From: Helicobacteraceae bacterium
GTDB lineage: Bacteria; Campylobacterota; Campylobacteria; Campylobacterales; Sulfurimonadaceae
Assembly (NCBI GenBank): GCA_013138865.1
Contig: WTBY01000040.1
Location: 1 to 39,650, forward strand
Direction: 5' to 3'
DNA: 39,650 nt
Each line of letters starts with the position of its first letter. The stretch's first letter is position 1. The notes beneath the pieces were generated by a model. It was not told the DNA's origin. It made no database searches and worked only from the letters and a program-made list of their open reading frames with translations. The position numbers were made by a program, and so were the translations under genes. Of the stretch, positions 1-39,650 are shown in pieces.

Positions 1-730
1 GTTCTTCTTCCTCTTCTTCTTCAAGATCGCCAAGGTCAAGTTCTTCTTCCTCTTCTTCTTCAAGATCGCCAAGGTCAAGTTCTTCTTCCTCTTCTTCTTC
101 AAGATCGCCAAGGTCAAGTTCTTCATCTTCATTTTCATCTAAAAGATCACCAAGGTCAAGTTCTTCTTCCTCATCTTCGTCTAATAAATTTTGTACTTCT
201 TCAACGTCCTCTTTATCTAAGATACCATCACTCTCTTCATCTTCCTCATCAAAAAGATCATCAAGTGATAACTCTTCTTCATCATCATCTTCTAAATCAT
301 CAAGGTCTAGTTCTTTCTCATCACCTATCTCTTCTAGAGGCTCATCTGGAATATCATCAAAATGATCATCAACTATCATATCCTCTTCATTTAGAGTCTC
401 TTCAATATCATCTACTGGAGTAGAAATAGTATTAAATAGTTCTACTAACTCTGTTGGTAAAAATGGTTTATTTAATAATTTTGTTATTCCTTCTGGAAGT
501 TCATAGTTTTTAGGTGCAATTATTAAAGATGAAGTAAAATTTAACTTTTCACTTAATAAATTAAATTTTTCACCATCAAATACAACATCATCAACTATTA
601 ATAGTTCACAGCTAGTTTCGTTTACTGCTTCCATATTTTCAAAATTAACTACTTCGTCACCTGTCTTTTGAGCACTTAGAGTAACAAGCTTTTTTACTAC
701 TGGATTATCATTAACTAGAACTATTTTCAT
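1..730 (-). CDS. Highly acidic protein with N-terminal receiver-like domain (C-terminus outside the window)
   Basis: Read by hand on the minus strand from an ATG at 730-728; the frame stays open to the left edge, so the C-terminus is missing. The first ~105 residues resemble a response-regulator receiver: start MKIVLVNDN, a central LLIVDDV strand and a late NKPFLP segment matching the conserved Lys-Pro-Phe region. The acidic phospho-acceptor cluster is not canonical, so this may be a pseudo-receiver. The rest is almost entirely Asp, Glu and Leu, ending in tandem LDLGDL(E)7 repeats. Position next to fliR, the ABC ATPase, tsf and rpsB matches the 'highly acidic protein' Cj1178c of C. jejuni as I recall it. 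Function unknown; a protein-protein or cation-binding scaffold is a guess. Confidence 0.85.
   Translation of the reverse strand, partial: MKIVLVNDNPVVKKLVTLSAQKTGDEVVNFENMEAVNETSCELLIVDDVVFDGEKFNLLSEKLNFTSSLIIAPKNYELPEGITKLLNKPFLPTELVELFNTISTPVDDIEETLNEEDMIVDDHFDDIPDEPLEEIGDEKELDLDDLEDDDEEELSLDDLFDEEDEESDGILDKEDVEEVQNLLDEDEEEELDLGDLLDENEDEELDLGDLEEEEEEELDLGDLEEEEEEELDLGDLEEEEEEE
2..160 (-). repeat. In-frame 39-bp tandem repeats (3 perfect copies plus one degenerate)
   Basis: Identical 39-bp units lie at 2-40, 41-79 and 80-118, followed by a 42-bp relative at 119-160; the array may continue past the left edge. Each unit encodes the 13 residues LDLGDLEEEEEEE on the minus strand, within the acidic protein. 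Because 39 is a multiple of three, copy-number change would preserve the frame. Confidence 0.95.
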
Positions 731-767
731 TGTAAAACCTTGTTGAGCTAATTTTTAGCTTCTAAAA

Positions 768-783
768 TGATACAATTGTATCA
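768..783. promoter_or_regulatory. Perfect 16-bp palindrome in a divergent promoter region
   Basis: TGATACAATTGTATCA is a perfect palindrome in the 66-bp gap between the acidic-protein gene (start 730, minus) and the PLD-like gene (start 797, plus). Each half contains a -10-like hexamer (TACAAT on plus, TATCAT overlapping the edge on minus), so it could be a bidirectional promoter core, an operator, or both. The regulator is not identifiable from sequence alone. Confidence 0.45.
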
Positions 784-796
784 AAAAAATGGTTAA

Positions 797-1288
797 ATGA
801 AAAAGATTATAATAATATTATTTGCTCTAGTTTGCTTCGCGAATGAAAAGAGAGTTTTTTTGCTTCCAGAAGAGAGCTACAGTAGCGTTAATTTTATAGA
901 AAATAAAATTATACTTACCAAAAGTAACATAAAAATTATTATTAATGATCTAAATATTTACGCTATAAAAAAAGAGCTAATTAAAAGTATAAAAAAAGGT
1001 GTTAAAGTTATAGCTATTAGCAATGAAAAAAATATCGCTAACCTAGATAACAATCTTTTAAATCTACTTCAATACAAGAACTTTGAACTATATCTTTTAA
1101 GAAGCCATAAACTTATCGCTAAAAATATTTTTATTTTTGATGATAATATTTCTTGCTCATCAACTAGAACTTTTAATAAAAATATATATAAAAATATAAA
1201 AGGTGTAGTTGAATGTAATGCATGTAGTAAAAAAAGTATAGAGTTATTCAATACTCAACTATTAAAAAGTAAACAATATTTAGAGTAA
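797..1288 (+). CDS. Periplasmic PLD-like protein with degenerate HKD motif
   Basis: 163 residues with an N-terminal hydrophobic signal segment (MKKIIIILFALVCFA), so probably exported. The remainder has the layout of one phospholipase D-type half-domain: a segment on repeated Lys-rich strands (KKGVKVIAIS), then SHKLIAKNIFIFDDN followed by SSTRTF, which aligns by eye with the HxKxxxxD...GSxN signature of the PLD/Nuc family. The HKD spacing is not kept, so catalysis is doubtful. Its stop codon overlaps the 3' end of the convergent fliR gene by 9 bp. It is the only plus-strand gene in this housekeeping block. Could equally be described as an uncharacterised exported protein. Confidence 0.6.
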   Translation: MKKIIIILFALVCFANEKRVFLLPEESYSSVNFIENKIILTKSNIKIIINDLNIYAIKKELIKSIKKGVKVIAISNEKNIANLDNNLLNLLQYKNFELYLLRSHKLIAKNIFIFDDNISCSSTRTFNKNIYKNIKGVVECNACSKKSIELFNTQLLKSKQYLE

Positions 1289-2044
1289 GATCTCTAACCA
1301 ATTAAATGCATCTACAATCTCTCGTTTCATAATTAACATAGTAGAAGTTAGTGTCACAATAATAACTATAAGACCTAGTGTAATTTTAGCAGGCATACCA
1401 ATTACAAGTAGATTAAATTGAGGCATAGTTTTCATAAGCATACCAAACATAAGATCATTTAAAAATGTCATAGCGTAAACTGGAAACGCAATCATAAACC
1501 CTACTACTAACATGTGTGCAGATGCTTTTATAATATAGTCTACAATCTCTTTATTAAGTATAAAACCGCCCAGAGGTATTGACTCCAAAGAGTCCCCTAT
1601 AAAAAGTATTATCCAGTGGTGCATATCAAGTGAAAGCATCATCATCATCACAATAAGGGACATAAACGAGGCAATTAGTGGGTTAGAAACACCACTTTGC
1701 GGATCCATTGCACTTGCCATTGAAAAACCCATAGCTGTAGAGATCTGCCCACCAGCAAAAGTAATAATTTCAAAAGTAATTTTTAAAACTACACCTATTG
1801 TAAGCCCCAACATCAACTCTCCTAAAACACCCATAAGAACTGTTGGTATGTTAATTTCTATATGTGTAGGAGGTAAAAGAGGGTAAAAAAGAAAAGTAAA
1901 AAAAAGTGCTAATGATGTTTTTATAGTCATAGGAATATTTTTATGATCAAATATTGGTACTAACATAAAGAGTGCTGCAAATCTAAAAAAAAGAAATAAG
2001 AATGTTACAACCTTATCTTCAGAGAAGAGTGCTGCCCATTCCAT
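1280..2044 (-). CDS. fliR: Flagellar export apparatus protein FliR
   Basis: 254 residues, the usual FliR length, and hydrophobic throughout with about six predicted membrane segments. It is an integral part of the FliP/FliQ/FliR core of the flagellar type III export gate in the inner membrane. Recognisable family features include an N-terminal FLFLFFRFAALFMLVPIF helix and the central GFSMASAMDPQSGVSNPL stretch. The start at 2044 lies 3 bp after the stop of the upstream ABC ATPase gene, so the two are probably co-transcribed and translationally coupled. The same fliR-ABC-tsf-rpsB order is known from Campylobacter. Overlaps the convergent PLD-like gene by 9 bp. Confidence 0.95.
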   Translation of the reverse strand: MEWAALFSEDKVVTFLFLFFRFAALFMLVPIFDHKNIPMTIKTSLALFFTFLFYPLLPPTHIEINIPTVLMGVLGELMLGLTIGVVLKITFEIITFAGGQISTAMGFSMASAMDPQSGVSNPLIASFMSLIVMMMMLSLDMHHWIILFIGDSLESIPLGGFILNKEIVDYIIKASAHMLVVGFMIAFPVYAMTFLNDLMFGMLMKTMPQFNLLVIGMPAKITLGLIVIIVTLTSTMLIMKREIVDAFNWLEILL

Positions 2045-2047
2045 TTA

Positions 2048-2692
2048 TTACTTAACTTTTAAGAGTTTAAAATCTTCTAATCTATAAACATGATCACAAT
2101 TAAAAGCTAAGTTTTCATCATGAGTCACTAAGACCATTGCGCTATTCTCTTTTTTGACATATTCACTAAATATATTCATTACGCTTGACGCTGTAGCTGA
2201 GTCTAGGTTACCCGTCGGCTCATCTGCAAAAATAATACGAGGCTTTTTTGTTAATACACGTGCAATTGAGACTCGTTGTTGTTGACCACCTGAAAGTTCT
2301 GTAACACGCTGTTCTATTACATTTTGTATATCAAGTTCATTTAAAATATTTTGATCTATCTTTCGATTTGAAAGTATTGCGGAGACTTCCAAGTTCTCTT
2401 TTGCACTAAAACCTTTAAAGAGATAATGTGTTTGAAATATTAAGCCTAGTTTATCACGTCTAAGTTCTGTAAGTTCGTTAGTGTTTAAACTATTTAAGTT
2501 TTTTCCTAAGAGTTTTACTTCTCCACTATCAGGTGTTAAAAGTGCTGAAATAATATGTAAAAGAGTTGATTTTCCACTTCCACTAACACCTATAATAGCC
2601 ATACTTTCACCAAAACCTAAAGAAAAGTTTACATCAGTAAATAGTGGGTACTCAAATTTATGTGAAATTGATTTTACTTCAAGTATATTCAT
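2048..2692 (-). CDS. ABC transporter ATP-binding protein, LolD/FtsE-like
   Basis: 214 residues with a complete nucleotide-binding domain: Walker A GVSGSGKST near residue 36, a Q-loop (LIFQTHYLF), signature LSGGQQQRVSIARVL, Walker B IIFADEPTGNLDS and the switch histidine in LVTHD. The EPTGNLD form is typical of the LolD/MacB/FtsE branch (ABC-type export or lipoprotein release). No permease gene is adjacent; its partner must lie elsewhere. The ATG at 2692 has no Shine-Dalgarno sequence, but a TATAAT box ends seven bases before it, suggesting a leaderless transcript that continues into fliR. Confidence 0.93.
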   Translation of the reverse strand: MNILEVKSISHKFEYPLFTDVNFSLGFGESMAIIGVSGSGKSTLLHIISALLTPDSGEVKLLGKNLNSLNTNELTELRRDKLGLIFQTHYLFKGFSAKENLEVSAILSNRKIDQNILNELDIQNVIEQRVTELSGGQQQRVSIARVLTKKPRIIFADEPTGNLDSATASSVMNIFSEYVKKENSAMVLVTHDENLAFNCDHVYRLEDFKLLKVK

Positions 2693-2699
2693 AAAAAGT

Positions 2700-2705
2700 A
2701 TTATA
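2700..2705 (-). promoter_or_regulatory. -10 box for ABC ATPase-fliR
   Basis: A perfect TATAAT on the minus strand ends seven bases upstream of the ATG at 2692. With usual -10 to +1 spacing, transcription would start on or one base before the start codon. It sits downstream of the tsf terminator hairpin, as expected for an independent promoter. Confidence 0.5.
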
Positions 2706-2754
2706 GATAAATTTTGTTAAAAAGAAAGTTTATAAGAAGGTTAAATAGTTGAAA

Positions 2755-2777
2755 GTTAAGAAGTAAAACTTCTTAAC
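2755..2777 (-). terminator. Hairpin terminator after tsf
   Basis: A 10-bp perfect stem (GTTAAGAAGT / ACTTCTTAAC) with a three-base loop overlaps the tsf stop codon (2773-2775). On the minus strand it is followed by a short T-containing run (TTTC). The U-tract is short, so termination may be partial, allowing read-through into the ABC-fliR pair. Confidence 0.6.
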
Positions 2778-3837
2778 TCATTTGTGCAGCAACTTCTGCA
2801 GCAAAATCATCAACTTTTTTCTCTAAACCATCACCTAGTTCATAAGATATAAATTCAACAATCTCTGCTGTTCCACCAGCACTTTTAGCTTCTGCTGCTA
2901 GTGCTTGAGCAACAGTTTTAGAATCATCCATAACAAAGTTTTGGTCTAAAAATGCTTGTTCTTTATCTAAAGTAGTATTATCAGCTATAAAACGCTCGAT
3001 CTTACCTGGAACAATTTTATCCCAAATTTTCTCTGGTTTATTTTCTGATTTTAACTGCTCTTCAATATCAGTTTTTGCTTTAGCCATAACTTCATCAGTT
3101 AGTTGACCCATAGAAATATATGTAGGAATATTTTTAAGAGGCTTACCTAAACGAGAAAGTTCTTCATTCTCTTTTTTAATAGCTTCTATTCTTCCCTTAG
3201 TCTCTTCTGCAACATAAGTAGCATCAAGATCTTTATAAGAGAGTGTAGTAGGCTTCATAGCAGCCGCATGCATAGATAAACTTTTAATAAATGGAGCAAT
3301 CGCAGCTGCTGTTTTTTGAGAGTCACAAGTAGCTGCAATAATAACACCACTTCTACCATTTGCGTGAACGTAACCATTAACTACACCATTTTCACCAGCA
3401 TCAAGTGTAACAAAACGACGTACTTCAATTTTCTCACCGATACGAGCAACTTCTTGAGTAAAATACTCAGAAAAATTTGCGCTTTCGTATGAAGACTCTT
3501 GAAGCTCAGCAACAGTTGTTACGCTGTCAATTGATGCTTGTGCAACAGTATTTTTAATAAGATTAATAAAACCATCATTTTTAGCAACAAAGTCAGTTTC
3601 AGAGTTTACTTCTATTAAAGTAGCAGAAGAAAATGTATCAGAAACTTTAATTCCTAATGCACCCTCAGCAGCAATACGATCAGCTTTTTTAGCAGCTTTC
3701 GCTACTCCACGCTCACGTAAATACTCTTTTGCTTTGTCTATGTTACCATCACACTCAGTAAGTGCTTTTTTACAATCCATCATAGGTGCATCAGTAGCTT
3801 GACGTAACTCTTTAACTTGTGCTGCTGTAACTGCCAT
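2773..3837 (-). CDS. tsf: Translation elongation factor Ts
   Basis: 354 residues. EF-Ts is the guanine-nucleotide exchange factor of EF-Tu. The N-terminal UBA-like domain ([19 protein letters not shown]) and the exchange core motif ([11 protein letters not shown], with the TDFVAKN signature contacting EF-Tu) are intact. The length is that of the long bacterial form found in Campylobacterota. It follows rpsB by 2 bp, the near-universal rpsB-tsf operon, and a hairpin terminator overlaps its stop codon. Confidence 0.98.
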
Positions 3838-3839
3838 AA

Positions 3840-4610
3840 TTATGCTTCCTCAGTTTTAGCTGCAACAGCCTCTTCAACTGGAGCTTCTTCTGTAGTTTCT
3901 GATTCTACTTCAACTTCTTCTTCTGGTTGCTCACGCATAGCTTTACCTTCATTCATAGCTTCAGCCATTTCTCTACAGAAAAGTTGAATAGAACGAATAG
4001 CATCATCGTTACCAGGAATTGGGAAGTCTACCATATCAGGATCACAGTTAGTGTCTATTGGTGCAACAACTTTAATTCCTAATTTACGAGCTTCTTTAAC
4101 AGCAATGTGCTCTTTAACAGCATCAAGAACAAACATATACTCAGGAATTTTTTTCATATTACGGATACCACCAAGGTATGCTTCTAGTTTAATTTTTTGG
4201 CGAGCCATCATTAAAGCTTCTTTTTTAGTCATAAGATCGATTTGACCATTTTCAGTCATCTCTTCAATAATATCTAGTTTACGAATTGATTTTTGAATAG
4301 TTGGGTAGTTTGTTAACATTCCACCTAACCATCTGTTATCAACGTAAGGCATACCACAAGAGATTGCAGCATCTTTAACAGCGTTACGAGCTTGTTTTTT
4401 AGTACCAACAAATAACATTGTGTTACCCTCAGCAGCAGCATCAACTACAACTTGGTAAGTGCTACGGAAGTAACGTAGAGTTTTTTGAAGATCTATAATG
4501 TGGATATTTTTACGAACACCAAATATATATTTTTTCATTTTTGGATTCCAACGACGTGTTTGGTGACCAAAGTGTACACCACATTCTAATAAGTCTTTCA
4601 TAGTTACCAT
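3840..4610 (-). CDS. rpsB: 30S ribosomal protein S2
   Basis: 256 residues with the S2 signature at the start ([20 protein letters not shown]) and later FIGTK-like, [10 protein letters not shown] and [11 protein letters not shown] segments. S2 binds the head/body junction of the small subunit late in assembly. The ATG at 4610 is preceded by AAAGGA with good spacing; a second ATG four codons in is less likely the start. The C-terminus is an acidic Glu/Ala tail (EEEVEVES...), common in this phylum. Its ~130-nt leader is structured and may carry a short upstream ORF (see separate entries), suggesting autogenous or translational control of rpsB-tsf. Confidence 0.98.
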
Positions 4611-4742
4611 GAACTATCCTTTAAGTATAAAAAATTATCGGTTTACTTTGATAGCTTGGACATTAACCTCTATTACTTCAGAAGATCAGCACCGATTTAT
4701 TTTAGCTACCTGCATATTTTTACCCTTTTAAAAAGAGAAAAT
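4611..4742 (-). promoter_or_regulatory. Structured 5' leader of rpsB-tsf
   Basis: From a likely start near 4742 the leader runs ~130 nt to the rpsB ATG. Two long-range complementary pairs are visible on the RNA: helix A, AUCGGU (4696-4691) with ACCGAU (4642-4637); helix B, GGUAGCU (4710-4704) with AGCUAUC (4656-4650). Their order is B, A, B', A', so they either form a pseudoknot or exclude each other. Helix A is followed by AAUUUUUU, giving it a terminator-like look. S2 autoregulation through the rpsB leader is known in gamma-proteobacteria; homology to that element is not claimed here. Confidence 0.5.
4686..4715 (-). CDS. Possible 9-residue leader peptide in the rpsB leader
   Basis: Within the rpsB leader, AAAGGG is followed after seven bases by ATG (4715-4713) and a nine-codon frame reading MQVAKINRC before TGA (4688-4686). 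Translation would pass through the 5' strands of both long-range leader helices. No known leader peptide has this sequence to my knowledge; such a short frame can arise by chance. Confidence 0.35.
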   Translation of the reverse strand: MQVAKINRC

Positions 4743-4748
4743 CGCGAT

Positions 4749-4754
4749 ATTATA
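4749..4754 (-). promoter_or_regulatory. -10 box of the rpsB-tsf operon
   Basis: A perfect TATAAT on the minus strand in an AT-only region between bcp and the rpsB leader; predicted transcription start near 4742. No clear -35 hexamer, as is usual for sigma70-type promoters of Campylobacterota. Confidence 0.6.
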
Positions 4755-4773
4755 TTTAAAATATTATTTAAGT

Positions 4774-5238
4774 TTACTGAATAGAGCGTAATTTTTCACG
4801 TACATCTTCAACATGACCTTTAACTTTTACCTTATTCCATAGCTCTTTTATCTCGCCATCAGGAGATATAATAAGTGTTGTTCTAACTATTCCCATATAT
4901 TCTCTGCCAGCTAATTTTTTTTGTTGCCATACACCATAACTTTGAAGCATCTCTGTACTCTCATCACTTAAAAGTGTAATTTCTAAATTTTTCTTCTCTA
5001 TAAAATTTCTATGTTTTTTACTACTATCAGCAGAAACACCAAGTATGATCGCACCCATATCTTCAAATTCTGGTAAATTTTCACTGAATTCACACGCTTC
5101 AGTTGAACAACCAGGAGTATTATCACGAGGGTAAAAGTATAAAACTATCCATTTTCCTACTAAATCACGCAGACAGATCTCTACATCATCTTGATTTGGT
5201 ATACAAAATTGTGGTGCTTTTTTTCCTATTTCTAACAT
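4774..5238 (-). CDS. bcp: Thioredoxin-dependent thiol peroxidase (Bcp/PrxQ)
   Basis: 154 residues, full length for the Bcp/PrxQ group of atypical two-cysteine peroxiredoxins, which reduce hydroperoxides in the cytoplasm. The active-site motif YPRDNTPGCSTEAC holds the peroxidatic Cys44 and the resolving Cys49 five residues later. LGVSADS and the late RTTLIISPDG strand match the family. The ATG at 5238 is preceded by AAGGA with good spacing. It stands alone between the gene-poor ffs region and the rpsB promoter. Confidence 0.95.
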   Translation of the reverse strand: MLEIGKKAPQFCIPNQDDVEICLRDLVGKWIVLYFYPRDNTPGCSTEACEFSENLPEFEDMGAIILGVSADSSKKHRNFIEKKNLEITLLSDESTEMLQSYGVWQQKKLAGREYMGIVRTTLIISPDGEIKELWNKVKVKGHVEDVREKLRSIQ

Positions 5239-5291
5239 AAGTAGGTTCCTTGGTTATTTATTTAAATAAAATTTATTGGGAGTCTTAAAAA

Positions 5292-5310
5292 TGTAGTACT
5301 CCACCCAGAT
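5292..5310 (-). repeat. Second, imperfect copy of the ffs 3' end (candidate att site)
   Basis: On the plus strand TGTAGTACTCC followed by ACCCAGAT repeats 6072-6091 (TGTAGTACTCC then TCTCCAGAT), with one base missing and two or so changes. The copies are in direct orientation, ~780 bp apart, and one overlaps the 3' strand of the SRP RNA closing helix. This side also has an inverted GTAGTAC / GTACTAC pair (5293-5299, 5321-5327) and a doubled ATGTACCA (5371-5378, 5383-5390), which could be core-type and arm-type recombinase sites. Interpretation as an attachment site is inference. Confidence 0.5.
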
Positions 5311-5522
5311 ACTAAAACATGTACTACTAATACCTTAACTAAAGTATTTGTAAAAAGTAATATTTTAACAATGTACCAATGGATGTACCATAAAAGCAAT
5401 GTAACCCTAAACTTAAGGGATTTATTGGCTATCTATTTTCTTAACTACTCGTTAAATCAAAGATATTTTAGCTTAAGCCGTCTTAAATATCAAAACTCTT
5501 ATTTTTTTAGCATATCTTTTGA
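5311..5522. other. Gene-free AT-rich stretch
   Basis: Apart from the doubled ATGTACCA motif noted for the neighbouring repeat, I see no convincing gene, RNA or terminator. Open frames crossing it lack family resemblance and ribosome binding sites. It lies inside the presumed decayed insertion between the two ffs-end repeats. Confidence 0.5.
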
Positions 5523-5570
5523 ATATGTCGGATTTTATTCATTTTGTCGACATATAAATTTAATATGTCG
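5523..5570. repeat. Three copies of ATATGTCG, two forming a palindrome
   Basis: ATATGTCG occurs at 5523-5530 and 5563-5570 and inverted at 5548-5555. The last two make a palindrome with 8-bp arms around a 7-bp AT spacer. It begins directly beyond the stop of the Fic-like remnant. It could be an operator, a recombinase site, or a decayed terminator; there is no T-tract on either side. Confidence 0.5.
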
Positions 5571-5572
5571 GT

Positions 5573-5782
5573 TTATATACCTTTTCTCAACCTATCAAAC
5601 AATGATACATTTATAAAATATTTTCCTCTTCCTATTTTGATACTTTGTAATATACCAATTGACTCTATCTCTTTTAAATACTTTGATGCTGTTTCTCTAT
5701 GTAGTCCTAATCCATCAACTAAAAAATCTATCTTTGTATATGGATGTGAGAATAGTATCTCTATCAAATCTATAATGTCCTC
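5573..5782 (-). pseudogene. C-terminal winged-helix fragment of a Fic-family protein
   Basis: The minus-strand frame from 5782 (just after an in-frame TAG at 5785-5783) reads about 69 residues, including LFSHPYTKIDFLVDGLG, HRETASKYLKEIESIGIL and IGRGKYFINVSLFD. This closely matches the C-terminal winged helix-turn-helix found after the Fic AMP-transferase domain in many bacterial Fic proteins. The catalytic HPFxxGNGRxxR motif and everything N-terminal to it are absent and the same frame upstream has several stops. I read it as a remnant of a lost Fic gene. A small expressed DNA-binding protein started from a GGAGG-preceded non-ATG codon is a less likely alternative. Confidence 0.65.
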
Positions 5783-6071
5783 CTATGTCAAGACCACTTA
5801 GTCCAACATTCTTATTACAGTCACCTATGATACTTTTTATAACAATTCTATATTTGTAAAACCTAGATTGAAAGAGTCTGTTACAATTGTTAAGATAAGT
5901 TTGGATTTGTTGCATGTTATACCTTGATATTTATTGATTGATTTTAGCTAAATATATATTTTAGTATGATAATTTGTTTTACTTTAGAAATAAAAAAGAG
6001 AATCTTAGTATTTGAATTAGCACTATGAATGTTTATATGAATTATATTAAAAGTGTTGTGTAAGATTTGTT

Positions 6072-6091
6072 TGTAGTACTCCTCTCCAGAT
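6072..6091 (-). repeat. ffs-side copy of the direct repeat (candidate att site)
   Basis: This copy includes the last dozen or so bases of the SRP RNA gene (6079-6090) and a few bases beyond. Here the sequence pairs perfectly with the 5' strand of the SRP closing helix, so the RNA gene is intact. Matching partner at 5292-5310. Intact RNA gene end plus displaced partial copy is the usual signature of site-specific integration at an RNA gene 3' end. Confidence 0.5.
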
Positions 6092-6182
6092 CCCTGCGGC
6101 ACATAGCAAGTTACAGCGTGCTGCTGTATTCCTACCCTGACACAGTACTATAACAACCCATTGCACAGGTCTAAAGAGAAGC
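6078..6182 (-). ncRNA. ffs: Signal recognition particle RNA, small bacterial (4.5S) type
   Basis: The stretch is visibly richer in GC than its surroundings. On the minus strand it contains GTGTCAGG, then a GTA-GGAA-TAC tetraloop hairpin, then AGCAGCAC: the domain IV core that binds Ffh, with the GGAA tetraloop and flanking GUG/CAC pairing. Outer pairing is also complete: CUUCUCUUUAGA (6181-6170) pairs over 12 positions with UCUGGAGAGGAG (6090-6079), and CCUGUG pairs with CGCAGG just inside. The length of ~105 nt is normal for this RNA. Ends are set by the closing helix and could be off by a few bases. A TATGCT box sits seven bases upstream. Confidence 0.92.
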
Positions 6183-6188
6183 GTTCAA

Positions 6189-6194
6189 AGCATA
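6189..6194 (-). promoter_or_regulatory. -10 box of ffs
   Basis: TATGCT on the minus strand ends six or seven bases before the first base of the SRP RNA closing helix, placing the start at about 6182. No clear -35 element. The region further upstream to 6281 shows no gene. Confidence 0.5.
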
Positions 6195-6281
6195 TTTAAA
6201 AGATGCTCTCAGCGCTTAAAAGTTCGTAATTATAAACTATTAAACTTACAAAGGTGTTAATAAGTGAATACATTTTTAAAT

Positions 6282-6620
6282 TTAAGAGGCTAAAGAGATT
6301 GTAGAAATAGAGTTTTTAAGAGCCTCAAACGTTTCACTATAGTTGTAACCTGCAACTTGATCTTTAGCTGCAAGCTCCATAGCTTTTGCGCTTTCATAGA
6401 TCTCATCAAATTTTAAATTTCCTGAACTTCCTTTGATCGAGTGTGCATGCATTTGAATATTTTTAAAATCATTTGCATCAATTGCAGTTTTTAAATTTGC
6501 TAAAATTGTTTCACTCTCCTCTTTATATGAGGCAATTAGCAATACTATATGTTTAGCTTTTAAACCTATTTTAACAGCTAAGTCTTCTACGTTTAGGTTA
6601 GAGTAATTTGGTAAAGTCAT
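6282..6620 (-). CDS. Hpt-domain phosphotransfer protein
   Basis: 112 residues, a stand-alone histidine phosphotransfer domain. The motif HAHSIKGSSGNL carries the phospho-accepting His60, followed by the usual Lys-Gly-Ser-Ser. It would relay phosphate between receiver domains of hybrid kinases and response regulators in the cytoplasm. No kinase or regulator lies next to it, so its partners are unknown. The ATG at 6620 has AAGGA at good distance. It is monocistronic, divergent from the nucleosidase-like gene. Confidence 0.88.
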   Translation of the reverse strand: MTLPNYSNLNVEDLAVKIGLKAKHIVLLIASYKEESETILANLKTAIDANDFKNIQMHAHSIKGSSGNLKFDEIYESAKAMELAAKDQVAGYNYSETFEALKNSISTISLAS

Positions 6621-6696
6621 AAATATCCTTAATAATAATCTCCAATAATAATACTCTTATGCTTAACAGAGCGTTAATTCAGCTAAAATAAGCTTT

Positions 6697-7263
6697 ATGA
6701 TTTATCTTATAGTGGCACTCAATGTAGAAGCACAACCAATAATTGACAAACTAAAGCTACAAAAATTTAAAAACATGCCATTTAAAAGTTTCTATAATAG
6801 TGAATACATACTCACAATAACTGGACTAGGCGTTGAAAATGCACTTATGGCAACAACAGCAATTTTTACAAAGTTCCCTCCAAGTGAAGAAGATAAGATT
6901 ATTAATTTTGGAATTTGCGCAGCACCTAAAAAATATGAGATAGGTGAACTACTACTTATAGATCAAATTAGTTATAAAGATGAAACTTTTAAAACTAAGT
7001 TAGCTTTTCAAAGCACACTCAAAGAAGAAAATTTAACTACTTTAGACAAAGCATCTTCTAATGAACTTAACACACTAGTTGATATGGAAGCTTATGGAGT
7101 TTACAAAGCAGCTAAAATATTTGTGAAACCAATACAACTACTATTTTTAAAAATTGTGTCTGATCATTTTAAACCTGAAACTATTACTAAAGATTTTGCA
7201 AAAGAGTTAATATCTAACAATTTAGAAAGCTTATTTATAGAGTTTGAAAAATGCAAAAAATAG
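6697..7263 (+). CDS. Nucleoside phosphorylase / MTA-SAH nucleosidase-like protein
   Basis: 188 residues, shorter than the ~230 of MTA/SAH nucleosidase. The fold signature is visible: an N-terminal IYLIVALNVEAQPII strand (catalytic-Glu region), TGLGVENA, NFGICAA and VDMEAYGVYKAA, which matches the ribose-binding DMEG/A motif of the PNP_UDP superfamily. Substrate is uncertain; family members in such places often act on futalosine, MTA or SAH. The ATG follows a TAAAAT box by seven bases with no Shine-Dalgarno, hinting at a leaderless mRNA. It overlaps the next gene by 13 bp, so the two are coupled. Confidence 0.75.
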   Translation: MIYLIVALNVEAQPIIDKLKLQKFKNMPFKSFYNSEYILTITGLGVENALMATTAIFTKFPPSEEDKIINFGICAAPKKYEIGELLLIDQISYKDETFKTKLAFQSTLKEENLTTLDKASSNELNTLVDMEAYGVYKAAKIFVKPIQLLFLKIVSDHFKPETITKDFAKELISNNLESLFIEFEKCKK

Positions 7264-7919
7264 CGATCGTAACAGGTAGTAGCTCAGGGATTGGTGAAGC
7301 AATTGCCAAACGGCTATTACAACTAGAGTACGTTGTCTATGGAGTTAGTAGAAGTTGTAGTATCACTCATGAACATTATACACATTTGGAGTATGACTTA
7401 ATAGAGAAAATTCCAACTGAAGTTAAAAAAATAGATGTTTCACTTTTAGTAAACTGTGCAGGTTTTGGTGTTTTTGAACCACACGAACAGATAAGTGAAA
7501 AAACTATTAGTGATATGTGCGATCTAAATATTAAAGCTCCGATCACACTTACCAATATGACTCTTCGAGCGTTGAAAAAAAATGAGGGAACTATTATAAA
7601 TATAACTTCAATAGAAGCCACAAGAAGTGCAAAGTTTTCAGCTCTTTATAGTGCAACAAAGAGTGCTTTAAAGGCTTTTAGTGCCTCTTTATTTGAAGAG
7701 GTTAGAAAAGATGGAGTAAATGTAGTAAGCATAAACCCTGACATGACAGAAACTCCATTTTTTGACAAACTGAAATTTAAAGCTAGTTCAAAAGATGAAA
7801 AAGCACTTTTAGCAGAAGATATAGCAGACGCTGTTGAAAATATTTTAGGTATGAGAGATGGCGCAAATATTACAGATTTAACTATTAGAAGTAAAAAATT
7901 TGGTATTATAAAAAAATGA
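7251..7919 (+). CDS. Short-chain dehydrogenase/reductase
   Basis: 222 residues of the classical SDR fold. The NAD(P)-binding motif GSSSGIG lies near the N-terminus, NCAGFG follows (NNAG-type strand), then the catalytic triad of Ser in INITSIEA and YSATK (Tyr and Lys). The proton-relay and cofactor residues look complete, so it is probably an active oxidoreductase. Substrate not evident; its position directly upstream of pseB (18 bp) could mean a role in sugar metabolism or simple co-transcription. Overlaps the preceding nucleosidase-like gene by 13 bp. Confidence 0.88.
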   Translation: MQKIAIVTGSSSGIGEAIAKRLLQLEYVVYGVSRSCSITHEHYTHLEYDLIEKIPTEVKKIDVSLLVNCAGFGVFEPHEQISEKTISDMCDLNIKAPITLTNMTLRALKKNEGTIINITSIEATRSAKFSALYSATKSALKAFSASLFEEVRKDGVNVVSINPDMTETPFFDKLKFKASSKDEKALLAEDIADAVENILGMRDGANITDLTIRSKKFGIIKK

Positions 7920-10050
<2,131 letters not shown>

Positions 10051-10054
<4 letters not shown>

Positions 10055-10767
10055 AAAAACTATTTATAATTATTCAAGCTAGACTTAACTCTACAAGACT
10101 TCCAAATAAAGTTTTGCTTCCACTATGTGGCAAAACTGTTTTAGAAGTTCTACTAGATCGTTTATCAATTTTTAAAAATAATATTATTGTAGCCACTACA
10201 GCTGATTCAAATAGTATTGTAAATATCTGTAAAAAAAATAGTATTAAATATTTTATAGGTAGTCAACAAAATGTTTTAGAACGCTACTATTTAGGTGCTA
10301 AAGAGTTTGGGGCTGATGCAAATAGTACTATTGTACGAATTACATCTGATTGCCCTTTTAATGATTCCACTATTTTAGAGCGACTAATTGCTAAGCAAAG
10401 AGAAAAGCCTTCATCATATATTTATGTAGATATTGAGAACTATTTTCCTCGTGGTTTTGATGCAGAGGCATTTAGTTTTAAAATACTAGAAAATGCTTAT
10501 TTGAATGCTACAACTGATTATGATAAAGAACATGTAACACCTTTTATAAAAAGAATTAATTGTAAAAAAGTTGCAATTACTGATGATGTAGACAACTCTA
10601 ATTATAGATTGACCTTAGATACTGAAGATGACTACATATTTACAAAAGAGTTGTATAAAGAGTTAAACTACAATATAAGTAGTTCATATGAAGAGATTAT
10701 TTCAACATTAAAAAAGAATCCTCAAATAGTAAAGATAAATGCAGATATTAAACAAAAAACTACCTAA
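10051..10767 (+). CDS. SpsF-type CMP-sugar synthetase, probably serving as PseF
   Basis: 238 residues of the cytidylyltransferase superfamily. The N-terminus IIIQARLNSTRLPNKVL is the nucleotide-binding loop of the SpsF branch (Bacillus spore-coat SpsF), not the IPARxGSKG form of Campylobacter PseF. RITSDCPF carries the metal-binding Asp, and the middle has YVDIENYFPRGFDAE. By position between pseC and pseG it most likely activates pseudaminic acid with CTP. A classical NeuA-like enzyme occurs in the second cluster (32262-32963), so substrates could be swapped. An A8 tract lies at 10231-10238. Confidence 0.85.
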
Positions 10768-11692
10768 TATAATTTTTAGAGTTGATAGTTCTTCCATAAT
10801 TGGAACTGGTCACTTAATACGTACCCTTACTTTAGCAAATGAGCTAAAAGAGCATTTCAATATTATCTATATTACAAAAGAGCTTATTGGAAATAGAGAC
10901 TATTTAATAGAGCAAAATGGTTTTAAAAAAGTAACTTTAAAAAGATCATTTTTAGAGACAGTTGAGAAGTATAAACCGATCCTAATTATTATTGACCATT
11001 ATCAAATAAGCTTAGAAGAAGAGACTCTTATAAATGAGAAATATAAACTGTTAGTTTTTGATGATGAATATAAAAAACATCAATGTAATATTTTACTAAA
11101 CCACTCAATTATTTCTACACAAGAACAGTATAGTAAACTAGTTAATAAAAATACTAAAGTATTAACGGGAAGTTACTATACACTTTTAAGTGATAAGTTC
11201 TTGGGACATAAGTACAAAAAAAGTTCTATATTAAAAGTTCTGATCACACTTGGTGGAAGTGATCCACTAAACTTAAGTGAGAAAGTTTTAAAAGCACTTA
11301 ACTCTAATGTTACAATCGTAACTACCTCAGCAAACCCAAAAGCTTCTTATTTAAAAAGAAAATATCCTAACACAATTATCAATTGCTCAGACATGGCATC
11401 ACTAATTTTAAAATTTGATCTAGTTATTACAAGTGCAAGTACATCTTTGCTTGAAGTAATTGCATTAAAGAAACCTTTTATAGCTATTCAAACTGCTACA
11501 AATCAGCGTAGCACTGTCGATATACTCTCAACTGAAAACTTTAAAAATTTTATAAATAATTTTAATGCTGCAAAGTTAAAAAGAGCAGTTATTTTTTGTA
11601 AAATTGAACAAAAAAAAATAGAGAAATTTTTAAATAGTTATACATTTCATAAAGCAAATGTTGCAAAGGAGATCATAAGTGAGTTTAAATAG
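10739..11692 (+). CDS. pseG: UDP-2,4-diacetamido-trideoxy-altropyranose hydrolase, PseG
   Basis: 317 residues. PseG removes UDP from the di-N-acetylated altrose before PseI condensation. It is a metal-independent GT-B-like hydrolase; FRVDSSSIIGTGHLIRTL provides the loop with the catalytic His, and VLITLGGSDPLNLS is the nucleotide-binding glycine loop. SASTSLLEVIALKKP matches the UDP-site segment. The ATG at 10739 lies inside the preceding gene (29-bp overlap). The C-terminal third contains an A9 run (11610-11618), the longest homopolymer I saw in this operon. Confidence 0.93.
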   Translation: MQILNKKLPNIIFRVDSSSIIGTGHLIRTLTLANELKEHFNIIYITKELIGNRDYLIEQNGFKKVTLKRSFLETVEKYKPILIIIDHYQISLEEETLINEKYKLLVFDDEYKKHQCNILLNHSIISTQEQYSKLVNKNTKVLTGSYYTLLSDKFLGHKYKKSSILKVLITLGGSDPLNLSEKVLKALNSNVTIVTTSANPKASYLKRKYPNTIINCSDMASLILKFDLVITSASTSLLEVIALKKPFIAIQTATNQRSTVDILSTENFKNFINNFNAAKLKRAVIFCKIEQKKIEKFLNSYTFHKANVAKEIISEFK

Positions 11693-13217
11693 TATTCTTT
11701 TTATCTCAAATACGATTACAAAACCTTTAGAGAGAGAGCTAAAAGAGTTTAATATAACTCATGCTCCACTTGATACTATTTTCATAACTTTAAATGAAAA
11801 GTGTAGTGCTGATGTTATAGTTATTTTACTGACTACAGATTTTTTACTGACTAATTCAGTTACTCTTTTAAAAAATGCTCTTGTTACTTTTAGAGAAAAA
11901 AATAGTTCCAAAATTATTATTAATAATGCTGTAGGTACATTTTTTAATATTTCTCAAAATATTGTTGATGAGAAGCAAAAAAAGTTAACTACTCTAAACT
12001 CTACACTTTCATCTTTAAAAATTAGTGATTTATCTATTTTAGATCTATTTACAATATCACTTCAGTATGGACTACATAATATTTTAAATGAAAAAAATAG
12101 TTATCTATTTCAGACACCATTTACAAAGCAAGGGTATAACCTAATTGCTAAAGAGATTAAAAAAGCTATTTTACTTTTTAATACTAAGCGTATTAAGGTA
12201 ATAGCGATTGATGCTGATAATACTTTATGGGGTGGTATTATTGGAGAAGATGGCATAGATGGTATTAGTTGTGATCGTAACTATCCAGGGATTGTATATA
12301 CAAAATTTCAAGAGAGGCTACTCTCTCTTAAAAAGAGTGGCATAATTTTAATACTTCTTAGTAAAAATAATGAAGCTGATTTAGCAGAAGTTTTTGAGAA
12401 AAAAAGTATGCCACTAAATTTAGATGATTTTGTAGCAAAAAAAGTGAACTGGAACTCTAAGAGTGAAAATCTTGTAGAAGTTTTAAAAGAGATCAACATA
12501 ACAAAAGACGATGTAATTTTTTTGGATGACTCTAACAATGAAATAGAAGAGATGAAAAGTAGACTAGCAATAAAATGCTATAAAATGAACCCAGAAAATC
12601 CAATAGATAACCTAAAGACTATTGAAAGCATAATAGAACTTCGTACTCTTCATATAAGTGATGAAGATAAAAAGAAGAGTCAACTCTATGCCGATGAGAG
12701 CAAAAGAACTGCTTTAGACTTAACACTAAATTCTAAAGATGAATATATAAAATCTTTGAATATTGAGATCAGTTGCAAGCTAAATGACATTTCAAAAATA
12801 GATCGTATCACTCAACTAATAAATAAAACAAACCAATTCAACTTAACAACGATACGTTTAAACACTCAAGAGGTAGAAAAAATAATGAGTAAAAATAGCC
12901 TTTATAGTTTTAGTGTAAAAGATAAATTTGGAGATATGGGATTAGTTGGTGTGCTAATTATTCAAGCTCAAACAATAACAAATTTTTTAATGAGCTGTAG
13001 AGTTCTAGGAAGAGAAATTGAGCAGAGTGTTATAGCTTATGTATGTTCTCTATATACAGAACTAAAAGCTTCATATAAACCAACTTCTAAAAACTCTTTA
13101 GCTGAAACTTTTTATGAGAGCAATGGATTTGAGCTAATAAAAGATAGTGGTGAAAAAAGATATAATTTAAAAACTAAAAAGAGCATAAATAAACACATAA
13201 AGGTTGCACATTGTTAA
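11679..13217 (+). CDS. FkbH-like HAD-family protein with C-terminal acyltransferase-like region
   Basis: 512 residues. Residues ~172-330 are a HAD-IIIC domain of the FkbH type: IAIDADNTLWGGIIGEDG (nucleophile region Asp178/Asp180), LLSKNNEADL and FLDDSNNEIEEM. The ~170-residue N-terminal part is variable, and residues ~350-490 look like the GNAT-like half typical of FkbH proteins (GDMGLVGVL, SCRVLGREIEQ). FkbH enzymes are known to load an acyl carrier protein with a phosphoglycerate-derived glyceryl group. An ACP gene follows directly (7-bp overlap), then KAS III and a second ACP, so an acyl-ACP route is strongly implied. The acyl product is not predictable. Confidence 0.88.
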   Translation: MSLNSILFISNTITKPLERELKEFNITHAPLDTIFITLNEKCSADVIVILLTTDFLLTNSVTLLKNALVTFREKNSSKIIINNAVGTFFNISQNIVDEKQKKLTTLNSTLSSLKISDLSILDLFTISLQYGLHNILNEKNSYLFQTPFTKQGYNLIAKEIKKAILLFNTKRIKVIAIDADNTLWGGIIGEDGIDGISCDRNYPGIVYTKFQERLLSLKKSGIILILLSKNNEADLAEVFEKKSMPLNLDDFVAKKVNWNSKSENLVEVLKEINITKDDVIFLDDSNNEIEEMKSRLAIKCYKMNPENPIDNLKTIESIIELRTLHISDEDKKKSQLYADESKRTALDLTLNSKDEYIKSLNIEISCKLNDISKIDRITQLINKTNQFNLTTIRLNTQEVEKIMSKNSLYSFSVKDKFGDMGLVGVLIIQAQTITNFLMSCRVLGREIEQSVIAYVCSLYTELKASYKPTSKNSLAETFYESNGFELIKDSGEKRYNLKTKKSINKHIKVAHC

Positions 13218-13486
13218 TAGAAACCTTAGTAGAAGAAGCTATCAAAACAGTTAATAAAGAGCAGAAAATACCTGAATTAATGCATTTAAATAACAGTACT
13301 CCACTATTTGAGCTTTTAGACTCTTTAGGCACATTAGATCTTATCTTAGAACTTGAAGATAGACTCCAGAGTGAAACAAACAACTATATAGCAATCGCTG
13401 ATGAGTTTAGTATGGATAGTGATAAAACCCCTTTTAAAACTCTCTCGTCACTTAAAAAATTTGTTCAAGAGAAGTTAGATGGCTAA
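13211..13486 (+). CDS. Acyl carrier protein-like (first ACP)
   Basis: 91 residues with an ACP-like helical profile. LLDSLGTLDLILELEDRL contains the DSL motif whose Ser38 would receive phosphopantetheine. Start is TTG at 13211, preceded by AAAGG at eight to nine bases; it overlaps the FkbH-like gene by 7 bp and the KAS III gene by 8 bp. Longer and more divergent than housekeeping AcpP, so it is a dedicated carrier for this cluster, most simply the FkbH acceptor. Confidence 0.8.
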   Translation: MLIETLVEEAIKTVNKEQKIPELMHLNNSTPLFELLDSLGTLDLILELEDRLQSETNNYIAIADEFSMDSDKTPFKTLSSLKKFVQEKLDG

Positions 13487-14546
13487 TTTAGAATTTGAAA
13501 ATATTGCAATAAGTGCGATAACAACTACGGTTGGTGATCGTTGTATAAAACTGGAAGAAGAAAAAGAGAAGTTTGGCTTTGATGATATAAGCTTTAAAAG
13601 ACTACAGAAAACAACTTCACTTGATACTCGCTATATAGTTAGTGAAGGTATAACTACAACCGATCTTTGTATTCAAAGTGCTAATAAAATTTTCAATAAT
13701 ACTACTATTAAAAAAGATGAAATAGATGCTCTGCTTTTCGTAACTCAATCACCTGATTTTAAAGCACCATCAAGTGCAATTATTATGCAAGATAGACTAG
13801 GACTTCCAACTAGCTGTATTGCTTTTGATATAAACTTAGGTTGTAGTGGTTTTGTTTATGGACTCTTCACTGCATTTAGTTATATCAACTCTGGTATGAA
13901 AAAAGTGCTTCTTTGCTGTGGTGATGTTAACTCTTACTTTAGTGGAGAGAGAGACAAAATTTTCACTCCTCTTATGGGTGATGCTGGTTGTGCAGTTATG
14001 ATCGAAGCAAAACAGAGCAGTAAGAGTTTTTTTGAGCTTCATTCAGATGGAAGTGGTTATAAGCACTTGATCATTCCAGCAGGTGCACTGAAAGAGCCAA
14101 CAACTACTGAAACACTGATACCTAAACTAAGAGAAGATGGTGGGATAAGACGAGATGAAGACCTTTTTATGAATGGTAAAGAGGTTTTTAACTTTGCAAT
14201 AAAAACTGTTCCACCACTGATCAAAAGCATACTAGAAAGTTCAAATATACCTGCTGAAAAGATTGACTTTTTTGTACTACATCAAGCTAATCCTTACATA
14301 TTAAAAACAATAGCTTCAAGACTAAAAGTAGAGAAAAACAAGGTACCTCTTCAAACAGCTTCAGAGTATGGAAATCAGAACTCTGCTTCGATCGCTGGAA
14401 CTATAAATGGCTATTTAAGTGAAGAGTTTGAGAGTAAAAAACTAAAACTCTGTTTTGCAGGTTTTGGAATCGGACTTAGTTGGGCTGCTTGTGTTTTAGA
14501 GTGTGATAATATTTATGCACCAAAAGTGGAGATGTATCATGAGTAA
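13479..14546 (+). CDS. 3-oxoacyl-ACP synthase III-like (KAS III/FabH family)
   Basis: 355 residues, a complete thiolase-fold KAS III. The Cys-His-Asn triad is visible: Cys122 in INLGCSGFVYG, His in FVLHQANP, and Asn in EYGNQNSASIAG. It probably condenses or transfers an acyl unit between the two carriers on either side. It is not the housekeeping FabH by context: it is flanked by two ACPs in a sugar operon. C. jejuni has comparable fabH2/acpP paralogues in its flagellar glycosylation locus. The 3' end overlaps the second ACP gene by 8 bp. Confidence 0.92.
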   Translation: MANLEFENIAISAITTTVGDRCIKLEEEKEKFGFDDISFKRLQKTTSLDTRYIVSEGITTTDLCIQSANKIFNNTTIKKDEIDALLFVTQSPDFKAPSSAIIMQDRLGLPTSCIAFDINLGCSGFVYGLFTAFSYINSGMKKVLLCCGDVNSYFSGERDKIFTPLMGDAGCAVMIEAKQSSKSFFELHSDGSGYKHLIIPAGALKEPTTTETLIPKLREDGGIRRDEDLFMNGKEVFNFAIKTVPPLIKSILESSNIPAEKIDFFVLHQANPYILKTIASRLKVEKNKVPLQTASEYGNQNSASIAGTINGYLSEEFESKKLKLCFAGFGIGLSWAACVLECDNIYAPKVEMYHE

Positions 14547-14748
14547 TTTATTAGATAGACTAAATGAAGAGTTAATGTTTGAGATAGCTGTTAAAGAGAG
14601 TGACGTAATTGAAAAAATAGAGGAGTGGGACTCTTTAGCTTATCTTTCAGTTTTAAATGTTTTTGATGAAGTTGGTGTGGACATAGAAATCGAAGAGCTA
14701 GAAAAGTGTAAAAGCATAAGAGAAATTCTTGAAAAAGCCTCTTCTTAA
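14539..14748 (+). CDS. Acyl carrier protein-like (second ACP)
   Basis: 69 residues from the ATG at 14539, which has GGAG upstream; a longer reading from 14503 adds 12 residues with no ribosome site and is unlikely. IEEWDSLAYLSVLNVF holds the DSL motif, Ser32 being the predicted phosphopantetheine site. Overlaps KAS III upstream by 8 bp and the PseH-like gene by 20 bp, so the five genes are tightly coupled. Very short for an ACP but with all the core helices. Confidence 0.82.
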   Translation: MSNLLDRLNEELMFEIAVKESDVIEKIEEWDSLAYLSVLNVFDEVGVDIEIEELEKCKSIREILEKASS

Positions 14749-15226
14749 TAGGTTAACAAAAGAAGAACTCTCTCTTGTTAGAGAGTGGAGAAATAGTGAT
14801 CATATAAAGAAGTTTGCCCTAAATCAAAAAGAGATTACAAAAGAGCAGCAAAGTGCCTGGTTTGAAAAAATTCAACAAAGTGAAGATGAGTATTTTATAA
14901 TTTCAATAGATGAGAAAAAATGTGGATTAATTTGGTTTAACAAAATAGAGCAGAAAATTTTAACAGGTTTTTATATCTATAATGAAGAGTTACAAAATTC
15001 ACTTACGCCATTCAACATAGTTACAACTTTTCATGAATATCTGTTTCTTAAAAAAAAGTTTAATAAAATATATTGTAAAATCATGCCTGATAATAAGAGG
15101 GCTATTAGGTTTAACTTAGCTTTAGGTTATAAAGTAGTTGAAGAAAAAAGTGAGTACTCTCTCTATGAACTAGGTTATGAAAACTATAAAAAATCAGATA
15201 AAAAAATAAGAAAGTTATTAAAATGA
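14729..15226 (+). CDS. pseH: GNAT acetyltransferase, PseH-like
   Basis: 165 residues of the GNAT superfamily, the size of PseH, which N-acetylates C4 of UDP-4-amino-AltNAc. LVREWRNSDHIKKFALNQKEIT resembles the PseH/RimJ start, and IMPDNKRAIRFNLALGYKVV is the C-terminal GNAT motif with the aromatic Gly-Tyr. Starts at TTG 14729 inside the second ACP. Because it follows the ACP/KAS III module directly, it may take an acyl group from acyl-ACP instead of, or as well as, acetyl-CoA; that is inference. Confidence 0.8.
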   Translation: MKKPLLNRLTKEELSLVREWRNSDHIKKFALNQKEITKEQQSAWFEKIQQSEDEYFIISIDEKKCGLIWFNKIEQKILTGFYIYNEELQNSLTPFNIVTTFHEYLFLKKKFNKIYCKIMPDNKRAIRFNLALGYKVVEEKSEYSLYELGYENYKKSDKKIRKLLK

Positions 15227-15966
15227 ATGTAGATATAAAAAAAGTTATTACTATCGCGAAAGAGGCTAGTGTTGCAGTTATGGAAATTTACAATACTAAC
15301 TTTGATGTTGAGTACAAAGAAGACAGTTCGCCTCTTACGATCGCAGATTTAAAAGCTAATGAAATAATATGTAATTCACTTTTAAAACTTTACCCTAAAA
15401 TACCAATACTCTCAGAAGAGACAAAAGTTAGTGATTATAGTGATCGTAAAAAGTGGGAATATCTTTGGGTTATAGATCCAATTGATGGTACAAAAGAGTT
15501 TGTGAAAAAAACTGGAGAGTTTACGATCAATATAGCTTTAGTTCAAAATGGAGTTCCTATTTTAGGAGTTGTTTATGCACCTGCTATCGATGTCTTATAT
15601 TATGCTCAAAAAGGTTATGGTGCTTTTAAAAACAGTACTTCAATACCTTTTAAAAGAGATGATAATAAGTACCTTGTAGTTGCAAGCGTATCGCATCTAA
15701 GTGATGAGACAAAAAAGTACATAGAAAACATTAAAACCAGTAAAATAAAAGAGACAACATCAATGGGTAGTTCACTAAAACTTTGCCTTGTAGCAAGTGG
15801 CGAAGCCGATATATACCCACGCTTTGCACCAACAAGTGAATGGGACACTTGCGCGGCACATGCAATAGTTTTAGAGTGCAAAAAAGATGTAGTTGATGCT
15901 TATACAAATAAGACTTTAGTGTATAATAAAGAGAATATTTTAAATCCATTCTTTATAGTGAAGTAA
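15223..15966 (+). CDS. cysQ: 3'(2'),5'-bisphosphate nucleotidase CysQ-like
   Basis: 247 residues of the inositol monophosphatase superfamily. Metal-binding motifs are intact: ILSEE, then VIDPIDGTKEFVK (DPxDGT) and later EWDTCAAHAIV (WDxxA). The GTKEF form is characteristic of CysQ, which clears PAP from sulfotransferase, sulfate-assimilation or phosphopantetheinyl-transfer reactions. The last is worth noting: loading two ACPs with phosphopantetheine releases PAP, which this enzyme would remove. Overlaps pseH by 4 bp. Confidence 0.9.
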   Translation: MNVDIKKVITIAKEASVAVMEIYNTNFDVEYKEDSSPLTIADLKANEIICNSLLKLYPKIPILSEETKVSDYSDRKKWEYLWVIDPIDGTKEFVKKTGEFTINIALVQNGVPILGVVYAPAIDVLYYAQKGYGAFKNSTSIPFKRDDNKYLVVASVSHLSDETKKYIENIKTSKIKETTSMGSSLKLCLVASGEADIYPRFAPTSEWDTCAAHAIVLECKKDVVDAYTNKTLVYNKENILNPFFIVK

Positions 15967-15977
15967 AAGGAGTTTTT

Positions 15978-16511
15978 ATGGGTGCTGTTGATTATTTACC
16001 TAATTACACTTATGAAGAGTACAAACTTTGGGAAAATGAGTGGGAATTAATAGATGGTATACCATATTCTATGAGTCCTGCACCGATGATTAAACATCAA
16101 AGTATTAGTAATAATATTGCTTGGGAATTAAAAGAGTCTTTGGGTAGTTGCAAGTTTTGTAAAGCACTTCTACCAGTTGATTGGAAAATTAGCGAAAATA
16201 CAATAGTTCAACCTGATAACTCAGTAATTTGCCATGAGCCTAAAAATGAGGCTTATTTAAGTGAAGCTCCAGAAATTATCTTTGAAATACTTTCAAAATC
16301 TACAGCTAAAAAAGATCTAAATTTAAAATACGATCTATATGAACAAGAAGGTGTTAAATTCTACATTATAGTTAACCCTGATGATGAAGTTGCAAAGATC
16401 TATAAACTTCATGATGGCAAGTATATTAAAGTGTGCGATACTCATAGCGAAGTTGTTGATCTTAGTACTGAAAAATGCTCCATAAAGTTTAACTTTTCAA
16501 AGATCTTTTAA
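15978..16511 (+). CDS. Uma2-family (DUF820) putative PD-(D/E)XK nuclease, copy 1
   Basis: 177 residues. Family hallmarks are WELIDGIPYSMSPAP at the start, PDNSVICHEP (Asp), PEIIFEILSKSTAKKD (Glu) and YDLYEQEGVKFYIIVNPD near the C-terminus, the shared core of Uma2/DUF820 proteins with the restriction-endonuclease-like fold. Biological role of the family is unknown. The ATG at 15978 has AAGGAG upstream. It sits between cysQ and pseI, ending one base before the pseI start. A paralogue lies directly after pseI. Confidence 0.85.
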   Translation: MGAVDYLPNYTYEEYKLWENEWELIDGIPYSMSPAPMIKHQSISNNIAWELKESLGSCKFCKALLPVDWKISENTIVQPDNSVICHEPKNEAYLSEAPEIIFEILSKSTAKKDLNLKYDLYEQEGVKFYIIVNPDDEVAKIYKLHDGKYIKVCDTHSEVVDLSTEKCSIKFNFSKIF

Positions 16512-17528
16512 TTGAAAATAGCTAACCATAATTTAGAAGAAAAAGTTTTTATAATTGCTGAACTTTCTGCAAATCATAACCAAGACTATGAACTTGCAAA
16601 ACTTGGTGTAAAGGTTGCATATGAAGCTGGTTGCGATGCGATCAAGCTTCAAACATACACGCCTGATTCACTAACACTAAATATAAAAGAAGAGAAGTTT
16701 AAAGCAGGTGATTTGTGGAGCGATGAGTACTTGTACGATCTTTATGCTCGTGCTTGTATGCCTTATGAGTGGCATAAACCTTTAAAAGAGTATGCAGATG
16801 AGTTAGGAATTTTACTTTTTTCATCTCCTTTTGATTTAGAAGGAGTTGACCTTTTAGAAGAGTTAGATGTACCTGCTTATAAAATAGCCTCTTTTGAAAT
16901 AACAGATATTCCACTTATAAAATACACCGCTTCTAAAATGAAGCCCATTATTATTTCAACTGGTGTTGCAAATATTGAAGATATAGAACTAGCGATCGCA
17001 ACTTGTAAAAGTGTAGGAAATGATCAAATAATTTTACTTAAATGTACGAGTGCTTACCCAGCAACTCCTGAGTCTATGGATCTAGCTACGATTGCAGACA
17101 TGAGTGAGCGTTTTAATTGTGAAGTGGGTCTCTCCGATCATACTCTTGGGAATGATGCAGTGATCGCTAGTGTTGCATTAGGTGCAAAAGTAATAGAGAA
17201 ACACTTTACACCCGATGAGAATATAGAGACACCAGATGGTGCATTTTCACTCTCACCTAAAGAGCTAAAAGAGATGGTAAAGAGTATTCGTAATGTTGAA
17301 AAAATGGTAGGTAGAGTTAGCTACGAAGGTAAATCAAAAGCTTATGCACGATCTCTTTATATTAGTGCTAATATTAAAAAAGGTGAAAAATTTACTAAAG
17401 ATAATGTAAAAAGTATTCGTCCTGGCGATGGACTTCATCCTAAGTATTATGAAGATGTTTTAGGTAAAATAGCAAAAGAAGATTTAATAGCTGGAGTAGC
17501 TATGAAACACGATCTTATAATAAAATAG
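16512..17528 (+). CDS. pseI: Pseudaminic acid synthase PseI
   Basis: 338 residues of the NeuB family. It condenses PEP with 2,4-diacetamido-2,4,6-trideoxy-altrose to form pseudaminic acid. Visible: IAELSANHNQDYELA (N-terminal metal/PEP site), KIASFEITDIPLI, GLSDHTLGND, VIEKHFTPDE and the C-terminal antifreeze-like SAF domain with IRPGDGLHPKYY. The PDGAFSLSPKE segment is PseI-like, unlike the PDIINSMDP form in the second NeuB here. Start is TTG at 16512, one base after the stop of the Uma2 gene, with no clear Shine-Dalgarno; expression likely depends on coupling. Confidence 0.94.
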   Translation: MKIANHNLEEKVFIIAELSANHNQDYELAKLGVKVAYEAGCDAIKLQTYTPDSLTLNIKEEKFKAGDLWSDEYLYDLYARACMPYEWHKPLKEYADELGILLFSSPFDLEGVDLLEELDVPAYKIASFEITDIPLIKYTASKMKPIIISTGVANIEDIELAIATCKSVGNDQIILLKCTSAYPATPESMDLATIADMSERFNCEVGLSDHTLGNDAVIASVALGAKVIEKHFTPDENIETPDGAFSLSPKELKEMVKSIRNVEKMVGRVSYEGKSKAYARSLYISANIKKGEKFTKDNVKSIRPGDGLHPKYYEDVLGKIAKEDLIAGVAMKHDLIIK

Positions 17529-17544
17529 CTAAATAAGGGAAAAT

Positions 17545-18093
17545 ATGGGTGCTGCAAGATTAGAAGACTTACCTCATTATACTTATGAAGATTACAAACT
17601 TTGGGATGGTGAATGGGAGCTAATAAATGGTGTTGCTTACGCTATGGCACCTGCACCTGTAAATAAACACCAAATTCTAAATACAAAAATAGCAAGAGAA
17701 CTCGATGAGAAATTAGATGAGTGTCCAAAATGCTTAGCAATAATAGAGGCTGATTGGAAAATTGCTGATGATCTTGTTTTGCGACCTGATGCTTCATTAA
17801 TTTGTTATGAACCAGACGACTACTTAACAAAAGCGCCTGAAATTATTTTTGAGATCATCTCACCATCTACTGCAAAAAATGATGAAACATTAAAGTTTGA
17901 TATATATGAGCAAGAAGGGGTTAAATATTACATTTTAGTTTACCCTGACACACTTTTTGCGAAGCTTTATAAGCTTACTGATGGTAAATATATAAAAGTT
18001 GGTGATTTTGACGATGAGTCATATACATTTGACACAAAGTTTTGTAAAATAGAGTTTAACTTTAACAATATTTTTAAGCGTTTTAGAAAATAG
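17545..18093 (+). CDS. Uma2-family (DUF820) putative PD-(D/E)XK nuclease, copy 2
   Basis: 182 residues, clearly paralogous to the gene at 15978 (same MGA start, WELINGVAYAMAPAP, RPDASLICYEP, PEIIFEIISPSTAKND, EQEGVKYYILVYPD) but substantially diverged. Presumed catalytic Asp, Glu and Lys positions are conserved. Downstream to 18148 is a 55-bp gap without a strong terminator. The pair of paralogues brackets pseI exactly. Confidence 0.85.
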   Translation: MGAARLEDLPHYTYEDYKLWDGEWELINGVAYAMAPAPVNKHQILNTKIARELDEKLDECPKCLAIIEADWKIADDLVLRPDASLICYEPDDYLTKAPEIIFEIISPSTAKNDETLKFDIYEQEGVKYYILVYPDTLFAKLYKLTDGKYIKVGDFDDESYTFDTKFCKIEFNFNNIFKRFRK

Positions 18094-18148
18094 GTTCACA
18101 ACATATCTCTTAAATGTGTACTAAATGTCAATTTAAAGAAGGTTAATA

Positions 18149-19297
18149 ATGTATGATGTAGTAATAGTTGGAGCTGGTTTTGCAGGTAGTATTTTAGCTG
18201 AGCGACTAGCTTCACAGCAAAATAAAAAAGTACTAATTATCGACAAAAGATTTCATATAGGTGGAAACTGTTTTGATAGTTTTGATGAGCATGGTATTTT
18301 AATTCATAATTATGGACCTCACCTATTCCATACCAGCAATAAACAAATTTGGGACTATTTAAGTAAGTTTACTACTTGGTATAACTATCATCATAAAGTT
18401 GAAGGCTTTATTGATGGTCAATACGTGCCTATTCCTTTTAATCTAAATACACTATATAAACTTTTTCCTGATAAAATGGCCTCTTCGATCGAGAATAAAC
18501 TTATAGAGAAATATGGCTTTGGTAATAGAGTTACAATATTAGATCTTCAAAAAGAAGATGATAAAGAGCTAAAGTTTATAGCAAACTTTATTTATGAAAA
18601 AATATTTCTTAACTACTCTGCAAAACAGTGGAATAAAAAAGTTGAAGAGCTTGACTCTGCTGTTAGCGCAAGAGTTCCTATCGTCATTTCAAAAGATGAT
18701 AGATATTTTAATGATAACTATCAAGCCCTTCCCGAACAAGGCTATACTAAAATATTTGAAAAAATGCTAACAGATAAAAATATACATGTTATGTTAAACA
18801 GTAACTTTAAAGATATTTTGACACTTGAGGAAAAAACCTTTTCACTATTTGGATCAGAATTTAATGGTGAAGTTATTTTTACAGGTATGGTTGATGAGCT
18901 ATTTGATTATAAATTTGGGGAGTTACCTTATCGATCAATTGATCTAAAGTTTGAAAATAAAAAGCTAGAAAGTTATCAGAATGCAACAACAACGAACTAT
19001 CCAAATGACTATGATTATACTCGTATAACAGAATTTAAAAAAATGTATAATTCTAAAAATGATAGTACTACAATTGCAAAAGAGTATCCACAAGAGTTTA
19101 TAAATGGTGTCAATACTCCTTACTACCCTCTATTTACAGATGAAAACAACACAAAGTATAAACAATACGAAGAGTATTCAAAAAAGTTTAAAAATCTAAC
19201 ATTAATAGGTCGCTTAGCAGAGTATAAGTATTATGATATGGATGATATAGTGGCTCGTGCATTAGAAGTTTATGAGGATAAGTTTAATGCTAACTAA
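18149..19297 (+). CDS. glf: UDP-galactopyranose mutase
   Basis: 382 residues, full length. The flavoenzyme interconverts UDP-galactopyranose and UDP-galactofuranose. FAD-binding GAGFAGSILAERL at residues 8-20, HIGGNCFD and NYGPHLFHTSN are diagnostic; the substrate Arg/Tyr region RITEFKKMY follows near residue 290. The ATG has GAAGG upstream. Downstream are an MNT/HEPN pair and two GT2 enzymes likely to use UDP-Galf, so the glycan here probably contains galactofuranose. Confidence 0.96.
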   Translation: MYDVVIVGAGFAGSILAERLASQQNKKVLIIDKRFHIGGNCFDSFDEHGILIHNYGPHLFHTSNKQIWDYLSKFTTWYNYHHKVEGFIDGQYVPIPFNLNTLYKLFPDKMASSIENKLIEKYGFGNRVTILDLQKEDDKELKFIANFIYEKIFLNYSAKQWNKKVEELDSAVSARVPIVISKDDRYFNDNYQALPEQGYTKIFEKMLTDKNIHVMLNSNFKDILTLEEKTFSLFGSEFNGEVIFTGMVDELFDYKFGELPYRSIDLKFENKKLESYQNATTTNYPNDYDYTRITEFKKMYNSKNDSTTIAKEYPQEFINGVNTPYYPLFTDENNTKYKQYEEYSKKFKNLTLIGRLAEYKYYDMDDIVARALEVYEDKFNAN

Positions 19298-19577
19298 ACA
19301 TATAATATTAAAATATTTAACAGATCATAAAGAAGAATTTTATAAAAAATACAGCGTCAAGAAAATAGGATTGTTTGGCAGCTATGCAAGAGATGAAGCA
19401 GATGAGAATAGTGATATAGATTTGCTTGTAGATATGCCCTCTTCATTTAAAAACTATTTTGAATTAAAATATCTTCTTGAACAAGAATTTGGAAAGAGTG
19501 TAGACTTAGGGGAACAAGATAGTCTCCGATTATTTATAAAAAAAAGAGTTGAAAAAGAGTTAATTTATGCCGAATAG
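19287..19577 (+). CDS. mntA: MntA-like minimal nucleotidyltransferase (antitoxin)
   Basis: 96 residues from the ATG at 19287, which has AGGA upstream; an ATG 15 bp earlier (19272) is poorly supported. The nucleotidyltransferase signature GSYARDEADENSDIDLLVD gives Gly31-Ser32 and Asp43/Asp45 in the GSx10DxD pattern. In studied MNT/HEPN pairs the MNT protein AMPylates a Tyr of the HEPN toxin. Overlaps glf by 11 bp and the HEPN gene by 11 bp. Confidence 0.88.
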   Translation: MLTKHIILKYLTDHKEEFYKKYSVKKIGLFGSYARDEADENSDIDLLVDMPSSFKNYFELKYLLEQEFGKSVDLGEQDSLRLFIKKRVEKELIYAE

Positions 19578-20004
19578 AGATATAGAATTTTATATAGTTA
19601 ATATTTTTATTGCTATTGAAAAAATTCGAAACTATACTTTAAAATTTAATACTGCAGATGAGCTACTACATAGTATGTTAGAATGGGATGCTACTATAAG
19701 AGAGCTAGAGATAATTGGAGAAGCCACTAATAACCTTTTAAAATCACACTTTATAGATGAAAAATACAGAATTATAGTTGATTTTAGAAATCAAATAAAC
19801 CATGGATATTTTGGAATAAACCATAAAGTAGTTTGGGAAGTTGTTAATAGTGAAATTGACACCTTTGCAGAAGAGTTGCTTAAAACTACCCTCTTACATA
19901 AAAAAGATTTGAGTGACGCTATAACATGTGCAAAAGAAGAAAATAATTACAGTATTATAATAATCAAGTTTTTAAACCATCTTGAAAATAAATTAGACAA
20001 CTAA
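19567..20004 (+). CDS. hepT: HepT-like HEPN ribonuclease toxin (DUF86)
   Basis: 145 residues. The HEPN catalytic motif Rx4HxY is intact: Arg74, His79 and Tyr81 in FRNQINHGYF. The helical DUF86 body (EWDATIRELEIIGEA) is typical. It carries about 30 extra residues at the C-terminus. Coupled with MntA by an 11-bp overlap, the usual order. Its stop codon shares a base with the following glycosyltransferase start at 20004, so the toxin-antitoxin pair is threaded into the galactofuranose operon. Confidence 0.88.
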   Translation: MPNRDIEFYIVNIFIAIEKIRNYTLKFNTADELLHSMLEWDATIRELEIIGEATNNLLKSHFIDEKYRIIVDFRNQINHGYFGINHKVVWEVVNSEIDTFAEELLKTTLLHKKDLSDAITCAKEENNYSIIIIKFLNHLENKLDN

Positions 20005-20966
20005 TGTTTAATATTTGCGCTATTGTTGTAACCTTTAATAGAAAAGAGTTGCTTCTAGAGTGTTTAAAAGCATTGCTACAACAGACATATAAACTAAATA
20101 AAATATACCTAATTAATAACAATAGTTCAGATGGAACTTATGAACTTTTAGAAGAGATAAATTTTTTAAATAATAAACAAATAGAGTACATAAACTTAGA
20201 AGAGAACATTGGTGGTGCTGGTGGTTTTGCACATGGTCTTAAAACTGCTTATAAAAATAGTCATGAGTTTTATTACCTACTTGATGATGATGCAGAACCT
20301 GCACTTAATGCGATCGAGACGTTAGTACCATACTTAAATCAAAGCTATAGCGCATTTGCGTCTACTGTTTATAATAACTTTGAATTGAGTGAAACTTCGC
20401 ATAGGGGGAATTTTGACTATTGCAATATTTATCCAACTCCACAAAAAGAATTACCATTAAAAGAGTATGAAAACAAGAGTGTTGAAATAGAGATGGCATC
20501 ATTTGTTGGTATTTTAGTTACTAAAAACTCAATAGACACGATAGGCTTTCCAAGAGAAGAATTTTTCATACATTTTGACGATACAGAGTACTGCATGAGA
20601 CTCTCAAAATTAGCCAAAATTTTAATGATAACAGATAGTGTAATCTACCATAAAGAAAAGCGCCAAGAAGAGAAAATAGTAAAAAATTTCTTATGGTTTA
20701 AAAAAAATAGAATTAGATATGACAAACTTTGGATAAAATACTTTGGTAAAAGAAATAGTATCTACTTAGCAAAGGAATATACTACTTGTAAAATAAAGTT
20801 TTATTCTAAATTACTTTTAGAATATGTAATTTTAATAAAAGATATTATTCTTTATGACGATAATAAAATAAATAGAATAAAGTTTTCTACTTCATCATAC
20901 ATAGATGGATTAACAGACATATTTGACAATAAAAAACCAACAAATATCTTAAAAGGAAATTTATGA
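20004..20966 (+). CDS. GT2 glycosyltransferase, probably galactofuranosyl- or rhamnosyl-transferase type
   Basis: 320 residues. GT-A fold: N-terminal CAIVVTFNRKELL, NNNSSDGT, NIGGAGGFAHG (characteristic of the galactofuranosyl/rhamnosyl group) and YLLDDDAEP with the metal-binding acidic triad, then FFIHFDDTEYCMRL as catalytic-base region. Downstream of glf it most plausibly uses UDP-Galf. Soluble or peripheral on the cytoplasmic membrane face. Overlaps the next GT2 gene by 4 bp. Confidence 0.88.
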   Translation: MFNICAIVVTFNRKELLLECLKALLQQTYKLNKIYLINNNSSDGTYELLEEINFLNNKQIEYINLEENIGGAGGFAHGLKTAYKNSHEFYYLLDDDAEPALNAIETLVPYLNQSYSAFASTVYNNFELSETSHRGNFDYCNIYPTPQKELPLKEYENKSVEIEMASFVGILVTKNSIDTIGFPREEFFIHFDDTEYCMRLSKLAKILMITDSVIYHKEKRQEEKIVKNFLWFKKNRIRYDKLWIKYFGKRNSIYLAKEYTTCKIKFYSKLLLEYVILIKDIILYDDNKINRIKFSTSSYIDGLTDIFDNKKPTNILKGNL

Positions 20967-22318
20967 AAAGCATAGGCATAGTAATATGTAATTATAATAA
21001 AAAAGAGTACTTAAAAGATTGTTTAAACTCACTTCTCATGGGCGATCTACCTAGAGAAAGTTATGACATAATAGTTGTTGACAATGCTTCTGAAGATGGT
21101 GCAGTAGAGATGATTCAAAATGAATTTTCTAATGAAGTTATACTACTGCAAAATGAAATAAATAGTGGTGGATCAGGTGGTTTTGCTAAAGGAATAGCTT
21201 ATGTTCAAGAGAAAAAGTATGACTATACTGTTTTGCTAGATAATGATATTAAACTTGAGAAAGATACTATAGTAGAATTAAAAAAGCATATAGATAATAA
21301 TCCTGAAGTAGGAATAGTAGGTTCTAAAATATGCACTATGGATAATCCAGATATTTTACAAGAACTAGGCTCTTTTATAGACTTTGAGAAGTTCAATGCT
21401 ACCACACCATTAAAAGGTCATAAAGATTCCAATGAACTACCTGCTATGGTTGAATGCGATTATGTTCCTGCATGTTGCTTAATAACTACAAAAGATGTCA
21501 TTAAAAAAGCTGGAAATTTTGATGTAGATCATTTTATATATTGGGATGACATGGATTGGTGTACTCGCATTAAAAAGTGTGGTTATAGAATTCATGCAAT
21601 AAATAGCTCTCGTGTATTTCACAAAATGGGTGCAGTTAATACAATAAATACATTTTCACTTTATTATTTTGAAAGAAATAGAATTTTATACTTTTTAAAA
21701 AATTTACAAGAAGAACAACTTCCAGCATTTATAAATAAAATTTCTGAAGAGCTTATCAACTTAACATTTTTCTCAAATGAAAAAAGAAAGTATAATAGTG
21801 CAATTTCTACACTTCTTGGTATTGACGATTTAGACAGAGGAACTATTGGTAGACAAGACAAGCACATTTTGAATAAAGAACAAATAGATCCATTTACTTT
21901 ATTCAATGATCAAAAAAATTATCAAATTATTTTAGTTAGCATCGACAATATGAGTTTGCTAAGAAGAATATATTTGGCATTAGATAAGTACTTTGATTGT
22001 AGTATTACTATTGCTTCAGAGTTAAAAAACTTTGAGTCCCTATCCTATGAGTTTAATGATACTAAAATTATAGATAAAAAAATTATTAAACAAAATAGCT
22101 CTGAACTCGTATTTTATGCAATTGAACACATTATGCAGAGTGATATTGAGAATAACTTATCATCAAATAGTTTATATATTGATGTTTATTTGAATATTAA
22201 ATATGCTTCTCAAGTTAAAGAATACATCGCAAGTTATAAAAACTATGAACAAATATTTTTAAATATTTTTACTCCTATTTTAGAAGAAAAATTTAACTCT
22301 ATAAGATTAAATCTTTAA
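20963..22318 (+). CDS. GT2 glycosyltransferase with C-terminal extension
   Basis: 451 residues. The first ~270 are a GT-A domain: GIVICNYNKKEYLKDCL, VVDNASEDGAVEM, NSGGSGGFAKGI, TVLLDNDIKLE (DxD) and FIYWDDMDWCTRI (acidic base). This is a paralogue of the preceding gene. The last ~180 residues, rich in Ile/Asn/Ser (QIILVSIDNMSLLRRIYLAL), match nothing I know and could be an acceptor-binding or partner domain. Ends in a convergent arrangement with the LapD-like gene. Confidence 0.86.
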   Translation: MKSIGIVICNYNKKEYLKDCLNSLLMGDLPRESYDIIVVDNASEDGAVEMIQNEFSNEVILLQNEINSGGSGGFAKGIAYVQEKKYDYTVLLDNDIKLEKDTIVELKKHIDNNPEVGIVGSKICTMDNPDILQELGSFIDFEKFNATTPLKGHKDSNELPAMVECDYVPACCLITTKDVIKKAGNFDVDHFIYWDDMDWCTRIKKCGYRIHAINSSRVFHKMGAVNTINTFSLYYFERNRILYFLKNLQEEQLPAFINKISEELINLTFFSNEKRKYNSAISTLLGIDDLDRGTIGRQDKHILNKEQIDPFTLFNDQKNYQIILVSIDNMSLLRRIYLALDKYFDCSITIASELKNFESLSYEFNDTKIIDKKIIKQNSSELVFYAIEHIMQSDIENNLSSNSLYIDVYLNIKYASQVKEYIASYKNYEQIFLNIFTPILEEKFNSIRLNL

Positions 22319-22331
22319 ATATATATTCATG

Positions 22332-22359
22332 GTGCATAACTTTTAAATATTTAATGCAC
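22332..22359. terminator. Possible bidirectional hairpin between convergent genes
   Basis: GTGCAT (22332-22337) and ATGCAC (22354-22359) form a 6-bp stem around an AT-rich loop in the 50-bp gap between the GT2 gene and lapD. No clear U-tract on either side. Weak evidence apart from location. Confidence 0.3.
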
Positions 22360-22368
22360 AAGCATAAA

Positions 22369-24282
22369 TTAAAGTGTATCTACCATTGCTCCTTGAATAA
22401 TTTTTATATCTAACTTTTTAAGTTGTTCTAGCTCATCTTTAGTATTAACACCTGTAGCAATTAATTTAATTGAGAGTGATGCCAAGAACATATTTAACGT
22501 AGATAATGATGTAGCACTACTTTTTAATAAAAAATCTTTATTAGATTTTAAAAAGAGTGGTTGAAGATCTTTTAAATAAGCGAAGTCCTTACTTTCAGCT
22601 ATAAAATTACTGATACCAAAATCAAAATTATGAGATCTTATTAGTTCAATTATTGAACTTGAATGCTCAAGGTTATTACAGACAGTGCTTTCTGGGATCT
22701 CAAAGATTGCCTTAGTACTTATATTTTTAGGTATCTGTTGAAGTATCTCTTTTAGTTTGTATACACTATCTCTACCCTCTAAGAAACTGGCATTTAACTG
22801 AATAGAATATACTCTTTGCTCTTTCAACTTTTGAGCATCAAGTAAAATATTTTTTAGTAAATAGATATTTAACTCATCCAACATATCTAGCTTCATTGCA
22901 AGTGCAATAAATTCACCATACTTGTAAGTTCTATTTTCACTTACCAATGATAGAGATGTAGTAAAATGTATATTTTTATTAGTTTCAAGTTCTACAACAG
23001 CATGGTTTAATATCTTTATTTGACTATTTTGTATAGCATTTTTTAAAATTTCTCGCCACTGCTCTTTTCCCTTTATTTCAGTGCTATCCTCCATTTGTAA
23101 GTAGTACTGTCCAAAGTCTAAAAGTTCTGCTTGTGCTAGTGCATAATCAACTGAAGCAAACACTTCTGCTATTTGTTGCTCTAGAGAATAAGCTGTTGCA
23201 CCTATATGCACACCTATATTTTTTTCATTTAGAGTAAAATATTCAAAAAGATCTAAAATCTCTTTTGATATTTCTTTTAGCAATAATTCACAATTCACTA
23301 GAGCAATTTGAGGTATTAAAATATTAAATTCACTTCCATTAAGGCGTGAGACCACAGCATCGTTAAAATGGGCAGTAGACTCAATTATTTGTTTAGCCAT
23401 AACTCTGAAAAGATCATCAGTTTTTTGGTGTCCAAAAAGTTTATTAATTTTTGCAGTATCGCTTATTGACAACATTATAATAACACCTCCATTGTTGACG
23501 TTATCTGGACTTAAATACTCATTTAGCTTTAGTATTAAATATTCCCTATTGTAAAGGTTTGTTAAATGGTCTTTATATAGTAAGTCTTTATTGAATGATA
23601 ATGCTTTATTGCCTTCTTTAAATATATTCTCTACTCTTTCAACCATAGAGTTCATACTCTTAACGATATCTTGAAAATCAAGTGTAAATACCTCTTTCTT
23701 TTGAATTATAAACTCATTATTTAATATAGACTCTGCTTGTTTTCTAATTCCTACTAGTGGCTTTAAAATAAAGTGTAGAAGTAAGTTTAGAGCAACTAAA
23801 GCAACAAAGCTAACAACAAGAAATGTACTTACTAAGTATTTAAATGTTTTATACAACTCTAAATAAACTACATTTACATCGCTCTTAATACTCAAAATAC
23901 CTATTAGTTTCCAGCCACTTGAGACTTGCGCAACCGCTTCTGGTGCTTCAAAGCTAATTAAGTTAAGAAATAACACTGGAATATTTAATTTATTTTTCTG
24001 TCTTAAACGCTCGTATATCAGTTCACCCTGCATATTAGTCAGTACTATTTTTTCCATATTTGAATTATCAAAATTAGCATTAATTATAGTAGACATCATA
24101 GCTTTATCCCCTCCACTTGATGCTAAAGAGAGACTTAATGACGTAGCACTATTTTGTGCATTTTTATATAAACTATCTTGAGATGAGTTTATAATAGTAT
24201 TAAAAATAATCATCAAGATACTTATAAGAATAGTAACTAATAAAAAAGATACTAAAATTGCTATTTGTCTATATAGTGTCAT
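22369..24282 (-). CDS. lapD: LapD-like inner-membrane c-di-GMP receptor (degenerate GGDEF and EAL)
   Basis: 637 residues. Order: N-terminal membrane helix (~6-28), LapD/MoxY-type periplasmic domain, second helix (~150-170), HAMP, GGDEF-like and EAL-like domains. Both enzyme motifs are degraded: RLNGSEF replaces GGDEF, EAL reads TSL, DDFG reads FDFG and AEGVET reads ATGVNT. It should therefore bind rather than make or cut c-di-GMP. In Pseudomonas, LapD sequesters the protease LapG when c-di-GMP is high; here the LapG-like gene is directly upstream, overlapping by 4 bp. No LapA-type adhesin gene is in this window. Confidence 0.88.
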   Translation of the reverse strand: MTLYRQIAILVSFLLVTILISILMIIFNTIINSSQDSLYKNAQNSATSLSLSLASSGGDKAMMSTIINANFDNSNMEKIVLTNMQGELIYERLRQKNKLNIPVLFLNLISFEAPEAVAQVSSGWKLIGILSIKSDVNVVYLELYKTFKYLVSTFLVVSFVALVALNLLLHFILKPLVGIRKQAESILNNEFIIQKKEVFTLDFQDIVKSMNSMVERVENIFKEGNKALSFNKDLLYKDHLTNLYNREYLILKLNEYLSPDNVNNGGVIIMLSISDTAKINKLFGHQKTDDLFRVMAKQIIESTAHFNDAVVSRLNGSEFNILIPQIALVNCELLLKEISKEILDLFEYFTLNEKNIGVHIGATAYSLEQQIAEVFASVDYALAQAELLDFGQYYLQMEDSTEIKGKEQWREILKNAIQNSQIKILNHAVVELETNKNIHFTTSLSLVSENRTYKYGEFIALAMKLDMLDELNIYLLKNILLDAQKLKEQRVYSIQLNASFLEGRDSVYKLKEILQQIPKNISTKAIFEIPESTVCNNLEHSSSIIELIRSHNFDFGISNFIAESKDFAYLKDLQPLFLKSNKDFLLKSSATSLSTLNMFLASLSIKLIATGVNTKDELEQLKKLDIKIIQGAMVDTL

Positions 24283-24869
24283 ATTTTATCCCTTTTTATA
24301 TTTTCTAAAAGTTGATCCCATTTTTTATGCTTTTTCTTTTTCATCAGTTCACCGTTGAAATAGTAGATCGGTTTTAAATCTTCTCTTTTTGTTGCTGGTA
24401 AAATTTCAAATTTATTATTATCTAAAACAAGTGGTATAGAATCAGGAGTTTCAAAATAGGTTAAAACCATATGTGGAGTGTTAAACTTAGTTGATCTTAC
24501 ATAAGTAAAGTAGAGCTTAGACGTGTTTAAACCTAGATAGCGTAGAGCAAAATATTTTGCTATCACATAATCTTCACAATCACCAAGATTTTTTGCTAAA
24601 AATTCATTTGGCGTTGCCCAATAATCTTTTTGGTTATATAGCGATATGTCAGTACTGTAACCTACTTTATTGAAATAGTCGTTAACTTTTTTGATCTTTA
24701 TTAGTTCATCTTTAGGTAATTCATCACGAAGGTTATTATTTAGCGTAATAAATCTTTTTTTAGCTTTGCTGTTATACTTATGTTCTACTTTATCTATTGT
24801 AGACTTTGAAATATAATCATTTGCATTTATCATAGTAGAGATAGTAAGTAATATTAAAATAAACTTCAT
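24279..24869 (-). CDS. lapG: LapG-like periplasmic cysteine protease (BTLCP family)
   Basis: 196 residues from the ATG at 24869. Signal peptide MKFILILLTISTMINA. Catalytic residues of the bacterial transglutaminase-like cysteine proteases are visible: Cys98 in NLGDCEDYVIAKY, His133 in NTPHMVLTYF and Asp150 in LVLDNN. LapG-type enzymes clip large adhesins near the N-terminus to release biofilm. An ATG at 24887 adds six residues, but a TAAAAT box (24883-24878) lies between the two ATGs, favouring the shorter protein. Coupled to lapD by a 4-bp overlap. Confidence 0.88.
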   Translation of the reverse strand: MKFILILLTISTMINANDYISKSTIDKVEHKYNSKAKKRFITLNNNLRDELPKDELIKIKKVNDYFNKVGYSTDISLYNQKDYWATPNEFLAKNLGDCEDYVIAKYFALRYLGLNTSKLYFTYVRSTKFNTPHMVLTYFETPDSIPLVLDNNKFEILPATKREDLKPIYYFNGELMKKKKHKKWDQLLENIKRDKI

Positions 24870-24877
24870 GGAATAAT

Positions 24878-24883
24878 ATTTTA
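24878..24883 (-). promoter_or_regulatory. -10 box of lapG-lapD
   Basis: GCTAAAAT on the minus strand, the usual Campylobacterota -10 form, ends eight bases before the favoured lapG ATG (24869). There is no Shine-Dalgarno, so the mRNA may be leaderless. The divergent riboswitch-subtilase unit starts ~60 bp away. Confidence 0.4.
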
Positions 24884-24936
24884 GCATAAAAAAGGTTTAA
24901 TTAAAAAATTTAAGACTTTTATTATTTATATAATGG

Positions 24937-25026
24937 TATATTTAGGCAATTGCCAAACTAGTTGTGAAGCTAGGACGGAAAGCCAAACAGGTCTTTGTTT
25001 TCAAAGATGGCTGGGTTACAAATATC
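24937..25026 (+). promoter_or_regulatory. c-di-GMP-I (GEMM-I) riboswitch
   Basis: Conserved blocks in order: GCCAAAC; stem CTAGTT / AGCTAG closed by the GNRA tetraloop GTGA; the core GGACGGAAAGCC; a second hairpin TCTTTG-TTTT-CAAAGA; and GGCTGGGTTAC. This matches the GEMM-I layout (CAAACC..GNRA..GGGACGCAAAGCC..CCGGGUU), including the tetraloop that docks into the second arm. An outer stem can form between ATATTT (24938-24943) and AAATAT (25020-25025). The same AAATAT can instead pair with ATATTT at 25032-25037, suggesting a switch in the linker to the subtilase gene. A TATAAT at 24929-24934 is the likely promoter, which may cut into the outer stem. Confidence 0.88.
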
Positions 25027-25076
25027 TTCAAATATTTATTTTGTAGCTCTATTTTATCATAGAAATGGAGAACATC

Positions 25077-27080
25077 ATGTTTTTAATCATAAAAAATCTT
25101 ATCACTGCTTTTTTATCTATACTGATAATAGGTGCACTATCTTCTTTAAATGCTAGTTATGAAATCAATAGTTCATTAAATAATGAGCTAATTGCCGAAT
25201 ATGAAACAGAGGGTAGTGTTTTAAAAGATATTTTAATATCCGAATATCAAAATGCTAACAATATCATACCAAATGAGCAAATATCTATTCTAGATATATT
25301 AAACTCATCTGCTCTGTATGCTTCAATGACTGGTGAAAGTAATACCAATGCAGATAGTGGTATTATCCAAAAGTTAATTTATATTACCGATAAATTAGAA
25401 ACTGAAGGCAGTGTCTCGGTAACACTTAAGCTGCAGTATAAATTTTATCCTGAGGGAACCTTCTCTACAGAACAAGAGGTATTAGAACAGAGACAACAAA
25501 TGATAGATATACTAGTTCCTATTATTAATGACAAAATGTTGAGCTCTGTTGAGATGCTACAGTCAATTCAAATATATGACACAATACCTTACTTTACTCT
25601 AACTCTTAATCAAAATAACTTTTGGAACTTACTAGAGAGTAATGGTATTATTGATATAGAATTAAACGATTTAAATGAAGTTAGTTTAACACAAAGTTCT
25701 CCATTAATTCAAGCAACAACATCGTGGGATAATGCGATAACTGGTGCTGGTCAAGTTGTTGCTGTACTAGACACAGGTGTTAGAAAAAGTCACGCTTTTT
25801 TAGCTAATAAGGTAGTTTCTGAAGCATGTTACTCAAATGCTGGTGGTTGGGGTAGTGGTACATCACTATGTCCTGGTGGTTGGACATCTATGACCAGTTC
25901 AGGTGCAGGGGTAAACTGTAGTACATCTTTTAGTGCATGTAATCACGGTACTCATGTTGCAGGTATTATTGCTGGTAAAGGTGCATCTTTCTCAGGAGTT
26001 GCTAAAGAATCTAAAATTATTGCTATACAAATATTTACCAATATTGGTGGGCAAATTTTAACTTACACTAGTGATCAGACAAAAGGGCTGGAGAGAGTAT
26101 ATGCATTAAGAAATAGCTATAGTATTGCCTCTGTTAATATGAGTATAGGCGGTGGAAAACACACCTCTTATTGCAATAGTGACTCTAGAAAAGCAATTAT
26201 TGACAACTTACTATCAGCTGGTATTGCCACTGTTATTGCCGCTGGAAATGATGGTTATACAAATGCGGTTAGTGCTCCTGGTTGTATTCAAAGTGCGATT
26301 ACAGTTGGTGCAACATCTGATGGTGGATGGGGACGTACAGTTGACACAGTTGATTCATATTCAAATAGTGCTTCTATGATTGATCTACTTGCTCCTGGTA
26401 GTGCAATATACTCATCTATTGCAACATCAAATACGGCATACTCCACTTATCAAGGTACATCAATGGCAGCACCACAAGTTGCTGGCGCATTTGCACTTTT
26501 AAAATCAGCTAAAAATAGTGCTACTGTAGCAGAATCACTTAATGCATTACAAACTTCTGGAAAGAGTGTTACTGATTCAAAAAATGGTATTGTTAAAAGA
26601 AGAATTAAGATACATGATGCAACTTTACAGTTTGGAACTGGTAGCATAACAGTAAATATTAGTCCTGCTGGAGCTACATCTATTGGCGCTAAATGGACTA
26701 TTGATGGCAGCACATGGAACAACAGTGGTACAGAAGTAACAGATCTTCCAATTGGTACATATAGTATTACATTTAAATCAATAATACACTCCAATAATAA
26801 AAAAGTTTGGACTACACCATCCTCACAAAGTACTATTATTTCATTTGATGGGGACAGCAAATCATTAAGTGGAACATATTCTGAAAATGATAAAGATAAA
26901 TCACTAAAAGATTTTAATGGCGATGGTAAAAGTGATATCTTATTTAGAAATACTTCTAATGGTTCTACATATATTTATACTATGGATGGTTCAACTTATA
27001 GTGGCTCTTCTGTAAAAGACTCTAGTGGCAATATACCAAAACCATCTTATAGTGGTTGGTCAACTACTTTAATCTTCTAA
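25077..27080 (+). CDS. Secreted subtilisin-like serine protease (S8) under riboswitch control
   Basis: 667 residues from the ATG at 25077, which has GGAG upstream (a 4-codon longer start at 25065 is less likely). N-terminal signal segment LITAFLSILIIGALSSLNA. The catalytic domain holds Asp232 in VVAVLDTGV, His290 in NHGTHVAGI, oxyanion Asn391 in AAGNDG and Ser462 in GTSMAAPQVAG. Then a PEGA-like beta segment (~535-600) and a single VCBS/FG-GAP-like calcium loop, DFNGDGKSDILFR, near the end. Homologous proteins often carry several such repeats, so the C-terminus looks short. The 3' end overlaps the convergent SIS gene by 12 bp. Could mature or shed a surface protein. Confidence 0.9.
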   Translation: MFLIIKNLITAFLSILIIGALSSLNASYEINSSLNNELIAEYETEGSVLKDILISEYQNANNIIPNEQISILDILNSSALYASMTGESNTNADSGIIQKLIYITDKLETEGSVSVTLKLQYKFYPEGTFSTEQEVLEQRQQMIDILVPIINDKMLSSVEMLQSIQIYDTIPYFTLTLNQNNFWNLLESNGIIDIELNDLNEVSLTQSSPLIQATTSWDNAITGAGQVVAVLDTGVRKSHAFLANKVVSEACYSNAGGWGSGTSLCPGGWTSMTSSGAGVNCSTSFSACNHGTHVAGIIAGKGASFSGVAKESKIIAIQIFTNIGGQILTYTSDQTKGLERVYALRNSYSIASVNMSIGGGKHTSYCNSDSRKAIIDNLLSAGIATVIAAGNDGYTNAVSAPGCIQSAITVGATSDGGWGRTVDTVDSYSNSASMIDLLAPGSAIYSSIATSNTAYSTYQGTSMAAPQVAGAFALLKSAKNSATVAESLNALQTSGKSVTDSKNGIVKRRIKIHDATLQFGTGSITVNISPAGATSIGAKWTIDGSTWNNSGTEVTDLPIGTYSITFKSIIHSNNKKVWTTPSSQSTIISFDGDSKSLSGTYSENDKDKSLKDFNGDGKSDILFRNTSNGSTYIYTMDGSTYSGSSVKDSSGNIPKPSYSGWSTTLIF

Positions 27081-27635
27081 AGATATATAGTAGGAGTACA
27101 AAATATGGTCTAAAATCATATGAGCATCTTCTACTAAGCCATACTCTCCTTTTTGCGTCTCTATATAAAAATTTATATCGGATGCTTTTTTTAATTCACC
27201 TCCATCAAACCCACTTAAACCAACGACAGTAGAGCCCATTTTATTAGCGTGATTTACAGCTTTCATAATGTTTTCACTATTACCACTACAAGAAATAGCA
27301 ATTAGTAGATCTTCTTTGGCTATTTTATCTTTAAGTTGCATATAAAATATATTTTCATATCCTATATCATTAGCGATAGCTGTACATACTGAACTATTGT
27401 CACTTAAACTTTCAACATTAAAGTTTCTTATATTTCTTCTTTTTAGTCCTATACCTAAATCGTTGGCCATATGAGAAGATGTTGCTGCACTTCCACCATT
27501 TCCAATAATATAAATTTTTGAACCAACTTCTTGAGTCTTATCAATTGCCTCTTTAATTTTGACAACCTCATCTCTATCTATAGTATCAAATATTTTTTTT
27601 AAATTATTTAAATAATCATCTATAAAATTCTTCAT
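27069..27635 (-). CDS. gmhA: SIS-domain sugar isomerase, GmhA-like
   Basis: 188 residues, a single SIS domain of the phosphoheptose isomerase type. IIGNGGSAATSSHMANDL and AISCSGNSENIMKA are the phosphosugar-binding motifs; EDAHMILDHILY supplies the catalytic Glu and His. GmhA turns sedoheptulose-7-phosphate into heptose-7-phosphate; a heptose here would feed LPS core or a surface glycan. No other heptose gene lies nearby, so another sugar phosphate is possible. Last gene of the minus-strand glycan run. Confidence 0.8.
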   Translation of the reverse strand: MKNFIDDYLNNLKKIFDTIDRDEVVKIKEAIDKTQEVGSKIYIIGNGGSAATSSHMANDLGIGLKRRNIRNFNVESLSDNSSVCTAIANDIGYENIFYMQLKDKIAKEDLLIAISCSGNSENIMKAVNHANKMGSTVVGLSGFDGGELKKASDINFYIETQKGEYGLVEDAHMILDHILYSYYISLED

Positions 27636-27644
27636 TATTTTCTC

Positions 27645-28772
27645 CTAAAAAGTAAAAATCTTTTCTCTTTCTATTCCAAAGCTATTTGTTAACATCTTAA
27701 TAACTTCTATTTCCCTTCCTATTACACTAACAATTATTAAGTCATACTCAATATTCTCAATATTTTTAACAGAATAAACTTTAGAGTATTCAATCTCATT
27801 TGAAATCAAATCACTATTTATATCGACAAAAATAGTCTTCTCATGTGGCATTATACTTTTTACTATTTTTCCAAATGTTCCATTTCCATAAATTATATAG
27901 TTTGTCTTTGGTTTAGGGAAACTAAGTACCTTATTGTAGCATTTACTAAAAAATATAGAGTAATCAATTCTTATTGAGTTGATCATTGGCATTTGAAAAA
28001 ACTTATTAGTTTCTATTCGCAATATTTCATATTTATTATGGCTATTAACAAGCATATTGTAATCCACTTTTGGGAATACATCAACATATGTATTTTTATT
28101 AGCATTCAGATTATAGATATTTTTTTTGTAATCATAAAGCATTTTTAGCTTTGATAAAGATCTAGTAATCTGTTTTAATATAGTTTCACTGTCCCATAAT
28201 CTTTTTCGCTTATATTGTCCATTTTTACTAAAACCAACATTTGCTATTGAGCTACTATTATAGCAGTAGCTATTCACACCACTACACATATAATCTTTAT
28301 CCATGCCAAGTACAAAAATATTCTCAAACTTAAAATATAGTGCCATATAAATGGCGCTTTCTATTAATAATCCAGATATAGGGTTAGTGTATAAATCTAT
28401 ATTTTCTATGGATAACTCATTCCATTCTATATAGTTCCTCCAAATTATCTCATTATTTACAAATAAGTTATACTTTTCTATTAATACTTTATCTTCTATA
28501 TCTAAAATAACAATCGTATTTTTATCTATAGCATTGTGTAATTCCTTAGTTAAATCAATAACTTCTTTTTCTGTGTAATGCCCTATATCAATATGAAACT
28601 TTAATTTATTCCAAATGTGATATTTAGGTTTTATATGATTGTAATCTTGATGTCTAAATAAACCTGCGACTGCTATAACATTCTTGTCACTTAATAATTT
28701 TAAATTCTGCTTATTAACAGATGGTCCAGGTGCAACTACAAAACAGTCATGCTCAAACTTAGCATCTTTCAT
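27645..28772 (-). CDS. DUF115 (Maf/MptE-like) protein with C-terminal Rossmann-like domain, copy 1
   Basis: 375 residues. The N-terminal CFVVAPGPSVNKQNLKLL and later LLIESAIYMALYF / FVLGMDKDY match the DUF115 domain shared with Maf flagellin glycosyltransferases. Maf proteins transfer nonulosonic acids to flagellin. The protein is shorter than typical Maf. From ~290 there is a separate domain with YIIYGNGTFG (GxGxxG nucleotide loop). Paralogue at 31109-32272. Function inferred only; nonulosonate transfer fits the neighbours. Confidence 0.75.
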   Translation of the reverse strand: MKDAKFEHDCFVVAPGPSVNKQNLKLLSDKNVIAVAGLFRHQDYNHIKPKYHIWNKLKFHIDIGHYTEKEVIDLTKELHNAIDKNTIVILDIEDKVLIEKYNLFVNNEIIWRNYIEWNELSIENIDLYTNPISGLLIESAIYMALYFKFENIFVLGMDKDYMCSGVNSYCYNSSSIANVGFSKNGQYKRKRLWDSETILKQITRSLSKLKMLYDYKKNIYNLNANKNTYVDVFPKVDYNMLVNSHNKYEILRIETNKFFQMPMINSIRIDYSIFFSKCYNKVLSFPKPKTNYIIYGNGTFGKIVKSIMPHEKTIFVDINSDLISNEIEYSKVYSVKNIENIEYDLIIVSVIGREIEVIKMLTNSFGIEREKIFTF

Positions 28773-28783
28773 CTGATTTTCAA

Positions 28784-29560
28784 CTATTTTTTTACAATAT
28801 ATCCACCAGGGACATTATTCCAAGGAAATTTTTTTATTTCATAATCAAAACCATTTTCATCCATATACTTCTCAAGAGCACTACTTTCACCAGACCACTC
28901 TAAAATACCATACTCATCAAAGATTATCACACCACCTTTAACAACTAGCGGAAATAGATGTTTTAACCCTGTCATAGTAGGGTTATACATATCAATATCA
29001 AAATGCAATAGTGAAATTCTTAAACCAGGGTTTTTAGAAACAAACTCCGGTATAGTTTTTTCAACATCGCCTTCTATTAGCTCAATACGTTTTTTCCATC
29101 CAACAAAGCGATCTTCATCAAATATATCTATTACATCTTTAAGCTCATCATAATATTGACTTGGGCTAAATCCACCCTCTGTCTTATGCATTTGATCATA
29201 ATTTGGTCCATCTTCTTGAGCTAAATTAGTAAAACCACTAAAGTTGTCAAAACCCCAAACTTTTTTCGTTCTATCTCCAATGTTCCTTGACTCTAAAAAA
29301 TTTGCAAATGTCATTAATGATTGTCCTCTAAAAACTCCAAGTTCAACTATATCTCCTGGTAAATCTATTGTTTTAAGAAAAAGCTCATAGTGTGCTAAAA
29401 ACTTTTTTATTGTTGTTCTTCTAGCATATATTGGGAACCCATTAATAAGTTCAATTGGCGAAATATTGTGTTTTTCAACTAAAGATTCTAAGCTATTTTC
29501 AATCTCTTTATCTTTAGAGTATTTTTTTGTACCATCAAATTTATCTTCACTATTGTTCAT
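28784..29560 (-). CDS. TylF/MycF-type O-methyltransferase, copy 1
   Basis: 258 residues. SAM-binding GDIVELGVFRGQSLMTFA and the metal-binding acidic strand LLHFDIDMYNPT with later GGVIIFDEYG define the TylF family, Mg-dependent sugar O-methyltransferases known from macrolide tailoring. A ~60-residue N-terminal lid precedes the core. Here the substrate is most likely a glycan sugar. Overlaps the PhyH-like gene upstream by 11 bp, so oxygenase and methyltransferase are coupled. Confidence 0.87.
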   Translation of the reverse strand: MNNSEDKFDGTKKYSKDKEIENSLESLVEKHNISPIELINGFPIYARRTTIKKFLAHYELFLKTIDLPGDIVELGVFRGQSLMTFANFLESRNIGDRTKKVWGFDNFSGFTNLAQEDGPNYDQMHKTEGGFSPSQYYDELKDVIDIFDEDRFVGWKKRIELIEGDVEKTIPEFVSKNPGLRISLLHFDIDMYNPTMTGLKHLFPLVVKGGVIIFDEYGILEWSGESSALEKYMDENGFDYEIKKFPWNNVPGGYIVKK

Positions 29561-30344
29561 TATTTAGTCCTTTAAATTTTACACTTTTTATATCTATATA
29601 TTTTCGTTTTTTATAATCTAAATCTGAAATAAAACGCTTTGGTATAGCTCTTACATCTACAGAATATCTTTCTTCTTGCATACTTTTAGTAAAGTGTGTG
29701 CGATGAATTTTATAAGCATCAAATAGAACTACATCACCTTGATTTAATTCTATAACCTGTTTTGTAGAAGTTTTTAAAATTGGAGCCATAACTTTATCTG
29801 ATAGCCCAAATTCCCATATCTCATTTCCTTCATGAGAAAGTTTTTCATCAGTCACACTATCTATAAATTCAATAGAAGGACTATTGACTCCACACTCTTG
29901 CAGCGATGTAAAACATATAGTTATATTTTCGTACCTACTATTATAAAAATAGTCCTGATGATATGGTAAAAGACCATGCTCTTGTTTTAGCAATAACTTT
30001 CTAAATTGTGCTGGATAATGCCACAAGCACTCATCATTATTTAAAATATTTAATAGTTCAGGTATTTTTGACTCAGAATATATCTCAAAAATCTCTTTAC
30101 TTGTTCGTAGCGATTTATTTTCATCCAAAATTGGCATTTCACACCTAAAGAGTGTGTTCTTATCACTATCAGACAAAGAGTCTTTAATCGAGTTTAAGTA
30201 TTCAAACTCTTTTTGTGCTTTTTTTCTTAATTTTTCTATTTTCTTCTTATCTAGCGCATTCCGTATAACAACCATTTTAGTATCACTATATACTTTATTG
30301 ACTTTTTTTATATCCATACAATTAGAATCGAAATCATAAGACAT
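29550..30344 (-). CDS. Phytanoyl-CoA dioxygenase-like Fe(II)/2-oxoglutarate oxygenase, copy 1
   Basis: 264 residues with the double-stranded beta-helix pattern of PhyH. Iron ligands: His129 and Asp131 in LPYHQDYF, and His214 in YKIHRTHFT; Arg226 in RYSVDVR would bind 2-oxoglutarate. It is predicted to hydroxylate a small molecule or sugar in the cytoplasm. Its 3' end overlaps the TylF methyltransferase gene, suggesting hydroxylation followed by O-methylation of the same substrate (inference). Confidence 0.82.
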   Translation of the reverse strand: MSYDFDSNCMDIKKVNKVYSDTKMVVIRNALDKKKIEKLRKKAQKEFEYLNSIKDSLSDSDKNTLFRCEMPILDENKSLRTSKEIFEIYSESKIPELLNILNNDECLWHYPAQFRKLLLKQEHGLLPYHQDYFYNSRYENITICFTSLQECGVNSPSIEFIDSVTDEKLSHEGNEIWEFGLSDKVMAPILKTSTKQVIELNQGDVVLFDAYKIHRTHFTKSMQEERYSVDVRAIPKRFISDLDYKKRKYIDIKSVKFKGLNNEQ

Positions 30345-30347
30345 CTA

Positions 30348-31085
30348 TTATCCTTTATTATTTGCTATCATAAGCATTATACCATCACTCAAAGGTAAAA
30401 CTATTTTAAGATATGACAATTTTTTAGTATACTCCAACATACTCTTTACACCTAGCCCTTTCTCTGTATTTGGCACCTCATTTAATGTATCGCAAGAAAA
30501 GCTTGTATTATCTATAACTATTAAGCATCCTGAATTCATAATATTTTCTAATAAAATTAAATAGTCTTTATAGTTTTCTTTATTTCCATCTAAAAAAACC
30601 ATATCAAATTTTTCTCCATTATAATCTTTCAAATACTCTAATGCATCAATATTTTTTAACTCAACTTTATGAGTTAAGTTATTTGCAGAAATATTTCTTT
30701 TTGCAATATTATAAAACCTATCATACTTTTCCAATGATACTATTTTACTATTTTGAGATAACTTACTTGCTATATACATGGTCGAACAACCTATAAAAGT
30801 TCCTATTTCTAGAACATTATTTGGATTTTTAATTGTTGTTAAAAACTCTATTAGTCTATAGGTAATTAAGTTTGAACCTAACTGTGTTAATGGAAAGGAT
30901 GGGTCTTCTTCTATAGAAAAACACTCTTGTGGAGTTTTTATGTCCGAATAATTAATACAAAATTCGTACATTACCCTCATCAATGATTCAGTATCTTTAT
31001 CACCATTGTATTCACTTGATAAACGCTTACTAAATGGAAGAAAAGTTTCATAAAACTCATCTGAATTAACAATATTACCACTCAT
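30348..31085 (-). CDS. Class I SAM-dependent O-methyltransferase (PF01596-like)
   Basis: 245 residues. Motifs VLEIGTFIGCSTMYIA (SAM), VSLEKYDRF, KFDMVFLDGNKENYKDYL and GCLIVIDNTSF (metal site) resemble the catechol/caffeoyl-CoA O-methyltransferase fold. The family is distinct from the three TylF enzymes around it. Separated by 3 bp from the PhyH-like gene downstream. Substrate unknown; glycan methylation by context. Confidence 0.85.
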   Translation of the reverse strand: MSGNIVNSDEFYETFLPFSKRLSSEYNGDKDTESLMRVMYEFCINYSDIKTPQECFSIEEDPSFPLTQLGSNLITYRLIEFLTTIKNPNNVLEIGTFIGCSTMYIASKLSQNSKIVSLEKYDRFYNIAKRNISANNLTHKVELKNIDALEYLKDYNGEKFDMVFLDGNKENYKDYLILLENIMNSGCLIVIDNTSFSCDTLNEVPNTEKGLGVKSMLEYTKKLSYLKIVLPLSDGIMLMIANNKG

Positions 31086-31108
31086 ATTTGACCCTCTTTT
31101 AGCAAAAT

Positions 31109-32272
31109 TTAAAAAATTATAATTCTTTTTTTATTAACTTTTATCTCATTTATTAAAAACTCCATTATCTCTTGTTCTCTACCCAAAACACTAATAAGTA
31201 TATAGTCATATTCCATATTTTTTATATTCATATTTGAATATACTTGACCTATTTCAATATTATTTGACATATTATCAGAACTAGAATCGACAAAAGCTAC
31301 ATCACTATCTTGCATAAAGCTATAAATCATTTGACCAAATGAACCATTGCCATATATAATATACTTACTATTTCTTTTATTTAATTCATTGACTTTGTTG
31401 TAAGCATGACTGAAAAATTTGGAGAACAATAGCCTATAGTCTCTAACTTCAAAATTTCGTGAAGCTACTTCAATAAAATCTTTTTTACTATTTTTAATAA
31501 GCTTTTTTTTCTTTTTTTTCTTTAATACTAAATCTTCATAGTTAATTTTTGGTAATACATCTATATGTGTATTAGCATTTGCATTAAGGTTAAATATATT
31601 TTTCTTAAATTCATATAATGCCTTCAGTTTCACCACCGAATATCTAGTTTGCTCTAACTTAAACTCTATGTCCCATTTTCTTGCTTTTAAGTAATAATTC
31701 TTTTTCTTAGGTTTAATATTACCCATAACTTTTTTTCTATCATAATAGCTCTCTATGCCATTACAAATAGAGTCCATATCCATACCAAGTAAAAAAATAT
31801 TTTTAAAGTTCAAGTAGAGTGCTACATAGATTGCGCTTTCCGTTAAAAATCTAGCCGCTGGCGTTTTTTCTAAATCTATATCTTTAAAATAAAAACCATC
31901 CCAAGGGGTACTATATTTTCTCCATATTATCTCATTATTTGTAAACAAGAAATACTTCATAAATAACTCTTTATCTTCAATGTCAGCAATTAAAATAGTA
32001 TTTCTATTTAATAGTTTTTCTAACTCTTTCAAGTTTTTAACAACCTCTTTTTCTGTGTAAAAATCAGGTAAAATATGATGTGTCTGCTTATGTAAAATAT
32101 GATATTTAATTGCTAAAGATTGAATAATATCATGTCTATACATACCCCCTATAGTCATAATATTTTTACCCTTAAGAAGTGTTAAGTCTTGTTGATTTAT
32201 AGAAGGTCCTGGAGCTATGATATAACAATCATTTTCTAGCTCTGAATCTTTTATTTTATTGCTATTTATCAT
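31109..32272 (-). CDS. DUF115 (Maf/MptE-like) protein with C-terminal Rossmann-like domain, copy 2
   Basis: 387 residues. Same plan as the 27645 gene: CYIIAPGPSINQQDL, FLTESAIYVALYLNF and FLLGMDMDS in the DUF115 part, then YIIYGNGSFGQMIYSF in the C-terminal part. The linker contains seven consecutive Lys codons formed by two A8 tracts (plus-strand T-runs 31503-31510, 31512-31519). A one-base slip there truncates the protein within three to fifteen codons, leaving only the DUF115 half. Overlaps the cytidylyltransferase gene by 11 bp. Confidence 0.75.
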   Translation of the reverse strand: MINSNKIKDSELENDCYIIAPGPSINQQDLTLLKGKNIMTIGGMYRHDIIQSLAIKYHILHKQTHHILPDFYTEKEVVKNLKELEKLLNRNTILIADIEDKELFMKYFLFTNNEIIWRKYSTPWDGFYFKDIDLEKTPAARFLTESAIYVALYLNFKNIFLLGMDMDSICNGIESYYDRKKVMGNIKPKKKNYYLKARKWDIEFKLEQTRYSVVKLKALYEFKKNIFNLNANANTHIDVLPKINYEDLVLKKKKKKKLIKNSKKDFIEVASRNFEVRDYRLLFSKFFSHAYNKVNELNKRNSKYIIYGNGSFGQMIYSFMQDSDVAFVDSSSDNMSNNIEIGQVYSNMNIKNMEYDYILISVLGREQEIMEFLINEIKVNKKRIIIF

Positions 32273-32963
32273 ATAGTTTATCCTTGCTATTTAAGTACTG
32301 TTTAATTTTTAATAAATCATCCATTGTATCTATATCAAAACTGCTCTCCAAGCTCATCTCATACTTAATTGTTTTATCTGTAAAAAAACTATTCGTTTTC
32401 AAAAAAGATTCTGTATTTACAAAATAGATAGCTCCATTGCTTATGTATGTTTTGGGGAGGTCTTGCCTTCTCATAAATGGATACTTATTATTTGAAATTC
32501 CTTTGATATAGCCTTCATTATCGTCTTGAAAGGCTTTTAGTATTTTGTTGTCAATTTTTGCAACACTAATTAAAGCAGTTGCATTACTTTTTAAAAATAT
32601 CTCAATAGCCTCTGCTATATTTTCACTATCTCTTAATGGTGAAGTTGGCTGAAGCAATAGAGTATAATCAAACTCTTCGCCACAATCTTTCAACTCTAAA
32701 AGAGCGTGTTTAACAACCTCTTCACTAGAAGTTGTATCTAAAGCTAGCTCTTTTGGTCTATTTAGGGTATCTGCACCATATTTTTTAGAAATATCCAATA
32801 TCTCTTGAGAGTCAGAACTTACCAATGTCTTACTGATAGACTCTGTTTTTAAACTAGCTTCTATACTCCATGCAATAAGTGGCTTACCTGATAAATCTAT
32901 AATGTTTTTACCTTTAAGTCCATTTGAGCCTGATCTTGCGGGTATGATTGATAAAATTTTCAT
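32262..32963 (-). CDS. neuA: CMP-nonulosonate synthetase, NeuA/LegF-like
   Basis: 233 residues. The N-terminus IIPARSGSNGLKGKN is the canonical CTP-binding loop of acylneuraminate cytidylyltransferases; LLQPTSPLRDSENI and the late SFDIDTMDDL carry the metal Asp. By operon with NeuC and NeuB it probably makes CMP-legionaminate or a relative. Legionaminate versus neuraminate cannot be told apart by eye. Overlaps the NeuC gene by 4 bp. Confidence 0.9.
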   Translation of the reverse strand: MKILSIIPARSGSNGLKGKNIIDLSGKPLIAWSIEASLKTESISKTLVSSDSQEILDISKKYGADTLNRPKELALDTTSSEEVVKHALLELKDCGEEFDYTLLLQPTSPLRDSENIAEAIEIFLKSNATALISVAKIDNKILKAFQDDNEGYIKGISNNKYPFMRRQDLPKTYISNGAIYFVNTESFLKTNSFFTDKTIKYEMSLESSFDIDTMDDLLKIKQYLNSKDKLYDK

Positions 32964-34084
32964 ATTAAATCTTTAAACTGCTTTTGATGATTTATTCTCC
33001 AAATTGTTTTGCTAGTTAATAGCTCATAAAACTTTTTATCGCTATCTCCATCTCCAAAATAAATATCACAGCTATTTATTTCCATACTTAATGCTTCTTT
33101 TATAGCTTTTTTTAAGTCATCTTTATGACAATTTACATTAATTATACTGTTTGAGCGAACTCTATTGTGTTGTCGATCTCCTATATTAATGGTTGGTACA
33201 TGATAATATGGTGCTTCTCTAATTCCAGCACTAGAATTACCCATAATAAACTTCGCATTTTTAAGAAGAGCTAAAAAATATTCAAATCTAACAGATGGGA
33301 AAATTTTAATATTATTAAGGTTTTGTAACTTTTCATACTCTTTAACTATTAAGTCTGAGCCAGTATCGTTATTCGGTAAAACAACAATATAATTTTCATG
33401 ACTACTAAGCATAGCATCTATCATAAAGCTTGTATCTTGTTGTATTGAAGAAAGATTTGTAGTCACTGGATGAAACAGAGCAATCGCGTACTCTTTAAAT
33501 GGTATGTTGTAATATTTTAATACACTATCTAATGAGCTTAAATTATCTTTACTCATTGCATCCAAATCTGGTGATCCTATTTCAAATATAGATGACGTAT
33601 CTTCACCCATCTGAATAAGTCTTCCTTTTGCTTCACTGTTAGATACTAAGTGTACATGTGATAGTTTTGAGACAGAGTGTCTAATTAGTTCATCTATTGT
33701 ACCAGAGACTTCACCACCTTCTATATGTGCAACTAATATATTATTCAAACTTCCAACAATAGCCCCTGCCAATGCTTCTACCCGATCTCCATGTACAACA
33801 ATTAAATCAGGCTTCAAGTCAAGTACAAAATCAGATAGTCCATTTATTGTTTTAGATAAAATTTTGTCCATTGTTGCACCATTTTCATGATTAATATATT
33901 GAAATATATTATTAAATCCTGATTTATATATTTCATTGACAGTGTGCCCATATTTAGTACTTAAGTGCATTCCAGTAGCAAAAATGTGCACATCAAAAAA
34001 CTTAGACTCTTGCGTTATTTTTATTAAAGACTTCAACTTGCCGAAGTCTGCTCTAGTTCCTGTTAAAAAAAGAACTTTTTTCAT
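32960..34084 (-). CDS. neuC: UDP/GDP-HexNAc hydrolysing 2-epimerase, NeuC/LegG-like
   Basis: 374 residues of the UDP-GlcNAc 2-epimerase fold. FLTGTRADFGKLKSLI is the nucleotide end, VVHGDRVEALAGA the conserved HGD motif, and HIEGGEVSGTIDELIRH the catalytic loop; GNSSAGIREAPYYHVP lies in the second lobe. These enzymes release ManNAc (NeuC) or 2,4-diacetamido-trideoxymannose (LegG) for NeuB condensation. Overlaps neuA downstream and the TylF gene upstream by 4 bp each. Confidence 0.92.
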   Translation of the reverse strand: MKKVLFLTGTRADFGKLKSLIKITQESKFFDVHIFATGMHLSTKYGHTVNEIYKSGFNNIFQYINHENGATMDKILSKTINGLSDFVLDLKPDLIVVHGDRVEALAGAIVGSLNNILVAHIEGGEVSGTIDELIRHSVSKLSHVHLVSNSEAKGRLIQMGEDTSSIFEIGSPDLDAMSKDNLSSLDSVLKYYNIPFKEYAIALFHPVTTNLSSIQQDTSFMIDAMLSSHENYIVVLPNNDTGSDLIVKEYEKLQNLNNIKIFPSVRFEYFLALLKNAKFIMGNSSAGIREAPYYHVPTINIGDRQHNRVRSNSIINVNCHKDDLKKAIKEALSMEINSCDIYFGDGDSDKKFYELLTSKTIWRINHQKQFKDLI

Positions 34085-34734
34085 TTCACAATATATGCAA
34101 TCGCATGTGAGTAACTTAAGCTTTTTACCTCTATCTTTTCACCAAAATAATCATCTATTGCTTTATTAGCACCAGGGAAAGCTCCATAATCATCAAGAAC
34201 TATTATTCCACCTTTTACAACTAGAGGAAACAACATCTCGATAGCCATATTAGTCGCTTCATATAAGTCAACATCTATGTGTAACAAAGATATTTTCAAG
34301 TGAGCATTTTGTTTTAAATACTCAGGTAGTGTCTGTAAAATATCACCTTTAACAATATCTACATTTTTATTTAAATTTTGCTTTTTAAGTAAAGATGTTA
34401 ACTCATCATAGCTAATTCCAACTCCTCCATCAGTCTCTTCAATGAAAAGTTCTCTATTTTGTTTATCATCTTCAAAAGTAGTTTCTGGAAAATCTCCAAA
34501 AATATCAAATGCAATAATTTTTCGACTATATGCATTTTCTAGTAAATCTCTAAATTTGATCCACCTAAATAGAGAATTTCCTTTAAAAACACCTAGTTCA
34601 ACAATCTCTCCTCTTAAGTTAGAGGTTCTATTAAAAAATTCTAAATGAGTAATAAACTTGCTAAATCGTCTTGGTTCAGCAGTTGCCATATAACCATTCT
34701 CATATTCAAAACTTTTATCAATATCGTATAACAT
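34081..34734 (-). CDS. TylF/MycF-type O-methyltransferase, copy 2
   Basis: 217 residues, lacking the long N-terminal lid of copy 1. GEIVELGVFKGNSLFRW, LLHIDVDLYEATNMAIE and KGGIIVLDDYGAF give the SAM and Mg sites. Located between the second PhyH-like gene (11 bp away) and neuC, matching the oxygenase-methyltransferase pairing seen at 28.8-30.3 kb. Confidence 0.87.
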   Translation of the reverse strand: MLYDIDKSFEYENGYMATAEPRRFSKFITHLEFFNRTSNLRGEIVELGVFKGNSLFRWIKFRDLLENAYSRKIIAFDIFGDFPETTFEDDKQNRELFIEETDGGVGISYDELTSLLKKQNLNKNVDIVKGDILQTLPEYLKQNAHLKISLLHIDVDLYEATNMAIEMLFPLVVKGGIIVLDDYGAFPGANKAIDDYFGEKIEVKSLSYSHAIAYIVK

Positions 34735-34745
34735 ACAAATCTCCC

Positions 34746-35510
34746 TTATATTATAAAATCATCAGCATTCGTATTAGATGCACGGATTAATAGTGTGTAA
34801 CGTACCTTATTATTAACATTTATACCTGATTTATGAATAAGGTTAAAATGATTTATATACACATCACCTTCATTGGCTTCTGCAAATGTCGACTTGGATT
34901 TATCTATATACTTATCTTCTATATATGTTCTTAAATGCTTTTTTTGTTCTGGTAACATATATTTCTCTGAATGTTTAACTTCATTTAAGAGGTGTGAGCC
35001 AGGTATTACTTCTAAGCAACCATCACTTTCTTTACACTCATAGAGAGGCACCCATACAACAATTGAAGATAGTTTAGCTACATTTTTATGAAAATAGTTA
35101 CTCTCTTGATGCCATGGTAAAGAGAAGATCTCCTCCTCTTTTTTAAATTCATGTGGCAAATCAACCCTAACATGAAAGTTTGTAAAGCATATGTCTTTTA
35201 TATCTTCTGCATGTAAATATGTTTTTATTACCTCTAAGAGTTTTTTTTGCACTGTAAAATTAAATACCAAAGAATTCACCATAATTTTATCTATAATTTG
35301 TCTAGATGCCTCTTTATCTTCTTTAGTAATTCTTATCAGTCCTTCATGAGGATATTGTTCTTCAGATAAACCATTTAAACAGTATTCAAGTTTTGATTTT
35401 TTTGCCTGAAAATAAACTATTCTGCTAATGGTATCTCTTATAGGCTTAAGTTCATCAAATGAGAATAAATTACTTATTTTTGCAAAACCATTTTCTGTAT
35501 ACTTTGTCAT
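34746..35510 (-). CDS. Phytanoyl-CoA dioxygenase-like Fe(II)/2-oxoglutarate oxygenase, copy 2
   Basis: 254 residues, a clearer PhyH match: LPWHQESNYFHKN, GCLEVIPGSHLL, GDVYINHFNLIHKSGIN and RYTLLIRAS. Predicted ligands are His134, Glu136 (HxE in place of the commoner HxD) and His226, with Arg237 for 2-oxoglutarate. HxE is tolerated in some members but unusual. Flanked on both sides by TylF methyltransferase genes with gaps of 11 and 2 bp. Confidence 0.86.
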   Translation of the reverse strand: MTKYTENGFAKISNLFSFDELKPIRDTISRIVYFQAKKSKLEYCLNGLSEEQYPHEGLIRITKEDKEASRQIIDKIMVNSLVFNFTVQKKLLEVIKTYLHAEDIKDICFTNFHVRVDLPHEFKKEEEIFSLPWHQESNYFHKNVAKLSSIVVWVPLYECKESDGCLEVIPGSHLLNEVKHSEKYMLPEQKKHLRTYIEDKYIDKSKSTFAEANEGDVYINHFNLIHKSGINVNNKVRYTLLIRASNTNADDFII

Positions 35511-35512
35511 AT

Positions 35513-36262
35513 TTAATCCTTTTTAGCATATGCTAACATCGATGAAATATCTAATCTTTCTAGTTTTAAATTTGATGTACCTATTGTCTCCATTAAAGCT
35601 ATTGTCTCTCCTGGATAATCAGAGTGATTTAATTCATCAAATACAATCATTCCACCTTTTGGTAAGCGATTATATAACAATTCAATAGTATCTTTAGTTG
35701 GTTTATACAGATCCATATCTAAATATAAGATTGATACAACTAGCTGTGGATTTTCTTCTAAATACTTCGGTAGTGTTTTACTGATGTCACCTTTTATTAT
35801 CTCTACTTTTTCTATATGACCTAATGCTCTATTTTTATCATACAGCTTAATTGATTCAAGCAATGTTTCATAACTATCATAATGTAAACCGCCCTCTTTC
35901 ATATGTCCCGCTTTACTTGTCATATCTTTTTCATCAGGTGGAGTAAAACCCTCAAATGTATCAAAACCAACAATTTTTCTGACATAATGGTATGGTTCAT
36001 AGATTGAACAAAAATGTGCAAATGACATTAAACCGAAACCATTACCTACACCACACTCAATTATATTTCCAGGAACATTTTTAGCCATCATATACAGTTG
36101 ATATCTCTCTAAAAGATAAGTCACACTCTGTCTAGTAGCAAAAACAGGAAAAGCTCTAAACTTTTCACTATTCATTCCATTTGCATTTGCAATAAAATTT
36201 TCTTGTTCATCATAAAAATTTATCTGTTCTTCCGTATTTCTAGACTTTTCAATATTTTTCAT
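35513..36262 (-). CDS. TylF/MycF-type O-methyltransferase, copy 3
   Basis: 249 residues with lid and core: FAVFATRQSVTYLL, GNIIECGVGNGFGLMSFA, SILYLDMDLYKPTKDTIE and KGGMIVFDELNHSDYPGE (metal Asp and Glu). Closest by eye to copy 1 (same AFPVFATRQ / FPIYARRT-type lead-in). Follows neuB by 21 bp and precedes the PhyH-like gene by 2 bp. Confidence 0.87.
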   Translation of the reverse strand: MKNIEKSRNTEEQINFYDEQENFIANANGMNSEKFRAFPVFATRQSVTYLLERYQLYMMAKNVPGNIIECGVGNGFGLMSFAHFCSIYEPYHYVRKIVGFDTFEGFTPPDEKDMTSKAGHMKEGGLHYDSYETLLESIKLYDKNRALGHIEKVEIIKGDISKTLPKYLEENPQLVVSILYLDMDLYKPTKDTIELLYNRLPKGGMIVFDELNHSDYPGETIALMETIGTSNLKLERLDISSMLAYAKKD

Positions 36263-36283
36263 TTGTAATCAACCTCTTTGTAT

Positions 36284-37327
36284 TCAACAAATATCGTCAT
36301 AACTCACATGTTTATCAAATGGAATAAATTTTTTAGACCTTTTTCCTATAAGCTCACTATAAAATTCAGCTTTTATTTCTCCTGTGCCTGGTCTTTTTAC
36401 CCAAATATTCTCTTTTGAAAATATTTCACCCTCTTTAATATCTTTAATAGATACAACAGTTGCAAATGCAAAATCAATAGTTACTTGCTCTTCCTTTGCC
36501 GCTTCTTTAACACCACCTCTCATTAGTGCTATCTCTTTTGAACCATCCATTAATTCACTAAGAGCAGTAGGATCCATCGAGTTTATAATATCTGGTCCTT
36601 CTCTATTCATATTATCAGTAAAGTGTCTCTCAAGAATGGAAGCACCAAGTGCAACAGCTCCAAAACAAGCTAAGTTTGAAGTTGTATGATCAGATAGTCC
36701 GATAACTGCATCTGGAAACTCTTTTTGCAATTCTTGCATTGCACCAAACCTTACTAGGTGAGATGGTGTTGGATATAGGTTTGTTGTATGCAATAAAGCA
36801 TATTCTACATCATATTTTTCTAAAATATTAACAGTTTTTCGCACACTCTCAATATCATTCATGCCTGTACTAATTATCATAGGCTTTCTAAAAGATGCCA
36901 CATGTTCAATAAGGGGATAATTGTTACACTCCCCTGAACCAATTTTATAAGCACTTACACCCATTCTTTCAAGTCTATCCGCAGCAGCTCTAGAAAATGG
37001 TGTACTTATAAAAATCATGCCTTTTGATTCTACATACTCTTTGAGTTTAATCTCATCACTTTCATCTAATGCACATCTTTTCATAATCTCATATATAGAG
37101 ATATCTGAATTTCCAGGTATAACTTTTTTTGCCTCACAACTCATCTCATCTTCAACAATATGTGTCTGATGCTTAATAATTTCAGCTCCTACACTATGAG
37201 CTGCGTCAACCATTTCAAATGCAGTTTTTAATGAACCTTCATGATTTATTCCTATTTCTACTATAACAAGCGGTGCACACTTAGCTCCAACTTCTCTATT
37301 TTCTATTATAATACTATTAGATGCCAT
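36284..37327 (-). CDS. neuB: N-acetylneuraminate/legionaminate synthase, NeuB/LegI-like
   Basis: 347 residues. PEP-dependent sialic-acid-type synthase: [46 protein letters not shown] and a C-terminal SAF domain with [12 protein letters not shown]. The middle [12 protein letters not shown] differs from the PDGAFSL of the PseI in the first cluster, marking a separate nonulosonate. With neuC and neuA it is the synthesis core; dehydratase, aminotransferase and acetyltransferase partners of a legionaminate pathway are not in the window. Confidence 0.93.
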
Positions 37328-37343
37328 TACCTATCTCCATTAT

Positions 37344-38285
37344 TTAACCTAAATTTGCGTTTCCGTGAAGAAACTGATTACAATCATACCTTGGTAAAGC
37401 TTGAGCTCTATTTTTAAAATCTTTTAACTCTATATCGCGATATTCCACATTAAATGAAAAATCACAACCGCAGTTATGTAAAATTTTTTCTGTATAGTCT
37501 GTAAAAGTTTCAAAGCCACCATATGGAAAACAAAATGTTTTGACTTTTGATTTTTCACTGTTTTGTTCTAAAAATTTGAAAGAATTATTTATCTCATAAT
37601 ATTGTTCACTATTGCTTAATTTAGAAAAAACAAAATGGTTAACACTATGGCTACCTATAATCATATTATTTGTCTGCATCTCTTTTAATTGCTCTATGCT
37701 CATATATAAATTAGTAAATATCTCTTCTTCACTGCTAAACTCTTTTACTATTTCATCTAACAAGTTTTCTCTATGCTCATATTTGATATAATAGTTAAAT
37801 ATTTTTTTAAACTCTTGTGTATAAAAATCATTATCTTGTGTCGTATATGTTATTTCTTTAAAAGTATTTACCTCTTTTTCTTGCAACATATGATCTTGAA
37901 CTCTATTTTTTATAGCATCAATAAGTACTTCTCCACCATATTTTCCTAAAAGAAAGTGTATTCTATGAACATCTAAAGCTTTCTTTTTTTCATATACTCC
38001 AGTTGGAATATAAAATAAACCAAATAAATTCCTTTTAAGTAGTTCTGGCAATACATACTCATAATGGTCTAAAAATCCATCATCAAAAGTTAGAATAACT
38101 CTATTTTTAATAGTGTCATATAGTGAGTAATCATTAAGAAAACTATTAAACTCATCATATGTAACAAAACCATACTCTTTCTCAAAATAATCTAACTGTT
38201 TTTTAAAGTTATCTATAGATAAGTATCTAAAAAATGGCATATCTTTATTGCTATTGCGAATATAGTGATACATAATTGCTTTCAT
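37344..38285 (-). CDS. Polysaccharide deacetylase (NodB homology)
   Basis: 313 residues of the carbohydrate esterase 4 fold. Catalytic motifs are complete: LTFDDGFLDHY (Asp pair), IGSHSVNHF (HSxxH metal site) and FCFPYGGFET. The central ~100 residues (KGGEVLIDAIKNR region on) are an insertion relative to minimal NodB. No signal peptide, so it would act in the cytoplasm on a sugar or lipid-linked glycan. Its start ATG overlaps the stop of the formyltransferase gene upstream, suggesting deacetylation then re-acylation. Confidence 0.88.
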   Translation of the reverse strand: MKAIMYHYIRNSNKDMPFFRYLSIDNFKKQLDYFEKEYGFVTYDEFNSFLNDYSLYDTIKNRVILTFDDGFLDHYEYVLPELLKRNLFGLFYIPTGVYEKKKALDVHRIHFLLGKYGGEVLIDAIKNRVQDHMLQEKEVNTFKEITYTTQDNDFYTQEFKKIFNYYIKYEHRENLLDEIVKEFSSEEEIFTNLYMSIEQLKEMQTNNMIIGSHSVNHFVFSKLSNSEQYYEINNSFKFLEQNSEKSKVKTFCFPYGGFETFTDYTEKILHNCGCDFSFNVEYRDIELKDFKNRAQALPRYDCNQFLHGNANLG

Positions 38286-39115
38286 TAAATCTCTTTAATT
38301 GTTGGATTTTCAAATAAAAGTGCTTTTTCAGACTCTTTCATCTTTAAATAAGTATTTACAATACCCTTATTAAAATTTGAATACACTTTTGCAACAGCAG
38401 CAGGTGTGAAGTCTGATTGCTTGTAATATTTACCATTTTTTTTATCCTTAGGCTGGATAATACTCTTTAATACATCAGAATTATTAACTATCTTTATGCA
38501 CTCAATTGCAATATCAGAAATTAATCGGTTTCCTATTTGATGTGGTGTGTCATTTTTAAATACTCTCGCTCTTATTTGATGAATAATATCCCCAGTATCT
38601 ATACCTTCATCTATATACATAAAAGTAGCTCCAACATACTCAAGTTCAGCATTTACAAGAGGGAAAAAATTGGTACCGCTTCCTCTATAATAGGGAGATA
38701 GTCCCAAATGGATATTAAAAAACCGTTGTTTAAAAAAATTAATTAATTTAGGTTTTATTAAAGAACAACCATATGCAATAATCAAATCAGGATTAAGTGA
38801 AATTATTTCTTGAATATTACTATCTTCGTTAATAGTGCCTTTTGTTATAAAATAAGGGTTTGACATATCAGGTGCAATAATATTTAAAGAGTTGAAGAAG
38901 TCTTCTTCTGACTGCTTTCTGGCAACTAAATGCTCTTTTTGTAAATCATCGTTATAGGTAGACACTACTTTATCTAAAGAGCCATCTTTAATTTCACAAT
39001 AAGATTTCATTACATTGATATTATTATTTAAAGCTAATGATTTTCGAATAAATGCATGTCTTTGTTCAGAACCTGTTAATATTACTATATTTTTTGTTTT
39101 CATGCTATATACCAA
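38285..39115 (-). CDS. Formyltransferase-family protein (sugar N-formyltransferase-like)
   Basis: 276 residues. FFNIHLGLSPYYRGSGTNFF is the 10-formyl-tetrahydrofolate motif with the catalytic Asn-His pair, and MYIDEGIDTGDIIHQI supplies the catalytic Asp. The layout matches methionyl-tRNA formyltransferase and sugar N-formyltransferases (WbtJ, VioF, ArnA N-domain); context favours an amino sugar. The N-terminal ~90 residues are less conserved. Overlaps the glycosyltransferase gene upstream by 16 bp and the deacetylase by 1 bp. Confidence 0.87.
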   Translation of the reverse strand: MVYSMKTKNIVILTGSEQRHAFIRKSLALNNNINVMKSYCEIKDGSLDKVVSTYNDDLQKEHLVARKQSEEDFFNSLNIIAPDMSNPYFITKGTINEDSNIQEIISLNPDLIIAYGCSLIKPKLINFFKQRFFNIHLGLSPYYRGSGTNFFPLVNAELEYVGATFMYIDEGIDTGDIIHQIRARVFKNDTPHQIGNRLISDIAIECIKIVNNSDVLKSIIQPKDKKNGKYYKQSDFTPAAVAKVYSNFNKGIVNTYLKMKESEKALLFENPTIKEI

Positions 39116-39650
39116 CTATTTTTTCTTAAATACACTGCACCGAAATTTGTTCTCACTTGTGAGACTTGATTAATTTTTGAATGTATAGTTTGATAATTTT
39201 TTTGATTTTCTATATCCTTATTCTCATATTTTATATCACCAAAAAACTCTTTTACTAATTCTAAAATTTCTTCTTGAGTATTACTTTCAACACTAATTGC
39301 CAAGTCATCGTATGTTTTTTTATGTAAAAAACCATCCATAAAACTATTTGTCATTGTCATATACTTACTTAGTGATATATATTCACCTTCTATTTTTAAC
39401 TTTTTAGGTATGTATAAATCATTCTTATTTGCATATGGTGCATACTCTATTGGAATAAAGTTTACTCCTAATCTAATCTTTCTAAATGCTGTACAAATGT
39501 CCATTATTCCAGAATTTTGATCAATACTAAACTCACATTCACTCAATAAAAAGACATCCATAAAATCACTCTTAAATTCACTATATGGGTAGTCAATAAA
39601 ATGCTCATTTTTGTAGTTGCACTGCTTTTTAACTACACTTCCAACTCTAA
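39100..39650 (-). CDS. TIGR04372-like glycosyltransferase (N-terminus outside the window)
   Basis: The frame is open through the right edge, well past the ATG at 39561, so the gene starts beyond the window. Visible C-terminal ~183 residues include FIDYPYSEFKSDFMDVFLLS, SECEFSIDQNSGIMD and YIPKKLKIEGEYISLS, which resemble the C-terminal part of TIGR04372-type putative glycosyltransferases (SGxxD-type loop, then a late IPK segment). Identification is by eye only and no more than family level. Overlaps the formyltransferase gene by 16 bp. Confidence 0.65.
   Translation of the reverse strand, partial: RVGSVVKKQCNYKNEHFIDYPYSEFKSDFMDVFLLSECEFSIDQNSGIMDICTAFRKIRLGVNFIPIEYAPYANKNDLYIPKKLKIEGEYISLSKYMTMTNSFMDGFLHKKTYDDLAISVESNTQEEILELVKEFFGDIKYENKDIENQKNYQTIHSKINQVSQVRTNFGAVYLRKNSWYIA

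Follow-up and report, generated by a model that had tools for sequence, protein, structure and literature searches.

How did ffs, the gene for the bacterial small SRP RNA, come to be followed by the peroxiredoxin-like gene bcp, and does the DNA between them hold the scar of an element that once attached at the 3' end of ffs? The window, i.e., the whole stretch of DNA analysed here, is one entire contig of 39,650 bases (G000:C82) from a draft genome of 3.03 Mb. This source genome is the only one of its genus in the comparison set, and the named relatives used for bcp belong to Sulfurimonas, to other Sulfurimonadaceae or to other Campylobacterales. The gene bcp lies downstream of ffs at a spacing of 841 bp (gap 5239-6079) and heads the gene row bcp-rpsB-tsf-lolD-fliR. 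Upstream of ffs, an Hpt-domain gene is followed by a nucleosidase-like gene. Apart from bcp and the Hpt gene, the local gene names were read from translations. The features of the junction are collected in Table 1.

Table 1. Features at the ffs-bcp junction, in window positions
Feature	Position	Strand	Basis or reading
bcp-like peroxiredoxin gene, right-hand border of junction	4774..5238	-	PF00578, E 2.2e-39
Imperfect second copy of ffs 3' end	5291..5310	-	Alignment; read as a displaced gene end or a candidate attR
Tandem repeat with a 40-bp unit (2.2 copies) that includes ATATGTCG	5511..5598	.	Tandem Repeats Finder
3' remnant of SoFic-like Fic protein gene, cut at IS end	5573..5769	-	PF21248 SoFic-like_C, E 1.2e-19
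Right end of IS3-family insertion sequence, remainder gone	5770..~5843	-	Conserved multicopy end; limit at 5843 taken from alignment
Reference repeat copy: ffs 3' end and 8 bases past the gene	6072..6091	-	Alignment; candidate attL at ffs 3' end
ffs, bacterial small SRP RNA gene, intact	6080..6177	-	Rfam RF00169, 60.7 bits, full model length

Other parts of the window were also noted in passing. A cluster resembling that for pseudaminic acid synthesis (pseB, pseC, pseF and pseG-like genes) is present at 7938-13217, beside nucleosidase and SDR genes. A c-di-GMP-I riboswitch (24942-25023) precedes the gene of a large subtilisin-like secreted protease (25065-27080), and putative LapD-like and LapG-like genes adjoin this pair on the opposite strand (22369-24887). 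The start of the contig (1-178) is occupied by a tandem repeat of 39/81 bp that is rich in TTC/TCT.

The gap between ffs and bcp consists of about 840 bases of mobile-DNA debris, with no sign of any function at present. It is AT-rich, its GC content being 0.26 against 0.33 in bcp-fliR. The original prediction had proposed a Fic remnant here, and one is indeed present; its residues 1-56 correspond to positions 21-76 of the 76-position PF21248 profile, which is the C-terminal part of the domain. The ATATGTCG repeats that had been reported were also recovered, as part of a 40-bp tandem repeat that runs into the fic remnant at its 3' end. No ORF longer than 85 aa and no integrase domain was found in the gap, in agreement with the earlier statements that no intact gene is left between ffs and bcp and that the integrase is gone. 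Outside the IS end and fic, the remaining sequence is AT-rich and non-coding. Within the source genome, nothing from the gap recurs except the IS end, and searches of phage and plasmid collections gave no relevant match.

The IS end had been overlooked in the original prediction. It truncates the Fic remnant at base 5770, and the two are directly fused, so that the fic frame starts immediately after it. The sequence TAAGTGGTCTTGAYATAGGAGGACATTATAG, which stands directly before the Fic remnant, recurs once in the source genome without a mismatch (G000:C12:59250-59280). Among 161 genomes, copies of this end were observed in three, with seven in G076, four in G018 and one in G009, while a reversed control pattern gave none. 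In G018, one copy directly follows the C-terminus of a rve-type transposase frame (rve_3, 9.4e-6, a little below the Pfam cut-off; rve_2, 1.5e-4, just above the cut-off), and this rve-like open frame is the reason for interpreting 5770-5843 as an IS3-family right end. We take the frame to be generally like IS3 OrfB, and the choice of IS3 over another rve-type family rests also on this likeness. The window thus shares with the IS3 family a multicopy, conserved right end of the kind seen beside the transposase C-terminus in relatives; it differs in keeping the right end only, without the left, so that neither the length of the element nor its target duplication can be read. In the window, the IS end was thus joined to fic before both were truncated. 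IS3-family transposition into fic accounts for part of the debris. A few Sulfurimonadaceae genomes also contain miniature versions of the IS, in which the two ends are about 90-310 bp apart.

The part of the debris that points to ffs itself is a direct repeat. The copy of the ffs 3' end that had been claimed, in the same orientation as the gene, is real: 18 of 20 aligned columns are identical, with one mismatch and one gap (TGTAGTACTCCAC-CCAGAT against TGTAGTACTCCTCTCCAGAT, local score 28). The distal copy stops where ffs stops, as a displaced 3' end would. When the gap was shuffled with a first-order Markov model, this score was met by 7 of 20,000 shuffles; in a larger set it was reached by 13 of 40,000, of which 11 span the ffs 3' terminus. 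In a control with real sequence, about 1.5% of independent GC-matched 40-mers from the window had an equally good repeat nearby (2,596 overlapping 40-mers, or about 195 independent ones; partner within ~830 bp; three separate places). If the match is also required to sit on a gene end, it is rarer again than this figure. The excess of the repeat over chance is moderate. In the source genome, no second att-like copy was found past background matches with three mismatches, nor was any hairpin or terminator found in the distal copy.

The distal end had further been said to carry the core and arm sites of a tyrosine recombinase, in the form of a 7-bp inverted pair and a doubled motif. Both motifs exist, with GTAGTAC at 5293 and GTACTAC at 5321, and ATGTACCA at 5371 and 5383, but the meaning assigned to them does not hold. 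When the same 115 bp were shuffled, 22% of the shuffles had an 8-mer direct repeat, 35% a 7-mer inverted pair and 7.8% both. The motifs are thus at chance level, and their reading as core and arm sites is not supported.

These controls lend weight to a different account, in which IS activity and deletion made a rearrangement junction, the repeat is a chance likeness in AT-rich debris, and no site-specific recombinase was ever involved. The IS3-family end fused to truncated fic would be a sufficient source of rearrangement, and both the frequency of equally good repeats in real sequence and the chance level of the putative core and arm motifs agree with such a history. It fits less well with the rarity of the score among the 40,000 shuffles and with a copy whose end coincides exactly with the functional terminus of the gene. 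We regard this account as a serious contender, somewhat short of even odds.

The comparison with relatives bears on both histories. None of 60 ffs loci of the family has bcp downstream (up to 12 kb), and none of 80 named bcp loci has ffs nearby. In those 80 loci, as in 29 bcp loci from the family, bcp either has different genes in front of it or stands in a locus without ffs; the order bcp-rpsB-tsf-lolD-fliR is partly retained in relatives, with other genes ahead of it. Among the genomes sampled, the ffs-bcp junction is thus confined to this lineage. Since ffs and bcp are not adjacent elsewhere, the history must involve more than an insertion between two genes that were neighbours in an ancestor, and this same absence is in keeping with an origin by IS-driven rearrangement. 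In the 60 family loci, no repeat of the ffs end equals that of the window in quality; three others barely beat their own shuffles. The displaced-flank test, a weak one, gave no signal for either flank, and the sequence past the distal copy is unlike the ffs flanks of relatives.

Integrases were sought with an HMM able to retrieve those already known from the source genome, in 60 family loci and then in 60 more (20 of the family and 40 of the wider class). In about 80 loci of the family, read for up to 12 kb on the downstream side of ffs, no tyrosine integrase was detected, which again suits a history without a site-specific recombinase. In the second set, integrases lie downstream of ffs in two loci, L293 (~5 kb) and L314 (~4.7 kb), both outside the family, and no copy of the ffs end was found near either. 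Scans of IMG/VR contigs with ffs-end and ffs-core patterns returned one unrelated match and then none, and a contig scan with the Hpt-domain protein gave no match.

Could the distal copy instead be the leftover of a second, degraded ffs gene? Its sequence AGTATCTGG is nearer to the usual ffs of the family (GGTATCTGG) than is the genome's own ffs (GGGATCTGG), which speaks for such an origin. However, two SRP RNA matches occur in only 2 of the 368 genomes of the class that have a match (G329 and G500), and we consider a second gene highly improbable. The only SRP RNA match in the source genome is ffs itself. A degraded copy in the gap was rejected, as Rfam finds no SRP RNA similarity in 5200-6079 even at permissive thresholds. 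In G500, the two matches lie on contigs 42 and 52, and both are full-length.

A possible parallel is seen in a genome of the same family but another genus (G041), whose contig stops 205 bp past ffs (L327 1087-1310, end of contig 50). Its last 55 bp are an exact repeat of its own ffs end from GGTATCTGG onward, including GGTATCTGGAGGGGAGTCTT, and lie about 150 bp past ffs, from which they are separated by a GC-rich stretch with an inverted repeat. The left border of this repeat is nearly that of the distal copy in the window (GTATCTGG). A length of 55 bases is a common assembly overlap, and the repeat may therefore be a tandem duplication or a loop in the assembly graph instead of an attachment site. 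A second exit of the repeat was searched for in contigs 1-40 (first 20 kb each) without a match. As an attachment site at the ffs end, the G041 repeat is ambiguous. It is conceivable, though rather unlikely, that the Sulfurimonadaceae harbour an uncharacterised family of small integrative elements that attach at the ffs 3' end, with a scar in the window and an exact repeat in G041.

Taking these lines together, we give a probability of about one half to the reading that the gap is a lineage-specific junction containing a decayed element that attached at the 3' end of ffs. According to the proposed history, foreign DNA with a SoFic-like fic gene would have arrived between ffs and bcp, and an IS3-family element would have inserted into fic. 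Deletions would then have taken the beginning of fic and the greater part of the IS, a step whose outcome can be seen in the fused IS end and truncated gene. An integrative element may have used the ffs 3' end as its attachment site, the 20-base copy beside bcp being the displaced end, and its integrase would afterwards have been lost. The 20-base copy is most simply explained by such a displaced end after integration.

The scar reading is favoured by a direct repeat that is correctly oriented and covers the exact gene end, by the fusion of a truncated fic to a multicopy IS end, by the AT-richness of the gap and the absence of the junction in relatives, and by the precedents for insertion at SRP RNA genes. 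It is disfavoured by the lack of an integrase both in the gap and near ffs in the family, by the lack of an IMG/VR contig with the ffs core pattern tried, by the shortness and imperfection of a repeat that real sequence can match, and by the chance-level motifs and the unlike distal flank. Of the scar that was originally predicted, the inserted mobile remains and the copy ending at the ffs end thus stand, while the tyrosine-recombinase sites do not. If the repeat is truly an attachment remnant, the SRP RNA gene joins the sites of integrative elements in Campylobacterota; if it is not, the case shows that in AT-rich genomes a short repeat next to an RNA gene has to be checked against real sequence.

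Transposition of another kind also has to be weighed at such a gene. When a Tn7-like element inserts, 5 bp are duplicated and no gene end is copied. That the gap is what remains of such an element is therefore very improbable; a TGT...ACA pair of ends was not seen by eye, and no tns genes are present in the gap. The idea draws its support from Vibrio, where a Tn7-like element has been reported downstream of the SRP RNA gene (PMC9608740). The gene neighbourhood used as the insertion site is the same as in the window, but DDE transposition copies no gene end, and Tn7-like ends were not noticed here.

Insertion of islands and of Tn7-like elements at SRP RNA genes has been described before (PMC6299553, PMC9608740), so that even under the favourable reading, that of an element attached at ffs, this locus is a worn example of a type already known; an intact element was not found. 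In Pseudomonas aeruginosa, genomic islands are reported with identical SRP RNAs on both sides (PMC6299553). There too the SRP RNA gene serves as a preferred site, but those islands are complete with their cargo, whereas only about 0.8 kb of debris is left in the window. The islands of the Islander/TIGER type at tRNA and tmRNA genes (PMC4383910) differ in their target, which here is ffs, and the fragment in the window is imperfect and has no integrase. In both, however, a displaced fragment of the 3' end lies in direct orientation past the foreign DNA, and the gene itself is kept intact.
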